Shown here piece after piece: positions 1-64,000 of a stretch of DNA of 64,000 bases. A model generated the notes under the pieces. That model saw nothing but the letters and a program-made list of their open reading frames with translations, was not told the DNA's origin and ran no database searches. Source of the stretch: Thermococcus peptonophilus (GTDB taxonomy: Archaea; Methanobacteriota_B; Thermococci; Thermococcales; Thermococcaceae). The stretch lies in NCBI RefSeq assembly GCF_001592435.1, contig NZ_CP014750.1, positions 372,001 through 436,000 of the forward strand, in the 5' to 3' direction. A program made the position numbers and the translations under genes. The first letter of the stretch is position 1. The number at the start of each line of letters is the position of its first letter.

Positions 1-2190
1 GAGGGCAGGATAACCGTCCTGACAGAGGGCAACCGTATAAAGTACCGCAACGAGTACATCTGCGAACGCTGTGCCGAGGACGAGCTGAAGAGGGAGCTCC
101 GCTTCCGATTCAAGAGCATAGCAATGTTTGATCAGGCGAAGAAGCTCCTTGACCGCTTCCGTGACCTTGATAAAGTCCTCTACGCCTTCGACCCGCGCTT
201 CGATCCGACGAAGCACCCGGAGATAACCAAGTGGGACGAGCTCAAGGCCAAGCACGTTAAAGTCGAGAAAATAAAAATCGACGAATTACCTATCCCAGAG
301 AAGTTTAAAGAAGTCCTAAAGACAGAAGGAGTAAATGAACTCCTGCCCGTCCAGAGCCTTGCAGTCAAAAACGGTCTCCTTGAGGGTGAAAACCTTCTGG
401 TAGTCTCTGCAACTGCCAGCGGGAAGACCTTAATAGGCGAGCTGGCAGGGGTACCAAAGGCAATGAATGGGAAAAAGCTCCTCTTCCTGGTACCTCTGGT
501 AGCTTTGGCGAACCAGAAGTACGAAGACTTCAAGAAGCGCTATTCCAAGCTTGGCCTGAGGGTGGCGATAAGGGTCGGCATGAGCAGGATAAAGACCAAG
601 GATGAGCTCGTGGTCGTTGACACAGGGATAGACGCCGATATAATCGTCGGAACATACGAAGGTGTAGACTACCTTCTCCGCGCAGGGCGAAAGATAGGAA
701 ACGTCGGAACCATAGTGATAGACGAGATACACACGCTCGACGATGAGGAGCGCGGACCGAGACTTGACGGCCTTATAGCGAGATTGAGAAAGCTCTACCC
801 AAAGGCCCAGTTCATAGGCCTCTCCGCAACAGTCGGCAACCCAGAGGAGCTTGCAAAGGAGCTTGGGCTAAAACTGGTGCTCTACGACGAGAGGCCCGTT
901 GACCTTGAGAGACACGTGATAATAGTTAGAAACGAGAGCGAGAAGTGGAGGCATATAGTGAACCTCTGCAGGGCAGAGGCAATGAGGAAGTCAAGGCAGG
1001 GCTACAGGGGACAGAGTATTGTCTTTACATTCTCCAGGAAGAGAACGCACGAATTAGCGGCTTACCTGACGAGCAAAGGACTCAAAGCCAAGCCCTATCA
1101 TTCCGGCCTTCCGTACAAGCAGAGAAAGCTCACCGAGATGGAGTTTCTGGCTCAAAGGCTTGATGTTGTGGTTACGACGGCGGCACTTGGAGCTGGCGTG
1201 GACTTTCCCGCTTCCCAGGTCATCTTTGAGAGCCTTGCCATGGGCAACAAGTGGCTAACCGTTAGGGAGTTCCACCAGATGCTAGGGAGAGCCGGAAGGC
1301 CGCTCTACCACGAGAAGGGGAAGGTCTATCTTCTCGTCGAACCCGGAAGGAAGTATTCCGCCCAGATGGAAGGAACTGAAGATGAAATCGCCTTCAAGCT
1401 TCTGACGGCCTCTATCGAGCCAGTTCAGGTGGAGTGGAGCGACGAGCTTGAGCAGGACAACGTCTTAGCTCACTCCTGCGTCTTCAATCGGCTGGACGTC
1501 ATCGAGGAAGTCCAATCTATGTGCTTAGGAGCTAATCAGAGCGCCGAAAAAGTCCTTGAAAAGCTCGAGGGGTTAGGCTTCGTGAGGATAAAGAGACCGG
1601 TCGTTGAAGTTACTCCCTACGGAAGGGCCGTCAGCATGAGCTTCCTCCTGCCAAAGGAGGCAACCTTCATCAGGGAAAACCTCAGGAAAAGGGAAGCTAG
1701 ATGGATAGCGATCAAGCTCCTCCCGTTCGAGAACCTCTACCTCAGCGGGACTCTCCAGAGAGAGCTTGAAGGGGCTGTTAGGGGTCGTTTAAGCGCAAAC
1801 GTCTTCTCTCCGAGTTTTGCCTCAATCCTTGAAGAACTTGATAAGGTTATTCCCGAGCTGAGTCCCAACGCAGCGGAGAGGCTGTTCACGATCTACCAGG
1901 AGTTCTTCATGTGTCCAGAGGAGGATTGCACCGAGTACACTATGGAGAGGGTGAGCAACCTGATAATCGAGCTTAGAAGGAACGGAAAGCACCCGACCCA
2001 GATAGCGGAGCACTTCAGAAAGGTCTACGGCCTCATAGTCTATCCTGGAGATGTCTTCACGTGGCTCGACGGCATCGTTAGGAAGCTCGAGGCTATTGAG
2101 AGGATAGCGAGGGTCTTCCGGGTGAGAAAGACCGAGGAAGAGGCAAAGATGCTGAAGAAGGAGATAGAGGAAGGGAGGACGATACGCTAA
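1..2190 (+). CDS. SF2 DEAD/DEAH-box (Ski2-like) helicase, 5' end outside window
   Basis: The frame is open from the first base, so the gene begins before the window; the Met at 124 is internal. The first 40 codons include a CERC pair, probably half of a zinc-binding knuckle. Helicase motifs follow: Walker A SATASGKT near 406-429, DEIH at 721-732, SAT in LSATVGNP near 823, and the GRAGRP motif VI near 1288. The spacing and the C-terminal helical tail fit Ski2/Hel308-like ATP-dependent nucleic acid helicases. The substrate, DNA or RNA, is not visible. The gene ends 4 bp inside the convergent PPC-domain gene. Confidence 0.88.
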   Translation, partial: EGRITVLTEGNRIKYRNEYICERCAEDELKRELRFRFKSIAMFDQAKKLLDRFRDLDKVLYAFDPRFDPTKHPEITKWDELKAKHVKVEKIKIDELPIPEKFKEVLKTEGVNELLPVQSLAVKNGLLEGENLLVVSATASGKTLIGELAGVPKAMNGKKLLFLVPLVALANQKYEDFKKRYSKLGLRVAIRVGMSRIKTKDELVVVDTGIDADIIVGTYEGVDYLLRAGRKIGNVGTIVIDEIHTLDDEERGPRLDGLIARLRKLYPKAQFIGLSATVGNPEELAKELGLKLVLYDERPVDLERHVIIVRNESEKWRHIVNLCRAEAMRKSRQGYRGQSIVFTFSRKRTHELAAYLTSKGLKAKPYHSGLPYKQRKLTEMEFLAQRLDVVVTTAALGAGVDFPASQVIFESLAMGNKWLTVREFHQMLGRAGRPLYHEKGKVYLLVEPGRKYSAQMEGTEDEIAFKLLTASIEPVQVEWSDELEQDNVLAHSCVFNRLDVIEEVQSMCLGANQSAEKVLEKLEGLGFVRIKRPVVEVTPYGRAVSMSFLLPKEATFIRENLRKREARWIAIKLLPFENLYLSGTLQRELEGAVRGRLSANVFSPSFASILEELDKVIPELSPNAAERLFTIYQEFFMCPEEDCTEYTMERVSNLIIELRRNGKHPTQIAEHFRKVYGLIVYPGDVFTWLDGIVRKLEAIERIARVFRVRKTEEEAKMLKKEIEEGRTIR

Positions 2191-2606
2191 CGCTCCGCCT
2201 CCCAGAGCCAGAGGTTGTTCCCCATGTCTTTTCTTTCAAGTGGTTCCCCAATTAGCTCCCCTATGTAAACTTCCGCAACGAAGACATCTCCTCTGATTAG
2301 GTGGCCGCCAAAGACCCTTCCCTCTTCATCGCCGAGGGTCACGTGAAGGTGTGCGAAGGACTTTCCCTCCTTGAGGCTTATGTTGCCATTCAATGAGAGG
2401 AGCTCAAAAGTTCCGCTGAGCTTGATACTCCTGTACTTCTTCTCTTCCTCAGAGTAGTATCCCACCACAGGATTCCTTAGGGAGCCGATACCCATGACGA
2501 CCCCGGCATTAATGCCCCTACTCTCAGCAAAGCGGTTTATTGCCTCCAGAAGGTCTTCCCCCTCGGGAACCCTGAAGAGGAAGATCCGTCCGGGTTTGAA
2601 TTTCAT
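2187..2606 (-). CDS. PPC/DUF296 domain DNA-binding protein
   Basis: This 139-residue protein has the PPC (DUF296, PF03479) signature: FRVPEGEDLLEAI near the N-terminus, a GVVMGIGSLRNPVVGYY strand pair, and FAHLHVTLGDEEGRVFGGHL toward the C-terminus. The two histidines of the HLHVTLGD segment are a family hallmark. Family members form trimers and occur alone in archaea and fused to AT-hooks in plants. It sits convergent to the helicase with a 4-bp overlap and probably uses its own promoter near 2620-2650. DNA binding is inferred from the family; no target is visible. Confidence 0.82.
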   Translation of the reverse strand: MKFKPGRIFLFRVPEGEDLLEAINRFAESRGINAGVVMGIGSLRNPVVGYYSEEEKKYRSIKLSGTFELLSLNGNISLKEGKSFAHLHVTLGDEEGRVFGGHLIRGDVFVAEVYIGELIGEPLERKDMGNNLWLWEAER

Positions 2607-2662
2607 ACTCTCACCTCAACCCTAATAAACCCAGGAGGCTTTAACGCTTTGGGTGTAAGGAA

Positions 2663-3229
2663 ATGAAAGCTGAAACAGTCATGAAAATCCTGCCGCAGAT
2701 CGAGGAGATGGGAGACGTTGACTTCTCCCAGTTCAACCCGCCTTATCCCGGAGTCATAGATGCCTTTGAGGAGTCTGGAAGGGAAGGCTTAGTCGAATTC
2801 CAGAAGTTCGTTGAGGAGAACGACCTTGGAAGGGAAGTCGTCAGGAGTTTTCTGGTATCGCTCTTTCAATACCTGCTCATCCGCTACCGTCGCTTCAACG
2901 AGTACGCGGTTGTCAAGCCGGCAGTCAAGGTCTTCATAACCCTAAAAGGATGGCTCAATGAAAACGGCTTTGAAAGGGACTGGGAAAAGCTCCTGGCGTC
3001 ATTCGTTGGCTATCTCGTGAGCATGATGCCGATGATAGTGGAGAACGAAGACTGCGAAACCGCTGGAGCCTACGCGGTTGTCATAGCAAAGCTAGCCAGG
3101 GAGGCCATGGAGAAGTTCAACAATGAGTACTATGATGAACTGTTCAAATCAGCCAATAGAATACTTGATGAACTGAGAGGAAAATGCGGAACGGATGTCT
3201 CAGCGGTAGAAAAAGAAAAGGGCTGTTAG
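2663..3229 (+). CDS. Conserved-looking helical protein of unknown function
   Basis: I do not recognise this 188-residue protein. It is predicted to be mostly alpha-helical and soluble, rich in Glu, Phe and Val, with no membrane segment or signal peptide. A hydrophobic stretch around FVGYLVSMMPMIVENEDCETAGAY probably packs as a helical hairpin. It starts after an AAGGA-like site and ends 4 bp inside the convergent PTPS-like gene. Codon use matches its neighbours, so it is likely a real core gene of the lineage. Confidence 0.7.
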   Translation: MKAETVMKILPQIEEMGDVDFSQFNPPYPGVIDAFEESGREGLVEFQKFVEENDLGREVVRSFLVSLFQYLLIRYRRFNEYAVVKPAVKVFITLKGWLNENGFERDWEKLLASFVGYLVSMMPMIVENEDCETAGAYAVVIAKLAREAMEKFNNEYYDELFKSANRILDELRGKCGTDVSAVEKEKGC

Positions 3230-3690
3230 CGTTCGAGAGTCACCTCGGCATAGCTTCTTGGATCTTCCCATATTCTTACCCTTATCTTCCTCACGTTGTT
3301 TCCGGCCTTTTCTGCAATCCTTTCGGCGAACCATTCGGCAATGTATTCGGCCGTCACGTTGGACTTGTTGAGGATCACTGCTTCGCTCTCGGGCAGTTCG
3401 AGCCGCTTGCCGTTCTTCTCAATGATGACAACCTCATCCCTGCGCTCTTTTACCCAGTTCTCGCTTACAAGGATTCGATGGTCGAGGAGCTTGACGAGGG
3501 TGCTCAGGTGGTTGAAGTCAAAGATCATACCGCTCTCATTCAGCCCGCCCCATATCTCGACATCAACGTGGTAAGTGTGGCCGTGAATCCTGAGGCACTT
3601 GCTTTCGTAGGGCAGTGCAAGGAAGTGGGAGCTGTCAAAGTCCTTGTTCCAGCTTATCTTTCTCTCAACTACCCTGAAGTTTTCACTCAT
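3226..3690 (-). CDS. 6-pyruvoyl-tetrahydropterin synthase / QueD-like enzyme
   Basis: The protein (154 residues from the ATG at 3690, which has a GGTGGG site) carries the zinc triad of the PTPS/6-carboxytetrahydropterin synthase fold: one His in DSSHFLALP and two in RIHGHTYHV. DHRILVSE and the Glu of the C-terminal RVWED-like strand also fit. Family members act on 7,8-dihydroneopterin triphosphate or related pterins, for archaeosine/queuosine precursors or for pterins. The exact reaction cannot be chosen without comparison to QueD and archaeal PTPS-III. An upstream in-frame start at 3717 lacks a ribosome site. Confidence 0.85.
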   Translation of the reverse strand: MSENFRVVERKISWNKDFDSSHFLALPYESKCLRIHGHTYHVDVEIWGGLNESGMIFDFNHLSTLVKLLDHRILVSENWVKERRDEVVIIEKNGKRLELPESEAVILNKSNVTAEYIAEWFAERIAEKAGNNVRKIRVRIWEDPRSYAEVTLER

Positions 3691-3760
3691 TTTCCCACCG
3701 TAAGATAAAGAAGGCAATAAAGTTATAACCCTTGCTGGCCAAAGCTGGGAAGGTGTTGGA

Positions 3761-4102
3761 ATGCCGAGGGGTATGGGCTGGGGCAGAGGAAGAGGAAGAA
3801 GACGAAAGATGAGGATGATAGGATTTATACCACAGGTCAGGCATTTCTATCCTGCTCAGCCACCAGTGTTTCAGCCAAAACCACCGATTTTTATGACCTA
3901 TGAGGAGTTTGAGGCACTGAGGCTGGTCGATTATGAGGGGCTGACCCAGGAAGAGGCGGGTCAGAGGATGGGTGTCTCGAGGGGCACAGTATGGAGGGCT
4001 TTGACCTCTGCAAGGAAAAAGGTGGCACAGATGCTCGTCGAGGGTAGGGAGCTTATAATTCTCCCGGGGGGAAATGAGGTTCCAAGGGGAGCAGACGAGT
4101 GA
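3761..4102 (+). CDS. DUF134 helix-turn-helix protein
   Basis: The 113-residue protein has a basic N-terminus (RGRGRRRKMRMIGFIP), the YEEFEALRLVDYEGLTQEEA segment and a helix-turn-helix (QRMGVSRGTVWRALTSARKK), which is the DUF134 (PF02001) pattern. It resembles sigma-70 region 4-type helix-turn-helix proteins. It is probably a DNA-binding regulator, but its target is not visible. It is the last ordinary gene before the AT-rich island. Confidence 0.85.
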   Translation: MPRGMGWGRGRGRRRKMRMIGFIPQVRHFYPAQPPVFQPKPPIFMTYEEFEALRLVDYEGLTQEEAGQRMGVSRGTVWRALTSARKKVAQMLVEGRELIILPGGNEVPRGADE

Positions 4103-4207
4103 AGCCTCAACAAGTTTTTATTCGCTAGATTTGGCATTTCGTGTCTTTTCTTAGGTGTTCTAGGCATCTAAAGCCTTTTTGAATTTTGTTAGGATACCCT
4201 AAAATTC

Positions 4208-4247
4208 CCTGCAGATTTATCTCTCAGATTTTTGGGTGAGTTGTTAC
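4208..4247 (+). repeat. Left arm of long imperfect inverted repeat
   Basis: This block matches the reverse complement of 5881-5918. The core GATTTTTGGGTGA at 4227-4239 is identical to the inverted 5888-5900, and the flanking ATTTATCTCT and TTGTTA are also shared. One base is missing in the right copy near CTGCA. The arms lie about 1.7 kb apart and enclose the AT-rich island. Confidence 0.75.
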
Positions 4248-5252
4248 TTTAGTATAACATAAGTTAATTAATTAATATTAGTTTTATAAAAACCAACTCA
4301 AAAATTTTCCGTATAAATACGAAATAAAAATAAAAATACATTCAAAATAATATATACGATAAAATTACGTTTTAATAATATAGAAAATCATAAGTTTTTA
4401 CAATATTGAGTTGTTAAAAGGACAAAACCATGGCCAATAGAGGGCCAGCAGAAAAGGCGCAAGCTACAGCGACAAATGGGCAATGAATGAATTATAATGC
4501 CCACTCAAAACAGAGGAAGTTGCATAGATAAGCCCGCTATCATACAACAACTTCTAGTTACAATTAAAGGTAGTTATAAACCAACGTGCAGGGGAATCTG
4601 GAAAGAAATATAAGCTGAGCCCACAGTCACCCATACTACCCCCACCCTCAGTGGGAGAATGTATACTCACAAACTAATCGAAAGTTAGAAGTTCACAAAA
4701 AGTTACTTGTCCAGACCTTTCCAAGATACTGGAAGTAGCCTTGAGAGGATCCTCAATGAGAGATAATAATTCACTCCTAGACTACCTTTTCCAGAAAAAT
4801 AGAGCGAGCTCTTGAAAGACCCCAAATACGAGCTTGGCGAAAAATAGAACGGGGGTATAACAGACAATAGCTCTGGACTAATCAGAATCTCAGTTATGAT
4901 AGGGGGGCATGCACTACAAGTAGAGAGTTGGGTCCCTTTGTATTTCCTACCAAAATGTAAGTATAATCCCAAACTTTTTTCTTTTTAATGTCCGGTATTG
5001 TCCATCAGTTTGTCATATAAGGTACATTATATCAAAAACTGCAGTACAAAAATGGGCACTTACATCATAGTTAACCAAATAAGAGCAAGACACATATAGC
5101 TTCAGCAGGTAACTAGCACAGTGTTATACTTAACCCATGGCAGGGTTTATTCATCAGGAACTTCTTATGGGAACCAGTTTCTCCGATAAGACGACCTTCA
5201 TCGCTGGTCTCGTTATTGGGGTGCTTATTTAAATAATATGAAGCCAAGTAAA

Positions 5253-5715
5253 CTACCTGCCTAAAAGTGACCATATGGGATCATTAACGGCAACATGTTT
5301 AATATCATCCTCGATACTATTCTCAAAGACTCTCCCGATCAATCTTCTAAGAAACGGAGTTTTTATCGCTTGAATCACATCCAGCTTTCTCTCTTGTCTC
5401 CAAAGTGGGAGTGCTCTCAAATAAGGTTGGTTTTCGTGATTCCCATAGCAGTATCTAGAAATGACTACAGTTGTCTTGCGTTTTTGGGTTGTCGGTATTT
5501 CAAAAGGGGGTCTATCAACATGGTAGTGGAGATCTTCTAGATTAAAATCCTGCTAACCTCATCGGCCGATAACTATCTTTCATCGTAATGAAAAACTGGT
5601 CTTGTGATAGCGGGCTTCTCGCTTGAATAATTAGCATTCTTGACATTCGGCCATTTCTAGGAATTAAATGTTCGTCTTTGTCTATTTAACGTCAGGAAGT
5701 AGTACAAATTTGCCA
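5253..5715 (-). pseudogene. Decayed minus-strand gene inside the AT-rich island
   Basis: Starting at the ATG at 5715, the frame reads MANLYYFLTLNRQRRTFNS, a stop, then protein-like sequence ending KPAITRPVFHYDER, another stop, then LSADEVSRIL. A one-base shift leads into a 99-codon stop-free stretch at 5552-5253 with no start codon, containing YCYGNHENQPYLRALPLW and QERKLDVIQAIKTPFLRR. The amino-acid make-up is that of a real soluble, charged protein rather than a chance frame. The family is unknown. A TATATATTTTTA-like promoter lies near 5805-5815. Confidence 0.5.
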
Positions 5716-5880
5716 TTTTCTACTACTAATAATAGTTTTTAAAAACTTCAAATTTTTTAAGTATATTAGAGAAACCCAAATATTAGATAAAATACAAAGC
5801 TAAATAAAAATATATAAGTGTTTTATCAAAATAAATGAAATTAAACGCAAGCAAATTTTTGAATTTAAGATTATAAAACG

Positions 5881-5918
5881 TAACAATTCACCCAAAAATC
5901 CAAGAGATAAATTGCAGC
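5881..5918 (-). repeat. Right arm of long imperfect inverted repeat
   Basis: This is the inverted partner of 4208-4247. Read on the minus strand it gives CTGCAATTTATCTC followed by TGGATTTTTGGGTGA and TTGTTA. Identity is about 85 percent by eye over 40 bp. It may be a terminal inverted repeat of a decayed mobile element. Confidence 0.75.
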
Positions 5919-5973
5919 AAGAACCAAGAATGAACTTGCAAAGAAAAAGGCACAAAAGAGACCTAAAAAGAAA

Positions 5974-7338
5974 TTACTCGCCTTTAATAGCTTCTTCCCG
6001 CTCTCTAGCCTCTATGAACGCTATTACATTGTCCACAATCTGTGGTGCAAGCCCGATGTAATTCTCCGGCTTAAGGGACTCAAGGTCTTCCTCTGTAAGG
6101 TACTTCATGGCCTCTTCGCTCTCCCTAACGACTTCAAGAAGGTCTCTCTTTTCGTGAAACGCCTTCATAGCCAGCTGCCTAACGAGTTCGTGCGCCTCCT
6201 GTCTCCCCATACCCTTCTCCGTCAGTTTCAGCATCAGCGGCTCGGCCATTATGAGGTTATTGGTAAGGTAGAGGTTTCTCTTAATGTTCCCGGGGAAGAA
6301 CTCAAGGCCCGAAAGCACCTTTATCGTAGTCTTCAGCATCTCATCGAGGAGGACAAAGCTCTCAGGGAGAATAACACGCTCAACTGATGAGTTCGTGAGG
6401 TCTCTCTCGTGCCAGAGAGGATTGTTCAACAACGCCGGAATCACGTTGGAGTAGAGAACCCTGGCTAAACCGCTCACCTTCTCGCTCCTTATCGGGTTCC
6501 TCTTGTGCGGCATGGTTGACGAGCCCACCTGCTTCTTCCCAAAGGGCTCGCTGACCTCGAGGATTTCAGTCCTCTGGAGGTTTCTGATTTCAAGGGCAAT
6601 CTTGTCGAGGGTCGAGGCTATTAGGGCAAGAACCATCATTAACTCTGCATAAACGTCCCTCTGTATTATCTGGTTGGTTATTCTAGCGGGCTTGAGGCTG
6701 AGGTCTTCCATGACTAACCTCTGTATTTCAAGGCCTCTCTCCCCGAAGCTGGCCATTGTTCCAACAGCGCCGCTCATCTGGCCAACGAGAACTCTCTCCT
6801 TGAGCTGGTTGATTCTGTCTATATGCCTCTGCACCTCGTCCAGCCATATCGCGAACTTCATGCCGTAGGTTGTGGGTACCGCGTGCTGACCGTGAGTTCT
6901 CCCGATGCAAACAGTGTACTTGTGCTCCTTCGCGAGCTTCTTGAGTATTGAGCGGAGCTCCTTCAAGTCTCTCTCGACTATCGCGAGGCTCTCCTTTATT
7001 AGAAGAGCATTAGCGGTGTCTATAATGTCGTTTGAGGTTGCCCCAAGGTGAACGTACTTCCCGTGCTCGCCGCACACTTCGCTTAACGCCTTGACAACTG
7101 CCATTATGTCATGGTGTATCTCCTCTTCAATCTCCTTAACCCTCTCAAGCTTCACCCACTTTGTGTTACCCCTTTCAGAGATTACGCGTGCGCTCTCCTC
7201 TGGGATGTTCCCGACCTTCGCGTGTGCCCTCGCGAGGGCGGCCTCAACGTCGAGGAGTTTCTGCAACTTGTTCTCCTCGTCCCAGATTCTCCTCATCTCC
7301 TCGCTTCCGTAGCGGTAGTCAATCGGGTGAACGGCCAT
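5974..7338 (-). CDS. purB: Adenylosuccinate lyase
   Basis: The 454-residue protein is full length for PurB, which cleaves SAICAR to AICAR and adenylosuccinate to AMP, releasing fumarate. Visible signatures are the N-terminal HPIDYRYGSEEMRRIW, HLGATSNDIIDTA, GRTHGQHAVPTTYGMKF with the catalytic His, and the flexible signature loop GSSTMPHKRNP with the catalytic Ser. A GGTG site precedes the ATG at 7338. It is separated from the purC-purP-purO operon at the far end of the window. Confidence 0.96.
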   Translation of the reverse strand: MAVHPIDYRYGSEEMRRIWDEENKLQKLLDVEAALARAHAKVGNIPEESARVISERGNTKWVKLERVKEIEEEIHHDIMAVVKALSEVCGEHGKYVHLGATSNDIIDTANALLIKESLAIVERDLKELRSILKKLAKEHKYTVCIGRTHGQHAVPTTYGMKFAIWLDEVQRHIDRINQLKERVLVGQMSGAVGTMASFGERGLEIQRLVMEDLSLKPARITNQIIQRDVYAELMMVLALIASTLDKIALEIRNLQRTEILEVSEPFGKKQVGSSTMPHKRNPIRSEKVSGLARVLYSNVIPALLNNPLWHERDLTNSSVERVILPESFVLLDEMLKTTIKVLSGLEFFPGNIKRNLYLTNNLIMAEPLMLKLTEKGMGRQEAHELVRQLAMKAFHEKRDLLEVVRESEEAMKYLTEEDLESLKPENYIGLAPQIVDNVIAFIEAREREEAIKGE

Positions 7339-7534
7339 TTTATCACCACGTTTAAGTCAATTTTTGCGCCTTAAAATGTTTATGTTGTCATAATTTTGTA
7401 AGAACTTAATCTCGTGAAGCTCGCAAAGCCCCTTGGAGGTGTCAATTTTGTTTCCCGCTGAGTGAAAACGACCGAAAAGTATTTAACCCCATCTCGGCGA
7501 TAGCCTAACGACAAAACTTCCGGAGGTGCCAGAA

Positions 7535-7810
7535 ATGGCTGAGGAGCACGTCGTATACATTGGAAAGAAGCCGGTTATGAACTACGTCCTCGCTGTGATA
7601 ACCCAGTTCAACGAGGGCGCCAAGGAGGTCAGCATCAGGGCTCGCGGTAGGGCTATCAGCAGGGCCGTTGACGTCGCTGAGATCGTCAGGAACAGGTTCC
7701 TCCCAGAGGTCAGGGTTAAGGAGATCAAGATCGGTACCGAGGAGCTCCCGACTGCCGACGGCAGGACTGCTAACACTTCAACCATCGAGATCGTTCTCGA
7801 GAAGCCGTGA
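7535..7810 (+). CDS. albA: Chromatin protein Alba
   Basis: The 91-residue protein is a typical Alba: [16 protein letters not shown], the [20 protein letters not shown] helix with the lysine/arginine-rich DNA-binding face, and a C-terminal beta hairpin ending in [11 protein letters not shown]. Alba dimers coat DNA and also bind RNA. The start at 7535 is chosen because GGAGGTG lies just before it; an upstream GTG in frame overlaps that site. An AAGTATTTAA TATA-like element near 7477 fits a strong promoter. Confidence 0.95.
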
Positions 7811-7897
7811 ATTTGATCCCTTTCCTTTTCCTTCAAACGCTTCAGTTTTTCTTGAAGCTCTGGAAATTCTTATAACCTCCTGCCCGGATTCTTCACG

Positions 7898-8455
7898 GTG
7901 GGTCTTTTGAATTACGAGGTCATTGACATTCATGACGAGCGCGCTAAGGAGCTTGCCCAAATACTTTCAAACGAGAAGGCACTCTCGATACTCAAGTTAA
8001 TAGAGGAGAGACCCCGCTCAATAAGCGAAATTTCTCAGGAGCTCGAGATTCCGATATCGACAGTCTCATACCACATAGACCGAATGCTCAAAGTCGGGCT
8101 CGTTGAAGTGGCGGGAAGGAAGTACGGGAAGCGCCTCCAGGAGGTAAAGCTGTACAGGGCTTCAAGCAAGCCGATACTGATTCTTCCAGGAGGAAAAAAG
8201 AAACATAGGACATGGGAAAAGCTCCGGGTTATAAATCTCGCCGTGAGTGCCGTTGCTTCTACTGGGGTGTACTTTGCGGTTAAGCTTTTGACGGGAAGAA
8301 ATGGGGAACAGTCCGAAACCGTTAGAATACTCGCCGTGAACACTGCCCAGGAAGCGTCAAAAACTTCCATCGACTGGGCCGCTGTGCTTATTGCAGTCTT
8401 AACATTCATGCTCATATTTGGTGTTTTAGAGCATCGTTTCCGGAAACGTTTTTAA
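7898..8455 (+). CDS. Membrane-anchored winged-helix regulator (ArsR-like)
   Basis: An N-terminal winged helix-turn-helix (ALSILKLIEERPRSISEISQELEIP, then STVSYHIDRMLKVGLVEV) is followed by a basic linker and two hydrophobic helices: one at LRVINLAVSAVASTGVYFAV and one at WAAVLIAVLTFMLIFGVL, ending in a basic tail. It is likely a one-component transcription factor held at the membrane, its ligand unknown. The start is uncertain: GTG 7898, or TTG 7907 with GGTGGG before it. It lies directly downstream of alba on the same strand. Confidence 0.82.
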   Translation: MGLLNYEVIDIHDERAKELAQILSNEKALSILKLIEERPRSISEISQELEIPISTVSYHIDRMLKVGLVEVAGRKYGKRLQEVKLYRASSKPILILPGGKKKHRTWEKLRVINLAVSAVASTGVYFAVKLLTGRNGEQSETVRILAVNTAQEASKTSIDWAAVLIAVLTFMLIFGVLEHRFRKRF

Positions 8456-8490
8456 GAGACCGTGAGGATTTTCGCTTGAGAGGTGGTAAC

Positions 8491-9024
8491 ATGGCAGAGA
8501 TCACCGTGGGACAGGTTGTCAAAAGGAAGGCAGTGCTCGTTAGGCCGGACGATACCATACACAAGGTCGCGAGGATATTAGCCCGCAACAAGGTGGGCAG
8601 TGCTGTGGTCGTTGATGAGAACGAGGAGATAGTTGGAATAATAACCGACCGCGACATCCTAGATAAGGTCGTTGCCAAGGGGAAGGATCCCAAGAAGGTT
8701 CTCGTTAAAGATGTTATGACCACGAAGCCCGTCACCATAGAGGATGACTATACTATCCAGGATGCCATAGACAAGATGATGGACAAGGGAATCAGAAGGC
8801 TCCTAGTCACGAGGGTGGGGAAGCCGATAGGATTCGTTACTGCCGCCGACCTTCTTGCGGCTTTAAACAGCATGAACAGCGAGGAAGAGGAAGAGATCGA
8901 GGAGGAGACCGAGGTCTACGGCATCTGCGAGATATGCGGCCAGTACGGACCGCTCTACAAGGTGTACATTGAAGGGCAGGAAAAGTGGGTCTGTGAAAGC
9001 TGTAAGGATGAGCTCAATCTCTGA
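8491..9024 (+). CDS. Two-CBS-domain protein with C-terminal zinc ribbon
   Basis: Two CBS repeats are clear: VGQVVKRKAVLVRPDDTIH to GIITDRDIL, and VKDVMTTKPVTIEDDYTI to GFVTAADLL. A Glu-rich linker leads to a CEICG...CESCK zinc-ribbon tail. CBS pairs usually bind adenine nucleotides or SAM and sense energy status. The start at 8491 has GGTGG upstream; the frame extends to 8476 without a better site. It ends 11 bp inside the convergent NTPase gene. Confidence 0.88.
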   Translation: MAEITVGQVVKRKAVLVRPDDTIHKVARILARNKVGSAVVVDENEEIVGIITDRDILDKVVAKGKDPKKVLVKDVMTTKPVTIEDDYTIQDAIDKMMDKGIRRLLVTRVGKPIGFVTAADLLAALNSMNSEEEEEIEEETEVYGICEICGQYGPLYKVYIEGQEKWVCESCKDELNL

Positions 9025-9556
9025 TCCCCTTCAGCTCTTTCATTACCCTGTCCAGGATTATCCCGAACTCCGCGTTCCTGTTCTCGAAGCTCAAGGTGTG
9101 GACTTCCCCAAGGGGTCTGAACCTGTCGATGAACTTTCTGTGAACCACTGCCAGGAGCGGTTTTTCGGACTTCAGGACTTCTCCAACTGCCCTGATGAAC
9201 TCGTCGCTCGTGTATTCCATCGGGCCAATTTCGTCTATCACGATAAGATCAGCTTCGACGATCGCCCTTCTTATTGCCGGAACGGCCACTCTCTCTATCT
9301 CATCTACGTGGACGACGTACTTTCCGAAGGGAACCCCTGGAAGGTGTGAAGTCCCCCTGAGGCTTGCGAGGGTTCCCTCTTCACCCGTGTCAAGGGCAGT
9401 TATCTTAAATCCAATGCGCCTTCCTCCCCTGCGCACTTCTCTGGTTATTACTCCACCCACCAGGTAACCCCACTGGTCAACCTCCCTTGCTACTCTCTCC
9501 ACAAGGGTTGTCTTGCCGACTCCTGCAGGGCCTGTCACGAATATTCTCAAAACCAT
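9014..9556 (-). CDS. THEP1-family nucleoside-triphosphatase
   Basis: The 180-residue protein starts MVLRIFVTGPAGVGKTTLVERV, a Walker A loop, and carries VIDEIGPMEYTSDEF as Walker B plus an arginine-rich GGVITREVRRGGRRIGF stretch. This is the THEP1 (PF03266) pattern of thermophilic NTPases that hydrolyse ATP, GTP and others with broad specificity. The frame is open upstream to 9772 but overlaps mtnA there, so the start at 9556 is preferred. It is divergent from mtnA, sharing a promoter gap of about 55 bp. Confidence 0.9.
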   Translation of the reverse strand: MVLRIFVTGPAGVGKTTLVERVAREVDQWGYLVGGVITREVRRGGRRIGFKITALDTGEEGTLASLRGTSHLPGVPFGKYVVHVDEIERVAVPAIRRAIVEADLIVIDEIGPMEYTSDEFIRAVGEVLKSEKPLLAVVHRKFIDRFRPLGEVHTLSFENRNAEFGIILDRVMKELKGIRD

Positions 9557-9611
9557 TTCACTCACCGAAGGAGCTTTAAGTTCCTCCCTTAAACCCTTTG
9601 GGGTGGTGCTC

Positions 9612-10682
9612 ATGGAGATAAGATATAAGCCCGAGGAACTCACGAGGCTTCCAAGGAGCGTTAGGTACGAGCCGGGAAGGGTGATCATGGTAGACCAGAC
9701 CCTCCTCCCGAGGGAGTTCAAGGAGATAGAGCTGAAGACGGTTGACGAAGTGGCTGAGGCCATCATCACCATGAAGGTGCGCGGTGCTCCCGCAATAGGG
9801 GCCGCCGCTGCCTTTGGACTGGCCCTCTACGCTGACACCTCCAAGGCCAAGACCAAGGAGGAGTTCATGGAGGGCTTTGAGAGGGCGTACGAGAGGCTCA
9901 AGAACACCCGCCCAACAGCCGTTAACCTCTTCTGGGCGCTCAACAGAGTGAAGAACCTCGTCGAGGAGCACATGGAGGACAGCCTGGAGGAGATAAAGAG
10001 GCTCATCGTTGCCGAGGCGCAGAAGATAGCGGACGAAGATGTTGAAGCTAACTTGAGGATGGGTCACTACGGTGCTGAGGTTCTTCCAGAGGGTAACGTT
10101 CTAACCCACTGCAACGCTGGCAGCTTAGCTACCGTCCAACTCGGAACCGTTGGTGCCGTTTTGAGGGTCATGCATAAGGATGGGACGTTAAAGCTCCTCT
10201 GGGTGGACGAGACGAGGCCCGTCCTCCAGGGCGCTAGGCTTTCAGCATGGGAGTACCACTACGACGGAATCCCGCTCAAGCTCATAACCGACAACATGGC
10301 GGGCTTCGTGATGCAGCAGGGCAAAGTTGATGCGATAATAGTCGGTGCAGACAGGATAGTTGCCAACGGCGACTTCGCCAACAAGATAGGAACCTACAGC
10401 CTCGCGGTTCTCGCAAAGGAGCACGGGATACCCTTCTTCACCGTTGCGCCGCTCTCAACCATCGACATGAGCCTGAAGAGCGGAAAGGAGATACCAATCG
10501 AGGAGCGCAAGCCGGAGGAAGTCCTCACCTGCGGCGGCTGTAAGATAGCTCCGGATGTGGACGTTTACAACCCTGCCTTCGATGTAACGCCGCACAAGTA
10601 TCTGACCGGGATAATCACCGACCGGGGCGTTGTGTGGCCGCCCTTCGAGAGGAACCTCAAGAAGCTCTTCAAGCGGGAGTGA
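9612..10682 (+). CDS. mtnA: Methylthioribose-1-phosphate isomerase
   Basis: The 356-residue protein belongs to the MtnA/eIF2B-like isomerase family. Visible are KVRGAPAIGAAAAFG, THCNAGSLATVQLGT with the catalytic Cys, VGADRIVANGDFANKIGTY with the catalytic Asp, and APLSTIDMSLKSG. MtnA converts 5-methylthioribose-1-phosphate to methylthioribulose-1-phosphate in methionine salvage. The related archaeal ribose-1,5-bisphosphate isomerase is shorter and is the main alternative. GGTGGTG precedes the ATG at 9612. Confidence 0.9.
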   Translation: MEIRYKPEELTRLPRSVRYEPGRVIMVDQTLLPREFKEIELKTVDEVAEAIITMKVRGAPAIGAAAAFGLALYADTSKAKTKEEFMEGFERAYERLKNTRPTAVNLFWALNRVKNLVEEHMEDSLEEIKRLIVAEAQKIADEDVEANLRMGHYGAEVLPEGNVLTHCNAGSLATVQLGTVGAVLRVMHKDGTLKLLWVDETRPVLQGARLSAWEYHYDGIPLKLITDNMAGFVMQQGKVDAIIVGADRIVANGDFANKIGTYSLAVLAKEHGIPFFTVAPLSTIDMSLKSGKEIPIEERKPEEVLTCGGCKIAPDVDVYNPAFDVTPHKYLTGIITDRGVVWPPFERNLKKLFKRE

Positions 10683-10915
10683 GGCTTTTCTTCCTCAACT
10701 TTTTCCACGAAAACGCCCTTCACCTCGCCGAGCTCTTCTTCGAGCGCCGGGAGAAGAAGGCCGAGTAGCTCAAGGGGTTCAAGGCAGGGGCAGTCTATCG
10801 AGTGCTCAAAGGGACCACTGGGAAGCTCAACCTTAACATGGAGCCCTCTTTCGTCCTTCCTGACCTCGAAGGGAGCGACAACTCCAGTCCCGAGGATCCT
10901 GCCTCTCACAATCAT
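10565..10915 (-). CDS. Small protein of unknown function overlapping mtnA
   Basis: This 116-residue frame begins MIVRGRILGTGVVAPFEVRKD and reads like a beta-rich then helical soluble protein to about EKPHSRLKSFLRFL. I do not recognise the family. Its last 118 bp lie antisense inside the 3' end of mtnA, where the residues look less natural, so the true protein may once have been shorter. A TTG at 10918 is an alternative start. Confidence 0.6.
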   Translation of the reverse strand: MIVRGRILGTGVVAPFEVRKDERGLHVKVELPSGPFEHSIDCPCLEPLELLGLLLPALEEELGEVKGVFVEKVEEEKPHSRLKSFLRFLSKGGHTTPRSVIIPVRYLCGVTSKAGL

Positions 10916-10995
10916 CAATAGCTCAAAAGCTGGCGGGAATTAAAGAGTTTCTTAAACGGAAGGTTGAGAACAGTTGGTTATGGTTTCGAGGTTTC

Positions 10996-11592
10996 TCACA
11001 TCCCGTCCAGCCAGATGTTCACGAAGGCAACAACATGAGAAGCTAAATAGCTCCTCCTCCCAACCCTGACCTTCTCGGCTATTCCCTCCAGAAAGCGTTC
11101 ATCCTCTTTGCCGAGACCGAGATGGTCTCCGAGGACGAAGGCTGGATTCTGTGGGAACTCGATTTCAGTTATTGGCCTTCCGTCCTCGACGAGGTAGTAG
11201 AGCGTCGAGTCTTTCATGGATCTTCTTACCACATCCTCGAACGTCATGTTGCTGACGTAAACGCCTGGAAAGACCTCAACCTCCTTCGTGGGCTCCCTGA
11301 GATCCTTCCCAACCTCGAGGGCCTTCTTCAAAATAAGGGAGGTGCTCCTCTCGTCCGGGTTGAGTCTGACCTTCAGCTTAGGACCCTCAAAGTGGATCGT
11401 CTTCGGAGGGTTGGGCTTTCCGTAGAGCGTTATGAAGACTCTTACATCCTTCCTTATCCCGTGCGAGAGGAGGAAAGCGCTGTTGAGGAACCTGCAGAGC
11501 AGGTCAATTCGTCCCCCAGTTCCAGGCAGGTCTTTTAGTGAAAAGTCCGGGGATGTTATGGCGGTGTTCGCCTTGAGGATGAACGTCCTCAT
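10996..11592 (-). CDS. trmY: tRNA (pseudouridine-54 N1)-methyltransferase
   Basis: The 198-residue protein matches TrmY, a SPOUT-class enzyme that methylates pseudouridine 54 in the T-loop of archaeal tRNA using SAM. Visible are [19 protein letters not shown], the [24 protein letters not shown] segment, and the C-terminal [16 protein letters not shown] knot loop. The start at 11592 is chosen because GGTGAG lies 4 nt before it. It follows tiaS by 18 bp, and the pair probably forms a tRNA-modification operon. Confidence 0.92.
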
Positions 11593-11610
11593 TTTGCTCA
11601 CCACGGCCTT

Positions 11611-12885
11611 TTACAGTAGTTCCATCAGCCGCTCTTCCCCACCGGGAAGGACGAGCGGCCTTGAAAGGTGTTTCCTAGCATCGGGGGGAACTTCGTAGAT
11701 TTTCCTCTCCAGGTTGCGGGGGACTTCAACGGGGATTAGCCTTTTCGGCATTTTGTATCCACAGCGCTTGCACTTCAGGTAGTCGCCTTTGCTCTTCATG
11801 GTCCCTCCACAGACCGGGCACTTTGGTTTCCTGTACTCAACCTTCGGAACCAGCTCAACCGGATAGAACTTTTCGAGGTTGAGCGTTAGTATTCCCTCGT
11901 GCTCCTTGACGCCGCCAGCGGCTATGATTTCATCGCCGGGGAGAAGCTTGCGCACCCAGTTGCGGAACTTCTTGGTTGGCTCGAACGCCGCCACCCGAAT
12001 CTTCCCTGTCTCGTCCTCAAGCTCGAAGAACACGTGCCTCCCACGCTCCCAGTAAGGTCCGGCAACTCTCCCCCTAACCACTGCGCTGTCGTAGAGCTTG
12101 AGCTCACCGATTTTCTTTGGGGTGAGGTGGTCGTCAGTGTTCTGGTTCGTCTTGTAGAGCTGGTAGAAAGCTACTGGCTCCTCAAACTCGACCATTTCAA
12201 AGACCTGGAGGACTCTGGCCCTATCAACTCCCCTGATTCCAGCTAGGACGGGGTCTTTTCCATGGGGCGTGATTAAAACAACCCGCTTGTAGGGGTCAAC
12301 GTTGTCGTAGCTGAAGGGGTAGGCCCACCCATCTGCAAGGAAGACGCTCTCCTCGTTTACCCTTCTCGGCGTTCCCCAGTACTCCCGCTCCCGGTAGGCC
12401 AAAAGCTCATAGGTAAACCTCTCAAGGGGGTAGCCAATTGCCGCGAGGGACCCGATTACCCCCCTCCCGAGCTTGAACTTGAAATACTCTGCCCCAACCT
12501 TTCTCGCGACTTCCTCGGCTTCCTCGATGGTCACGTGCTCCCTCAAGACCCTGAGCGAGAACTCCCTCAGCTCACCGGGAACTTCTCCCTCAAGGAAGAC
12601 AACGCCGGGGTTTGTGTTCTCGTGTGCAAAATCCGCCAGCTGTGAGACGTAGAAAAGAACCGTGTCCTTGATTTCGGGAATAACGTCTTCATCGGCCTTA
12701 AAGGACATAGCGACTGCACCGTTTCCGCGTGTCTTGTAGGGGATGTTCGGGTTCAGGCGGATCAGCCTGGGCAGGTCCAGAGGCTCGGCTAACCTTGAGA
12801 GCTCGCGGTAGATGAGGGCACCGAGGTAGGTGGTACACATGCCGTTTGGTGAATCTGTGTCATCAATGCCGATGTGGAGGAGCAT
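11611..12885 (-). CDS. tiaS: tRNA(Ile2) 2-agmatinylcytidine synthetase
   Basis: The 424-residue protein is full length for TiaS, which joins agmatine to C34 of tRNA-Ile(CAU) so that it reads AUA. It starts [19 protein letters not shown], the family's ATP-binding opening, continues with a FLD-like central domain, then an OB-fold ([26 protein letters not shown]) and a C-terminal zinc ribbon CPVCGG...CKRCGY. Its usual four-domain order is complete. It is transcribed just ahead of trmY. Confidence 0.94.
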
Positions 12886-12977
12886 CGGGAGAAGAATTGG
12901 TAGGTGGTTTAAAAATCAACCGGCTGAACGAGGGGAATGGAAAGAAAATATGAAAACCACAACATCCAATGACTTCT

Positions 12978-13973
12978 TTAAAGCTCGAAGGCTATCGCCT
13001 CTATCAGCTTTATCAGTGCCTCAAGGTCTCCGAGGTGGAGCGTCTCGACCTCGCTGTGGAGGTACTTTATGGGGACGCTCAAAGCCAAGACCTCGCTCTT
13101 GTCCTGGAAGACTGACGCATCGGTTCCCCCGCCGGTGACTCCTATCTGGAGCGGGATTTTGTTCTTCGAGGCTATCTCCGCGACCCTTCTCGCGAGCCTT
13201 CTCGTGTAGATGGCCGAGTTGTCAACGGCCCTTATCACCGCCCCGCCACCAAGCCTAACGTCGCCGGTTAAATCGGCACAGCAGCCGAAGGAGTCAACGG
13301 CGAAGGCGTACTTTGGAGAGTACTTCTGGGTTAGGAACTTCGCGCCCTTAAGTCCAATCTCCTCCTGAACGGTGAAAGCGAATATGAACTTGCCATCGAG
13401 GTCGTGGTCAACCAGGTCCTTTATCGCCTCGACGAGGGCAACTACCCCAAAGCGGTCGTCAAGCGAGCGCGTTGAGACGTAGCGGTCGTTCAGGACGGCA
13501 AAGTGCTTCTTGAAGACGGCATAGTCGAGAACCTTGACGCCGAGCGTCTCTGCCTCCTCCCTGCTGTCGGCCCCGATGTCTATCACGAGCCTGTGCCAGG
13601 GAACCGTCTCGAACTTTCTCTCAAGGTTGAGGTGAACTGGCAAAACCCCAATAACGCCGTCGAGCTTCCCGTTCTCGGTTATCACATCCAGATGCCGTCC
13701 GTAGAGAAGCCTGTCGTCAATACCTCCCACCTTCCTGAAGGTGAGCTTCCCGTCGGGCCTTATGCCCGTGATAAGAAGCCCTATCTCGTCCATGTGGGCC
13801 ATAAAGACCGCCTTCGTCTCACCCTCGCCGAGCTCGACGAGGAGGTTTCCGATGGTGTCCACGGTGTAGTCGGCGTAGGGCTTTATCCACTCGGCTATCT
13901 TCTCCCTGACCTTCTCCTCGTAGCCGGAAATTCCGGGAATCCGGGTTATCTCCCTAAGCTCCTCAATAAGCAT
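12978..13973 (-). CDS. M42-family metallo-aminopeptidase (TET type)
   Basis: The 331-residue protein has the M42 pattern: TRIPGISGYEEKVRE, the metal-binding VFMAHMDEIGLL, STRSLDDRFGVVALVEA, the catalytic Glu pair in TVQEEIGLKGAKF, AFAVDSFGC and the C-terminal KYLHSEVETLHLGD. Family members assemble into dodecameric TET particles that trim peptides after the proteasome. Specificity (acidic, basic or neutral N-termini) cannot be read directly. GAGGTGATC precedes the start. It is followed 10 bp upstream by the dehydrogenase gene on the same strand. Confidence 0.9.
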   Translation of the reverse strand: MLIEELREITRIPGISGYEEKVREKIAEWIKPYADYTVDTIGNLLVELGEGETKAVFMAHMDEIGLLITGIRPDGKLTFRKVGGIDDRLLYGRHLDVITENGKLDGVIGVLPVHLNLERKFETVPWHRLVIDIGADSREEAETLGVKVLDYAVFKKHFAVLNDRYVSTRSLDDRFGVVALVEAIKDLVDHDLDGKFIFAFTVQEEIGLKGAKFLTQKYSPKYAFAVDSFGCCADLTGDVRLGGGAVIRAVDNSAIYTRRLARRVAEIASKNKIPLQIGVTGGGTDASVFQDKSEVLALSVPIKYLHSEVETLHLGDLEALIKLIEAIAFEL

Positions 13974-13983
13974 CATGATCACC

Positions 13984-14985
13984 TCACAGCATCTTAACCT
14001 TCTCCGGCGGGCGGACTTTCACGACTTCCCTGTTCACGAGGTCTTTCGGTATCTCTCCCCTGAGAACGGCTAGGAGGTTCCTTACCGCCTGGAAGCCCAT
14101 GTCTTCCATGGCTTCCTTCGAAAGGCCTGCGTGATGTGGGGTTAAAACCGTCTCCCACTCGTACTTGAAGAGCGGGTGCTCCGTTACAGGCTCTTTCTCG
14201 AAGACATCGGTGGCGTAGCCCTTCAGTTTTCCTTCCTCAATCGCCTTGATGACGGCCTTCTCATCCACGAGAGTACCCCTGCCTATGTTAACGAGGTATT
14301 TGCCCTCAAGGAGCTTCAAGCGTTCCTCGTTGATGATGTGGTAGGTCTCTGGAGCCGCTGGGAGGGCAAGGATGACGATGTCGCTTTCTCTTAGGACTTC
14401 CTCAAGCGGGAGGTATTTGGCCCCAACTTCGGCTTCGATGTCCTCCTTCCTTGAGCGAGACCAGTAGATTATCTCAGTCCCCATCGCCTTCATTCTCCTC
14501 GCTATGGCCTTTCCGATTGCCCCCATGCCGAGGATTCCGACCTTTTTGCCGTAAACCGTCTCGATTTCCTTGAAAGCGCTCCATATCTTGGCGTGACTGT
14601 CCCACTCGCCCTTCCTGATGAGCTTGTCGGTGTAAACGAACTTCCTGAGGAGGGCTATAGTTAAGCCAACTGCGAATTCTGCCACGGCCTCGCTCAGGAC
14701 ACCGGAGACCTTTGTTACATATATACCCCTCTCGGTCGCGGCTTTCACGTCTACATGGTCGTAGCCTGCCGAATGACAGCTTATGACCCTGAGCCTCTCG
14801 GCCCTCTCGATAACTTCCCTCGGGACGGGGTTTAGGGGGGAGACGATCAGTCCATCGTAGTCTTTAACCTTCTCCGTCAGCTCCTCGACACTCGGGTAGA
14901 GGAGGAAGTCAACGTCCGCGTACTTCTTCAGCTCCTCCACGGGCTTCCTCTTCATCTTAAACGTAATGAGAACCCTCGGCCTCAT
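13984..14985 (-). CDS. D-2-hydroxyacid dehydrogenase (glyoxylate reductase-like)
   Basis: The 333-residue protein has the D-isomer-specific dehydrogenase layout: an N-terminal flavodoxin-like domain, SCHSAGYDHVDVKAATERGI, the NAD(P) Rossmann motif KKVGILGMGAIGKAIARRMKA, NIGRGTLVDEKAVI with the substrate Arg, the YATDVFEKEPV Glu and the catalytic His in LTPHHAGLS. The Ser-Arg-Ser after the second strand suggests NADPH use. It is close to thermococcal glyoxylate/hydroxypyruvate reductases, but the substrate remains inferred. Confidence 0.88.
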   Translation of the reverse strand: MRPRVLITFKMKRKPVEELKKYADVDFLLYPSVEELTEKVKDYDGLIVSPLNPVPREVIERAERLRVISCHSAGYDHVDVKAATERGIYVTKVSGVLSEAVAEFAVGLTIALLRKFVYTDKLIRKGEWDSHAKIWSAFKEIETVYGKKVGILGMGAIGKAIARRMKAMGTEIIYWSRSRKEDIEAEVGAKYLPLEEVLRESDIVILALPAAPETYHIINEERLKLLEGKYLVNIGRGTLVDEKAVIKAIEEGKLKGYATDVFEKEPVTEHPLFKYEWETVLTPHHAGLSKEAMEDMGFQAVRNLLAVLRGEIPKDLVNREVVKVRPPEKVKML

Positions 14986-15084
14986 CTTACCACCTTAAGA
15001 TATACATCGAAACGGGCCTAATAAGGTTTTTGGAACCGGGAAAGCTTAAAAATAAAACTGCTCTTTCCCGTTTAGGTGGTCGAG

Positions 15085-16530
15085 ATGGCGGTTGAGAGGA
15101 AGAAGTGGAGCGAGAACTTCAGCGAGTGGTACAACGAGCTGATCGAAACTGCTGGAATCCAGGACAAGCGCTACCCGGTTAAGGGAATGAACGTCTGGCT
15201 TCCCTACGGCCTCAAGATCATGCGCAACATAGAGCGCTTCATCCACGCCGAGATGGAAAGAACTGGACACGACGAGGTCCTTTTCCCCGCTTTGATCCCT
15301 GAAACCGAGTTCCAGAAAGAGGCGGAGCACATAAAGGGGTTCGAGGGTGAGGTTTACTGGGTAACCCATGCTGGCCTCGATCCTCTCGATGTAAGGCTCA
15401 TCCTCAGACCGACGAGCGAGACGGCCATGTATTCGATGTTCTCACTCTGGATAAGGTCTCACGCTGACTTGCCGTTCAAGATATACCAGATCGTCAACGT
15501 CTACCGCTACGAGACCAAGCACACCAGACCCCTCATCCGTGTCAGGGAGATAAGCAGGTTCTTCGAGGCCCACACCGCCCACGACAGCTACGAGGACGCT
15601 GAAAGGCAGATAAAGGAGGACCTTGAGATATTCGACAACCTTGCGAAGTTTCTCGCTCTGCCCTACATAATCTCAAAGCGCCCGGAGTGGGACAAGTTCC
15701 CCGGGGCTTACTACTCCCTCGGCGCTGAGGTTATGATGCCCGACGGAAGGACGCTCCAGATAGGCACGATGCACAACTACAAGCAGAACTTCGCAAAGGC
15801 ATACAACATCCAGTACGAGACCGAAACCGGCGACCACGAGTACGTCCATCAGACGACCTTTGGAATGAGCGAGAGGCTTTTAGCGGCCGTCATAGCGATT
15901 CACGGCGACGATAGGGGAATGGTGCTCCCGCCGACGATAGCTCCGATACAGGTTGTAATAGTTCCCATCCCCAAGAAGGACAGTGAGGCTGACGTTTTCG
16001 CCTACGCGAGGGAGATAGCTGAGGAGCTAAAAACGGCCGGGCTCAGAGTCCACGTTGACGAGCGCGACATAAGGCCCGGAAGGAAGTACTACGACTGGGA
16101 GCTTAAAGGTGTCCCACTCAGGATAGAGGTTGGCCCGAGGGACGTGGAAGGAAAGAAGGCCGTCCTAGCTAGGAGGGACACCCTCGAAAAGATAACCGTC
16201 GAGAGGGAGAAGATCGTCGAGGAAGTCAGGAAGACCCTTGATGCCATCCACGAAAACCTCTACCAGAGGGCCAAAGAGTTCCTTGAGACCCACATCAAGC
16301 GCGTTGACACAATCGAGGAGGCCAAAAAGGTCTTCGAGGACAGGCGCGGGATCGTTGAAATTCCCTGGTGCGGTGAGGAGGAGTGCGGCCTCAAGATGGA
16401 GGAGGAACTTGAGGCAAAGATGCTTGGTATTCCCTACCCTGAGGAGAAGGCCAAAGCCCCAGAGGGCAAGAAGTGCCCGGTCTGCGGCAGGGAAGCCAAG
16501 TTCATCGCGAGGTTCGCGAGGACTTACTGA
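15085..16530 (+). CDS. proS: Prolyl-tRNA synthetase (archaeal/eukaryotic type)
   Basis: The 481-residue class II synthetase charges tRNA-Pro. Motif 2 lies around [20 protein letters not shown], motif 3 around [21 protein letters not shown], and [17 protein letters not shown] is the proline-pocket region. The anticodon-binding domain follows, then the zinc-binding C-terminal domain with CGEEECG and CPVCGREA and a terminal Tyr, as expected for the archaeal type. GGTGG precedes the start at 15085; an in-frame GTG at 15076 overlaps that site. Confidence 0.95.
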
Positions 16531-16591
16531 CCTCTCCATTTTTGAATCGCCGTAATATTATCTCGCTTCAAAATTTTTTGCGGTGGAAGGG

Positions 16592-18202
16592 ATGATCCTC
16601 GGAGTCCACGACGGCCACGACGCGGGAGCTGTTCTGATAGACGGAGAGAGAATCTTCGCGGTGAACGAGGAGCGCTTAAACCGAATTAAAAAGTACCGCG
16701 GTTTTCCAGAGCTGAGCATAAGGAAAGTCCTTGAGATGGCCAGGGCTTCCCCAGAGGACGTTGAGATTATAGCGGTTGCGGGGATATTCCGGAAGCAGAA
16801 ACGGCTCATCGAGCTTGAGGAGAACTTGAAGGCGATTTTTGGCCCAGATTTTAAGCGGAAGGTCCTCTTCGTCGAGCACCACCTTGCCCATTCCGCCTCG
16901 GCCTACTACACCTCAGGCTGGAGGGATGCGATAGCGCTGAGCATAGATGCGGCAGGAGACGGGCTTAGCTCATCCATCTACGTTGCGAGAGACGGTGAGA
17001 TGATCAGGATAGCCCAGAGCACTTACCTCGACTCCCTCGGGGACTTCTATGCATCAGTTACTGAACTGCTCGGCTTCAAGCCGATGAGGCACGAGGGCAA
17101 GGTGATGAGCTTAGCGGCCTATGGAAAGCCCACCTATGATTTAAGCTCGATAATCGAACTAAACGGCCTGACCTTCGAGAACCACCTCAAGGTTGTTGGC
17201 ATCGAGGCAACGAGGAAGCTGGCAGAACTGTTTAAGTATCCGCTCAGGCATGCAAAGGAGATAGCTATGCAACTGAAGCGCGGAAAGCTCGACGGGAAGC
17301 TCCAGCGGAAGGCGATAGAGATAGCCGCCAGCGCCCAAGCCCACCTTGAGAAACTAATCGAGGAGCTTGGCCTTAGACTTAAAGGCCACTCCCTGCCCGT
17401 GGCCTACGCCGGCGGTGTCGCCCAGAACGTTAAGGCCAACGCGGTTTTAAGGCACGTTTTCGGAGACGACAACCTGTGGGTATTCCCGGCGATGGACGAC
17501 GGTGGCCTCGCCTTTGGTGCCGCTGTCTTCCTCAAGGCCCAGCTGGAAAGGTTGGACGGAAAGTGGAAGCCCTTCAGATTAAAGCATGTCTATTTGGGGC
17601 CTGGGTATTCCAGTGAAGAGATAGAAAGCTTTCTCAGGAGGGAAGGCATTGATTATGAGGAGGTAAGTGATATTCCAGGATTCGTTGCAGATGCCCTCGT
17701 TGATGGCAATCTCGTCGGCCTCTTCCAGGGGAGGATGGAATACGGGCCGAGGGCTTTGGGCAACCGCTCGATCCTCGCCAATCCGGGGGACGAAGGCGTG
17801 AAGGGGAGGCTTAACATCGCCCTGAAGAGGGACGTCTTCCAGCCATTCGCGCCCTCCATGCTCTGGGAAAAAGCCGAAGAATACCTTGAAGACCTGAACG
17901 GAAGGCCGAACGAGTTCATGACAATGAGCTATACTGCCAGTGAGGAGTTTAGAAAAATGGCTCCCGCCGTTGTCCACGTTGACGGGACGACAAGACCACA
18001 GGCTGTAAGGAAAGAGATCAACGAATTGTACTACCTCACAATTGAGAAGTTCAGCAAACAGACGGGGCTCAGTGCGGTTCTCAACACAAGCTTCAACATG
18101 CACGGGGAGCCGATAGTCTGTTCACCTGCCGATGCTGTGAAGACTTTCAGAGAGGCGGGCCTCGACACTCTTGTCATCGGCAACTTCGTTGTATCACGCT
18201 AA
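16592..18202 (+). CDS. NodU/HypF-type carbamoyltransferase
   Basis: The 536-residue protein has an N-terminal Carbam_trans domain (ILGVHDGHDAGAVLIDG, EERLNRIKKYRGFP, FVEHHLAHSASAYYTSGW with the metal-binding histidines, SIDAAGDGLSSS) and a C-terminal domain (QGRMEYGPRALGNRSILANP, NTSFNMHGEPIVCSP). Such enzymes use carbamoyl phosphate and ATP to O-carbamoylate small molecules or sugars. HypF, the hydrogenase maturation relative, would carry extra acylphosphatase and zinc-finger domains, absent here. The substrate is unknown and the gene is not in an obvious biosynthetic cluster. Confidence 0.88.
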   Translation: MILGVHDGHDAGAVLIDGERIFAVNEERLNRIKKYRGFPELSIRKVLEMARASPEDVEIIAVAGIFRKQKRLIELEENLKAIFGPDFKRKVLFVEHHLAHSASAYYTSGWRDAIALSIDAAGDGLSSSIYVARDGEMIRIAQSTYLDSLGDFYASVTELLGFKPMRHEGKVMSLAAYGKPTYDLSSIIELNGLTFENHLKVVGIEATRKLAELFKYPLRHAKEIAMQLKRGKLDGKLQRKAIEIAASAQAHLEKLIEELGLRLKGHSLPVAYAGGVAQNVKANAVLRHVFGDDNLWVFPAMDDGGLAFGAAVFLKAQLERLDGKWKPFRLKHVYLGPGYSSEEIESFLRREGIDYEEVSDIPGFVADALVDGNLVGLFQGRMEYGPRALGNRSILANPGDEGVKGRLNIALKRDVFQPFAPSMLWEKAEEYLEDLNGRPNEFMTMSYTASEEFRKMAPAVVHVDGTTRPQAVRKEINELYYLTIEKFSKQTGLSAVLNTSFNMHGEPIVCSPADAVKTFREAGLDTLVIGNFVVSR

Positions 18203-18239
18203 GAAGCTTTGTTTTTGACCGTTCTCCTTTTTCATGGGC

Positions 18240-18598
18240 TTTTATTGAAAATAGGCCCGCGTCGAGGGTTGGGAAGTCTTTAGTAACGTTTAGTTATTAT
18301 CAAACGAAAAGTTATATATTCAGCAAAAATCGTGACGAAATTTTTTCAAAGCTTTGAGCGGGGGCACTTGAGAGGTTCTTTTGTGCTTTCTCCTAGTGAA
18401 AATTGGATATTTTCTCATAAAAAGACGTTAGAACGGAGTAATCTGGGTTTAATGCCTTAAAAATGCTCGGGAAGTCTTCTGAACATTGTTGTTCATGCAC
18501 TAAGCGGAAGGGAGAGAAATCGGTTCTGGTTGAAAAATCCGCCCACAATCCTTGAATTGGGGGCTCCTGAGGGCTTTTCAAAGTACCCTTTGCGGAAA
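18240..18598 (+). promoter_or_regulatory. Leader-like region preceding the CRISPR repeat
   Basis: This gene-free stretch separates the carbamoyltransferase from the CRISPR repeat. It contains an AT-rich TATA-like block near 18306-18325 (AAAGTTATATATTC). The G-rich section just before the repeat (GGGGGCTCCTGAGGGC, then AAAGTACCCTTTGCGGAAA) has the look of a repeat-proximal CRISPR leader end. Position and orientation imply transcription on the plus strand. I see no protein-coding gene in it. Confidence 0.5.
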
Positions 18599-18690
18599 GT
18601 TGCAATAAGACTCTAAGAGAATTGAAACGTGATCTTCTCAACATCCCAACAATGTTTAGTTGCGAATTGAGACTCTAAAAATACTTCTCA
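18599..18690 (+). CRISPR. Minimal or remnant CRISPR: one repeat, one spacer, one degenerate repeat
   Basis: Bases 18599-18627 (GTTGCAATAAGACTCTAA followed by GAGAATTGAAA) are a typical Thermococcales CRISPR repeat, related as I remember it to the Pyrococcus repeat ending in AGAATTGAAAG. About 31-33 bases of unique sequence follow. A damaged repeat then starts at 18659-18661, keeping GTTGC and AGACTCTAA but with a lost 3' half. Downstream there is no further repeat. No cas genes lie in the window, so any processing would rely on cas genes elsewhere. It may be a young, shrunken or dying array. Confidence 0.7.
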
Positions 18691-18805
18691 AAGCCTGTTG
18701 AATGTGGCATTCTTGGACTTCAATGAGCATTTCCATGCTGCGATGCCCATTTTTTCATTGAGGTAACGTTATAAACATCGCGGAGAAGAGAGAGCGGTGA
18801 TGGTA

Positions 18806-19975
18806 ATGGCGCTGAGCGACAGGCTTGATATGGTTAATCCTTCTGAGATTAGGAAGCTTTTCGACCTCGCCGCTGGGATGCAGGATGTTATCTCACTCGG
18901 CATCGGTGAGCCCGATTTTGACACCCCTGAGCATATCAAAGAATACGCAAAAGAGGCCCTCGACAAAGGGTATACCCACTATGGCCCGAACGCCGGCCTG
19001 CCAATGCTTAGGGAGGCCGTTGCCAAAAAGCTCAAGGAGCAGAACGGCATAGAGGTCGATCCAAAAACCGAAGTTATGATCCTAACCGGAGCCAACCAGG
19101 CGTTCCTCATGGGTCTGGCAACGTTTCTTAAGGATGGTGAGGAAGTCCTCATCCCCTCTCCGATGTTCGTAAGTTACGCCCCGGCGGTCATTCTGGCAGG
19201 AGGAAAGCCCGTTGAGGTTCCAACCTACGAGGAAAACGAGTTCAGGCTTTCAGTTGACGATCTGGAAAAGCACGTTACTGATAAGACGAGAGCTCTCATC
19301 ATAAACACCCCAAACAACCCCACTGGCTCCGTTCTCACTAAGAAAGACCTTGAGGAGATAGCCGACTTCGCCGTTGAGCACGACCTTATGGTAATCAGCG
19401 ATGAAGTTTACGAGCACTTCGTCTACGACGGTGTTAAGAACCACAGCATCGCTTCGCTCGACGGCATGTTCGAGAGAACCATCACGGTAAATGGCTTCTC
19501 AAAGACCTTCGCCATGACCGGTTGGAGACTTGGTTTCGTCGCCGCTCCAGCGTGGATAATCGAAAAGATGACGCGCTTCCAGATGTACAATTCTACCTGC
19601 CCGGTTACCTTCGTTCAGTACGCAGCCGCTAAGGCCCTTGAAGACCCAAGGAGCTGGAAGGCCGTGGAGGAGATGAGGAAGGAATACGACAGGAGGAGGA
19701 GCCTAGTCTGGAAGCGCTTAAATGAAATGGGCCTTCCGACCGTAAAGCCGAAAGGAGCCTTCTACATCTTCCCGCGGATACGGGATACGGGTCTCACAGA
19801 TCACCAGTTCAGCGAGCTTATGCTCAAGGAGGCCAGGGTTGCAGTGGTTCCCGGCTCTGCCTTCGGGAAAGCCGGAGAGGGCTACATCAGGATAAGCTAC
19901 GCTACTGCCTACGAGAAGCTTGAGGAAGCTATGGACAGGATGGAAAAAGTCCTGAAGGAGAAAAAGCTCGTTTAA
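18806..19975 (+). CDS. PLP-dependent aminotransferase, aromatic (ArAT) type
   Basis: The 389-residue class I/II aminotransferase begins MALSDRLDMVNPSEIRKLFD and shows the PLP-site motifs NTPNNPTGSVL, SDEVYEHFVYDG, the Schiff-base lysine in GFSKTFAMTGWRLGF and the terminal Arg in GYIRISYA. It strongly resembles, from memory, the structurally known aromatic aminotransferase of Pyrococcus horikoshii, which transaminates Tyr, Phe and Trp with 2-oxoglutarate. Upstream starts at 18797 and 18800 exist; 18806 follows GGTGATGG. It overlaps the convergent phosphoesterase by 4 bp. Confidence 0.9.
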   Translation: MALSDRLDMVNPSEIRKLFDLAAGMQDVISLGIGEPDFDTPEHIKEYAKEALDKGYTHYGPNAGLPMLREAVAKKLKEQNGIEVDPKTEVMILTGANQAFLMGLATFLKDGEEVLIPSPMFVSYAPAVILAGGKPVEVPTYEENEFRLSVDDLEKHVTDKTRALIINTPNNPTGSVLTKKDLEEIADFAVEHDLMVISDEVYEHFVYDGVKNHSIASLDGMFERTITVNGFSKTFAMTGWRLGFVAAPAWIIEKMTRFQMYNSTCPVTFVQYAAAKALEDPRSWKAVEEMRKEYDRRRSLVWKRLNEMGLPTVKPKGAFYIFPRIRDTGLTDHQFSELMLKEARVAVVPGSAFGKAGEGYIRISYATAYEKLEEAMDRMEKVLKEKKLV

Positions 19976-20628
19976 AGCTCCCTTAGCTCAACGTTTTTCA
20001 CGACTTTTTCCTTTTCGTCGAAGTCTATAACCGCATAATATCCTCTGAAGAGCGGGCCTGGGTTCACTATGACTGTCTTTCCAAGCTCATCAACGCTTCT
20101 CGCCTCGTGGATGTGTCCCGTAACAACGAGCGGCGGTTGGTTCTTCTCTATGAACTCCCTGAGAGCTGTGCTCCCGACGTGGAGGCCTGAGTGGACTCTA
20201 TCAGCTTTAGTGTCCTTCGGAGGAGCGTGGGAGAGAATGATGTCTCCTGGCTTGTAATTCCTCCTTAAGATTTCCATTATCTCATCCTCCGTGAGCTCCC
20301 AGATGGTATTGAAGGGTGTTATGTTTGAGCCTCCTACCCCCACGAAGCCTGTGTTGTTTACTTCCTTTCTCTTGTTGTGAAGTGATATTCCGAGTTCCTC
20401 CAGCAGCTCAGGGACATCCCTGCCGTCGCAGTTTCCGTGAACGGCTAAGAGTGAGACACCAAGATCCATAAGCGGTTTAAGGACTTTTCTGGCAACCTCT
20501 GCGCCGCTGAAGTTCGTTATGTCGCCAGCAATGAGGATAATGTCTGGCCTTTCTTCCTCAAGAATCCTTGCGAGCCTCTTCACCTTTTCAAGCTTCCCGT
20601 GGATGTCAGTGACCGCCGCTATCCTCAT
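19972..20628 (-). CDS. Calcineurin-like metallophosphoesterase
   Basis: The 218-residue protein starts MRIAAVTDIHGKLEKV and carries the metallophosphoesterase motifs DIHG, AGDITN, HGNCDG and the two later histidine motifs ILSHAPP and VTGHIHEA. It coordinates two metals and hydrolyses a phosphoester, probably a small molecule or nucleotide. The start at 20628 follows GGAGGTGAG; longer frames upstream lack such a site. Confidence 0.9.
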   Translation of the reverse strand: MRIAAVTDIHGKLEKVKRLARILEEERPDIILIAGDITNFSGAEVARKVLKPLMDLGVSLLAVHGNCDGRDVPELLEELGISLHNKRKEVNNTGFVGVGGSNITPFNTIWELTEDEIMEILRRNYKPGDIILSHAPPKDTKADRVHSGLHVGSTALREFIEKNQPPLVVTGHIHEARSVDELGKTVIVNPGPLFRGYYAVIDFDEKEKVVKNVELREL

Positions 20629-20757
20629 TTTCTCACCTCCAAAGGGATTTAGCGGCCACACCTTAAGAAGTTTTTTCGACAAAAGGCGATATTAACTTAA
20701 GCGTTTACCGAAAACCTTTTAAGGATTAGGGCCACCTATTTATGCAGGTGATACAAT

Positions 20758-20973
20758 ATGGAGAAGGTTAAGTCCGTGCTTGAGAGACGCCTTGAGGTCG
20801 TAAGGAGGAGAAAGGAGGCCGTTCTCCGCGAGGAGGCCAGGCTCATAAGGCTTGCCCGCCAGAAGAGGGACGTTGCAATGGTTCTTGCCAAGGTTAAGAA
20901 GGAGAAGCTCGCCCTTATGGCTGAGGAGGCAAAAGTCCTCAGGGCGCTCAAGCAGAGCGCTCCTGCGGTCTGA
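20758..20973 (+). CDS. Small basic coiled-coil protein
   Basis: This 71-residue protein is one long predicted helix, alternating Arg/Lys and Glu with regular Leu/Val (VLERRLEVVRRRKEAVLREE, then KVKKEKLALMAEEAKVLRAL). It has its own promoter-like CTTTTAAGG near 20716 and a GGTGATA site before the ATG, so it is likely expressed. I do not recognise the family. A nucleic-acid or ribosome-associated role is possible because of its charge, but that is a guess. Confidence 0.72.
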   Translation: MEKVKSVLERRLEVVRRRKEAVLREEARLIRLARQKRDVAMVLAKVKKEKLALMAEEAKVLRALKQSAPAV

Positions 20974-21041
20974 CTTTCAACACTTTCTGTCCATTATCAA
21001 CTCAAGAAGTGGCCAAAAGGTAGAAGAAAAAGTTGAGGACT

Positions 21042-22259
21042 TTAGAAGACGTTTATCTTGTCCTCGAGGATCATTTTCTGTATCTTCGTTATGTTGGCCA
21101 GCCACTCGTCGGCTATCTCGTAGGCCGGCTTCTGGAGGACATCGATTGAGTAGCCCTTCTTCGGGATTATCTGAACGCTGGCGACGAGCGGCTCGTCTAT
21201 CGGTTTTCCAATCTGGCTGAGGATTCTCACGTAGACTTCCTCAACACCCTCGACCTGCTCGGCTATGTCGTTTGCTATAAGCATCGAGAGGATGTTGTAG
21301 ATCTTACCCACGTGGCTCACCGGGTTCTTACCCGCTGCTGCCTCCATGCTCATGTGCCTGTTGGGAGTGATGAGGCCATTAACCCTGTTGCCCCTTCCGA
21401 CGGAACCGTCGTCGCCGGCCTCGGCGCTCGTTCCTGTGACGGTTATGTAGTAGATGCCCTCCTTCGGATCATCGGCAGTGTTCACGTAGATGTTGGTCGG
21501 CCTCTCGGTGTGGGACTCAACGATCTCCTTGGCGGCCTCGTAGATGGCCTCCTTCACGGCCATGTAGTCGTCGGGGTTGTCAACCTCGCTGTCAACGATG
21601 GCAGCGGCGATGGTGAGGTCTATCTCGTCTCCCTTCCTGAGACCCATGACCTTGATGTCCTCACCAACAGCCGGGTACTTCTTCTTGAACTCGTCGCTGT
21701 TGAGGTACTTCTCGGTCTCAAGAACTATCCTCTCGGTCTCGCTGAGCGGGGCGTAGCCAACACCGAAGGATGTGTCGTTGGCGAGCGGGATCGGGTTCTT
21801 TTTGGCCTTGTTGAAGACTCCAACGAGGTCAACACTTCCCTGTCCGATGCGGGAGTCTATGACGACGTGATGCTCGAGGTCAAGATGCCTAACGGCCTTC
21901 CTGAGGTAGTCTTTCGCCGCTTTGAGGGCAACCTCGTGAACGGGGAAGAACTCTCTGTCAACCATTTCAACGGCCCTTCCGGAGAGGAGGATGTAAATCG
22001 GCTTGATGACTTCACCGCCGCCGAACTGCGGGTAGGCCCTTCCGCCGACAACCTCGACCTGGTCAGTGTTGTGGTGGAGTATAATTCCGTACCTCTTCAT
22101 GTACTCCCTGGAGAGTGCCCTGCTGACGGCCTCAGCGATACCGTCGGCTATGCTGTCAGGGTGACCAATACCCTTTCTCTCAACGAGCTCAACCTGCTGC
22201 ATCTCGACCGGAGTCCTGACGAGCTCCTCAACGACTATGTTCCTGACCTTTCCAGCCAT
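21042..22259 (-). CDS. mat: Archaeal S-adenosylmethionine synthetase
   Basis: The 405-residue protein is the archaeal MAT type (COG1812), making SAM from methionine and ATP. Signatures are [21 protein letters not shown], the [11 protein letters not shown]-like segment [36 protein letters not shown] and [16 protein letters not shown]. The start at 22259 has GGGTGATG before it. With mtnA it covers SAM formation and methionine salvage. Its upstream gap holds the H/ACA RNA on the opposite strand. Confidence 0.95.
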
Positions 22260-22411
22260 GAGCATCACCCTTCTCAACTTAACTTAATCAGTGCAGTGGT
22301 CGGGTCTGTGCGTCATCTTATATACTTTTCGGCATGAACGTGAAACGTCTCTATTCCTGTGGGTTATATATTTCGAAAACGTTAAAATATCCTTCGAAGA
22401 ATTTTCTACGA

Positions 22412-22562
22412 CGGTCCCGCCCGGTGGCCCGTGTCCCAGAGGGGGCCGAAGCCCGCGGTGAAGGGATGAGACGATGCCGGGCGGACAGGGCCCGGTCTCC
22501 GGACCGCTGGAGAGGGCGCTTAGCCTGCCATGAGAGCGGGGGATCAGCCGGGCCTACAAGGT
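22412..22562 (+). ncRNA. Two-hairpin H/ACA guide RNA (pseudouridylation)
   Basis: A GC-rich island in an intergenic gap folds into two hairpins, each closed by a perfect stem and followed at once by ACA. Stem 1 is CCGCCCGG (22417-22424) with CCGGGCGG (22477-22484), then ACA at 22485-22487. Stem 2 is GGCCCGG (22489-22495) with CCGGGCC (22548-22554), then U and ACA at 22556-22558. Both hairpins contain UGA/GA elements (GGGATGAG, CCATGAGAG) that could form the archaeal kink-turn. A TTATATATTT box near 22363-22372 lies upstream. Targets cannot be assigned by eye. Confidence 0.72.
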
Positions 22563-22568
22563 TACCAC

Positions 22569-23609
22569 CTAAGGCTGAATCCCCGGGATAACAACGAGTT
22601 CGTTGAGTTCCCTGTCCTCCATCGCCGCGTAGGGGACGTAGCCCCTCTTCCGGGCCTTTGATATGAAGTCTTTAACCAGCGAGAGTTCTTCCGGGGAGTT
22701 ACCTCCCCTGTATACATAGTCAACCACCAGAACAAACTTTCCAGCCTTGATAACCCTTTCCAAGTATAGAACCTTTTCCTCAGTCCAGGGACTTGGCTCG
22801 AGACCGTCGTAGAAAACGTCTTCGCTCGCCCACCCAGATATTGTTTTCAAAAGCCTCCCATCGTCGTATACTAAAAGCCTCTCCCCGTTCTGGGAGATTA
22901 TGAGGAAGTCCTTCCTGACCTTTGAGCGTGTGTAGTTCGCTATCTCAAGGATGAAGTCTATCATCTGCTCCGCCGTCCAGTTCTCGTCGTAGCCGTTATC
23001 CGCCCAGTACTCGAACTCGTCAACCTTGTCCAGATAAACTCCGGAGAAGCCCTGCGAGATAATCCTGTCAAGGTAGCCAAAGACGATTCTCTTCCACCGC
23101 TCATCCCAGTATTTGACTGCGTAGTTTCCCTTCCAATCCGGGTTCTCTGGCCCGAGCCAATCCGGTGGATCCTCAAACCAGCTTTCGTTCCAGTAGAAGC
23201 GGTAATCCTCAGCCTCACCGATGCTGATGTAGGCTATCGGAATCTTTCCCGCGCGTTTTATGGATTCTATTTCCTCCTTCGAGTAGGCTCCTTCGTCGCT
23301 TCCATCCCGCGAGTAATCAATGACGACGAGCTTAAAGCCGCTCTTCGCTATTTCCTCCGGGCTAGCATTCTGGAGCCAGTATGCCCAGCTCGTTATGTTC
23401 AACGAGACGTGCTCTTCATTTCCGTGCTCCACGATACTGCTACTGACTGTCTGAGACGTGGAGTTTGTCTCTGAATAATCTGAATAGTCAGAGGTTAGTG
23501 TAGGCCCCTGCCCCTCGGAGTTCGCTTTCTGGGGGTTGTTACCTCCGCCCATGCATCCAGAAGCCAGAATGAGAAGCAACAGTACTGTAACATACCAGTA
23601 TCCACGCAT
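22569..23609 (-). CDS. Lipoprotein with GH114-like (TM1410-type) barrel
   Basis: The 346-residue protein begins with a signal peptide ending in a lipobox (LLLLILASGC), then a Ser/Thr-rich linker, then a TIM-barrel-like domain: WAYWLQNASPEEIAKSGF, VIDYSRDG, IAYISIGEAEDYRFYW, FSGVYLDKVDEFEYW, and ISQNGE. This is the pattern of the endo-alpha-1,4-polygalactosaminidase-related family (GH114, TM1410). It is probably a cell-surface glycoside hydrolase of unknown substrate. It is divergent from cobY. Confidence 0.8.
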   Translation of the reverse strand: MRGYWYVTVLLLLILASGCMGGGNNPQKANSEGQGPTLTSDYSDYSETNSTSQTVSSSIVEHGNEEHVSLNITSWAYWLQNASPEEIAKSGFKLVVIDYSRDGSDEGAYSKEEIESIKRAGKIPIAYISIGEAEDYRFYWNESWFEDPPDWLGPENPDWKGNYAVKYWDERWKRIVFGYLDRIISQGFSGVYLDKVDEFEYWADNGYDENWTAEQMIDFILEIANYTRSKVRKDFLIISQNGERLLVYDDGRLLKTISGWASEDVFYDGLEPSPWTEEKVLYLERVIKAGKFVLVVDYVYRGGNSPEELSLVKDFISKARKRGYVPYAAMEDRELNELVVIPGIQP

Positions 23610-23662
23610 ATCAAAAAAATTCTCCCAAATTCTTTATAACGGTTTTGAGCGAAACCAGAACC

Positions 23663-24235
23663 ATGAGCTTCCCAATCATTATCATGGCAGGCGGAAAATC
23701 AACGCGCATGGGCCGAGAAAAGCCCGTCCTGAAGATAGCTGGCAGGGAAATGCTCCTCTGGGTTTATGGAACGGCTTCACGAATTGGGGAAACCATCGTG
23801 GCCCTCTCAAAGAACACGCCGAAGACCAAAGAGCTGTGCATCCATGAGGGGATTCCCTTCGTTGAAACTCCTGGTAAAGGGTACGTTGAGGACGTTCGAT
23901 GGCTTTTGGAGGAGTTCGGGCCTTTTATCAGCTCCTCCGCAGACATTCCCTTCGTAAAGCCGAGCGACTTTTACGCCGTTAAAAAAGCCTTCGAAGGGAG
24001 AACGAGCCTCACAGGAGTCTTACCCCTCCAGAAAATTCCGAAGGATCTCAATCCGCTCATGTATCAGGGCTACGCGATAGTGGGCCTCAACGCTGTTGGA
24101 GTTGATGGTGAAAGGTTCTTTGAGCTTGAGAACCCGCTTTTGGCCTTAAACGTCAACACGCCACAAGAGTTAAAGCTCGCGGGGAGGATAGCGAGACTCG
24201 TCAAGGGGAGTGGTGAAAGTGAGGAGCCGCAATAG
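23663..24235 (+). CDS. cobY: GTP:adenosylcobinamide-phosphate guanylyltransferase
   Basis: The 190-residue protein begins FPIIIMAGGKSTRMGREKPVLKI, the nucleotidyltransferase P-loop-like signature, with SSADIPFVKPSDF as the metal site and NVNTPQELKLA at the end. Length and context with cobyric acid synthase, CobT-like and CbiZ identify CobY, which makes adenosylcobinamide-GDP in archaeal B12 assembly. The TTTATAACGG box about 25 nt upstream suggests a leaderless mRNA starting at this ATG. A TTG at 23645 is an alternative. Confidence 0.87.
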   Translation: MSFPIIIMAGGKSTRMGREKPVLKIAGREMLLWVYGTASRIGETIVALSKNTPKTKELCIHEGIPFVETPGKGYVEDVRWLLEEFGPFISSSADIPFVKPSDFYAVKKAFEGRTSLTGVLPLQKIPKDLNPLMYQGYAIVGLNAVGVDGERFFELENPLLALNVNTPQELKLAGRIARLVKGSGESEEPQ

Positions 24236-24434
24236 GGTGTTGAGTGCATTAATCCTAATCCTTCTGGTGATAGTTGGAGCTGTCCTGCTAACAGGCTTCC
24301 TGCTCTTTGCCCTCATGCTGGTCGCCGTTTTCCTCGTCCTTATCGTTGGCCTTTACGCTTACATACGCCTGAAGCTCTGGTGGTATAGGAGGCATCCACC
24401 TAAGGTTCTGGAAGGGCCGGAGGACTATTTTTAG
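24210..24434 (+). CDS. Small membrane protein of unknown function
   Basis: The 74-residue protein has a basic N-terminus and two adjoining hydrophobic helices ([19 protein letters not shown] and [19 protein letters not shown]), then a basic, aromatic tail ([13 protein letters not shown]). It overlaps the end of cobY by 26 bp and is probably translationally coupled to it. The role is unknown; partnership with the membrane-bound last steps of cobamide synthesis is only suggested by position. Confidence 0.65.
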
Positions 24435-25882
24435 AGGCCCAGTTTTTCCATTATGTACCTAACATCAACACTCTTCTCCACAACCCTAGCAAACCTCTCT
24501 ATCTCCTCCTCGATGCTCCATTCCTTGACCTTAACCGGTTCAAGGCCCTTCTCAGCTCTCAGCATATTGAGAAACCTCTCCGTGAAGGCAAAGTTGTGGA
24601 AGATACCGTGGAGGTAAGTGCCGAAGGCCCTCTCCCCTATTGCCCCCTCTGGCTCGAAGGCTTTAGCTCCGTTTATTGAGTTTATCACCGAGAATGGCCT
24701 TTCAGACTTCGAACGTCCCATCCGTATCTCATACCCCTCAACGGCCATCCCCCTCACAGGTGCCCAGAGCACCTCGGCCCTCAGATGGTTCGTTCTCTTT
24801 TCCCTGGTAAAGACGGTTTTAGCTGGGAGGAGCCCCATACCCCTAACTCTACCCCTCCCAGATTCGACCTCGTCAATAATCTCTTTCCCAAGCATCTGGA
24901 AGCCGCCGCAGATTCCAACTACAAAGGAGCCTTCGCGGTGAGCCTCGATTATCGCATCCTCAATCCCGTTCTCCCTCATCCAGAGCAAATCCTCTACAGT
25001 ATTCTTGCTCCCGGGGACGATTATGAGGTCGCCCTTTATTTCCTCCGCCCTCGTCACGTAGTCCACGCCATTCGCCCAGTGGAGAGGCTCAAAATCGGTA
25101 AAGTTGCTTATGTGGGGTAGCTTAATTATCTGGATGTGGAGATCGCCCTTAACCTTCGGAAATTCGATAAGGGAGTCTTCCTCCGGTAGGCGGTGCTCAA
25201 CGTAGGGAACAACGCCGAGAACGGGCTTTCCGTAACGCTTTTCAAGGAACTCAAAGCCGGGCTCCAGCAGGGAAGGATCGCCGCGGAACTTGTTGAAGAC
25301 AAAGCCGATGACAAGGTTCCGCTCCTTCTCGCTCAAGAGTTCCATAGTCCCAACGATCTGGGCGAAGCTCCCGCCCCTGTCTATGTCAGCCACTAGAATG
25401 ACGGGGGCGTTAACAACCCTCGCAACCCGCATGTTGGCTATGTCGTAGTCCTTGAGGTTTATCTCGACCGGCGAGCCTGCCCCTTCGATTATAACAAGGT
25501 CGTGCTTCTCCATAAGCTCTCTCAAAACTTCAATGGCCTTCTCAAAAAGCTCCGCCTTCCTTGAGAGCATGTAATCCCTAGCCGAGACGCTTCCAATGGG
25601 CTTTCCCATGAAGACGACCTGGCTTCTCATGTTGCCCTCCGGCTTGAGTAGGATTGGGTTGAACTTCACGCTCGGCTTTTTTCTGCAAGCTATAGCCTGG
25701 AGATACTGAGCGCGACTTATCTCGCCCCCCTCAATGCTCGGGGCGGAGTTGAGGCTCATGTTCTGGCTCTTAAAGGGAACGACGTCGTAGCCGAGGTTCG
25801 TGAATATCCTGCAGAGGGCCGCAACGAGGAGGGACTTCCCTGCCCCGGACATAGTTCCCTGAACCATTAAGGCCATACCCAT
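24431..25882 (-). CDS. cobQ: Cobyric acid synthase
   Basis: The 483-residue protein amidates adenosylcobyrinic acid a,c-diamide at four positions using glutamine and ATP. Its N-terminal dethiobiotin synthase-like domain has [20 protein letters not shown] and [15 protein letters not shown]. The C-terminal glutamine amidotransferase domain has the nucleophile in [13 protein letters not shown] and the His of GTYLHGIF. It is full length and convergent with the small membrane gene. With neighbours it supports cobamide salvage rather than complete synthesis, because no corrin ring genes are in the window. Confidence 0.94.
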
Positions 25883-25949
25883 GTTTTCACCGGTAGATGT
25901 TTGCCGAAGGGCATATAAAGTCTTGGATAAAAATTCCAGCGGTGATCCG

Positions 25950-26951
25950 ATGAAGAGCCTCTTCGTTTTAGTCCTGGGAAATACCGAGGTCAGCCTGATA
26001 CCTGGAATAAGTGTCGCTGGAGCAACACCCGAGCTTACGAAGCTGACTCCTCCAGCCGATGCCGAGTACCTGTTCTACGAGAAGCCGAGGATTATAGATG
26101 CCATCCCAGTAACCCCTGAAGGACACCCGACGCCGGCCATAATAACGAAAGCCGCAAAGGAACTCGCCAACTTCCCGGTTCTCGTGGTCAGGGGCGGAAC
26201 TTATCTCGCTCCCTTCGTGCCCCACGTCCACATAAGCTCCGCGGTGGGAAGGGACTTCAGGAAGGAGCCTGCCCTTCCGGAGTTTGGAGAGATCATCAGG
26301 ATGGCAAAGCTTCTCGGTGAGGAGCTTAATAAGACGGATATAGAAGAGCTGGTCATTGGCGAATCGACCCCTGGCGGAACTACAACAGCTCAGGCCGTCC
26401 TCTGGGCTATGGGCTACGAAGCGAGGACGAGCTCAGCTTCACCTGAGAACCCACAGAGCCTCAAGGAGGAGGTAATTAACGAAGGGTTCAAAAGAGTAGG
26501 GATCGAGAGGGGTCAGTTGAGGGACAACCCCCTTGAGGCTCTAAGGCAGTTTGGGGATCCGATGATGGCGACTGTAGTCGGTCTTGCGATGGGATTCAAG
26601 AAAAACATCGTCTTAGCCGGCGGAACGCAGATGCTCGCTGTATCAGCCCTCCTCAAGGCGCTCGGCGAAGACCTGAGCAGGTTCATGATAGCCACCACAA
26701 AGTGGGTGGTCAACGATAAGAGCGCCACCTTCCTTGAAACGGCAAAGGAAATAGGCATAATCACCTACGCGGCCGACCTCGACTTCTCGAAGAGCGAGTT
26801 CAAGGGGCTAAGGGATTATGAGAACGGCTACGTTAAAGAAGGCGTCGGAGCTGGGGGAGCCACCTGGCTAGCCGTCAAGGTCGGCTTTTCGCCAGAGGAA
26901 GTATCTGCAAAGGTCGAGGAGCTTTACAGGAGACTCATGGAGATGAAGTGA
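25950..26951 (+). CDS. CobT-like nicotinate-nucleotide phosphoribosyltransferase (UPF0284)
   Basis: The 333-residue protein shows the archaeal CobT-like pattern: [67 protein letters not shown] and [16 protein letters not shown]. Bacterial CobT activates the lower-ligand base of cobalamin; the archaeal family is assigned to the same step by context. GGTGAT precedes the ATG at 25950. It is divergent from cobQ and overlaps the end of the convergent cbiZ by 17 bp. Confidence 0.88.
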
Positions 26952-27546
26952 ATGCCTTCTTATTTCTGCTCTTTTCCCACTTCCTCAGGCTCTCTTCAAG
27001 GGCTTTCCTAACGGTCCGGCCGATGTTTATTCCGAGCTCCGTCGCAGTTCCGGCCCATTCTTTATCTCCTTCAAAGGCGAAGACTCCTATTCCATCGCTC
27101 GTCGTCCCTGTCGCATTGTATCCGAGCCTCAGCAAAGTGTAGGTCTTCGCTTCAGTTGCCGTCATTATCGCGTTGGCCATTGCTCCAACGGTCAGACCCT
27201 CCTCAATCACTAGTACAATGTTTATTGTCCCTGGCTTCCAGGGAGGTGGTACTTCGCCAGCTATTGCCGGATTGGTAACTCCTGCCGTCACATAGGCTGT
27301 AACGCTTCCGCTCCTTGAGATGGCTAAAACCTCTCCAATCTCCGCCGCCGTCATGAAGCCGACGAAGTTTTTAATGCCGTTCTCCCACTCAAACTTCTGG
27401 CAATCTTCCCTGTAGTCACCCGAATAGTTCTTGGGAACCATCATGAAGAAGAAGCCGTTTGCCCTAGAGAGACCCCCGTTGTGGGGTGCGTTGCTGAGTG
27501 CGAGCATTGGTTCTTTGAATGGATTTATGAAATGGGTGAACCTCAT
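26935..27546 (-). CDS. cbiZ: Adenosylcobinamide amidohydrolase
   Basis: The 203-residue protein matches Cbi[84 protein letters not shown] and [13 protein letters not shown]. CbiZ removes the aminopropanol side chain from cobinamide so that cobyric acid can re-enter synthesis, the archaeal way of salvaging foreign corrinoids. The frame is open to 27789, but that part overlaps moaB; the ATG at 27546 lies about 25 nt after a TTATATT box. Confidence 0.88.
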
Positions 27547-27648
27547 GAACGTTCCTTTCGAGAGCCCCAATATAACCCTTGCTGTGTTAAGCAGTACTGT
27601 TTTCTGAAAGGTTATTAAGACCAAAGAGCAGTTTAACTGGGTGGTATC

Positions 27649-28161
27649 ATGGGCGTTAAGGATCACAAGGAAAAGGCCCCGAGGAGGTTTAGGTTCGCCG
27701 TCATAACGGTCAGCGACACGGCGAGCAGGGGAGAGAAGGAGGATAAAAGCGGAAAGTTTCTGGTTGAGGAGCTTGAGAAGGCCGGCCACGAGAAGGTTCT
27801 CTACAGGATAGTGCCAGACGAGAAGATGGAGATTATCGGAGCAGTTGTTGATGCATTCCGTGCGGGCGCAGATGTTGTGGTAACCTCCGGAGGAACGGGG
27901 ATAGCGAGCAGGGACGTGACCATAGAGAGCCTTAGACCGATCTTTGATAAGGAGCTCTCCTTTGGGGACATATTCAGGCTCGTTAGCTACGAGGAGATAG
28001 GGACTGCTGCGATAATGACGAGGGCCACAGGAGGGATAATAAGGAGCTCGGGCAGGGCAATGGCGGTCTTCTGCCTTCCCGGAAGCCTAGGTGCCGCTAA
28101 GACTGGGATAAAGCTAATACTAGCGGAGGCTGGCCACGTGCTAAAGCACGGGAGGGAGTGA
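27649..28161 (+). CDS. moaB: Molybdenum/tungsten cofactor protein MoaB
   Basis: The 170-residue protein has the MPT-binding fold signature: AVITVSDTASRGEKEDKSG, VVVTSGGTGIASRDVTIESL, and the C-terminal AVFCLPGSLGAAKTGIKLIL. MoaB/MogA adenylylates molybdopterin before metal insertion. In Thermococcales the product usually carries tungsten for aldehyde and formate enzymes. GGTGGT precedes the ATG and moeA starts 1 bp after its stop, so the two are one operon. Confidence 0.93.
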   Translation: MGVKDHKEKAPRRFRFAVITVSDTASRGEKEDKSGKFLVEELEKAGHEKVLYRIVPDEKMEIIGAVVDAFRAGADVVVTSGGTGIASRDVTIESLRPIFDKELSFGDIFRLVSYEEIGTAAIMTRATGGIIRSSGRAMAVFCLPGSLGAAKTGIKLILAEAGHVLKHGRE

Positions 28162-28162
28162 A

Positions 28163-29353
28163 ATGAGGGAGTTCAAGAAGCTTACTCCCTACAAAGAGGC
28201 CCTGAGCCTTCTCCTTAATGATCTGAGCGAGATTCAAGAAGTTGAGGAAGTCCCTCTCGATGAGGCACTTGGAAGAGTCCTGGCCGAGGATGTTGCCTCA
28301 CCAATAGATAGTCCCCCCTTTGACAGAGCTGCCGTTGACGGCTATGCTGTGAGAGCTGAAGATACGTTCCCGGCGAGGGAGTACAATCCAGTTGAACTTA
28401 AAGTAATAGACGAAATCCCCGCAGGCGGAGAGAGCAAGAAGACAGTTAAGCCGGGCACTGCGGTCAAGCTCCTGACTGGAGTCAAAATTCCTGACGGGGC
28501 AAACGCCGTTCTAATGCAGGAGATGGCCGAGCGCGAAGGGGATGTCATAAGGGTTCTTCGCCCGGTTGCTCCAGGCCAGAACGTTGCAATGAAGGGTGAA
28601 GACGTCAGGAAGGGGCAGGTTGTCCTCAAAAAGGGCCAGATTCTAAGGCCGCAGGATCTGGCAATTCTCAAGAGCATAGGCTTCAAGACGGTCAGAGTTA
28701 AAAGGAAGCCTAGAGTCGGCATAATCGTTACAGGAAGCGAGCTCATCGAGGAGTTTGATGAAGAGGCCCTGAACCACGGAAAGATACTTGAGAGCAACTC
28801 CGTTATGCTGAAAGGTCTCGTCAGGCAGTACTTTGGAGAGCCGAGGTTCTATGGAGTAATCCCAGATGACGAGGAGAAAATAGGAGCAGCAATAAGGAAA
28901 GCCCGCTCCGAGAACGACCTCGTCCTTGTCACGGGCGGCTCAGCTTTCGGTGACATGGACTTTGCTCACCGCTTTGTGAATCTCCTGTTCCACGGGACGA
29001 CGATAAAGCCCGGAAGGCCAATAGGGTACGGGGAGAGGGTCTTTGTAATGAGCGGCTATCCGGCAGCGGTCTTCACACAGTTCCACCTCTACGTCAAGCA
29101 CGCGCTTGCGAAGCTCGTGGGTGCACGGAACTATGAAACCAAGGTCAGGGCAAGGCTCATCGAAAGGATTCCAAGCCAGCTCGGCCGCTACGAGTTCGTC
29201 AAGGTCTGGTACGAAGATGGTAAGGCAAGGCCGATAAAGAAGAAGGGCAGCGGCATAATCAGCTCGCTCGTGGAGAGCAACGGTTACATTGGGGTTCCAG
29301 AGGACAGTGAAGGCTACTTAGAGGGAGAAGAGGTGGAGGTTGTGCTGTACTGA
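28163..29353 (+). CDS. moeA: Molybdopterin molybdenumtransferase MoeA
   Basis: The 396-residue protein inserts molybdate or tungstate into adenylyl-molybdopterin. Visible are the MoeA N-terminal SPPFDRAAVDGYAVRAEDT, the second domain ANAVLMQEMAER, the MPT-binding IIVTGSELI and LVTGGSAFGDMDFA, and GRPIGYG...SGYPAAVF. The C-terminal beta domain is complete. It is translationally coupled with moaB. Confidence 0.94.
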   Translation: MREFKKLTPYKEALSLLLNDLSEIQEVEEVPLDEALGRVLAEDVASPIDSPPFDRAAVDGYAVRAEDTFPAREYNPVELKVIDEIPAGGESKKTVKPGTAVKLLTGVKIPDGANAVLMQEMAEREGDVIRVLRPVAPGQNVAMKGEDVRKGQVVLKKGQILRPQDLAILKSIGFKTVRVKRKPRVGIIVTGSELIEEFDEEALNHGKILESNSVMLKGLVRQYFGEPRFYGVIPDDEEKIGAAIRKARSENDLVLVTGGSAFGDMDFAHRFVNLLFHGTTIKPGRPIGYGERVFVMSGYPAAVFTQFHLYVKHALAKLVGARNYETKVRARLIERIPSQLGRYEFVKVWYEDGKARPIKKKGSGIISSLVESNGYIGVPEDSEGYLEGEEVEVVLY

Positions 29354-29363
29354 ACTTTACTTC

Positions 29364-29585
29364 TCATTCGTTTATGCACTCACTAGAGGGTATGACATCA
29401 ATAAGCTCTTTGGGTAGAAGCTTTCGTGCACTCGCGTTTAATTCCCTTAAACACCTAAGAACCTCTTTCCTCTCTCTTTCCTTTTCTTCGAGTATTCTCC
29501 TCAGATAGCCCCGGTAATCTTCGGAAAGCCATGGTACCTCAGTTAATACGCTCTCTTTTGGTTTTTCCTCAGGCTTCATGCTCAT
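29364..29585 (-). CDS. Small charged protein of unknown function
   Basis: This 73-residue protein is helical and rich in Glu, Lys and Arg (GYLRRILEEKERERKEVLRC, then LRELNASARKLLPKELIDVI). I do not recognise it. The length and charge are compatible with a VapB-like antitoxin, but no toxin gene is next to it. It starts with ATG at 29585 or 29579. It is convergent with moeA and lies upstream of the three-hairpin RNA on the same strand. Confidence 0.5.
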   Translation of the reverse strand: MSMKPEEKPKESVLTEVPWLSEDYRGYLRRILEEKERERKEVLRCLRELNASARKLLPKELIDVIPSSECINE

Positions 29586-29699
29586 GCATAGTCTCTGGCA
29601 TTAATAACCTTTTCTATTCATAATTTGCATACTATTAGCAATAGTTTCCAAAATCTGGAAAGAGCTTAAACTCTCTACACCAGGACTCCAGAATTCGTC

Positions 29700-29920
29700 G
29701 AGGATATAGCCCGCCGGTAACTCCCGCCCTCATCGAAGGCGTACGCCACCCTTGGGCGGGCTAACCCTGGCGGGCCAATAACTGTGCCCGGCCTGGGTTT
29801 CCCTTGGTCATCGCGCTCCGGGACGCGGAAGGCCCTCCCGCGGGGACCTCGCTGAGGCCGGGCTGTTGCCCCCGCATCGCCCCCCGGTTCATTCTCCCCG
29901 GGGTCCTCGCGCAGGGGCAA
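29700..29920 (-). ncRNA. Three-hairpin H/ACA guide RNA
   Basis: A GC-rich block folds on the minus strand into three stems each followed by an ANA box. Stem 1 pairs TGCCCCTGC (from 29919) with GCGGGGGCA, then ACA at 29866-29864. Stem 2 pairs GCCCGGCCT with AGGCCGGGC, then ACA at 29785-29783. Stem 3 pairs GGCCCGCC with GGCGGGCT, then ATA at 29707-29705. Each hairpin holds UGA/GA kink-turn material (GAATGAA, CGATGACC, CGATGAGG). A TTTATAAA box at 29947-29940 sits about 24 nt before the predicted 5' end near 29920. Targets are unknown. Confidence 0.75.
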
Positions 29921-30045
29921 TTTACTATTCACTGTCAGGTTTATAAATTGATGGTCTGCAATTACCCTTCTCAAATCGGCCGTTCTTTGTCATATCGCCG
30001 AAAACTTATTTAAGGAACTTCTCAAATCTTCAGCCGGTGATGAGA

Positions 30046-31305
30046 ATGGATGACAAAGCTGGAGGCTACAAGATCATCCATGACGGCATTCACGGGAGCA
30101 TGAAGGTCTCCGGAGTCATCCTCGACCTTATAAAAACGCCTGAATTCCAGAGGCTGAGACAGATAAAGCAGCTTGGGCTTGCGTACCTCGTTTACCCAGG
30201 TGCCAACCACTCGCGCTTTGAACACTCACTTGGGGCCTGGCACCTGGCCAAACGCCTTTCTGAGGAAGTTGGCCTCCCGAAAGAGGAGTCCGAAATACTT
30301 CAGGTGGGTGCGCTCCTCCACGACATCGGCCACGGGCCGCTCAGCCACACCTTTGAGGGCATCTACAAGCACTACGTGAAGGAGCGCGATCACATGCGCC
30401 TGGGCCAGGACATAATCCTCGGCAACATCAACATAACGGGGGATGAGGATGGTGGAAGAATACCCGAAATACTTGAGAAATACGGCATAGACCCAAAGGC
30501 CGTTTCTGGTATAATCCTTGGAAAGGCTGAGAAGCCCTACCTCGGCCAGATGCTCCACGGGGGCGTTGACGTTGACCAGCTCGACTACTTAGTGAGGGAT
30601 GCTCACTACACCGGCGTCGCTCACGGTATAATAGACCTGGAGAGGCTCCTTAAGGTTATGAAAATCCACGATGGCCAGCTCGTTGTTGATGAGAAGGGCG
30701 TTGAGGCCGTTGAGGGGATGATGGTCGCCAGGGCGCTCATGTACTCGAGGGTGTACTTCCACCACACTGTTAAGATAGCCGAAGGAATGCTGACGAGGGC
30801 CCTTGAGTTCGCCCTCGACGAGGGGCACCTGTGGGACTTCTGGAGGATGACAGACTGCAGGGTCCTGGTAGAACTTGAAGACCTTGAGGGCCTTCCTGCG
30901 GAGCTTACAAAGAGAGTCTTACACAGAAAACTCTACAAGGCAGCCGTTTTGATAACTGCAGAGGAACTCAGCACCGAGGAAAAGAGGGAGCTTCTAAACG
31001 CCTACAGAAACGTCAAGAAGAGACAGGAGATCGAAAGAAACCTGGCAGATGCCGTCGGAGCGAGCGAGGGTGAGGTTATTCTGGAGTTCAGCATCGCCGA
31101 CCTCATGCTGAGCGAGCCGAGGCTCAAGGAGACGGGGATAAACGTTCTCCTAGATAACGGCGAGATTCAGCCCCTGACGAAGGTGACGCCTTTAGCTAAC
31201 GCACTCAAGAGGAGGCAGACCCCCAGGTGGGCGGTCATGATAGCCTCCCCCGAAAAGTACGTGGACAGACTGAGGGAAGTCTGGAGAAGGGTTATCTTCA
31301 GCTGA
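30046..31305 (+). CDS. HD-domain phosphohydrolase (dNTPase-like)
   Basis: The 419-residue protein starts with IIHDGIHGSMKVSGVILDLI and has RLRQIKQLGLAYLVYPGANHSRFEHSLG, the metal-binding HD pair in VGALLHDIGHGPLSHTFE and the later LDYLVRDAHYTGV aspartate. This is the SAMHD1/dGTPase-like HD group, which strips triphosphate from dNTPs. The start at 30046 is preferred after GGTGATG; ATG 30040 and GTG 30037 are alternatives. Nucleotide specificity is unknown. It overlaps the convergent regulator by 8 bp. Confidence 0.88.
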   Translation: MDDKAGGYKIIHDGIHGSMKVSGVILDLIKTPEFQRLRQIKQLGLAYLVYPGANHSRFEHSLGAWHLAKRLSEEVGLPKEESEILQVGALLHDIGHGPLSHTFEGIYKHYVKERDHMRLGQDIILGNINITGDEDGGRIPEILEKYGIDPKAVSGIILGKAEKPYLGQMLHGGVDVDQLDYLVRDAHYTGVAHGIIDLERLLKVMKIHDGQLVVDEKGVEAVEGMMVARALMYSRVYFHHTVKIAEGMLTRALEFALDEGHLWDFWRMTDCRVLVELEDLEGLPAELTKRVLHRKLYKAAVLITAEELSTEEKRELLNAYRNVKKRQEIERNLADAVGASEGEVILEFSIADLMLSEPRLKETGINVLLDNGEIQPLTKVTPLANALKRRQTPRWAVMIASPEKYVDRLREVWRRVIFS

Positions 31306-32254
31306 AGAGCTTTTCCTTTATCTCCTTCTTCAGCTTGTCAATGAGTTCTATAAGCTCGTCGGCGTCTCTGACTTCCTCAAGGCTCTCCTTTGGGATGAGA
31401 GGGACTTCTGAAACAACATCTGCCTTTGTTTTTTCCAGTATGAAAACGCCCCCGCTGTTAACTATTCTGCTGACCTCTGATACCATCTCGGCACGTTTTA
31501 TGGTGGAGCGCGTCTTCCTCTCATCTATACCGGTGAGAAGGTGTATGTCATCTTCAGTTGAAATCGCGTTGAAAGGTGCCTTTTTCACCTTCACGAGGCC
31601 CAGGCCAAGTTTCTTTAGCCTCTCAAAAACCTCGCGCTCGAGCGGTGTTTCGGGCTTAACGTTGAGGTCAGCTTCAACTTTGGCCCTCAAGATGTCTATC
31701 GGCTCCGCGAGGGCTTCATCAAATATCTCTTCAAGCTGGATGGCTACCTCAAGCGAAACCGCCTGTTCGCCGCGTTCGTAGTTGAGCAGGCTCTTTCTGG
31801 ATACGCCGAGCAACTGTGCCAGTTCAGTTACAGAATAGCCGTGCTTCTCCCTGAGTTCTCTCAACAGCTCTCCGTTTATTCTGACGTACAGGCCGCCGCG
31901 CTCCGCGAAAACGGCCGGCAACTCGTTGTTCAGGAGGGCGTCGTAGAGAGTTTCGGGGCGGAGGGCATATATCCCAAAGCGTTCGTACACCACACCCTCT
32001 TCAAGCTCGCCGCTCTTACTCCTTAACCCAACAATAAGCGGAGAAGCCTTGAAGAACTTGGAAAGACGCTTTAAGTCCTCTGCCTGCTCTTCCGTTATCG
32101 TGTCGATGTTCACAGCCGCCTTTATGAAAAGCAGGAGGAAGAGCCTACTCGCCACTAGGTCAAAGCACGACCCCTTAAGGTCTAACCTGGCAACGCGGTA
32201 CCCTGCACCTCGGAGTATCGCTTCAACGGTCTTTATGAGTCTCTCCCTTTCCAT
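31298..32254 (-). CDS. Archaeal XRE-type transcription regulator
   Basis: The 318-residue protein has an N-terminal restriction-endonuclease-like part (LIKTVEAILRGAGYRVARLD, KAAVNIDTITEEQAEDLKRL), a central XRE helix-turn-helix (YSVTELAQLLGVSRKSLLNYERGEQ) and a C-terminal alpha-beta domain ending KKEIKEKLFS. This layout is common to a conserved archaeal regulator family. The ATG at 32254 is chosen; the longer frame to 32563 is antisense to the acetyltransferase. Its target is unknown. Confidence 0.85.
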   Translation of the reverse strand: MERERLIKTVEAILRGAGYRVARLDLKGSCFDLVASRLFLLLFIKAAVNIDTITEEQAEDLKRLSKFFKASPLIVGLRSKSGELEEGVVYERFGIYALRPETLYDALLNNELPAVFAERGGLYVRINGELLRELREKHGYSVTELAQLLGVSRKSLLNYERGEQAVSLEVAIQLEEIFDEALAEPIDILRAKVEADLNVKPETPLEREVFERLKKLGLGLVKVKKAPFNAISTEDDIHLLTGIDERKTRSTIKRAEMVSEVSRIVNSGGVFILEKTKADVVSEVPLIPKESLEEVRDADELIELIDKLKKEIKEKLFS

Positions 32255-32300
32255 CGTTTTTAAATACCCATAACACCTTAATAAATTTAAGGTGTGGTCA

Positions 32301-32834
32301 ATGCGCCCCGTGGTGATAAAGGGAAAACTGGTCTCGCTGGCCGTTCCAACTAAAGATGACGTGAGGAGGGCCTGGCTCTGGTATAACGACCGCGATGTGA
32401 GAAGGTTTTTGAGTGATCCGGATGGGCTGTTCTTTTTTGAGGACGAGCTTGAGTGGTACGAGGCCGTGAGGAGAGGGAAACGCGAGAACAGGGTCTTTAC
32501 TGTTCTGGAGACCTCGTCCAAAAGCCCGGTCGGGTTTGTGGGCCTGCACAAAATAAACCACAAAGACGGTCACGCTGAACTTGGATACTTCATAGCGAAG
32601 GAGTACTGGAACAGGGGCTACGCCACCGAGGCTGTTGAGCTGGCTCTGAAATACGCCTTTGAGTGGCTTAACTTGAGAAAGGTCTATGCGAGGGTCTATG
32701 AGCCAAACATCGCATCAATCCGCGTCCTGGAAAAGAACGGCTTCGAACTTGTGGGCAGGATGAAGAAGCACTCCCACATACCTGGCTACGGGTTCGTGGA
32801 TGAGCTGATATTCGAGAAGTTCAGAGAAGAATAA
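32301..32834 (+). CDS. GNAT acetyltransferase (RimJ/RimL type)
   Basis: The 177-residue protein begins MRPVVIKGKLVSLAVPTKDD and shows the RimJ/RimL-like GNAT elements: WYNDRDVRRFL, GFVGLHKINHKDGHAELGYFI, the acetyl-CoA loop YWNRGYATEAVELALKYAF, and the PNIASIRVLEKNGFELVGRM helix. It probably acetylates a protein N-terminus or small amine. An AAGGTG site precedes the start; GTG 32292 is possible. It is divergent from the XRE regulator, sharing an AT-rich promoter gap. Confidence 0.88.
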   Translation: MRPVVIKGKLVSLAVPTKDDVRRAWLWYNDRDVRRFLSDPDGLFFFEDELEWYEAVRRGKRENRVFTVLETSSKSPVGFVGLHKINHKDGHAELGYFIAKEYWNRGYATEAVELALKYAFEWLNLRKVYARVYEPNIASIRVLEKNGFELVGRMKKHSHIPGYGFVDELIFEKFREE

Positions 32835-32845
32835 GGGAAAGGAGC

Positions 32846-33496
32846 TCACTCGAGCTTCTTGTAGCAGAACCACCAGTCGTAGCACTCGATCTCGCCCTTG
32901 GCCTTGGCCTCTTCCCTGGCCTTCTTCTCCTCGATGTTGCTGGCCGGTGGGACGATGACCTTGTCGCCGATGAGCTCGTTGTTCGGCCACTTGTGCGGCA
33001 GGGCAACGCCCTTCTCGTCGCTGATCTTGAGGGCCTTAACAAGGCGGAGTATCTCGTCCCAATCCCTGCCGACCTCGGCCGGGTAGTAGACGATGGCCCT
33101 TATGACGCCCTTGTCGTCAACGACGAAGACAGCCCTGGCGGTTGCGGTTGAACCGCTTGGAATCATGCCGAGCTTCTCTGCAAGGTCGCCCCTGTCGTCG
33201 GCGATGATTGGGAAGGTTATCTCCTCGCCGAGGTTCTCCTTGATCCACTCCATCCACTTGATGTGGCTGAAGACCTGGTCAACGCTGAGTCCGATGGGCT
33301 CGACGCCGAGCTCCCTGAACTGGTCAACCCTCTTCTGCATGGCATAGAACTCGGTCGTACAGACCGGGGTGAAGTCGGCCGGGTGGCTGAAGAGTATGAA
33401 CCACTTGCCCTGCTCGGCGAAGTAGTCCGGGAGCTTTATCACTCCGTGGGTAGTCTTGACCTCAACCTCTGGGAACTTTTCTCCTATGACGACCAT
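32846..33496 (-). CDS. Peroxiredoxin (Prx6-like)
   Basis: The 216-residue protein has the AhpC/TSA fold with the peroxidatic Cys in [15 protein letters not shown], the catalytic Arg further on, and an extra C-terminal domain with the [12 protein letters not shown] pair of cysteines. It reduces hydrogen peroxide and alkyl peroxides. Thermococcales proteins of this length form decamers. A GAGGTGATG site precedes the ATG. The neighbouring 290-bp gap holds its promoter. Confidence 0.95.
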
Positions 33497-33787
33497 CTTT
33501 CATCACCTCTTTCCTTTCCCTGTGTCGTCTTCACTATAAACCAATGTGGTTCGAATATATAAAGTTTTCGGTTTGGTTTTGGGAACAGATTTGACGGAAA
33601 GACGAATTAAGATGAGCATCTGTTTTATGAACATCTAAATCATAACTCTTTGATTGTCATAATTAATCAGTTTTACCCAAATTATGGTCATAATTTCAAA
33701 AAATATAGCCCTTGGTAGACTCAAATATATCCCCCTTTGGACAGGTTTGCTTTAGAGAACTGAAATTGCAACCCAAAAGAGCTTACT
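33497..33787. promoter_or_regulatory. Intergenic gap with peroxiredoxin promoter
   Basis: No gene is visible in this gap. The part near 33550-33570 (AATATATAAAG) includes a TATA-like element for the minus-strand peroxiredoxin gene. The rest is AT-rich, with two GGTCATAATT/GTCATAATTA copies near 33656 and 33685. These could be a weak repeat, but no palindrome is clear. Confidence 0.4.
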
Positions 33788-34354
33788 TCAGAAGGATATC
33801 CTCACTTTTCTGGCGACTTCTCTCTCAACTAGGGCACGCCCAATAACGGCAGGGATAATGGCCATATCCCCAGCCATGAAGGGTCCATACTCTTTCATGT
33901 CCGGGCCAAGAACGGCTGGGAGGTCTATCTGGATAATGTAAGCTTCCTTTGGGACGTCCTTGGGCCTGTACTCCGCCTCGACCTCACTCTCCTCCTGAGG
34001 TTGGACTTCCTCCGAAATTTCCGGGAGTTCTTCCCTCTCGATAAAGGCTCTTATGACGTTGAAGAGCCTCTTTTCCTCGGCTGTCATCTCAGCGATTTTA
34101 CCCTCGACTGCTAGATCAACTATCTTGTGGAGTCTGAGCTTGATGATCTCCTTCATAAGGGACTCCGCTATTTTGAGCTGGGCAAGGTAAAGCCTCTCCT
34201 CGACGTCTTCTCCGCGTTCCCTGGAGCTCTCCGCGCTCAGCTTCAGAGCCTTTATCAGGCTGTCGAACTCAACGTAGAAGTCTTCATCAAGTTCGTTTAA
34301 ATCCGTACTTGAAAGCTCTGCCTCCAGGAGTTCCCTGAGCTTCACTATGTCCAC
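33788..34354 (-). CDS. gins15: GINS complex subunit (Gins15/Gins51)
   Basis: The 188-residue protein has the Gins51-type order: an N-terminal helical domain (MDIVKLRELLEAELSSTDLNELDEDFY, then LKIAESLMKEIIKLRLHKIV), an acidic linker, and a C-terminal beta domain (YIIQIDLPAVLGPDMKEYGPF, then GDMAIIPAVIGRALVEREVA). GINS bridges the MCM helicase, GAN nuclease and polymerases at the replication fork. Position next to PCNA is the usual Thermococcales arrangement, from memory. It starts with GTG. Confidence 0.88.
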   Translation of the reverse strand: MDIVKLRELLEAELSSTDLNELDEDFYVEFDSLIKALKLSAESSRERGEDVEERLYLAQLKIAESLMKEIIKLRLHKIVDLAVEGKIAEMTAEEKRLFNVIRAFIEREELPEISEEVQPQEESEVEAEYRPKDVPKEAYIIQIDLPAVLGPDMKEYGPFMAGDMAIIPAVIGRALVEREVARKVRISF

Positions 34355-34384
34355 GTTCCCACCTCAAAAAAAGAGTTGGGAGAG

Positions 34385-35134
34385 TCACTCCTCAACGCGC
34401 GGGGCGAGCAGGAAAGTCAGTCTGCCCTCGTCTCTGATCATGTACTCCATCTGGAGGGGCATCTCGTTGCCGAAGCGGATGATCACCTCGTCGGCCTTTC
34501 CGATGCCCTTGACCATGTCGCTGAGGTAGCTTATTCCATAGGCGCTCTTGGTCTCTTCCTCAACCTCGAGGTCGAGCAGGCCCTCGTCCTCAAGGGTAAG
34601 CCTTATCTCAACCTCGTTGGTCTCGCCCTCGGCCTTCATAGTGAACTCGTTCTCCTTCGCTATGAACTTGATGGCGTCGCTGACGAGGGAAGCGTCCTTT
34701 ATACCCTCCTTGAGGACTTCGCCAAGGAGGACTACCTTGGCTGTGAAAGGAAGCTCGGGAAGCTCCAGCTCAAGCTCTTCCACATCTATCAGCGGAAGCC
34801 TGAATGTCCTCTTGGCGGTTCCCTCAAAGGTTATTTCGAGGAAGTTCTCGTCGCCCTTCTTGAGTATGAGGGTGTCCTTGGCCTTTCCGCGCTTGAGGAT
34901 CTTCTTGAACTGGCCCATGTTGATGCCGATTGTCTCAGGCTCTTCCACCTCATACTTGGAGAAGATGCTTTCGGGCAAGTTAAGGTCAATGAGAACGACC
35001 CTGCTCGGGTCCATTGCGCGCATACTTATGCCTTCCTCAGTGAACTTAAAGGCGGCCTCGTCAATGAGGTTGCTTGCGGTCGCTATCAGGTCTGCAAATT
35101 CCTTGGCCCCATCAAAAACAACTTCGAACGGCAT
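34385..35134 (-). CDS. pcn: DNA polymerase sliding clamp PCNA
   Basis: The 249-residue protein is a full-length archaeal PCNA: FDGAKEFADLIATASNLIDEAAF, EEGISMRAMDPSRVVLIDLNL, the interdomain connector around LPLIDVEELELELPELPF, and the C-terminal MPLQMEYMIRDEGRLTFLLAPRVEE. It forms a trimeric ring that tethers polymerase, ligase and nucleases. GGAGGGG lies inside the end of the upstream 58-residue gene, showing coupled translation. gins15 follows at 30 bp. Confidence 0.97.
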   Translation of the reverse strand: MPFEVVFDGAKEFADLIATASNLIDEAAFKFTEEGISMRAMDPSRVVLIDLNLPESIFSKYEVEEPETIGINMGQFKKILKRGKAKDTLILKKGDENFLEITFEGTAKRTFRLPLIDVEELELELPELPFTAKVVLLGEVLKEGIKDASLVSDAIKFIAKENEFTMKAEGETNEVEIRLTLEDEGLLDLEVEEETKSAYGISYLSDMVKGIGKADEVIIRFGNEMPLQMEYMIRDEGRLTFLLAPRVEE

Positions 35135-35136
35135 TT

Positions 35137-35313
35137 CTACCCCTCCTTTTTAGCTGACTCCAATATCTGAAGCATGAGCCTAACCCTTTCTTTCCCGCGG
35201 AATAAATAAGTCTTTCCATTGTCGGTGTCGGGTAAGCGGAGGTACGCCTCCTCAAGCTCTTTGAGGGCCTTCTGAGCGAGCTTTTTCAGGGTTTCAAGCT
35301 CGATCTCGTTCAC
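35137..35313 (-). CDS. 58-residue protein between TFS and PCNA
   Basis: This short gene lies exactly between tfs and pcn. It starts with GTG at 35313, overlapping the tfs stop by 4 bp (GTGA), and stops 2 bp before the PCNA start. It reads NEIELETLKKLAQKALKEL, then EEAYLRLPDTDNGKTYLFRG and KERVRLMLQILESAKKEG: two charged helices around a short loop. I do not know a family for it. The perfect operon fit and natural composition support a real gene; a role linked to PCNA or transcription is only positional. Confidence 0.8.
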   Translation of the reverse strand: MNEIELETLKKLAQKALKELEEAYLRLPDTDNGKTYLFRGKERVRLMLQILESAKKEG

Positions 35314-35642
35314 TCATACGACCTCCAGACGTAGCCACACTTGGTGCACTTGTAGAATATTGTGCTTGGTTCGTCTCCAGCTCTGGTCTGAAGCTCCCAC
35401 CAGTAGGCAGTATCATTGCCACACTTTGGACAGGTAACGTGAGCTATTGGCAGGGTCTTAAGATCCTGCTCCACCACTATGATTTCCTCGTCCGGCTTGT
35501 GCTCGACTTTCTTGGTGATCTTTGTTTTCTCCCTGTCCTTTTCCTCGTCGAAGGGCTCTTCATAGCCACATGAACGACAGACCCATACCTTTCTCTTTCT
35601 GTCAGGGAGCATCAGGTTCCCGCACTTTGGACAGAACTTCAT
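35310..35642 (-). CDS. tfs: Transcription factor S
   Basis: The 110-residue protein has two zinc ribbons: CPKCGN...CRSCGY near the start and CPKCGND...CTKCGYVWR at the end. The TFIIS-like tip RAGDEPSTIFYKC carries the acidic pair that triggers RNA cleavage. TFS rescues backtracked archaeal RNA polymerase and resembles both TFIIS and the Rpb9/RpoM subunits. It heads the tfs-small gene-pcn-gins15 operon. Confidence 0.95.
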   Translation of the reverse strand: MKFCPKCGNLMLPDRKRKVWVCRSCGYEEPFDEEKDREKTKITKKVEHKPDEEIIVVEQDLKTLPIAHVTCPKCGNDTAYWWELQTRAGDEPSTIFYKCTKCGYVWRSYE

Positions 35643-35776
35643 CTCTCACCACCCCCTTTAGCCGAGGGTTCGGTATGTTGGAAGAGAATAAAAAGTTTTG
35701 CCAACTCCTTAACTCCGGATAACTCTCATTTTTTATGGAAAATTAGAGAACAGGCCAGCAGAAAAGAAGAAATGCA

Positions 35777-36232
35777 TCACCCCTTAACTTCAAACTCCAC
35801 ACTGACCTCGTAGCTAGCATTGTCTTTGGTCCCAGGGGAATTCAAAATGACCTTTTTTGTGATCTTGTAGTGTCCCGGAGAAAGCTTCAGGTCTGCGAGA
35901 TTGACCTTCTGCTCCCAGCTCTTTCCAGGCTCTATCGAAACGGCAACCGCTATGAACATGAGGTTAACGGGAACCTCCTTCCACTCACCGTTTTCTTCCC
36001 GGTAGAGCCTGAAGTGGTAGCTGGTAGTCACATTTACCTTGCCCTCGTTGGTTATCCTGATGGTCATAGTGTCAGAAGGACTGTAGACGGACTTGTCGAG
36101 CTCCATTTTGACGAACTTCGCGTGGTTGTCCTGCGGCGAACCGCTTGCCTCCTTTCCAGTCCAGCTGAGTGCTCCGTATCCCGCTACGACCAAAACAACA
36201 ATGGCTATTCCTATCACAAGCGCCTTCTTCAT
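35777..36232 (-). CDS. Secreted or membrane-anchored Ig-like domain protein
   Basis: The 151-residue protein begins with a signal anchor (MKKALVIGIAIVVLVVAGYG), then a beta-rich domain: VKMELDKSVYSPSDTMTIRI, TNEGKVNVTTSYHFRLYREE, SIEPGKSWEQKVNL and a C-terminal EVSVEFEVKG strand. This resembles the BsuPI/intracellular proteinase-inhibitor-type Ig-like fold. No catalytic residues are seen. It probably faces outward at the cell surface. The ATG at 36232 follows GGTG; the frame extends upstream without good support. Confidence 0.7.
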   Translation of the reverse strand: MKKALVIGIAIVVLVVAGYGALSWTGKEASGSPQDNHAKFVKMELDKSVYSPSDTMTIRITNEGKVNVTTSYHFRLYREENGEWKEVPVNLMFIAVAVSIEPGKSWEQKVNLADLKLSPGHYKITKKVILNSPGTKDNASYEVSVEFEVKG

Positions 36233-36359
36233 TGATTTCACCAGAAACCGTTGAACCTCCGGAATAATAACCCTTTCGTTCACTTCAAGAGGTTTCGAAA
36301 CGTTGGATGATTTGAGCACCTAGATTTAATACTCTGATTTTACTCTGTTCTCAGGAAAG

Positions 36360-36406
36360 TCAGCGGTACCGGGGGCGCGTGGCTAATGAAGACACGGTAC
36401 CGCTGA
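36360..36406. repeat. Perfect 12-bp inverted repeat, candidate structured RNA or operator
   Basis: TCAGCGGTACCG at 36360-36371 is exactly inverted at 36395-36406, with a 23-base loop. Each arm itself contains the palindrome GGTACC. It lies in the 280-bp gap between the glyA stop and the Ig-like protein start. It could be a terminator-like hairpin after glyA, a small RNA, or a protein-binding site. It lacks a clear ANA box or paired C and D boxes. Confidence 0.6.
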
Positions 36407-36516
36407 AAACGGCTAGAGAAGGTTGTTTATAACATTTTCTTCAAAAAAATCCAGCGGAGATATCCCCATTCTGAATACAATAGAAATTAGAAATAAAAAC
36501 GTGGAAAAGTTCCAAT

Positions 36517-37812
36517 TCACTCCCTGAGCCTGAGCGGGAGACCGTGGTCGAAGGAGTAGTAGACCTTCTGGTACTCCGCACGGAAGCCGTAGACGTCTCT
36601 CCTGACTTTCTTCGGGTCTTCCTTGTCTATGAGGACGCGTCTAATAAAGTGGGCTATCTCCTTCATCTCGTCCTCCATCATTCCAACCCTTGTCATCTCC
36701 TGGACGCCTATTCTGAGGCCACTCGGCTCGTTAACCTTCTCAAGCGGGTCCCACGGAAGGAGGTTCTTGTTGAGGATTATTCCGGCTTCCTCAAGTAGCG
36801 GGGCGGCCCATCCCCCAGCGGCCGGATGGAGGTCCGAAACGTCAACGATGACCTGGTGGCTCTCGGTGTAGCCCTTGTCCTCGCCGATGACCCTGAAACC
36901 CTCCTCCGCGAGGGCCTCGGCAAGGGCCTTAGCGTTCTTGACTATCTGCTTTGCGTACTTCTCACCGTACTCGAGCATCTCAGCGGCTGTGATTACCTTA
37001 CCTGCCATGTGGTGGAGGTGGTGGTTGCTGAGGACACCCGGGAAGATTGCCCACTGGAGCTTGGCTATCTCCTCGGTCTCGCCGAACTTCTTGTAGAGGA
37101 TAACACCTCCCTGTGGTCCAGGGAAGGTCTTGTGGGTAGAGGCTGTCATTATATCAGCTCCCTCACGCAACGGGTCCTGGAACTGCTTTCCAGCTATAAG
37201 GCCGAGAACGTGGGCTGCGTCGTACATGACGTAGGCGCCGACTTCCTTGGCAACTGGAGCGAGCTCCTTAACCGGGTGCGGGAACGGAAAGAGAGAACCT
37301 CCAAAGACGACTATCTTGGGTTCAAGCTCCCTGATGAGCTTCTCGGCCTTGTCAACGTCGATGTTGAACTCCTCGTTGTCGAAGGGCCAGGTATGGACTT
37401 CAAGGCCGCGCATTCCGGCGGCACCGAAGGGCATGTGGCTTATGTGGCCGCCGTGGCTGGTGTGAAGAACTATCGCCTTGTCACCCGGCTGAGTGAGCCC
37501 GAAGAAGGCTGCCTGGTTTGCGTTCGTTCCGGAGATCGGCCTTAAGTCGGCGAAGTCGCTTCCGAAGAGCTTAGTGAAGAGCTCAACACCGATGAGTTCA
37601 ACTTCGTCAACATACTTACAACCCTGGTAGTACCTCTGTCTCGGCCAGCCCTCGGCGTACTTGTGCATAAAACCAGAGGCAACTGCTCTGGTAACGCTAG
37701 GAGAAGTCACGTTTTCGCTCGCGATGAGGTTTATTGTGTGCTTCCTCCAGTTCTCGTGGTCTTCAATAAACTCCAGAACCTTATCCCTGTACTCCCCATA
37801 TCCTTCAGCCAT
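36517..37812 (-). CDS. glyA: Serine hydroxymethyltransferase
   Basis: The 431-residue PLP enzyme interconverts serine and glycine using a pterin C1 carrier. Signatures are HTINLIASENVTSPSV, AEGWPRQRYYQGCKYVDEVE, ISGTNANQAAFFGL, YDAAHVLGLIAG and the PLP lysine in TASTHKTFPGPQGGVI. The start at 37812 follows GAGGTG; a longer frame begins at 37821. A GTTTATATCC box near 37850 is a likely promoter. It is full length. Confidence 0.96.
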   Translation of the reverse strand: MAEGYGEYRDKVLEFIEDHENWRKHTINLIASENVTSPSVTRAVASGFMHKYAEGWPRQRYYQGCKYVDEVELIGVELFTKLFGSDFADLRPISGTNANQAAFFGLTQPGDKAIVLHTSHGGHISHMPFGAAGMRGLEVHTWPFDNEEFNIDVDKAEKLIRELEPKIVVFGGSLFPFPHPVKELAPVAKEVGAYVMYDAAHVLGLIAGKQFQDPLREGADIMTASTHKTFPGPQGGVILYKKFGETEEIAKLQWAIFPGVLSNHHLHHMAGKVITAAEMLEYGEKYAKQIVKNAKALAEALAEEGFRVIGEDKGYTESHQVIVDVSDLHPAAGGWAAPLLEEAGIILNKNLLPWDPLEKVNEPSGLRIGVQEMTRVGMMEDEMKEIAHFIRRVLIDKEDPKKVRRDVYGFRAEYQKVYYSFDHGLPLRLRE

Positions 37813-38057
37813 TGGAAACACCTCGATGGTTGTTTAAACGGGGGGGATATAAACTTTACCGGGAGTGTGCATGTGTTTAGACTTGTGCATTGAGAGTATA
37901 TATGGGGAAATTAAGCCCTAATGGACACTTTCCGAAGTGTTTGAAGGGGAAGTAAGCGAAAAGTCAGAACGCAAAAATTAACCTGAATGAAAATAAAATG
38001 CTACAGTGTAATTCGCCCTCTCACAGGACTTTCTGCGAAAGGCTAAAGAGAAAGGGG

Positions 38058-38783
38058 TTATCCCTTCAAAAACGCCTCGACGATATTCCTTGTCTCATTG
38101 AGGGCCTCAAGAGGGATTCCCTTCGGAAGGCCACCGATTTCACCCTTGACGTCCTTCAAAACACCCTCTCCTGCACCGAGGAACATACCTTCGCTGACTA
38201 TTCCGCGGAAGTTTGCTGGTGGCAGTAGCGCAACGGCAACGCGGTTGCCTTCCTTAACGGTGAGGTCGTTTGTAACGACTGTTATCGCCCTGTCGCCGAT
38301 GTTGACGTTCGTAACCAGCAAGCGGTCAGCGTTCGGGTGCTTCGCGACGCTCATGACTTCCCCGACTTTGATATCAACAGCTATGACGGGGTCGTTTATC
38401 TTCCCTAAGGCCAGTCTCCTGTCAAGTCCAAGGATCGTATTCAGGAAGAAGCGGACTTTTGCAACGGCTTCCTCGACCTTCTCGCGCTCGCTCTTGTCCG
38501 CTAAGCGGAGAAACTTATGGTGCCAGTCCTCGCCACCCAGAGCTTCGATTATCTCAAGGGCTTTCTCCTTGAGGGCCTTCATCTGAGGTGTATCAACCAG
38601 TTCGTTCGGATCAATGTAGCTGTAGCGCATAGCCTGTATCTCAGGGATCATCTCCTTTGCCAGCTGGATTGCCCTCTTCTTGTCCCACTTCCCCTTGAAC
38701 TTCGCTCCCTCTATCGTCTTCAAAAACAGCTCCACGCTCTTCTCCGCGACCAGTAAGCGGTAATCCTTGCTCGTGTCCCACAT
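38058..38783 (-). CDS. tRNA-binding (EMAP-II/Trbp-like) domain protein
   Basis: The 241-residue protein has an N-terminal helical domain and a C-terminal OB-fold of the tRNA-binding type ([71 protein letters not shown]). Such domains sit in methionyl- and tyrosyl-tRNA synthetases or act alone. Here it may help a synthetase hold tRNA. The ATG at 38783 has GGTGGTG upstream. The end of the previous gene overlaps it by 143 bp in another frame. Confidence 0.85.
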
Positions 38784-39825
38784 CTTCACCACCTTCCAGT
38801 GCCTTCAAAACGCGGTTCTTAACACTTTCGTCGGGAATTCCCTCCGCTATCGAGCGGGCCTTTGAGAGCTCTCCCATCCGCCTGTAGGCGATGGCCACTT
38901 CCCCTAAAAGCTCAGAGGCGAGGTGGGAGTCCTCAATGATGCCCGCGAGGACAAGCGGCTCTTCGACGAGGCCGATGCGGAGCATTCTCCTTGCTATTTT
39001 GAAAAGCTCCTCGTCCGAGGGTCTGAACTTTCCAACGAGTATGAGGTTCATGGCGTCTTCAAAGACCCTCCTTCCGAGGTCCGGCCTCTCGTGGAGGAAG
39101 AGCCAGTAGCTGAGCTTCAGCATTTCCGAGGCCCTCTCCCTGAGGTCTAAAAATCGGATTAAGTCCACTGCCTTCTCAACGTCTCCTCTCTCCACAAGGG
39201 AATCAACCACGCTCTTTCCCCTGCGGAGAACTTCTTCTATAAGTTCTATTCTCTCGGAAAGCTCTTTGGCCTGGAGGTTGAAGAAGAGGGACTCATACAC
39301 TTCCCTTGCCAGGCGGTAGTAGTCGAGGGCAATTGGGGCGTTTATCTCGTCGGCAGTCTTCTCTATTAGCCTCGCCACCCTAAGGAGCGAAGAGAGAGCG
39401 GCCGATGAAAGCCCCCTCGCAGACTGGAGGGTCTCAACAGCCTCCCAGAAGAGCAGATAAGCGTCCTTATATCTGTCGGAGAGTGCGAGGTTTCTGGCAA
39501 TGCCTGCGAGAAGTTCCCCCCTAACCCTTGGAGGTGAAAATTCCTTGGCAAGGGAAACCGCCAGTGTCATGTACCTCTCCCCGGCGCTCTCGCGTCCGAG
39601 CTGATAGAAAGCCCTTCCCACTATAGAATAGGCAAGCGCTTTCTCCCTCTTGTCCTCGATGCCCTCAAGGGCTTGGAGCATCTCGGAGAGAACTTCCTCT
39701 CTCGGGAACTCATCAAAAATCCTGAGGAGTGCCAGAAGACGCTCAAAACTATCCTCAATTTTTAGTGCAGAATTGAGAGCACTCTTGAAGTCCTTCCGTG
39801 AGAGGTATCTCTTTACCGCCTCCAC
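38641..39825 (-). CDS. Helical-repeat (TPR-like) protein of unknown function
   Basis: The protein of about 394 residues is built of alpha-helical pairs with TPR-like spacing ([40 protein letters not shown]-type repeats, [20 protein letters not shown]). It is probably a protein-interaction scaffold. The start GTG 39825 follows GGTGG. From about 38785 on, the tail becomes Gly/Glu/Asp-rich and unnatural where it overlaps the tRNA-binding gene, so a stop may have been lost by a frameshift. Confidence 0.72.
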
Positions 39826-39866
39826 AGAAACCACCAATGAAGAAAATATGCGTAGGGCCTAAAAGC

Positions 39867-40193
39867 CTAACCCCTCATCTTCTTGTCCCAGTTCTCGAGC
39901 ATCGAATTGAGTGCCAGGAGGCTGTTGAGCCTGAGGCGTACCCTTTTATTGTCCCAGTCTATTGAGCCTTTGAAGTCGTTCAACAGCTCGAACACCTTTT
40001 CTGCCTCTGAAGCCGGAAGGTTTCTTCCGTAGAACTCCTCACCGCAGTGTGGGCATTTAAAAACGAAGTCGCTGAAGGTCTCCATGAACTTATCCTTGTC
40101 CTTGAAAACGTCCTTACCAACGTCCTTCTCGAGCATCTGGTTTATCAGCTCGGCCCAGTCAAGGGCCTTTCCACAGAGAGGACAGCGCGCCAC
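39867..40193 (-). CDS. Zinc-ribbon protein of unknown function
   Basis: The 108-residue protein has CPLCGK at residues 4-9 and CPHCGEEFYGR near residue 47, likely one zinc site, followed by a helical C-terminus with RLRLNSLLALNSMLENWDKK. It starts directly at the stop of the DHH gene, so the two are co-transcribed. No catalytic motif is visible; a nucleic-acid or adaptor role is likely but unproven. Confidence 0.75.
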   Translation of the reverse strand: MARCPLCGKALDWAELINQMLEKDVGKDVFKDKDKFMETFSDFVFKCPHCGEEFYGRNLPASEAEKVFELLNDFKGSIDWDNKRVRLRLNSLLALNSMLENWDKKMRG

Positions 40194-41177
40194 TCACTCC
40201 ACCTCCCTCAAAAACTTCTCAATCTCTTTTAGTATAAGCTTAATTGCCTCATCAAGGTTCTTCTTTCCGTTCGCTCCAGCGGCCCCGGCATGTCCCCCGC
40301 CCGAGCCGTCAATAATTGGCCCTACTTTCTCCATTATCTTTCCAAGGTGAAGACCCTTCCTGACGAGGCTTTCTTTTGCTCTCGCGGAAATCCTGACGCC
40401 GTTCTTCTCGCTTCCAACGATGGCTATATCTGCCCCAAGCTGGAGGAAGACCTTGCAGGCGAGGGACTCGTAGGCCGATACCTTTGAGACGGCTATTATG
40501 TACTTCCGGAACTTCCTTATCTCCATCCTCTGGCAGGCCTTCAGCACGGCCATCCTCTTTGCCTGGTCAATGTTCTCGTCGTTCACCGGGGCAACCAGCT
40601 GGAAAATCTCACCCATCTGAACTGGAAAAGCCTCAAGCATCTCGGATACAGACTTGAACGTTTTCGAGTTCGCGAACCTGAAGTTGGCGGTATCGGTCAC
40701 TATCCCAGCCAGAAGGGCTTTAACGGAGAGCTCGTCTGCAAACCCAAGGTAATTAAAGAGCTCCCATACGATCTCAGCCGTGGATGTTCGCGTTGAATCA
40801 ACGACAGAAATATCTGCTTTTACCGGGTTCTTCTTCTCGACGTGGTGGTCTATTAGGATTGTAAACTTATCCTTTGGAATCTCAATCGGCTCAAGCTGTT
40901 CGAGGGAGGATGTGTCGAATATAACAACTACGTCTTCATCAACGGAAGGGTTCTTCTCGACCGGGACGGGAGAAAGCGTGAGAAGCCTCTTCGCGTAGGA
41001 AGAAACGCTCTGGGCGACGCCTATTCTAACTTTTCCAACTCCTCTCGCCTTCAGAAAACGGGCAAACGCTATTGCAGAGCCGAGAGAATCGGGATCAGCA
41101 TTGTGGTGGCAGAGAAGGAGAAACGACCTGTCTCTAGCTGCCTCAAGGAAGCGTCTAAGCTTTATCTTGCCCTTCAT
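40194..41177 (-). CDS. DHH-DHHA1 family phosphoesterase
   Basis: The 327-residue protein has the DHH motifs: LLCHHNADPDSLGSAIAFARF, VVIFDTSSLEQL, the DHH triad in TILIDHHVEKKNP, IVTDTANFRFANS and the DHHA1 glycine motif IDGSGGGHAGAAGA. Relatives are NrnA-type oligonucleotide or pAp phosphatases and GAN/RecJ nucleases. The length is that of NrnA rather than GAN. It overlaps the DUF3194 gene by 23 bp. Confidence 0.88.
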   Translation of the reverse strand: MKGKIKLRRFLEAARDRSFLLLCHHNADPDSLGSAIAFARFLKARGVGKVRIGVAQSVSSYAKRLLTLSPVPVEKNPSVDEDVVVIFDTSSLEQLEPIEIPKDKFTILIDHHVEKKNPVKADISVVDSTRTSTAEIVWELFNYLGFADELSVKALLAGIVTDTANFRFANSKTFKSVSEMLEAFPVQMGEIFQLVAPVNDENIDQAKRMAVLKACQRMEIRKFRKYIIAVSKVSAYESLACKVFLQLGADIAIVGSEKNGVRISARAKESLVRKGLHLGKIMEKVGPIIDGSGGGHAGAAGANGKKNLDEAIKLILKEIEKFLREVE

Positions 41178-41481
41178 TTGCGATCTCCCTCAGCTTTTTC
41201 TCGACGGTCGCGTAGGCCTTTTCAACCGCCTCGTCAATCAGCTTCTCCACGTCAACTTTCACGAAAACTGGAACCTCAAGGTATACCTCAAGCTCAAGGT
41301 CGAGGGTTTCGCCCCTGTTTATTCTCGTCGTTACCTCTATGTCTTTCACGTCGCTCCTGTTGAGGGCATCAAAGACGTGCTTTATCACGACTTTCTGTGC
41401 GAGCTCACCTACCTCGATTATCTGCTCCTCGGTAAGCTCCGGCAGACCTATGTGGACTACTCTCCTTCCCTCGCTCTCCAT
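41155..41481 (-). CDS. DUF3194 family protein
   Basis: The 108-residue protein (GRRVVHIGLPELTEEQIIEV, then VTTRINRGETLDLELEVYLE) fits the archaeal DUF3194 family, which travels with prefoldin beta and Pcc1. The function is unknown. The start at 41481 has GGTGATG upstream; ATG 41487 is possible. It belongs to the same minus-strand run as prefoldin beta, Pcc1 and the DHH gene. Confidence 0.8.
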   Translation of the reverse strand: MESEGRRVVHIGLPELTEEQIIEVGELAQKVVIKHVFDALNRSDVKDIEVTTRINRGETLDLELEVYLEVPVFVKVDVEKLIDEAVEKAYATVEKKLREIANEGQDKA

Positions 41482-41524
41482 AGTCATCACCACTGACAGA
41501 AATAACCTGTAAGAAAGAAGAGAG

Positions 41525-41878
41525 TCAGCCGGCAGTCGGCGGTCTCAGGGCCGACTGTATCTGAGCGGTAAGCTCCTTGAGCTTCTCGTTGAGCTTCTTT
41601 TCCTGTCTTTCAAGGGCGTTGAGCCTTACCTCAAGGGTCTCTATTTTCTCCTTCAGCTCCTCAATGGCCTTGTCCTTGGTGGTCTTGACGATGAGCGTGC
41701 CAACGGTCTTGTAAACGACGGCATCCTCCGGAAGGTTCTCTATCTCCTCGAGGGCCTTCTTGGCCTCGGTGAGCTCAAGCTGTACTTTTTGCTTCTGCTG
41801 AACAACGAGCTGGAGCTGCTGCTGGTAGCTCTCGAGCTGGCCCAACATCGCCTGAACCTGCGGCGGAATGTTCTGCAT
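41525..41878 (-). CDS. pfdB: Prefoldin subunit beta
   Basis: The 117-residue protein is a coiled-coil hairpin: MQNIPPQVQAMLGQLESYQQ, a Gln-rich first helix, the beta hairpin DAVVYKTVGTLIVKTTKDKA and a second long helix ending in PPTAG. Four beta and two alpha subunits form the chaperone that hands unfolded proteins to the thermosome. GGAGGTG precedes the ATG at 41878. The frame extending to 41959 overlaps pcc1. Confidence 0.94.
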   Translation of the reverse strand: MQNIPPQVQAMLGQLESYQQQLQLVVQQKQKVQLELTEAKKALEEIENLPEDAVVYKTVGTLIVKTTKDKAIEELKEKIETLEVRLNALERQEKKLNEKLKELTAQIQSALRPPTAG

Positions 41879-41948
41879 ACCAACACCTCCGTAATCGTAA
41901 TCCCGGTGAGAATAAGGGAGAGGCTTTAAATAGTTTCGGTGGAGAAAC

Positions 41949-42194
41949 TCAGACTTCAATGGAGTCCAAGGCGACTTTTATCCACCTCAGGTAGGAGTTG
42001 AGAGTCCCCCTTAGGGCGGAGTTATCCTCTGCGGTAAACTCGAACCGTATCTTCTTTCCCTCGAGTGTAAACTCCCCCTTCGTTCTCCTGTACGGCACTG
42101 TCTCGTGCTCTATCCTGACGCTTTCATAGGCGATCCTTGCAACTTCTTCGTTCGGAAATTCAATCTCAATGTATCCGTGTATGGGTTCACTCAC
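41949..42194 (-). CDS. KEOPS complex subunit Pcc1
   Basis: The 81-residue protein has the Pcc1 pattern: a IHGYIEIEFPNEEVARIAYES strand-helix, RTKGEFTLEGKKIRFEFTAE and the last helix NSALRGTLNSYLRWIKVALDSI. KEOPS makes the t6A modification at position 37 of ANN-decoding tRNAs. It overlaps the end of the antiporter gene by 8 bp and sits 70 bp upstream of prefoldin beta. Confidence 0.88.
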   Translation of the reverse strand: MSEPIHGYIEIEFPNEEVARIAYESVRIEHETVPYRRTKGEFTLEGKKIRFEFTAEDNSALRGTLNSYLRWIKVALDSIEV

Positions 42195-43332
42195 CTTTGT
42201 TCCCCCCTATATGACTCAGTACGAGCCCAATTGTGGCCGAGACAAAGATTCCGAGGACGCTGGCCAGCGAGGCCAGAGCATACATGTGCTCACTAAGTAC
42301 GCCGTAGGAGTAGCCAACCTCACCGACGAGCAGACCTAGTACGCCGAAACTCGAGATGCCGGCGGCCCTCGTGAGTGAGACCTTGAGGTCTTTCTCCCAG
42401 ACGAGAACCGTGGTTATGAGTACCCTAACGAGGTAGATTACGACGAAGAAGTATACGACCTCAAGCGAAAACTCCGTCTCGAAGTTTATCCCCCTCCACG
42501 CGAAGAATATGGGAGCAAAGATGCCGTATGTTATGCCGGAAATAATAGTGTGCACTCTCTCATACTGCTTGGTGCCCAGCAGATCGCTGTGGAGCATTAA
42601 CCCCACCAGAAAGGCCCCTATGCTGAAGTGAAGCCCAAGCTCCTCGCTGATCAGGGCCAGGGAAGTTGCGAGGATCATGACCATGCCGAAAACGGCCTCG
42701 TCGCTCTGGAGCCTCCTGAGGGCCCGGATTATTTTGAGTCTCTGCTTTATTCCAATTACGTAGTTCAGGCCGAGAACAACAGTCAGGAAGACGGCGTCTT
42801 TTAGAAGTTCAAGGAAGAGCTCAAAGTAGCTGAGGTGGTGTAGCTCGAAGTTTATGAGAAGATAGAGGATTACAAGGGTTCCGACCTCACTTATAACGGC
42901 GTAGGACAGCGCAACGTGGAGGAACTCCTGGCCGAAGAAACGCGTTAAGCGTATGACTATCGGCGCCGAAGCAACGGCGAGAATAGATGCAACTATGAAG
43001 TTGTCGGTCTCTATCCTATAACCCGTGAAGGGGAGCGTGAGGAAGAACATAACAACGAGCGTGATCACATATATCGGGAGGCTCTTCTTTCCGCCGATAC
43101 GAACCTCCTCAGGAGTCAGCTCCAGCCCGGCGTACATCATAAGAAAGAACACACCGAACTCTGCCATTAGGGTGAGGTCTTCTCTCGGGAGGTCGTGGAG
43201 GAAGACGCCAAGCATCAAACCCGCCGTAATCTCGCCGAGAAATCCAGGATAGCCTATCCTCTCAAAGACCTCAGCGAAAATCCTCGCGACTGCGATTATT
43301 ATGAAGACGTAGCCTATGACGTCGAATGCCAA
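42187..43332 (-). CDS. CPA2-type Na+/H+ (or K+/H+) antiporter
   Basis: The 381-residue membrane protein has about 11-12 hydrophobic helices. Features are FERIGYPGFLGEITAGLMLG, FGVFFLMMYAGLELTPEEVR, SILAVASAPIVIRL and LGLHFSIGAFLVGLMLHSDL. This is the KefB/NapA-like CPA2 family. The single-Asp versus double-Asp ion site is not clear by eye, so cation choice is open. It lies between the Mrp operon and the KEOPS/prefoldin group. Confidence 0.88.
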   Translation of the reverse strand: MAFDVIGYVFIIIAVARIFAEVFERIGYPGFLGEITAGLMLGVFLHDLPREDLTLMAEFGVFFLMMYAGLELTPEEVRIGGKKSLPIYVITLVVMFFLTLPFTGYRIETDNFIVASILAVASAPIVIRLTRFFGQEFLHVALSYAVISEVGTLVILYLLINFELHHLSYFELFLELLKDAVFLTVVLGLNYVIGIKQRLKIIRALRRLQSDEAVFGMVMILATSLALISEELGLHFSIGAFLVGLMLHSDLLGTKQYERVHTIISGITYGIFAPIFFAWRGINFETEFSLEVVYFFVVIYLVRVLITTVLVWEKDLKVSLTRAAGISSFGVLGLLVGEVGYSYGVLSEHMYALASLASVLGIFVSATIGLVLSHIGGNKGE

Positions 43333-43419
43333 TATGCATCCCCAGAGGCTTTACCTTTTTCCCTTTAAATATTTTGAGATGCCAAACTTTTTTTAGGATG
43401 TCTAGATAAATGAACAAAT

Positions 43420-43827
43420 ATGAGACACTACGAGCTTGTAAAAGTCAGGGAAGATGGAAAGATTGAACTTCCCCTCGAGCTAGCCTACGAGCTGGGACTC
43501 GTTAAGGGAGCGTACTTCCTAGTTGAGATTGACACTGACCTCAAGGAGGCTCACCTCGAGAGGATAGCCCTCCCAGGTAAAAAGCTCGTCGAGGTCGAAC
43601 TCGTTGTGGAGGACAGGCCCGGAGTTCTGGCCAAAGTTAGCGGGCTCTTTGGGAAGCACGGGATAAACATCCTCTTCAACGAGAGCGAGGAGCTCTCCGA
43701 GCTGGGCCTCGCGGCGATAGTTGCGATAATGGACGTCAGCGGAAGTAGAATTTCTCTTGAGGAACTTAAAAGGGCCCTTATGGGGCTAGAAGAAGTCAAG
43801 GAGCTAACCCTGAGAGAGGTAGAGTAG
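43420..43827 (+). CDS. AbrB-like plus ACT domain protein
   Basis: The 135-residue protein opens with an AbrB/SpoVT-like swapped-hairpin segment (VKVREDGKIELPLELAYELG, LVKGAYFLVEID) and continues with an ACT domain (VELVVEDRPGVLAKVSGLFG, KHGINILFNESEELSELGLA). ACT domains bind amino acids; AbrB hairpins bind DNA. It could be a small amino-acid-sensing regulator. It is convergent with mrpD, overlapping it by 24 bp. Confidence 0.75.
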   Translation: MRHYELVKVREDGKIELPLELAYELGLVKGAYFLVEIDTDLKEAHLERIALPGKKLVEVELVVEDRPGVLAKVSGLFGKHGINILFNESEELSELGLAAIVAIMDVSGSRISLEELKRALMGLEEVKELTLREVE

Positions 43828-45291
43828 TAGGAGAAGGAAGAGAGAGAAAAGGGCTGCTCCGATGTTCACTTCCTTCGGCGTCATCTCCCTTTTAGGAAGC
43901 TTCACTCCAAGAAGACCGCTCGCTTTAAGCAGAAGGAATAGCACCACTCCCCCCAGGAGCAGACAGGCATCCATTGCCTTTGGGGAGCCCCCAAGCGAAA
44001 TCCCCGCGAAGAGTGCCGCGAGCGCCATTATTAAAGATGGGAGCACTGTAAAGCCGTACCGTCTTCTTTTCCCTCTCATTAGATAGTAGTTGAGCTTTGT
44101 AAACGAGATAAGAGTTCCCAGGCCAGCTACGTAAAACAGTTCTTTACCATACGGCAGTCCTTTGAGGAGGGCAGCTTTTGCAGGTGAGCCGACGAAGGGC
44201 CATATTCCGCCTATCGCGAGGCTGAGCGTCAGGATAGAGACCATTAATATGGGGTCGCCCCTGTAGGAAAGCTTCTCAAGTTTCCTCGTTTTGAATTTGT
44301 CCACCAGAACTCCAGCTGCGAGGAAGAGACCGCCCTTAAAGAGCATATGGGCGAAGGCATAGTAGACGGCCCCCATCGGGTTGAGGGTCGCTATACCGAG
44401 GAGGACGTAGCCCATCTGGGAAACCGTCGAGTAAGCTAAAAAGCGTTTTATGTCCCTTTCCAACAACATGACCCCAACGCCAAAAAACATCGAAGAGAAT
44501 GCCAGAACAATAAGGGCATTTTTGACGTTCTCCTGGAGGGGAAGGTAGAGCGAGAGGAGCACCATGCCGTAAGCCGGGGCCTTAACAACAGCCCCGGATA
44601 GGAGCGCCGAAACTGGAGAGGGAGCGTTGGCGTGGGCATCAGGAAGCCAGGTGTGGAGCGGGAAGATTCCGGCCTTGAGGAGGAGTGAAGTGAATGCAAC
44701 TGCGACGGCAACCTCCACCTCAGGATAGAGGGGAGATTGGGAAATCAGTTCGAGGTTCAGGTAGCCCGTCTTGAGGTAGATTATGCCTATGGAGAAAACA
44801 AAGAAGTAGGAGGCAAGGAGGGAGAGCATGAGGTATTTGTAGGCAGCCTTGAGTGCTTCTTTCCCTCCGGAGAAGCCCACCAGGGAAAAAGCCGAGACCG
44901 ACGCTATCTCCATGAAGATGTAGAAGTTGAAGAGGTCCCTGCTTATGAACGCCCCGAGGAGGCCCGCATGAACCAGGAGAAGTAGTACGAGGGGCTTCAC
45001 GTCTTTTTTGAAGTAGTCAATGGAGTACAGGGCAACGGCAGAGAAGAGGATCAGCTCACCGAAGACGAGGAGAGAGTTATAGGTATCGAGCGCGACCTCT
45101 ATCCCCCCTATTTTCGGCCAGCCACCCACAACCTCGCTTCCTTCCCCTATGAGAAGGTAGACCAACCACGGGAACAGCGCACCTGCCAAGAAAAAGTACC
45201 TAGCGTACTTTTCCATCCTCAAAGGTATCGTGAGTGCCGTGAGGAACGCGAAGAGGAGTGGAAGGGCCACCAAGACAGCTATCAAGCCCAC
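43804..45291 (-). CDS. Mrp antiporter subunit D (MnhD/MbhH-like)
   Basis: The 495-residue protein has about 14 helices and the proton-pumping signatures of the NuoN/MrpD family: FIFMEIASVSAFSLVGFSGG with the Glu, LLLKAGIFPLHTWLPDAHAN with the Lys, SGAVVKAPAYG, and AYSTVSQMGYVLLG, FAHMLFKGGLFLAAG. It is the only large antiporter-like subunit in the operon. It overlaps subunit C by 10 bp and is last in the operon. Confidence 0.93.
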   Translation of the reverse strand: MGLIAVLVALPLLFAFLTALTIPLRMEKYARYFFLAGALFPWLVYLLIGEGSEVVGGWPKIGGIEVALDTYNSLLVFGELILFSAVALYSIDYFKKDVKPLVLLLLVHAGLLGAFISRDLFNFYIFMEIASVSAFSLVGFSGGKEALKAAYKYLMLSLLASYFFVFSIGIIYLKTGYLNLELISQSPLYPEVEVAVAVAFTSLLLKAGIFPLHTWLPDAHANAPSPVSALLSGAVVKAPAYGMVLLSLYLPLQENVKNALIVLAFSSMFFGVGVMLLERDIKRFLAYSTVSQMGYVLLGIATLNPMGAVYYAFAHMLFKGGLFLAAGVLVDKFKTRKLEKLSYRGDPILMVSILTLSLAIGGIWPFVGSPAKAALLKGLPYGKELFYVAGLGTLISFTKLNYYLMRGKRRRYGFTVLPSLIMALAALFAGISLGGSPKAMDACLLLGGVVLFLLLKASGLLGVKLPKREMTPKEVNIGAALFSLFLLLLLYLSQG

Positions 45292-45572
45292 CCCCTCCCG
45301 ATGCGCAGTATCATCGCAAGAGCCAACGCGGTTATGGCAACATCAACTACAAGCGTCGTCAGCATTAGTGTCGCCGGAAGCGGGTCAACCGGATTGGAGG
45401 GCATTATCGGGAAGCTCCCACCCTCAACGTAGCCTGCGCCTATGAAGAAGAGTACTAAACCGAGGGAGATCACGTTGATTGAAAGCACCTGCTTTATCGG
45501 GTTCTCCTTTGATATCAGGCCGTAGAGGCCGATGAGCATCACAATTATTCCGGCTGTCTCGGCGTTAATCAC
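45282..45572 (-). CDS. Mrp antiporter subunit C (MnhC/MbhG-like)
   Basis: The 96-residue, three-helix protein (AGIIVMLIGLYGLISKENPI, QVLSINVISLGLVLFFIG, ATLMLTTLVVDVAITALALA) is the NuoK-like MrpC. The GTG start at 45572 follows GGTGGG and overlaps the end of subunit B by 8 bp. It is a membrane spacer and proton-path subunit. Confidence 0.9.
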   Translation of the reverse strand: MINAETAGIIVMLIGLYGLISKENPIKQVLSINVISLGLVLFFIGAGYVEGGSFPIMPSNPVDPLPATLMLTTLVVDVAITALALAMILRIGRGWA

Positions 45573-45966
45573 GGTCAGCCCACCTCGAAAGGATGTAGAA
45601 GACGAGGATGAAGGATGTTCCCACCTTGAGGGCAACGCCTATGTTGAACGTCATTATGGTGCCTCCGGGGATGTAGGGGCGGAGGAAGTTGAGGAAGAAG
45701 GACCCGAAGACCAGCCCCATAAGCGCGACCCCCACTATGAAGAGGGCCGCAGAGGACTCCACGAGCTGGACGGTCATGAGCGGAAAGTGCTTTCTCGTTC
45801 TCCTGTATCCGTAGGCTGTCATGAGCAGGATAACGCTCACGGCAAAGATAACTCCTGCTTGAAAGCCGCCCCCGGGGCTCTCGTAGCCGTAGATGGTAAG
45901 ATAGGCCCCATAGGTGACCAAGAACGGGGCGACAAGCTTTGTCGTCGTCCTCACAACGAGGCTCAT
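45565..45966 (-). CDS. Mrp antiporter subunit B (MnhB/MbhF-like)
   Basis: The 133-residue, four-helix protein has the MnhB domain: VAPFLVTYGAYLTIYGYESP, GGGFQAGVIFAVSVILLMTA and FLRPYIPGGTIMTFNIGVAL. The ESPGGGFQAG segment is the family mark. The start at 45966 follows a GGAAGTG site and lies 2 bp after the previous gene's stop. Confidence 0.9.
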   Translation of the reverse strand: MSLVVRTTTKLVAPFLVTYGAYLTIYGYESPGGGFQAGVIFAVSVILLMTAYGYRRTRKHFPLMTVQLVESSAALFIVGVALMGLVFGSFFLNFLRPYIPGGTIMTFNIGVALKVGTSFILVFYILSRWADRD

Positions 45967-45968
45967 CT

Positions 45969-46214
45969 TCACTTCCACTTCCCTCCAAGGAGCAGGTAAA
46001 AGCCGGTGGCCGCCGCAAAAAGGAGCGTCGCCTCACCCAGGCTGTCGTAGCCCCTCCAGTCGGCGAGTATGGCCGTAACGAGGTTTGGTATTCCCACCTC
46101 GTGCCAGTGGGCCAGGTAGTAGGCGTAGCTGCCCCCCGAAACTTTGGCGTAATCAAGCCCGAGGAGCTCCAGCAGGAGGGCCGAACTGAGGAGCACTCCG
46201 ACAAGGCGCTTCAC
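45969..46214 (-). CDS. Mrp small subunit (MbhE/MrpA C-terminal-like)
   Basis: This 81-residue protein has one N-terminal helix (LVGVLLSSALLLELLGLDYA) and a C-terminal ADWRGYDSLGEATLLFAAATGFYLLL segment. The RGYDSLGEA motif is typical of the C-terminal part of MrpA, which in membrane-bound hydrogenases is a separate small gene (MbhE). It overlaps the next upstream gene by 4 bp. Confidence 0.85.
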   Translation of the reverse strand: MKRLVGVLLSSALLLELLGLDYAKVSGGSYAYYLAHWHEVGIPNLVTAILADWRGYDSLGEATLLFAAATGFYLLLGGKWK

Positions 46215-46441
46215 TCCCCCACCTCCTTTATTGTGTAGAGGAAGAGACCCGTGACTATGGCACCCACGACCACCGCTGAGAGAGCAACATCGGGGGCTTT
46301 GAGCTGGATTAAGACGATTACAAATGCTAAACTCAAGAGACCGTAGCGTAGCACCGCGGAGGTAAGCTTTTCAGCTTCGACCACCGAGGCCGAGAGGAGT
46401 ATTATCGCCACGAGGAGAATTTCATGGATTGTCCCAAGCAT
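46211..46441 (-). CDS. Mrp small subunit (MbhD/DUF4040-like)
   Basis: The 76-residue, three-helix protein contains LAFVIVLIQLKAPDVALSAV and VVGAIVTGLFLYTI, the DUF4040/MbhD pattern that corresponds to another piece of the MrpA C-terminus. A conserved Asp in KAPDVA may be on the proton route. It overlaps subunit G by 20 bp. Confidence 0.85.
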   Translation of the reverse strand: MLGTIHEILLVAIILLSASVVEAEKLTSAVLRYGLLSLAFVIVLIQLKAPDVALSAVVVGAIVTGLFLYTIKEVGE

Positions 46442-46736
46442 ACATGTCCACCACCGCTTTCGGCTTCACCCCACTCTTATAGGCGGCCCTCGCTATCGCG
46501 TGGCTGACCATTGGGTTTATCATAGCTATCATGAAGGCTATTACGAGGAACTTGAGCTTTCCAGTAACTGGGAAATTCGATGCTATGGCCAGCGCCAGAA
46601 GGATACTTATCGCCCCTCCAGTATCGCACTTTGCAGTCGCGTGAAGCCTCGTATAGACGTCGGGGAAGCGCAGCAGACCGAGGGCCCCAAAGAACATTAT
46701 GAAGAGCCCGAAGAGAAGGAAGGCCCATTCTATCAC
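46422..46736 (-). CDS. Mrp antiporter subunit G (MnhG/MbhC-like)
   Basis: The 104-residue, three-helix protein has LFIMFFGALGLLRFPDVYTR and LHATAKCDTGGAISILLALA, the clear MnhG/PhaG motif. The start overlaps the stop of subunit F by 4 bp. It is part of the small-subunit base of the antiporter. Confidence 0.92.
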   Translation of the reverse strand: MIEWAFLLFGLFIMFFGALGLLRFPDVYTRLHATAKCDTGGAISILLALAIASNFPVTGKLKFLVIAFMIAMINPMVSHAIARAAYKSGVKPKAVVDMYAWDNP

Positions 46737-47005
46737 GCCCTCACCTCCATGTACTTCGCTATGATGAGCCCTCCTACGGCGTTGACCATGAGTAAGACCA
46801 AACTCACGTCGAGGAGATAGGGAGCGTCGTAGAGGAGCGAGAGCATTGCTATTATTACCACAGCCTTAGTGGTAGCGGTGTTCAGGGCAACTGCCCTATC
46901 CGCAAGCGTCGGGCCGAAGATAACGCGGTAGCTAACCAGAGTGGCAGTAAACACGAGGAAAGCCACCGCGTAGGGCAGAATTACCAGAAGATTTTCTTGA
47001 GCCAT
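46733..47005 (-). CDS. Mrp antiporter subunit F (MnhF/MbhB-like)
   Basis: The 90-residue, three-helix protein has YRVIFGPTLADRAVALNTAT, the MnhF motif with the conserved GPTxxDR, then two helices. It overlaps subunit E by 25 bp, consistent with one polycistronic mRNA. Confidence 0.92.
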   Translation of the reverse strand: MAQENLLVILPYAVAFLVFTATLVSYRVIFGPTLADRAVALNTATTKAVVIIAMLSLLYDAPYLLDVSLVLLMVNAVGGLIIAKYMEVRA

Positions 47006-47586
47006 TCCTCGAGCTCCCCCTTTATCTTTACTCCAGCCCTCTCCTGGTCGAGGGTCTCAACATCAATCCAGTGAACGTAAAGGTAGGACTCACCAAGCTT
47101 TTTGCTGACATCGAGCGTTAGAGTTCCAGGTGTGAGCGTTATAGAGTTCGCAAGGACAGTTAGACCAGTATCTGAGTGAAGATCCGCCTTTACCTTCACT
47201 ATCCCAGGGTTTATGTCCATGAAGATCACGTTTTTGACGACCCTGAGGTTGCTCTCGAGCAGTCGAAAGGCCATGATGAAGAGGTACTGTGGGACAAGGA
47301 AGAGGAATATGTAGGTCGCCTTCGAGAGGAGATGCCCAGTCCGCCTTATATCGTCGGTGAGAAAGTCCCTCGTTATAATCGCTATCAGAAGCGTCACGAG
47401 GGCCCCGGTAATTACGTGCGATGGCGAGAACTTCCCGCTTATGATTATCCAGAATACAAGAAGGGTTAGCCACGTTATCCCAACCCGTTCCCATGCTGGA
47501 AGCTTTTGGGCCTCATAGCTCTCGTAGAGAACCCTCTTTCGGACTTCTTCAAGACGCTGTCTGAGGTAGAAATGCATGCGGCTCAT
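46981..47586 (-). CDS. Mrp antiporter subunit E (MnhE/MbhA-like)
   Basis: The 201-residue protein has a cytosolic N-terminus, two helices (GITWLTLLVFWIIISGKFSP and HVITGALVTLLIAIITRDFL), a third at FLFLVPQYLFIMAFRLLESN, and the MnhE tail with GLTVLANSITLTPGTLTLDV. It is the first gene of the Mrp operon. The promoter probably lies at 47590-47625, a short gap to the Brix gene. An internal ATG at 47577 is another possible start. Confidence 0.92.
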   Translation of the reverse strand: MSRMHFYLRQRLEEVRKRVLYESYEAQKLPAWERVGITWLTLLVFWIIISGKFSPSHVITGALVTLLIAIITRDFLTDDIRRTGHLLSKATYIFLFLVPQYLFIMAFRLLESNLRVVKNVIFMDINPGIVKVKADLHSDTGLTVLANSITLTPGTLTLDVSKKLGESYLYVHWIDVETLDQERAGVKIKGELEEWLKKIFW

Positions 47587-47625
47587 AGGGTTGTTTAGGT
47601 TCCCGATGTTAAAAACGGTTTCGGA

Positions 47626-48252
47626 CTACCCCTTCGGCTTGATGCCGAGGGCTTCCTTGTAGTCCCATCTCCGGCCGTCTTCCATTATCCATATTTTGAC
47701 GAGGATGAGCGGGCCGACCGGGCGCTCTTTGGTTATGTCAAAGCGGTAGAAGTTCACGGCCATTCCTCGCGGATAGTTCTCTATGACGCCGATAACGTCG
47801 GTGTTGTTCTTGTCCGCTATCGTCTGAAGGCTCTTGTTGCCCCTCGGAACGAACTTTCCACCGGTTAGTTCTGCGAAGACCTGGGCGAAGGCCGTATGAT
47901 CTATCCCGACTCTCTTGGCCGTCGTAACCACGAAGGGCATCTCCTCCCTTATCGGCGGTATGTTCCTGAAGCCAATCTCGCGCTGGAGCTTTATGCCGTG
48001 GAGGTAGAGGTAGCCAAGGTATCCCCAGTCTTCGGGATCAACCTTGATGAAGGTCATCTTGAGCGGGTTGCCCTTCCAGACGTTGATTATTAGAAGTCTC
48101 TCATAGCCCCTGTCGTAGGCCTCCATGAGAAGATCCTGGATGGTCTTCTTACCTCTAGTCAAGTAAAGTGAGTTGGGAAAGACTTTCTCCAGATCGTGGC
48201 CGAAGCTTCTCGTTCTCCTGGTCGGCCGGTGGGATGTCGTTATCAGCATCAT
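47626..48252 (-). CDS. Brix-domain ribosome biogenesis protein
   Basis: The 208-residue protein starts LITTSHRPTRRTRSFGHDLE, the RNA-binding Brix opening, and continues LYLTRGKKTIQDLLMEAYDR and PFVVTTAKRVGIDHTAFAQV. Archaeal Brix proteins resemble eukaryotic Imp4 and act in pre-rRNA processing. It starts at 48252 (ATG 48249 also possible), about 50 bp after rpoP. Confidence 0.87.
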   Translation of the reverse strand: MMLITTSHRPTRRTRSFGHDLEKVFPNSLYLTRGKKTIQDLLMEAYDRGYERLLIINVWKGNPLKMTFIKVDPEDWGYLGYLYLHGIKLQREIGFRNIPPIREEMPFVVTTAKRVGIDHTAFAQVFAELTGGKFVPRGNKSLQTIADKNNTDVIGVIENYPRGMAVNFYRFDITKERPVGPLILVKIWIMEDGRRWDYKEALGIKPKG

Positions 48253-48305
48253 GGCAATCACTTGTTTGGAATGCTTGATAAAAGCTTTTCGCAGGGAAAA
48301 ATAGT

Positions 48306-48455
48306 TCAGATGGCCTTGACCCTGCGGGCAACGCGAGGCCTGGGCTTGTACAGTATCTTGCTGCCGCAGTACGGGCAGCGAACTTCCCTCGCGGTCGCGA
48401 GGTCAAGCTCGACTTCCTTACCGCATTTTGCACAGCGATAAACGGCGGTCGCCAT
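48306..48455 (-). CDS. rpoP: RNA polymerase subunit P (RpoP/Rpb12-like)
   Basis: This short gene encodes 49 residues: MATAVYRCAKCGKEVELDL, then REVRCPYCGSKILYKPRPR and a basic tail. The CAKCG and CPYCG pairs bind zinc. It matches archaeal RpoP, the counterpart of eukaryotic Rpb12. GGTGATA precedes the ATG at 48455. It lies 25 bp after the L37Ae gene and before Brix, the common archaeal order. Confidence 0.95.
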   Translation of the reverse strand: MATAVYRCAKCGKEVELDLATAREVRCPYCGSKILYKPRPRVARRVKAI

Positions 48456-48480
48456 AGTATCACCTCAAGATGAAAAAGGA

Positions 48481-48741
48481 TCAGGCCTTGGAGGCCGTAA
48501 CGCGCTTGGCGACCTTTCCTGCCGGGGTGGTCGGCAGGTAGGCACCGCCGGCAAAGGTGGCACCGCACTTCTGGCACTGCCATATTCCAGTGCTTATCCT
48601 CCTGACGGCCCTCCTTCCGCAGACCGGGCAGACGTGCTTCTGCTTCATCCTGGCCTCAACGGCCGCGACCCTTCTCCTTATCTTAAGACCGTACCTGGGG
48701 CCAAACCTTCCAGCTGAACCAACCTTGGTGGTCCTTCCCAT
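48481..48741 (-). CDS. rpl37ae: Ribosomal protein L37Ae
   Basis: The 86-residue zinc-finger protein begins [20 protein letters not shown] and has [20 protein letters not shown] with [19 protein letters not shown]. It is full length for L37Ae of the large subunit. GGTGATG precedes the ATG at 48741. It heads the L37Ae-rpoP-Brix operon. Confidence 0.96.
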
Positions 48742-48921
48742 GAGCATCACCTCTAGATTATCGCTATTTGCGGACTGGAGTGTTTTCCTGGAGACGTTTT
48801 ATAAATCTTTGCATGGCCATAATTGGGAATGAATTCCAGAGATATTCGAATTATGAATATAAGGTGCTACTCGAAAAGTTTTTTGAGATGAACCAATAAA
48901 AAACTGAGGGTGATGCTCACC

Positions 48922-50352
48922 ATGCGGCGGCTTGCATTGCTTCTGGCACTCCTTCTGACCGGGGCAATAGCTGCCTCGGCCGAAAACGTCAGCGCGTTTG
49001 AAGGCCAGCCACTAGTAAGGTTTCAAGTTGTCTCTCAGCAAACATGGACTAAGGTAATTCCAATTGGGTCAATATCAGTCCAGATTCACTGGACAGGTGA
49101 GTTCTACTACTCATCGGAAGAGTGGTCAGCACTCTTCTCTGTGTACTTTGAAGATACCGGGAACACCTACGATGTCTTTGCAACAGAGAGGGGCTACGTT
49201 GACGGCGACGGGAAGTACATCTGGGTTCTCAAGGACATCCAGACCACTGAAACCATTGAAAGCAACGAGCTTGCTCCCCAGGAGCGCTGGTATGGGCTTG
49301 TAGTGAAGTCAATAGATGCGAGTGCTGGGAAAATCACAGTGTACAGCGAGTACAGTGGGGACACCTATGTTCTCAGGGTAGGGGACAAAATAGATATCTC
49401 CGGAGCTTTCTCAGGAGGGGGTATCTCCGAGAAGACGGTCCTCGAGCTCAGTAGCATAAAAGCAACAGCGGATGGGGCCAAGGCCCTTCTCGTAATCCAC
49501 CACACAACTGCAACAAGCGCCGTTGTCGAACTGTACCCAAACTCGGGCTACCCGCCAGGAACTGAGGTGGGAAGTGAGAGTGCGTTAGCCCCCTTAAAGC
49601 CGAACGTTCCTCCAGCGGTAGTAGTTGTCGGTGAAAACGCCGCAGGAGCCGATGTAGCGGCCGGTGCAAAGGTCGGGATAGCAGTTCAGAAGTGGATAGA
49701 CATCGTCATGGAGAAGGACGGGGGAATACCCTCCCCAGAATTTAGGAGCTTAAGTGACCTTATATCAAAGTCAGTCCTTGCCCCCGTCCAAAACCTGAAC
49801 GCCGACGCAATGCTCGATACCGAAGTTAGTGACCCAGACAATATAGCGCCCGTGGTTTATACTGTTGGAGGACCTGCGGCAAACCAGTACACGAAGCTGA
49901 TCCTGGAAAAGAACGAGGATAGACTGCCAGTCAAGTTCGTCAAAGAGAACGGCAAGTGGTACCTCGTCAGCAAATCTGGAGACAGGTGGAGCGGAAGCTA
50001 TGGGGTAATCCTCATAATTCCTGCGGCCGACAGTGTTGTGGAACTTCAGAAGAGGCTTACGGAGGGACAAGTAAAGGTAGCGGATGTTGTGGTTGCGGGC
50101 TTGGACAGGAAGGGGACGTATGCTGCCTGCAATCTCCTTCAGAGAGGGTTCATAGCCCCGATTCTCAGTGGAGACTCGATTTCAGAGCTTGAGTACTTCA
50201 TCGAGTTCCAAAGCAGAATGCTGCTGCTGTTCGGTGATGACCCCGTTCAGGCGTTTACTACTGCTGCAGGGCCAAGCAGCGGGTTCAAGCTTCAGGTTAC
50301 AGCCGTTGTCGTGACAGAGTATGGAAAAATCGTGAAAGTTATATATGGCTGA
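48922..50352 (+). CDS. S-layer-like secreted protein
   Basis: The 476-residue protein has a signal peptide (MRRLALLLALLLTGAIAASA) and then long beta-rich domains with many Val, Ser, Thr and Gly. VVYTVGGPAANQYTKLILEK and AVVVVGENAAGADVAAGAKV resemble segments of thermococcal S-layer proteins (S_layer_C type). No C-terminal membrane anchor is seen, so it may be a free or lattice-bound envelope protein. The start at 48922 follows GAGGGTGATG; two earlier starts are possible. Confidence 0.75.
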   Translation: MRRLALLLALLLTGAIAASAENVSAFEGQPLVRFQVVSQQTWTKVIPIGSISVQIHWTGEFYYSSEEWSALFSVYFEDTGNTYDVFATERGYVDGDGKYIWVLKDIQTTETIESNELAPQERWYGLVVKSIDASAGKITVYSEYSGDTYVLRVGDKIDISGAFSGGGISEKTVLELSSIKATADGAKALLVIHHTTATSAVVELYPNSGYPPGTEVGSESALAPLKPNVPPAVVVVGENAAGADVAAGAKVGIAVQKWIDIVMEKDGGIPSPEFRSLSDLISKSVLAPVQNLNADAMLDTEVSDPDNIAPVVYTVGGPAANQYTKLILEKNEDRLPVKFVKENGKWYLVSKSGDRWSGSYGVILIIPAADSVVELQKRLTEGQVKVADVVVAGLDRKGTYAACNLLQRGFIAPILSGDSISELEYFIEFQSRMLLLFGDDPVQAFTTAAGPSSGFKLQVTAVVVTEYGKIVKVIYG

Positions 50353-50476
50353 TTTTTGTTCTTTTTCTTTCATGTCGAGATTATTGTCTCTTTTGTCTGG
50401 TCTCCCTTAAAGATACGAATAACACTCAACAACCATGTGAGTTTACAACTTATCAGAAAAGCGTGCGGAAGAACTC

Positions 50477-50554
50477 TGGTGCCCCGGCCGGGATTTGAAC
50501 CCGGGGCGCGGGCTCGAAAGGCCCGCATGTTTGACCGGGCTACACCACCGGGGC
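50477..50554 (-). tRNA. tRNA-Glu (UUC anticodon), CCA encoded
   Basis: On the minus strand GCCCCGG (50554-50548) pairs with CCGGGGC (50487-50481) as the acceptor stem. The anticodon arm is CGGGC-loop-GCCCG with loop CTTTCGA, giving anticodon TTC (Glu, GAA codon). The T arm has GGTTCAAATC. A discriminator base A and an encoded CCA end the gene at 50477. Confidence 0.95.
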
Positions 50555-50687
50555 TCGATATTAGGGAAGGAAGACCGTTTAAAAATCTTTCGGGTCAGGG
50601 TACACCTGCTAGAACGCCACTGCATTAGAGTTGGCGGATTCCACGCTGGACGGAAATCTTTTTAACCGTTCTCATAAGCCGAAAGCG

Positions 50688-51806
50688 ATGCCCATGAAGA
50701 CCCTCGCAGATGTTTTCAGAGAGGCGCTTAAGGAAAAAGGCATATCCAGCATAGGAACGCTGTCAAAACGCTTCAGGAAATCAAAGAACAAGCTCCAAGA
50801 CATAGCGATTGAGATAGTCCACGGAAAGGGTGCCATCTTCAGGGTTCCGGAGAAGACAGCCGTTGCATGGGATTTAAACGGAAACAGGGTTGATGGCTCT
50901 TACTACGCTTACGCCCCCCTCTGCATGATGGAGAAGTTTGAACCCGTTCTCACACCCGAGGAGCTGAGAGAAAAGCTCCCGGACTGGCCGTACTTCATAA
51001 TCGACCTCTACCACTGGGACAAGCACACCCAAAAGGAAAAGGGCAAAATCTGCCTTCAGGTGAACCAGAGCTACGGTCTTTTGAGGGACTACTTCACGGG
51101 AAGCGAACTGGCAGTCACCTGGGCAAACGAAGAGTTCAGAGAGATGTTCCACGGCCCGCTGGACAGGATAACGACCTATGAAGGCCCTACTTCAGAGTTT
51201 CTCAAGGAGAAGGGCATCAATGAAGTTGTCCTGCTCGATCCCTGGGCGGACGAAGTCCTGAGCGAGAAGGACTTTGACGTTAAGGCGTTCATAATCGGCG
51301 GCATCGTTGATACTGGGGGGAACAAGAAGAAGACGACACCAAAAATCGGCGAAGAGCTGGAGAAGGAAGGCATTAGAGTTAGGAGAAGGAGAATAGTCCT
51401 GAGGGGAGACGTCGTCGGCGTCCCAGACAGGATAAACAGAATCCTCGGGATAATCCTCAAGATGATGGTAGAGGGCGAGTCCATGGACGAGGCCGTCTAT
51501 GAGATGCAGGAGCCCCTCCACGCCCGCTGGCGCCTGAGGAAGGAGCTTCCAAAGCACGCAAAGCGTTACATGGTTGATGGGAAGACCTACCGCGTAGTCG
51601 AGAAGGAGCTTTTCGACGAGTACTCCAAGTGGCTGAAAATCCGCTGGGAGGACTTCGTTAAGGTTCTTCGCGAGCTCGATCTGGTGGCGCTTGAGAGGAA
51701 GCGGATTCACCACCTCAACAAGATATCCAACGCTAGGATAATCAACGGCAAGCTCCACCGCGTCATACTGCTGAAGAGGGCGGCAATGCTCTGCTACAAC
51801 TGCTGA
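50688..51806 (+). CDS. Archaeal Trm10-like tRNA (position 9) methyltransferase
   Basis: The protein of about 372 residues has a basic N-terminal domain (SIGTLSKRFRKSKNKLQDIA), a SPOUT core (YFIIDLYHWDKHTQKEKGKI, DVKAFIIGGIVDTGGNKKKT) and a long helical C-terminus. It resembles archaeal Trm10, which methylates A9 and/or G9 of tRNA with SAM. A TTTTTAACC box at 50660 lies about 25 nt before the ATG at 50688, suggesting a leaderless mRNA; ATG 50694 is an alternative. Confidence 0.85.
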   Translation: MPMKTLADVFREALKEKGISSIGTLSKRFRKSKNKLQDIAIEIVHGKGAIFRVPEKTAVAWDLNGNRVDGSYYAYAPLCMMEKFEPVLTPEELREKLPDWPYFIIDLYHWDKHTQKEKGKICLQVNQSYGLLRDYFTGSELAVTWANEEFREMFHGPLDRITTYEGPTSEFLKEKGINEVVLLDPWADEVLSEKDFDVKAFIIGGIVDTGGNKKKTTPKIGEELEKEGIRVRRRRIVLRGDVVGVPDRINRILGIILKMMVEGESMDEAVYEMQEPLHARWRLRKELPKHAKRYMVDGKTYRVVEKELFDEYSKWLKIRWEDFVKVLRELDLVALERKRIHHLNKISNARIINGKLHRVILLKRAAMLCYNC

Positions 51807-51916
51807 ACGTTGCATTGGGTAATTTCTACCCGTTTTCCCACTGTTTTACAGCACTCTAAAAGTGAACAAAGAAAAAACGAAAACGAAGATCAAGCAACTT
51901 AAGTTCGCACCGCCGT

Positions 51917-52094
51917 TCATCCGAGCGTCTTAACGACAAAGGCCAGCAAATCCGTAAGCTCCCTCACCCTCGTCTCCGGCGATGTGCCCATGTGCCCGCT
52001 CTTTGTCTCAACTCTGAGATAGACCGGTGCTCCAACCTCCTTCAGCTTCATAAAGAACTTGAGGGCGTGAGCCGGTGGACGCTGTCATTCTAAC
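51917..52094 (-). pseudogene. 3' remnant of prolyl oligopeptidase (POP) gene
   Basis: Ending at 51917 the minus strand encodes HALKFFMKLKEVGAPVYLRV, then ETKSGHMGTSPETRVRELTD and LLAFVVKTLG, the POP C-terminus with the catalytic-His motif KSGHMG. Just upstream the codons NDSVH correspond to the catalytic-Asp region, but one C is missing in CCACCGG so the frame shifts near 52080. Beyond about 52094 the homology ends. The rest of the gene lies 3.1 kb away at 55179-56345. Confidence 0.85.
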
Positions 52095-52394
52095 AGGAAT
52101 CCAAGGAAGTTTAAAAACAGAGTCTTAATCCCCCATAAAAATCAGACAACTTTCGTTTTGCTGGATTGCATGCTTCTTCAGGCTCTGTTAATACTCCATT
52201 ATGCTAGTATTATTTTAGTTCTCTAACGAGATTCCTGGAACTTTCCACAGTCCTTTAATTCATCATAATCCATAATTCTAAAGGTTAGTTAGAACTATTG
52301 CTCATAATAGTGTTAATAACTTTTGGTTAATAACTTAATGGCAACAAAAAAATTTAAATTTCAAATTCTAATGGTAAATATTGGTGATGGCCCT

Positions 52395-52541
52395 ATGGAT
52401 GAAAACTTCAAGATAAAACGATTTGAAGGAAGATTGGCACAGGCATGGAGTGAAGTCGACGAAGGAAAATTCGTTGGGGTGACTCTGAAAGGACATCTTG
52501 CAAATCACAATAATGCAGACCCGTTTTTAATGGAGTTCTGA
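52395..52541 (+). CDS. Candidate RiPP precursor peptide
   Basis: The 48-residue peptide reads MDENFKIKRFEGRLAQAWSE, then VDEGKFVGVTLKGHLANHNN and ADPFLMEF. The ATG at 52395 is chosen because GGTGATGG sits 5 bp before it and an AATTTAAATTTC TATA-like box lies about 30 bp upstream. The frame is open further (ATG 52371, ATG 52338, TTG 52323) without ribosome sites. It lies 79 bp before a radical SAM/SPASM gene. The sequence has no Cys, so it would not be a sactipeptide or lanthipeptide; Trp, Phe, Asn and His residues are candidate modification sites. The role is inferred from context only. Confidence 0.6.
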   Translation: MDENFKIKRFEGRLAQAWSEVDEGKFVGVTLKGHLANHNNADPFLMEF

Positions 52542-52620
52542 ATTTCAATAATAATTTTATTTTTTGAGATCATCTAACAATGTTCAGCATTGTAGAATGA
52601 AAAGGGTTGGGGGTGATTAA

Positions 52621-53748
52621 ATGAGATACATCAATGGCAGCTTTTATCTTGAACCGATTTCAGCCCATATAGATGTCACTAATAAATGTAATTTGAAATG
52701 TATGTACTGCTTTTATTATGAGGATCCTTACGTCCAATTGCCTAATGGAGATCCCTCAAAAGATGAAATCTTGGATTGGATGAACCAGTTGGCAGAAGTT
52801 GGAGTTAAGTTTCTGACTTTTTCTGGGGGAGAAGCATTTATGAGACAGGATTTCTTGGAGATTCTTAGCAGTGAAACTTCAGAGAATTTCTGGAAAACAA
52901 TTATAACTAATGGAACTCTTCTCGACGAACAAACAGTAGGAAAATTGGGAAATATTCCAAAACTTCTAGAATTAAGAGTTTCTCTGGACGGTTTTGATGC
53001 AAATAAAAAAGTTAGAGGAGTGGATGCAAAAGTTATCGTACGGAATATTGACTTTATTGGCAAAATGACTGATATACCAGTGCACATAAATACTATGATA
53101 ACAACTGAAAATCTCCACGAACTTGAAAAAATGTATGAATGGATTGAGCAACATGAAGCAATCTCCGGTTGGTCAATTGATCTTCCAATCATCAGAGGAA
53201 GATATATCTCCGTGATGGATGCGCTTAGACCCTCTTGGTCAAATATGGCACCAGTTTTAAAAAGATTGATCTTACGTTACATTGACGAGAGACCCCCGTT
53301 CAAATTTGCAATATTCTCAATATTTAGGGAGAGCCTACTATACCCTGACAAAATCAAAGATAGAATCTATAGTTTTGACCTAGAGTCCCATCCATGCAGC
53401 TATTTGCCCTCAGTAACAATTAGAACGGATGGTTCTGTAACACTTTGCCCAAGTTTGCCATTTAGTATAGGAAATGTTCGAGAGAGACCCCTGAGGGATA
53501 TTCTGAAGAGTCCGGATCCGGGTAGTGAAAGAGTGCTGGGAATACGAGTAAGGGACATCAAAAAATGCTTAAGTTGTAAGTATGTAAAAATCTGCGGTGC
53601 TGGTTGTAGAGCTAATGCATTTTTAGAAACAGGAAAACTCATTGAAGTGGATCCTGTTACCTGCAAGATGATGGAGTTTTTTGATAGTGAGATATTGCCC
53701 TATTTGCCAAGGAAAAGCAGGGAGTTGATAGAGGGATACTTGACTTAG
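52621..53748 (+). CDS. Radical SAM/SPASM peptide-modifying enzyme
   Basis: The 375-residue protein has the radical SAM cluster motif in HIDVTNKCNLKCMYCFYYED (CX3CX2C), the SAM-binding LTFSGGEAFMR, and a C-terminal SPASM region with Cys residues in SHPCSYL, VTLCPSL, IKKCLSCKYVKICGAGCRAN and PVTCKMMEF that would hold extra 4Fe-4S clusters. SPASM enzymes modify ribosomal peptides (PqqE, AlbA, anaerobic sulfatase maturases). GGGGGTGA precedes the ATG. Low G+C and position inside a broken gene suggest transfer. Confidence 0.87.
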   Translation: MRYINGSFYLEPISAHIDVTNKCNLKCMYCFYYEDPYVQLPNGDPSKDEILDWMNQLAEVGVKFLTFSGGEAFMRQDFLEILSSETSENFWKTIITNGTLLDEQTVGKLGNIPKLLELRVSLDGFDANKKVRGVDAKVIVRNIDFIGKMTDIPVHINTMITTENLHELEKMYEWIEQHEAISGWSIDLPIIRGRYISVMDALRPSWSNMAPVLKRLILRYIDERPPFKFAIFSIFRESLLYPDKIKDRIYSFDLESHPCSYLPSVTIRTDGSVTLCPSLPFSIGNVRERPLRDILKSPDPGSERVLGIRVRDIKKCLSCKYVKICGAGCRANAFLETGKLIEVDPVTCKMMEFFDSEILPYLPRKSRELIEGYLT

Positions 53749-53789
53749 CCAGAATACTCTGTGTTGATTTTTCTCCTGCGGTGAGAAAA

Positions 53790-55157
53790 ATGCAGCACAA
53801 CAAAATCCAAGAAATTAGACAGGAGATACTTACTGGAGATATAACAAAAACTATTCTTAAACTTTCTTTGCCTCTAGTTTTTTCAACATTGATTCAGCAG
53901 CTTTATAACTTAGTCGATACTTTTTGGCTCGGATTTTTTGGAAAAATCGCTCTCTCCACACCCGGAACTGCACTGCCGTTGGTAACGACCTTAATGCACG
54001 TTGGTCTAGAGTTTTCAGCAGTGGGTGCAATATTCATTGGACAATACGTTGGAGCGGGGGAATATAAAAAGTACGGAAAATTAATTGGTGCGGTCTATTC
54101 TTTTATGCTTATTTCTTCTGTTATCACCTTAATCTTGGGGATACTTATAATCCCTTACGCCTTGGAGTTCATGAGGGTCCCTCCTTCCGCTTATTCGTAT
54201 GTTAGGGAGTATCTTATAATACTCTATATTGGGATTCCCTTCTCTTTTTTGTTTGCGGCAAGTTTGTCTGTAATAAAGGCATTCGGGAGAACCAAACTTG
54301 CTATGAAGCTCAGCATTTTAGCAATTGTTATTAACATGATTCTTGATCCAGTAATGATTTTTGGTCTGTTCAGTCTTCCACGCCTGGGCGTTAGGGGTGC
54401 TGCTCTATCAACTGTTACAGCGGATGTAATCGTCTGTATAATCTCCCTTTATATTGTCTTCTCTGGGGGGATGGAGATATCGGTAAAAGTTCAGGACCTT
54501 AAACCTGATTTGAGGTTCTATGGGAAAATTCTGAGAAAGGGTATACCACTCGCCTTTGGTTCATTGGTAAATGACATAACAACAATCATTATGATTAGAT
54601 TGATCTATGGATTTGGGATAGCAACATACGCAGCTTATTTGATCATTATAAGAATAGTGAAGCTCTTAGAGAGTTTCACTGTTGGAATAGCAAGTGGCAC
54701 AGGTATAATGATCTCCCAAAATATCGGGGCTGAAAAATATGAAAGGGCAAAAAAAATAGCAAGAAGGGCCATGGTATTGAATTTCGGGGTTTCTAGTATT
54801 GTAGCTCTATCCTTAGTTGTTTCAAGAGAGTATATTGTAAGAGTATTTGTAAGCGACGTTCAGGTCTTGATTGAGAGTAAGAATGTCATTCCTTTAATTC
54901 TCTCGGTGCCTTTCTTTACGGGGATATTCTTAATAGTGAACAACGTCTTCAAGTATTCTGGACACACAAGGGAGTCCCTGGTGCTTAGAATGATAAGGCT
55001 TTGGGGCCTTAGATTGCCACTAGCATATCTTTTTGGATATATTATTTTCAACTCGTCTGCAGGTTTGTTTTGGGGCTTAGGAATGAGCAATGTGGTCTCA
55101 GCATTCATTGCCATAATTTTCTTCCTCATGATCCCCTGGACAAAAAAAATTATTTAG
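53790..55157 (+). CDS. MATE-family multidrug/peptide exporter
   Basis: The 455-residue protein has about 12 hydrophobic helices in two MATE repeats: LKLSLPLVFSTLIQQLYNLVD, TFWLGFFGKIALSTPGTALP, IFIGQYVGAGEYKKYGK and, in the second half, ASGTGIMISQNIGAEKYERA. It is a Na+ or H+-driven efflux pump. The start at 53790 follows GGTGAG; a GTG at 53781 overlaps that site. It lies 41 bp after the radical SAM gene, so export of the modified peptide is a natural reading. Confidence 0.88.
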   Translation: MQHNKIQEIRQEILTGDITKTILKLSLPLVFSTLIQQLYNLVDTFWLGFFGKIALSTPGTALPLVTTLMHVGLEFSAVGAIFIGQYVGAGEYKKYGKLIGAVYSFMLISSVITLILGILIIPYALEFMRVPPSAYSYVREYLIILYIGIPFSFLFAASLSVIKAFGRTKLAMKLSILAIVINMILDPVMIFGLFSLPRLGVRGAALSTVTADVIVCIISLYIVFSGGMEISVKVQDLKPDLRFYGKILRKGIPLAFGSLVNDITTIIMIRLIYGFGIATYAAYLIIIRIVKLLESFTVGIASGTGIMISQNIGAEKYERAKKIARRAMVLNFGVSSIVALSLVVSREYIVRVFVSDVQVLIESKNVIPLILSVPFFTGIFLIVNNVFKYSGHTRESLVLRMIRLWGLRLPLAYLFGYIIFNSSAGLFWGLGMSNVVSAFIAIIFFLMIPWTKKII

Positions 55158-55178
55158 TGTAGACCAACTCAATAATCT

Positions 55179-56345
55179 GCCGTTGCTCCTACCCCATGCA
55201 GCGACCTTGTAACCGTTTTTCTTGAGCTTCTCAAGGACGGCTATGAAATCATCGAAGACGTTCTGCTTGTTCTCCCTCATTCCCGCCCTGTGCCACTCCT
55301 CGCCGTATTCACTACCCCCACGCAGGTTGGCCATTGCAAAGGTTCCGCCGCGTCTGATGAACGGAATCGCCTGCGGGAAAAACCTTGGGGTGAGCGAGAT
55401 GTTGAATCCTCCGTATCCGAAGACCAGACCTTTTTATCGTCCTTCTCACCCCTGACGTGGAAGTAGTGAATCTTGGTACCGTCCTTTGATGTTGCAAAGT
55501 CCTCTTCAACCGTGAACTCCTCTTCGATCTCTTGCTCCCCAATGAGCTTCAGCTCGCCCTCAAACTCGTAGAGCCTGTAGGGAACCGTAAAGCTCTCGTA
55601 GCGGAGGAGAGCCTTTTTGCCATCAGAACCGAGGGGATATACACTCCCGGGAAGATCAAAGGCTATCTCATCGAGCTTTTCACCGTTGAGCGAATAAACC
55701 TCAAGCCTGTGGCTCGCGTGGACAAGCCTGCCGGCAAGGATTCTGTCGCCAACGACCAGTGCCCATTCGAGCGGTAACTCCCCCTCTGGGATGAAACCAT
55801 TTTCTCTCTGCTCTTGTCCTTCCAGAAGAGCCTCACCGCGGGCGCTTTGCATCCATCTGGAGTCTCGCCGTACCTGTAAAAGCGTGAAAAGTAGTAGCCG
55901 TTCTCTAGGAAGGTTACGTTCCCCACAGAGGGCTTGAGCACATCTAGGAGCTCGCCACTCTCAAGGTTAATTATCCTCGTAACACCTTCGTCCGCCCTGT
56001 CGATTGAGAAGCTGTATACGACCTTTTGCCCTTTCCGTAGGCAGTAAATCCCTGAAGAAGAACTTCATCGCCGATTTCGGCCTCAAGCGCCTTTGAGTTA
56101 ACTATGACATCGCCATTAAGCCACCTTATAACCTGCCCCTCCTTCTCCTTGAACATTGCGATGATGCCCTTCTCCGTGAGCCTGGCACTGTGGAGAGTTG
56201 GAAGTGAATACAGCTCCCATAACTCCGGGAACAGCTCGTCGCTCAGCTTCCCGATGAATTCCCTAAAACGCCTGTTTTCTTCCTCGACGAGCTTCAGAAC
56301 GCGCTCATCCTGGAGGTTCTCCATCCAGATGTAGGGATCTTCCAT
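55179..56345 (-). pseudogene. 5' remnant of prolyl oligopeptidase (POP) gene
   Basis: From the ATG at 56345 (GGTGG upstream) the frame reads MEDPYIWMENLQDERVLKLV and continues as the POP beta-propeller. The frame shifts near 56030 (after AYGKGKR), near 55800 and near 55430 (after EKDDKKVW), and then runs to the catalytic Ser motif AAWGRSNG at about 55180, where homology stops. POP cleaves after proline in short peptides. With at least three frameshifts plus loss of the Asp/His region from this part, it cannot make active enzyme. Confidence 0.87.
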
Positions 56346-56429
56346 GAAAACCACCATCTTAACGTTGAGTCTCCAGCAATAAAAAGGTTGTCTCAGAGTC
56401 GCCAGCGAGCCTTATTGGGAAAATGTTCC

Positions 56430-56468
56430 AGATTTGAGACAAATTCTTATAAGTACTGTCACAAATCT
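56430..56468. promoter_or_regulatory. Operator-like palindrome over the riboflavin operon promoter
   Basis: AGATTTGAGACA (56430-56441) and TGTCACAAATCT (56457-56468) are inverted copies matching at 11 of 12 positions. They flank the TATA box CTTATAAG at 56446-56453, and the right arm ends 6 bp before the ribD ATG, which therefore is likely leaderless. A regulator bound here would block transcription. The archaeal riboflavin regulator RbkR is a candidate by context; no binding data are available to me. Confidence 0.65.
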
Positions 56469-56474
56469 GAGAAC

Positions 56475-57383
56475 ATGAGGGAGGAAGACGAGAAGTTCAT
56501 GAGGCTCGCCCTTGAGCTGGCAAAGCGTGGAGAGGGCTGGGTAAATCCGAACCCCATGGTTGGGGCAGTGATAGTCAAGGATGGAAAGATAATAGGTGTG
56601 GGTTGGCATAAAAAGTTCGGTGAGAAGCACGCCGAGGTCAACGCCATAGAGGACGCCAAGGCCAAAGGTTACGACGTCAGAGGGGCGACTATGTACGTAA
56701 CCCTTGAACCCTGCTCCCACTGGGGGAAACAACCCCCGTGCGCCGATAGAATAATCAAGGAAGGCTTTAAGCGTGTCGTCGTGGCGATGAAGGACCCGAA
56801 TCCGCTCGTTGCCGGCCAGGGAATAGAGAAGATAAGGAAGGCTGGAATAGAGGTTGAGGTTGGTCTCTTAGAAGAGGAAGCGAGGAAGCTCAATGAAATC
56901 TTTCTTAAGTACATCACAACTAAGCTTCCCTTCGTCTCGATAAAGCTCGCCCTCACTCTAGATGGCTTCATAGCCACTGAAACCGGTTCTTCCCAGTGGA
57001 TAACCGGAGAAAAGGCCCGCCAGAGGGTTCAGGAACTCAGGAGGAAGCACATGGCGATAATGGTTGGTTCGGGGACTGTTTTAGCCGACGACCCAAGACT
57101 CAACTGCAGGCTTGAGAACTGTCCTGAGAAGGTTAAGGTCATCCTCGACCGCTCCGGCAGGGTGGCAGATAAGGTAAGAAAGGGACGGAAGTTCCGCCTC
57201 TTCGAGGACGGGAGGGCCATCTTCTTCACGGAAAAGCCTGAGAAATTCAAAGGGATAGCAGAGGCATATCCAATAACCGAGCCAATGGAGATCCTGAAGA
57301 AGGTCGGCGAGCTTGGTATAGACAGTGTCCTGATAGAGGGCGGCAGGATAGCCTGTCAGTTCCTTCCTTTAGCGGACAAGTAG
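56475..57383 (+). pseudogene. ribD: ribD (pyrimidine deaminase/reductase), C-terminus lost
   Basis: The deaminase domain is intact (GWVNPNPMVGAVIVKDG, KHAEVNAIEDA, YVTLEPCSHWGKQPPCADRI) and the reductase domain runs from FVSIKLALTLDGFIATETGS to SVLIEGGRIACQFLPLADK and a stop. The family normally continues for roughly 50-60 more residues. The stop falls at a junction where riboflavin synthase sequence begins at once, so a deletion joined the two genes. The deaminase may still work; the reductase probably does not. Confidence 0.82.
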
Positions 57384-57925
57384 TTGAGGGAACCGGAAGA
57401 GCCCGCTATTCGGCTGGAAAGCTCTACGTTGAGCTCCCCTTTGAGGTGAACGACGGAGACAGCGTAGCGGTAAACGGGGCCTGTCTAACGGTGGTTTCCT
57501 TCGACGGAAAGACGGCAGTTTTTGACATTGGCGAGGAAACCTTAGCGAGGACAAACCTCAGGGAGGCGGGGGTCGTCAACTTAGAAAGGGCTTTACCTGC
57601 CAATGGCCGCTTCGACGGTCACATAGTTACGGGTCATGTGGATGGAACGATAAGATTCATAGCGAAAAGAGAAAGCGGAAACACGACCTGGATGGCCTTT
57701 GAGATGCCGAAGGAGAAATGGGGGGTCGCTGAAAAAGGCTCTATAGCCCTCAACGGCGTCTCCCTGACTGTAGCAAGGATCGAGGCGAGCCGCTTTTGGG
57801 TTCAGGTCATCCCTTACACCCTGGAAAAGACGAATCTCGGCCTTCTCAGACCGGGAGAAAAGGTCAACTACGAGATAGACGTCCTGGTGAGGTACGTGAA
57901 GAGAATTCTGGAGGTAAGAGGATGA
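57381..57925 (+). pseudogene. ribE: Riboflavin synthase (alpha type), start lost
   Basis: The lumazine-binding two-barrel protein is readable from VVEGTGRARYSAGKLYVELP through NGACLTVVSFDGKTAVFDIG, IVTGHVDGTIRFIAKRESGN, NGVSLTVARIEASRFWVQVI and TLEKTNLGLLRPGEKVNYEI. The usual MF(T/S)GIVE opening is missing: the residues before VVEG (SFSGQ) come from the junction and no start codon or ribosome site is in frame. The first in-frame GTG (57446) would cut off the first strands. It ends 4 bp inside ribBA. Confidence 0.8.
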
Positions 57926-59082
57926 ACTGGGAGGAAATACGGAGAAAAGTCCTTGAGGGGAAGCCGGTTGTTCTCATAGACGACCGAAGGGAGTTCGAGG
58001 CCGACCTTGTTTATCCGGCCGAGATAGCCTCTCCTGAGGTCGTCAACTTCATGCTCTCCATGAAAGACCTCCTCTGCCTCACGATGGACATGGACGATGC
58101 CTTAAGGAGGGGCTTCTTCCAGCTTCCGAGCAAGGAGGGAGAGACGAACTTTCTGGTTCCAGTTGATTACAAGGAAACGTTCACAGGCATAACTGCAAAG
58201 GAGAGGGCACTAACAGCGAAGAAGATAGCTGAAGGGCTTGGCGTAGATGCCTTCCGCTATCCTGGACATCTCCACCTACTCGGGGGGATAGGCCTCAACA
58301 GGAGGCGTGGACACACGGAGAGCTCCCTTGAGCTGATGGAGATACTCGGCTTCAAGAGGTACGCCCTGATAGTTGAGATACTCGACGAGAAGGGGGACTC
58401 GCACAACAGAGAGTACGCCCTAAAGCTTGCAGAGGAGTACGGCCTTCCGGTTCTCACAACGGACGATGTCTGGAAGGAGTTTGTGAAGAGGAAGCAGTTG
58501 ATTAGGATTTACGCCAACGCGAGGCTCCCGACTAGGTACGGCGACTTCAGGATAATTGCCTTCGACAATGAACTCGACTTTAAGGAGCACGTGGCAATAG
58601 TCAAGGAGCCCTACGGAGAAGTCCCGCTCGTCAGGGTTCACTCCAAGTGTCTCACCGGGGACACTCTGGCTTCACTCAAGTGCGACTGCGGAAGTCAGCT
58701 AGCCAACGCCCTCAGGATGATAGCCCAGGATGGTGGAATACTCCTTTATATGGACCAGGAAGGCAGGGGGATCGGTCTGAAGGAGAAAATAAAGGCCTAC
58801 GAGCTCCAGGACAAAGGTCTAGACACAGTCGAAGCAAACAAGGCTCTCGGACATGCAGAGGACGAGAGAACTTACGAAGCGGCCTTTCAGATGCTCCGCG
58901 CGCTTGGTGTTTCGAAGGTCAGGCTGATAACCAACAACCCGAGGAAGGCCAAGGCCCTTGAAGAGCTCGGAATCAAAGTCGTTGAGGTAGTTCCTGCCCC
59001 TGGGGAGGTCACGGAGTACAACAGGATGTACTTGAAGGTTAAGGCTGAGAAGCTCGGTCACAAGCTTCCCTTAGAATTGTGA
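57922..59082 (+). CDS. ribBA: Bifunctional DHBP synthase / GTP cyclohydrolase II
   Basis: The 386-residue protein has an N-terminal RibB domain ([59 protein letters not shown]) and a C-terminal RibA domain with the zinc cysteines in [20 protein letters not shown] and [20 protein letters not shown]. It makes the two precursors of lumazine from ribulose-5-phosphate and GTP. It appears intact. The ATG at 57922 overlaps the ribE stop (ATGA). Confidence 0.94.
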
Positions 59083-59096
59083 TTGGGGTGATGGGA

Positions 59097-59561
59097 ATGA
59101 ACGTCCACACGATTGAAGGTGAATTCAATGGTGAAGGTCTAAAGATTGGGATTGTGGTTGCAAGGTTCAACGACCTCTTAACCAACGAGCTACTCAGCGG
59201 TGCCCTCGACTGCTTTGAGAGGCACGGCGTTGAAAAGGTGGACGTCGTAAAGGTGCCCGGAAGCTTCGAGATCCCATTGGTAGCCAAAAAACTCGCCGAG
59301 AGCGGAAAGTACGACGCGGTTCTTGCCCTTGGGGCAGTCGTCAGGGGTGAGACAAAGCACTTCGACCTCGTTGCCAACGAGGTTGCAAAGGGCGTCGCAA
59401 AGGTCTCCCTCGACAGTGGCGTTCCGGTTATCTTCGGGGTGATAACCGTTGAAGACGAGCTCCAGGGACTGAACAGGGCAGGGATAAAGAGCAACAAGGG
59501 CTTCGAGTATGCGATGGCCGCACTGGAAATGGCAAACCTTATGGAAAAACTGAAAAAATAA
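59097..59561 (+). CDS. ribH: Lumazine synthase
   Basis: The 154-residue protein has [20 protein letters not shown], the [14 protein letters not shown] phosphate-binding segment, [20 protein letters not shown] with the catalytic His, and [16 protein letters not shown]. RibH condenses the two precursors to 6,7-dimethyl-8-ribityllumazine. The start at 59097 follows GGTGATGG; starts at 59091 and 59079 are possible. It appears intact. Confidence 0.94.
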
Positions 59562-59667
59562 GCGCTCTTTTCGGCAGAATGACGGAAATTCCTGTTCAAA
59601 CTTTCCATTTTTCATCATTTTTCTGAAATCTTTTCGGAAAGACATATAAACCTTCCCGAATTCCCCC

Positions 59668-59690
59668 GCTGACACACATGAGGTGTCAGC
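59668..59690 (+). promoter_or_regulatory. 8-bp hairpin just before the symporter start
   Basis: GCTGACAC (59668-59675) and GTGTCAGC (59683-59690) form a perfect stem with a 7-base loop. The right arm ends one base before the ATG and includes the GGTG ribosome site; the TATA-like ACATATAAA at 59642-59650 places the hairpin at the very 5' end of the mRNA. It could be an operator or could hide the ribosome site. Confidence 0.5.
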
Positions 59691-59691
59691 C

Positions 59692-61135
59692 ATGGACGTG
59701 ATATGGACGACAATAGTGGTTTACATGGGAGCAATGCTAGCAGTTTCAGCGTACGCGCGGAAGTACGTCAAGACCTCGGCCGACTTCCTCTTAGCAGGGA
59801 GGCGGCTGGGACTGGGACTTCTCGTAGGAACCCTCGCAGCCACCCACTATGGTGGTGGCTTTCATCCTGGGCGGAGCTAGCTGGGGTGCAACGTACGGGT
59901 TAGGCGGTATCTGGTACGGCTTCGCCTGCGGTCTCGGGCTTTTGATTCTCGGACTGACCCTTGCGCGACCAATGCGCGTTCTGGCACGCTACACCGTCCC
60001 CGAAGTCCTTGAGATGCGCTACAGGAGCAAAGCGATTCGCCTGCTCGCGGCGACGCTGTCTCTGCTGGCACTCGTTGGAATTCTGGGAGCGCAGGTGTGG
60101 GCAGCTTCGGCGGTCTTCGAGGCGATAGGCCTTCCAGGGACAGCTGGAGCGGTCTTCGCGACGCTCGTGTTCATAGCCTACACAGCACTCTCGGGACTGT
60201 GGGCGGTGGCCTTAACGGATTTCATACAGATCATAATCGGGAGCATAGGGATACTAGTGGCGGTGGTCCTGGGCCTGATTAAGGTCGGAGGCATCTCGGG
60301 ACTGGAGGCGACACTGGACGGAATAAGCGGACTTCCGCAACCGGCTGATCAGTACTTCAGCCTTACCTCCCTCGGCCCGTCGCTGCTGGCGCTGACACTG
60401 ATAGCAACAGTCATGTACACCCTAATCGGCCAGGACTTCTACCAGAGGCTTTTCGCGGCAAAGGACGAGAAAACTGCCAGAAAGGGAGCAATCTATGCTG
60501 GAATACTGCTCATGGCCCTCTCGGTGTTCCCAGCCCTCGCGGGGATGCTGGCAATAGCCCTTTCCGGCAACCCCGAAGCGGTGATAGACTCGCCGAAGAC
60601 CGCAGTTCCGAGGCTCGTCATCTCCGTCTTCGGCGGAACTGTGGGAGCGATATTCGTGGCGGCTGTCCTAGCTGCCATAATGAGCACCGCGGACTCTCTG
60701 CTCTCAGCGGCTACCTCGCACGTGGTCAAGGACTTCTACGAGGGACTGGTAGGGACAACCAGCGACGAGAAAAAGCTCCTACGGCTCTCGATGCTCACCA
60801 CGATAGCTGTCGGACTGCTATCGCTGGGGGCGGCGCTGGCAATCCAGGGAATCGTGGAGCTCCTCATATACTCCTACGACGTCTACACCTCCGGCGTCTT
60901 CGTCCCGCTGGTGCTCGGCCTCTACTGGAAGAGGGCAACCAAGGAGGGGGCTTTGGCAGGAATGGTCGCCGGGTCGCTGGTGGCGGTGCTCGGAGCGGCG
61001 GGAGTCCTGAACTTCCCGTACTGGGAGTACATCTACGTGAGCGGGGCTATAGTCTCGGCCCTCGTTATGGTGGCCGTCAGCGTGCTGACGAAGGTCGAGG
61101 AAATCGACGAGGAGCTTGAGGCGGCCTTCGGTTAG
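59692..61135 (+). pseudogene. Sodium:solute symporter (SSS family), one-base frameshift
   Basis: From ATG 59692 the frame reads MDVIWTTIVVYMGAMLAVSA to LAATHYGGGF and then shifts: an extra T in GGCTTTCATC near 59861 gives a stop at 59880. The +1 frame continues ILGGASWGATYGLGGIWYGF through 12 or so helices to DEELEAAFG at 61135. Restored, the protein is about 480 residues with the SSS pattern (TVPEVLEMRYRSKAIRLLAA, IGQDFYQRLFAAKDEKTARK, AAVLAAIMSTADSLLSAATS). The substrate is unknown. Either the gene is newly broken or the base is a sequencing error. Confidence 0.8.
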
Positions 61136-61726
61136 CTACTCAGCCGTCCCAAGCTCCCATTCCTCTTTCCTTTCCACCACACCAATCGCCAGCACCCTGT
61201 TCTCAAAGGGAAGTCTCATAGCTCTCTCCGCCAGCTCCCGGGCCGTTGAGAAGCTCATCTCCACCTCTTCAAAGCTGTCAATGCTATACGTCGCCGTCAG
61301 GAACGCTTTTCCCTCTTCAAGCTCAAGCTCCCTGACCCAGAGCTTATCCCTTCCGACGAAGCCGAGCCACCCTCTCCTTTCTCCGCGCTGAATTATTCCC
61401 GCTATTCTCGGGGTGTTGTAGTCGTCCCTCTCGTAGTCGAGGGCATCTAAAACGTGGACGAGGGCCTTCCTCGGCTTCTCCCAATCAAGGGCCTGAGCTA
61501 TGAAGTCCGTATGAAGGCCGTTGGTGACGACCGCGTAGTCCTTAGTTAATCTCACGACGGGATAGCTCACGTAAGGATTATCCGTCTCGGTCTGGTTGAG
61601 GATGTAAACCGCGTTCCCCTCTACCACTGCCCTTCTGTTCGGGAATGAGCGGGAGCAGAGGAGGTAGAAGGCGAATGGCCTTCCGCTGTTCAGCCCTATT
61701 CCAAGGGTTCTCCCCACGTACCTCAC
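61136..61726 (-). CDS. purO: Archaeal IMP cyclohydrolase
   Basis: The 196-residue protein begins MRYVGRTLGIGLNSGRPFAF and has SRSFPNRRAVVEGNAVYILN, NPYVSYPVVRL, TNGLHTDFIAQAL and NTPRIAGIIQR, the PurO pattern. It closes FAICAR to IMP, replacing the cyclohydrolase half of bacterial PurH. It starts with GTG overlapping the purP stop by 4 bp (GTGA) and is the last gene of the operon. Confidence 0.93.
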   Translation of the reverse strand: MRYVGRTLGIGLNSGRPFAFYLLCSRSFPNRRAVVEGNAVYILNQTETDNPYVSYPVVRLTKDYAVVTNGLHTDFIAQALDWEKPRKALVHVLDALDYERDDYNTPRIAGIIQRGERRGWLGFVGRDKLWVRELELEEGKAFLTATYSIDSFEEVEMSFSTARELAERAMRLPFENRVLAIGVVERKEEWELGTAE

Positions 61727-62655
61727 GTTACCACCTCCTCAAGCCTGTCTTCGTCCTCGGCAAGCTTAAGCTCCCTCGCTATCCTCCGTCCCATGCTCAG
61801 CCTCTCGCCCCAGTAGAGCTCGGAGTACCAGTGGTCAGCATTACTGCCCCCGTCTATGCGCGATGCTATACCTATCGCCCTGAAAGAGCCGTCGTAGGCG
61901 AAGTGGAGGGCGAACGGGCCGATAACCCCCGGCGGTTCAAGCTCCCTCATGGCCTCAACGAAAGCTTTTCCATAGTCGTATAGCTGTGGAAGAAGCGACT
62001 CTCTAAGCACAACTGCCCTGTTGCCTGCTATCGTGTAGGGGAGCGGCTTCACAGGCCAGCGGGCGTTCCCGTCGGCTATTAGAACCCTCTCGTCAACGCC
62101 GATTAGCTCAAGCCTCTCCAGGACGGGCGAATAGAAGAAGTGGACGTAGATGTAAACGCCAGGGATGAAGCGCTCGACCCGGTAAGGGTCATCAACTGTG
62201 GAAAGCCTCTCCTCGAGCTCGCTGCCCCTGGCTATGAAGTGGCCGCTTCCTCCCCTCGGCCCCTCGATCCTGACGAAGTAGAGCTCATCCGGCTTAACGT
62301 CCTCTGGCTCAACCACCCCAACCCTCGGAATTCCGGCCCTATCGAGGGCCCTATCCTGGAGCTCAAAGGTCGTCTCCCACTTGAGGAAGCGCCTGTTCCC
62401 GAAGAACTTTGCTTTAGCGTTTTCTATCGCCTCAAGCCCGAGGTAGGCAACGAAGGAGCCGTGCGGAACAACTATGCCATCATCGCTGAGGATGGCGCTC
62501 ATGTCATCAGTGACTAGGAGCTCATCAACGACCGGCAGTGAAGAGTAGAAGAGCCTTCTCTTAGGTGAGACGTAGAGCCTCGTCTTAAATCCTTCTTTCT
62601 TCGCCCCCAGGAGTATCTGGAGCGAGGAGTGGGATGCTATCGTGGAGAGTATCAC
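61723..62655 (-). CDS. purP: FAICAR synthetase (formate-dependent)
   Basis: The 310-residue ATP-grasp protein starts [20 protein letters not shown] and has PHGSFVAYLGLEAIENAK, NRRFLKWETTFELQDRALDR, IEGPRGGSGHFIA and IASRIDGGSNADHWYSELYW. PurP formylates AICAR with formate and ATP in archaea. It overlaps purC and purO by 4 bp each, showing coupled translation. Confidence 0.93.
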   Translation of the reverse strand: MILSTIASHSSLQILLGAKKEGFKTRLYVSPKRRLFYSSLPVVDELLVTDDMSAILSDDGIVVPHGSFVAYLGLEAIENAKAKFFGNRRFLKWETTFELQDRALDRAGIPRVGVVEPEDVKPDELYFVRIEGPRGGSGHFIARGSELEERLSTVDDPYRVERFIPGVYIYVHFFYSPVLERLELIGVDERVLIADGNARWPVKPLPYTIAGNRAVVLRESLLPQLYDYGKAFVEAMRELEPPGVIGPFALHFAYDGSFRAIGIASRIDGGSNADHWYSELYWGERLSMGRRIARELKLAEDEDRLEEVVT

Positions 62656-63311
62656 ACTATCACCTCCCTCAGCTCCTCCTGGCTCAGGAGCTTCCCATTC
62701 CTCATAATCCGCATCGTGTCGCCGCTCAGCTCGTCTATGATGATAAGCTCGCCGTTTCTCCGGCCGAACTCCAGCTTGAAATCAACGAGCTGAAGGCCCT
62801 TCGAGGAGAAGAACTCCCTCAGAATCCCTGCCACTTTCAGGGTTTTCTCTTTCATCTCCTGGATTTCTTCCTCACTCGCTATCCCGAGCTTCACTATGGC
62901 CTCTTCAGTTATCAGCGGGTCCTTCAGGGAGTCGTCTTTCAGGGTGAACTCCGCTATCCCGAGCGGCTTCAGCTCCTCCACCCAGCCGCGATAGCGCCTC
63001 AGGAAGCTCCCGTAGGCAAGCTCGCGGTAGATGACTTCAAGTGGTATCCTCTCCGCCTTCAGGAAGCGCGCCCTCCTCCCGTCAATCCGCTCGACGAAGT
63101 GCGTCCTTATCCCGTTCTTCTGAAGAAGGCGGAAGAAGAACTCGGTTTCATCGAGGACTGCGCTTCCCTTTCCTTCTCGCTCGCCTACTACCTCGTTGCC
63201 GCCGGTGTCCTCTTTCCCATCCTCACCAAGTATCGAATCCTTGAAGTAGAAGACGAGGTAAGGGCCGTCCTCGTACACATCCTTTGTCTTTCCGCGGTAG
63301 ATTAATCTCAC
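62652..63311 (-). CDS. purC: SAICAR synthetase
   Basis: The 219-residue protein begins [20 protein letters not shown] and has [58 protein letters not shown] and ELSGDTMRI. PurC joins aspartate to CAIR. It starts with GTG overlapping the thiC stop by 4 bp. A polar insert around [20 protein letters not shown] is slightly longer than in bacterial forms. Confidence 0.93.
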
Positions 63312-64000
63312 TCCCTCTCACCCGCGAGCATGTCGTTGATGAGCTTTATGGCGCAGAGGTCGCCGCACATGGAGCATGCTTCAGTCTTCGTCGGTCTCTC
63401 CTTCCTTATCTCGATGAACCTCTCCTTATCCATTGAAAGCTCGTACTGCCTAGCCCAGTTCAGCTTCCCCCTCGCCAGTGCCATGAGGTAGTCCTTCTTA
63501 AAGTCGGCCTCGAAGCGGGTTAAGTTGACCGCGTGGGCCGCTATCTTTGCCGCTATAACACCCTCCCTCACGTGCTCCACATTTGGAAGACCGAGGTGCT
63601 CGGCGGGAGTCACGTAGCAGAGGAAGTCAGCTCCGTTGAGGGCAGCTATGGCACCTCCTATCGCGGCCGTTATGTGGTCGTAGCCCGGAAAGATGTCCGT
63701 AACTATCGGCCCGAGAACGTAGAAAGGCGCGTTGTCGGTGGCTACTTTGGCTAGCTTCACCTGGGCTGCTATTTGGTCTATGGGGATGTGGCCCGGCCCC
63801 TCGACCATGGTCTGGACTCCAGCCTCTCTAGCCCTCTTCACGAGCCTTCCGAGGGTATAAAGCTCAGCCATCTGGAGTTCGTCCCCGGCGTCAGGAAGGC
63901 CGCCGGGCCTAAGTCCGTCGCCGAGGCTCAGGACAACGTCGTACTCCCTGGCGAGCTCAAGAAGGTAGTCGTAGTCCTTATAGAATGGGTTCTCCTCTCC
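63308..64000 (-). CDS. thiC: Phosphomethylpyrimidine synthase ThiC, 5' end outside window
   Basis: The frame runs off the right edge. Visible parts are [80 protein letters not shown] and the 3' cluster-binding cysteines [11 protein letters not shown]. ThiC is a radical SAM enzyme converting AIR to the thiamine pyrimidine HMP-P. Being first in the pur operon fits, because AIR is also the substrate side of purine synthesis. Confidence 0.94.

Follow-up and report, generated by a model that had tools for sequence, protein, structure and literature searches.

A probable horizontally acquired, RRE-less radical SAM peptide cassette with an undescribed precursor family in Thermococcus peptonophilus

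Introduction

The question raised by this locus is whether a 48-residue open reading frame and the two genes behind it make up a pathway for a modified peptide (RiPP) in a hyperthermophilic archaeon. An earlier note on the stretch of DNA analyzed here (64,000 nucleotides of the Thermococcus peptonophilus genome, below called the window) described three adjacent same-strand genes in a low-G+C insert, and all three open reading frames could be confirmed at their positions. In order, they encode the 48-aa peptide, a SPASM radical SAM enzyme and a MATE transporter. The source genome, a Thermococcaceae genome of 1.9 Mb, contains the archaeal HgcE and HgcG RNAs; the same-genus comparison set comprised 61 genomes. 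Judged from sequence comparison, the locus is likely to be a horizontally acquired three-gene radical SAM RiPP cassette that lacks an RRE and carries an undescribed precursor family.

The insert and its target gene

The insert is approximately 3.1 kb long and has a G+C content of 0.378 vs. 0.516 for the window (Table 1). A GGTGA ribosome-binding site is found before each of the three genes, and a single TATA-like box lies ahead of the trio. The TTTAAATT at 52353 together with the GGTGAT at 52383 places the start of the peptide gene at the ATG at 52395, in agreement with the earlier note, which had seen an SD sequence right before the ATG of the 48-residue frame. Just 3' of the peptide gene there is a T-rich stretch (52556–52569), and a similar stretch is seen in the G030 cassette described below. 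Partial termination of transcription there could yield more peptide message than enzyme message. A scan with a sigma-70 promoter and terminator model was set aside, as the model is unsuited to an archaeon.

Table 1. Features of the cassette and its borders in the window, and related cassettes in other Thermococcaceae genomes.
Feature	Position	Strand	Basis
C-terminal remnant of interrupted prolyl oligopeptidase gene	51923..52086	-	78% to nt 1720–1878 of the intact gene
Low-G+C insert, ~3.1 kb, in place of 79 prolyl oligopeptidase codons	52087..55175	.	Alignment to intact G014 gene; same junctions in G012; G+C
TATA-box-like TTTAAATT, ~25 nt upstream of predicted start of short leader	52353..52360	+	Sequence; position conserved in G012
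Putative ribosome-binding site GGTGAT, peptide gene	52383..52388	+	Sequence; conserved in G012
Predicted 48-aa precursor peptide MDENFKIKRFEGRLAQAWSEVDEGKFVGVTLKGHLANHNNADPFLMEF	52395..52541	+	Residues 13–47 invariant in G012; no family match
Putative ribosome-binding site GGTGAT, radical SAM gene	52612..52617	+	Sequence
375-aa SPASM radical SAM enzyme without N-terminal RRE	52621..53748	+	Pfam/NCBIfam matches, Cys pattern
Putative ribosome-binding site GGTGAG, MATE gene	53780..53785	+	Sequence
455-aa MATE-family exporter, ATG start	53790..55157	+	TIGR00797, PF01554; ATG preferred over GTG 53781
N-terminal remnant of prolyl oligopeptidase gene, with frameshift and internal deletion	55176..56366	-	Alignment
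G021 cassette (L009): 49-aa ORF, two SPASM enzymes, ABC exporter			Enzymes 34% and 32% to window enzyme
G030 cassette (L011): 34-aa ORF with own TATA-like box and GGTGATG, two enzymes, MFS exporter			
G130/G133 cassettes (L093/L092): 52-aa ORF, one enzyme, ABC exporter			ORF conserved between both

Alignment to the intact gene of Thermococcaceae genome G014 showed that the cassette replaces nt 1483–1719 of a prolyl oligopeptidase gene, with identical junctions in the source genome and in a second genome, G012. The lost segment begins where the catalytic-Ser motif GRSNGG ends and extends to approximately HPAHALKF near the catalytic Asp. In the window the N-terminal remnant also has a frameshift and is missing ≈268 bases compared with G012. 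The host gene, which was matched in 52 of the 61 genomes of the genus, has been destroyed by the cassette. The G012 gene is 92.6% identical to that of G014 before the insert and 81% after it.

Elsewhere in the window, ≈1.9 kb of low-G+C DNA (4103–5973) without a convincing gene is bounded by nested long inverted repeats. The arms include a 59-nt pair (4215–4273 and 5854–5912, 75% complementary) and further pairs at 4381/5737 and 4527/5594. Another low-G+C intergenic stretch contains a single CRISPR-DR6-like repeat at 18599–18628 (Rfam, 45.5 bits), perhaps a relict array.

The peptide gene

A frame of 48 codons is by itself not above chance (P ≈ 0.03 per ATG at the local composition). The case for coding rests on residues 13–47, as only two sequences are available and dN/dS over the full length is just 0.38 (five nonsynonymous and three synonymous changes between the source and G012). 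Aligning the peptides, as the earlier note had proposed, showed this block to be invariant in the two species, with just two changes, both synonymous, over its 105 bases (98% DNA identity). Non-coding identity to G012 is 83% upstream (303 aligned bases) and 76% between the peptide and enzyme genes (75 aligned bases). Given the pooled non-coding divergence of 18%, the probability of two or fewer changes in 105 bases is 2e-7; that of finding 83 sites free of nonsynonymous change, had they evolved at the synonymous rate of the cassette itself, is 8e-6. Residues 1–12 change fast (four nonsynonymous changes), and the last residue is also freer. We infer from the SD sequence and from purifying selection in residues 13–47 that the frame is translated.

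The peptide contains no Cys, which excludes thioether classes, as the earlier note had argued. No family match was found in NCBIfam (E up to 1), Pfam, PADLOC or PDB sequence searches, and a motif scan for WGK, KxxxW, Aro-Xaa-Asn, TVG and other known core motifs found none of them. The nearest thing to Aro-Xaa-Asn is His38-Asn39-Asn40, and no such motif with W, F or Y is present. Weak matches in G037, G126 and at a second place in G012 (E 0.25–0.6) were ascribed to chance, since no convincing small gene was found there. The coverage of genome contigs was a single scan with six exact peptide patterns. With two members, the family is too small to separate leader from core.

The radical SAM enzyme

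The second gene product matches Radical_SAM (3.8e-20) and SPASM (1.1e-7) in Pfam. The CX3CX2C motif is intact (C23-x3-C27-x2-C30), and the Cys-rich tail described in the earlier note turned out to be a full seven-Cys SPASM pattern (C259-x11-G-x4-C276, C316-x2-C319-x5-C325-x3-C329, C348). Compared with G012, dN is 0.0205 and dS 0.145 (dN/dS ≈ 0.14), indicating purifying selection. The first cluster Cys is residue 23, which leaves an N-terminal stretch of just 22 residues, without an RRE. No PqqD/RRE domain scored over the cut-off anywhere in the source genome, and the cassette contains no leader peptidase gene. The earlier note had likewise seen neither a leader peptidase nor an RRE at the locus. 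RRE domains are common, not obligatory, in radical SAM RiPP pathways. G012 has a stand-alone 111-aa PqqD-like protein (L082, C1:182634; 50.5 bits) unlinked to its cassette, flanked by peptidase-like and membrane transporter-like genes.

The best NCBIfam match of the enzyme is the heme b synthase AhbD (103.6 bits), an identity we reject as the cut-off is 500. The score against the WgkB model is 81.5 bits (cut-off 650). As the enzyme lies far below every NCBIfam equivalog cut-off, homology does not prove its substrate class. PDB sequence searches returned anSME, SkfB, viperin, MoaA, PqqE and other SPASM peptide maturases, while SuiB was the top Foldseek match. The sequence and fold neighbors therefore include enzymes that modify peptides or proteins (anSME, SkfB, SuiB and PqqE) in addition to viperins and MoaA. 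The AlphaFold model used for Foldseek was built from a four-sequence alignment and is weak (mean pLDDT 56.7), so the ranking is only supporting. PADLOC pVip matches raised the possibility of a prokaryotic viperin (defense), which was rejected because it is the generic radical SAM core that these profiles pick up, and because the SPASM domain of the enzyme is complete.

The exporter

The third gene product belongs to the MATE family, as the earlier note had stated (TIGR00797, 201.3 bits vs. a cut-off of 147.4; PF01554, 142.8 bits, 9.6e-42). Its start had to be moved: the GTG at 53781 sits inside the SD sequence GGTGAG, and translation probably begins at the ATG at 53790. The protein is a third, divergent MATE copy, 45–49% identical to ordinary Thermococcaceae MATE proteins, and is also under purifying selection (dN 0.027, dS 0.145, dN/dS ≈ 0.19 vs. 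G012). Among specific NCBIfam models, that of the solanimycin exporter SolL scores best (181 bits, under the cut-off of 780). The WgkD model gave 73.3 bits (cut-off 510).

Distribution and horizontal transfer

A search for the trio in other archaea, suggested in the earlier note, identified it in one other Thermococcus species, G012, where the small frame is included. The cassette is thus present in two of 94 family genomes. No copy turned up among 396 genomes sampled more widely from the same domain, or in plasmid records. Plasmid and phage records gave no notable relative (one plasmid enzyme at 27%), and viral contigs only two distant SPASM enzymes. Related enzymes occur in a Clostridia MAG (L007) and on an archaeal contig (G276), with no peptide-rSAM-MATE trio on the stretch examined.

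The whole trio travelled together: the junctions are the same, and dS between the source and G012 is 0.145 for the cassette genes vs. 1.2–2.0 for their neighbors (1.2–1.96 for four neighboring genes). A dS so far below that of the neighbors indicates horizontal movement. The exchange between the lineages would have included some flanking DNA and taken place long after the two species had separated, with homologous recombination as the simplest route.

Sibling cassettes in Thermococcaceae

Three further Thermococcaceae cassettes of the same plan, in G021, in G030 and in the pair G130/G133 (Table 1), contain the SPASM enzymes closest to that of the window. Their G+C content is 0.36–0.40, lower than in the surrounding loci. 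Their small ORFs do not align with the window peptide beyond chance, and none has an NCBIfam match. An A-x-x-W-x-E-V motif common to the peptide and the G021 small ORF was discarded, as it is not significant against shuffles (p = 0.14; G030 ORF, p = 0.75). For the G021 enzyme, the nearest of the siblings, the best model is WgkB, at 129.9 bits.

We tentatively suggest, as something slightly less than an even bet, that Thermococcaceae carry mobile, fast-turnover radical SAM RiPP cassettes in which the precursors are unrelated and MATE, ABC and MFS exporters are interchangeable. Such a set would amount to a peptide armory of hyperthermophilic archaea that has been little described. The window member might then make a new heat-stable linkage or modification, since an RRE-less SPASM enzyme would act on a Cys-free core without known motifs.

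Weighing the alternatives

An RiPP cassette is the best account of every part of the locus: the constrained first ORF, the peptide-type SPASM enzyme, the pump and the mobility. Counting against it are the lack of an RRE, protease or immunity gene in the cassette, the lack of a known core motif in the peptide, and the T-rich spacer between the peptide and enzyme genes, which could end transcription. The small ORF might instead encode an unmodified small protein (a regulator or transport accessory), in which case the radical SAM enzyme would act on some other protein or a small molecule for export by the MATE pump. MATE pumps mostly export small molecules, and the best specific matches, SolL for the exporter and AhbD for the enzyme, along with the weak viperin-like matches, point the same way. 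The AhbD and viperin scores are, however, far under their cut-offs or of a size common to many SPASM and radical SAM proteins. The insert has no other biosynthetic gene, the peptide is constrained and travels with its enzyme, and a small ORF also comes first in the sibling SPASM cassettes. We therefore regard this alternative as unlikely.

Much less probable still is an untranslated ORF, the DNA of which would be conserved as a leader RNA or as an element that regulates the radical SAM and MATE genes. In favor of this, the changes over the 48 codons, known from two sequences, are not concentrated at synonymous sites. Against it stand the SD-ATG spacing, the unchanged residues 13–47 and the lack of any indel in the frame between the source and G012, although the flanks have indels; Rfam gave no match over the region, and its folding energy is no better than that of shuffles (z = -0.96). 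A decaying or chance assembly, i.e., a horizontally acquired fragment without function, would fit the rarity of the cassette and its location in a broken gene. This we consider the least probable explanation, as the three frames have stayed open in both species and both the enzyme and the pump are under purifying selection.

Proposed pathway

For the RiPP cassette we propose the following scheme. A short leadered transcript, probably shared by the three genes, would carry the peptide gene first and yield the 48-residue Cys-free precursor. The SPASM enzyme would bind it without an RRE and modify residues within 13–47 by 5'-deoxyadenosyl-radical chemistry. The modification may be a carbon-carbon or carbon-heteroatom crosslink or an epimerization, with W18, K25/F26, H34, H38-N39-N40 and F44 as candidate residues. 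Trimming would fall to a host peptidase encoded outside the cassette, and export to the dedicated MATE pump, which would also protect the producer.

The product would most likely act as a secreted antagonist (archaeocin-like) or a signal; only the rarity and mobility of the cassette suggest the antagonist role. With a secreted modified peptide, these archaea would have a type of weapon or signal that has scarcely been documented among them. A peptide modification that survives hyperthermophilic growth would be of interest to enzymologists and peptide chemists. A mobile, RRE-less system of three genes is about minimal for such a pathway, and the cassette is therefore directly testable by co-expression.

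Comparison with known systems

Streptide-type (KxxxW) systems with SuiB or StrB resemble the cassette in having a Cys-free precursor and a SPASM enzyme, which in streptide makes a C-C crosslink. SuiB-type enzymes carry an N-terminal RRE. Unlike these, the window peptide has no KxxxW and its enzyme no RRE. The Cys thioether donors typical of sactipeptide and ranthipeptide precursors are absent. Epipeptides (YydF/EpeE) are similar in having a precursor without Cys cross-links, a radical SAM epimerase and an exporter, and leader-independent activity has been reported for them (PMC8326336). They differ in that the window peptide has no NCBIfam match, the exporter here is a MATE and no protease gene is present. 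YydG reached only E ≈ 6e-4 in the PDB sequence search with the enzyme.

Two- and three-gene pathways with a peptide, a radical SAM enzyme and an optional transporter are known in bacteria and have been mapped by sequence-similarity networks; archaeal sequences make up 6.5% of the UniRef90 members of the enzyme family concerned (PMC9062424). The whole-pathway plan is the same, whereas their Aro-Xaa-Asn, thioether and TVG motifs are absent from the window peptide. The tryglysin operon wgkABCD of streptococci likewise has a small precursor gene, a SPASM radical SAM enzyme and a transporter gene last (PMC8092268), the transporter being classed as a MATE by NCBIfam. The window cassette shares this order of precursor, enzyme and transporter, but has a precursor of 48 aa rather than 21 aa, no WGK motif, no RRE protein WgkC and no Rgg-type regulator gene in the insert, and does not reach the WgkB and WgkD cut-offs. 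A literature search of partial coverage turned up no description of a radical SAM RiPP in Thermococcales.

As the plan is already known from bacteria (PMC9062424; PMC8092268), this is not a new kind of pathway. The modified-peptide pathway proposed in the earlier note is the best-supported reading, with the small ORF constrained and the trio kept in G012, so that neither of the two outcomes named there as refuting was observed; its "undescribed" holds for the peptide family only, within NCBIfam, Pfam, PADLOC and PDB. To that note the analysis adds the horizontal origin, the insertion site in a prolyl oligopeptidase gene, the corrected MATE start and the sibling cassettes. In layout, the cassette is best read as most like the tryglysin- and streptide-type operons while belonging to neither.
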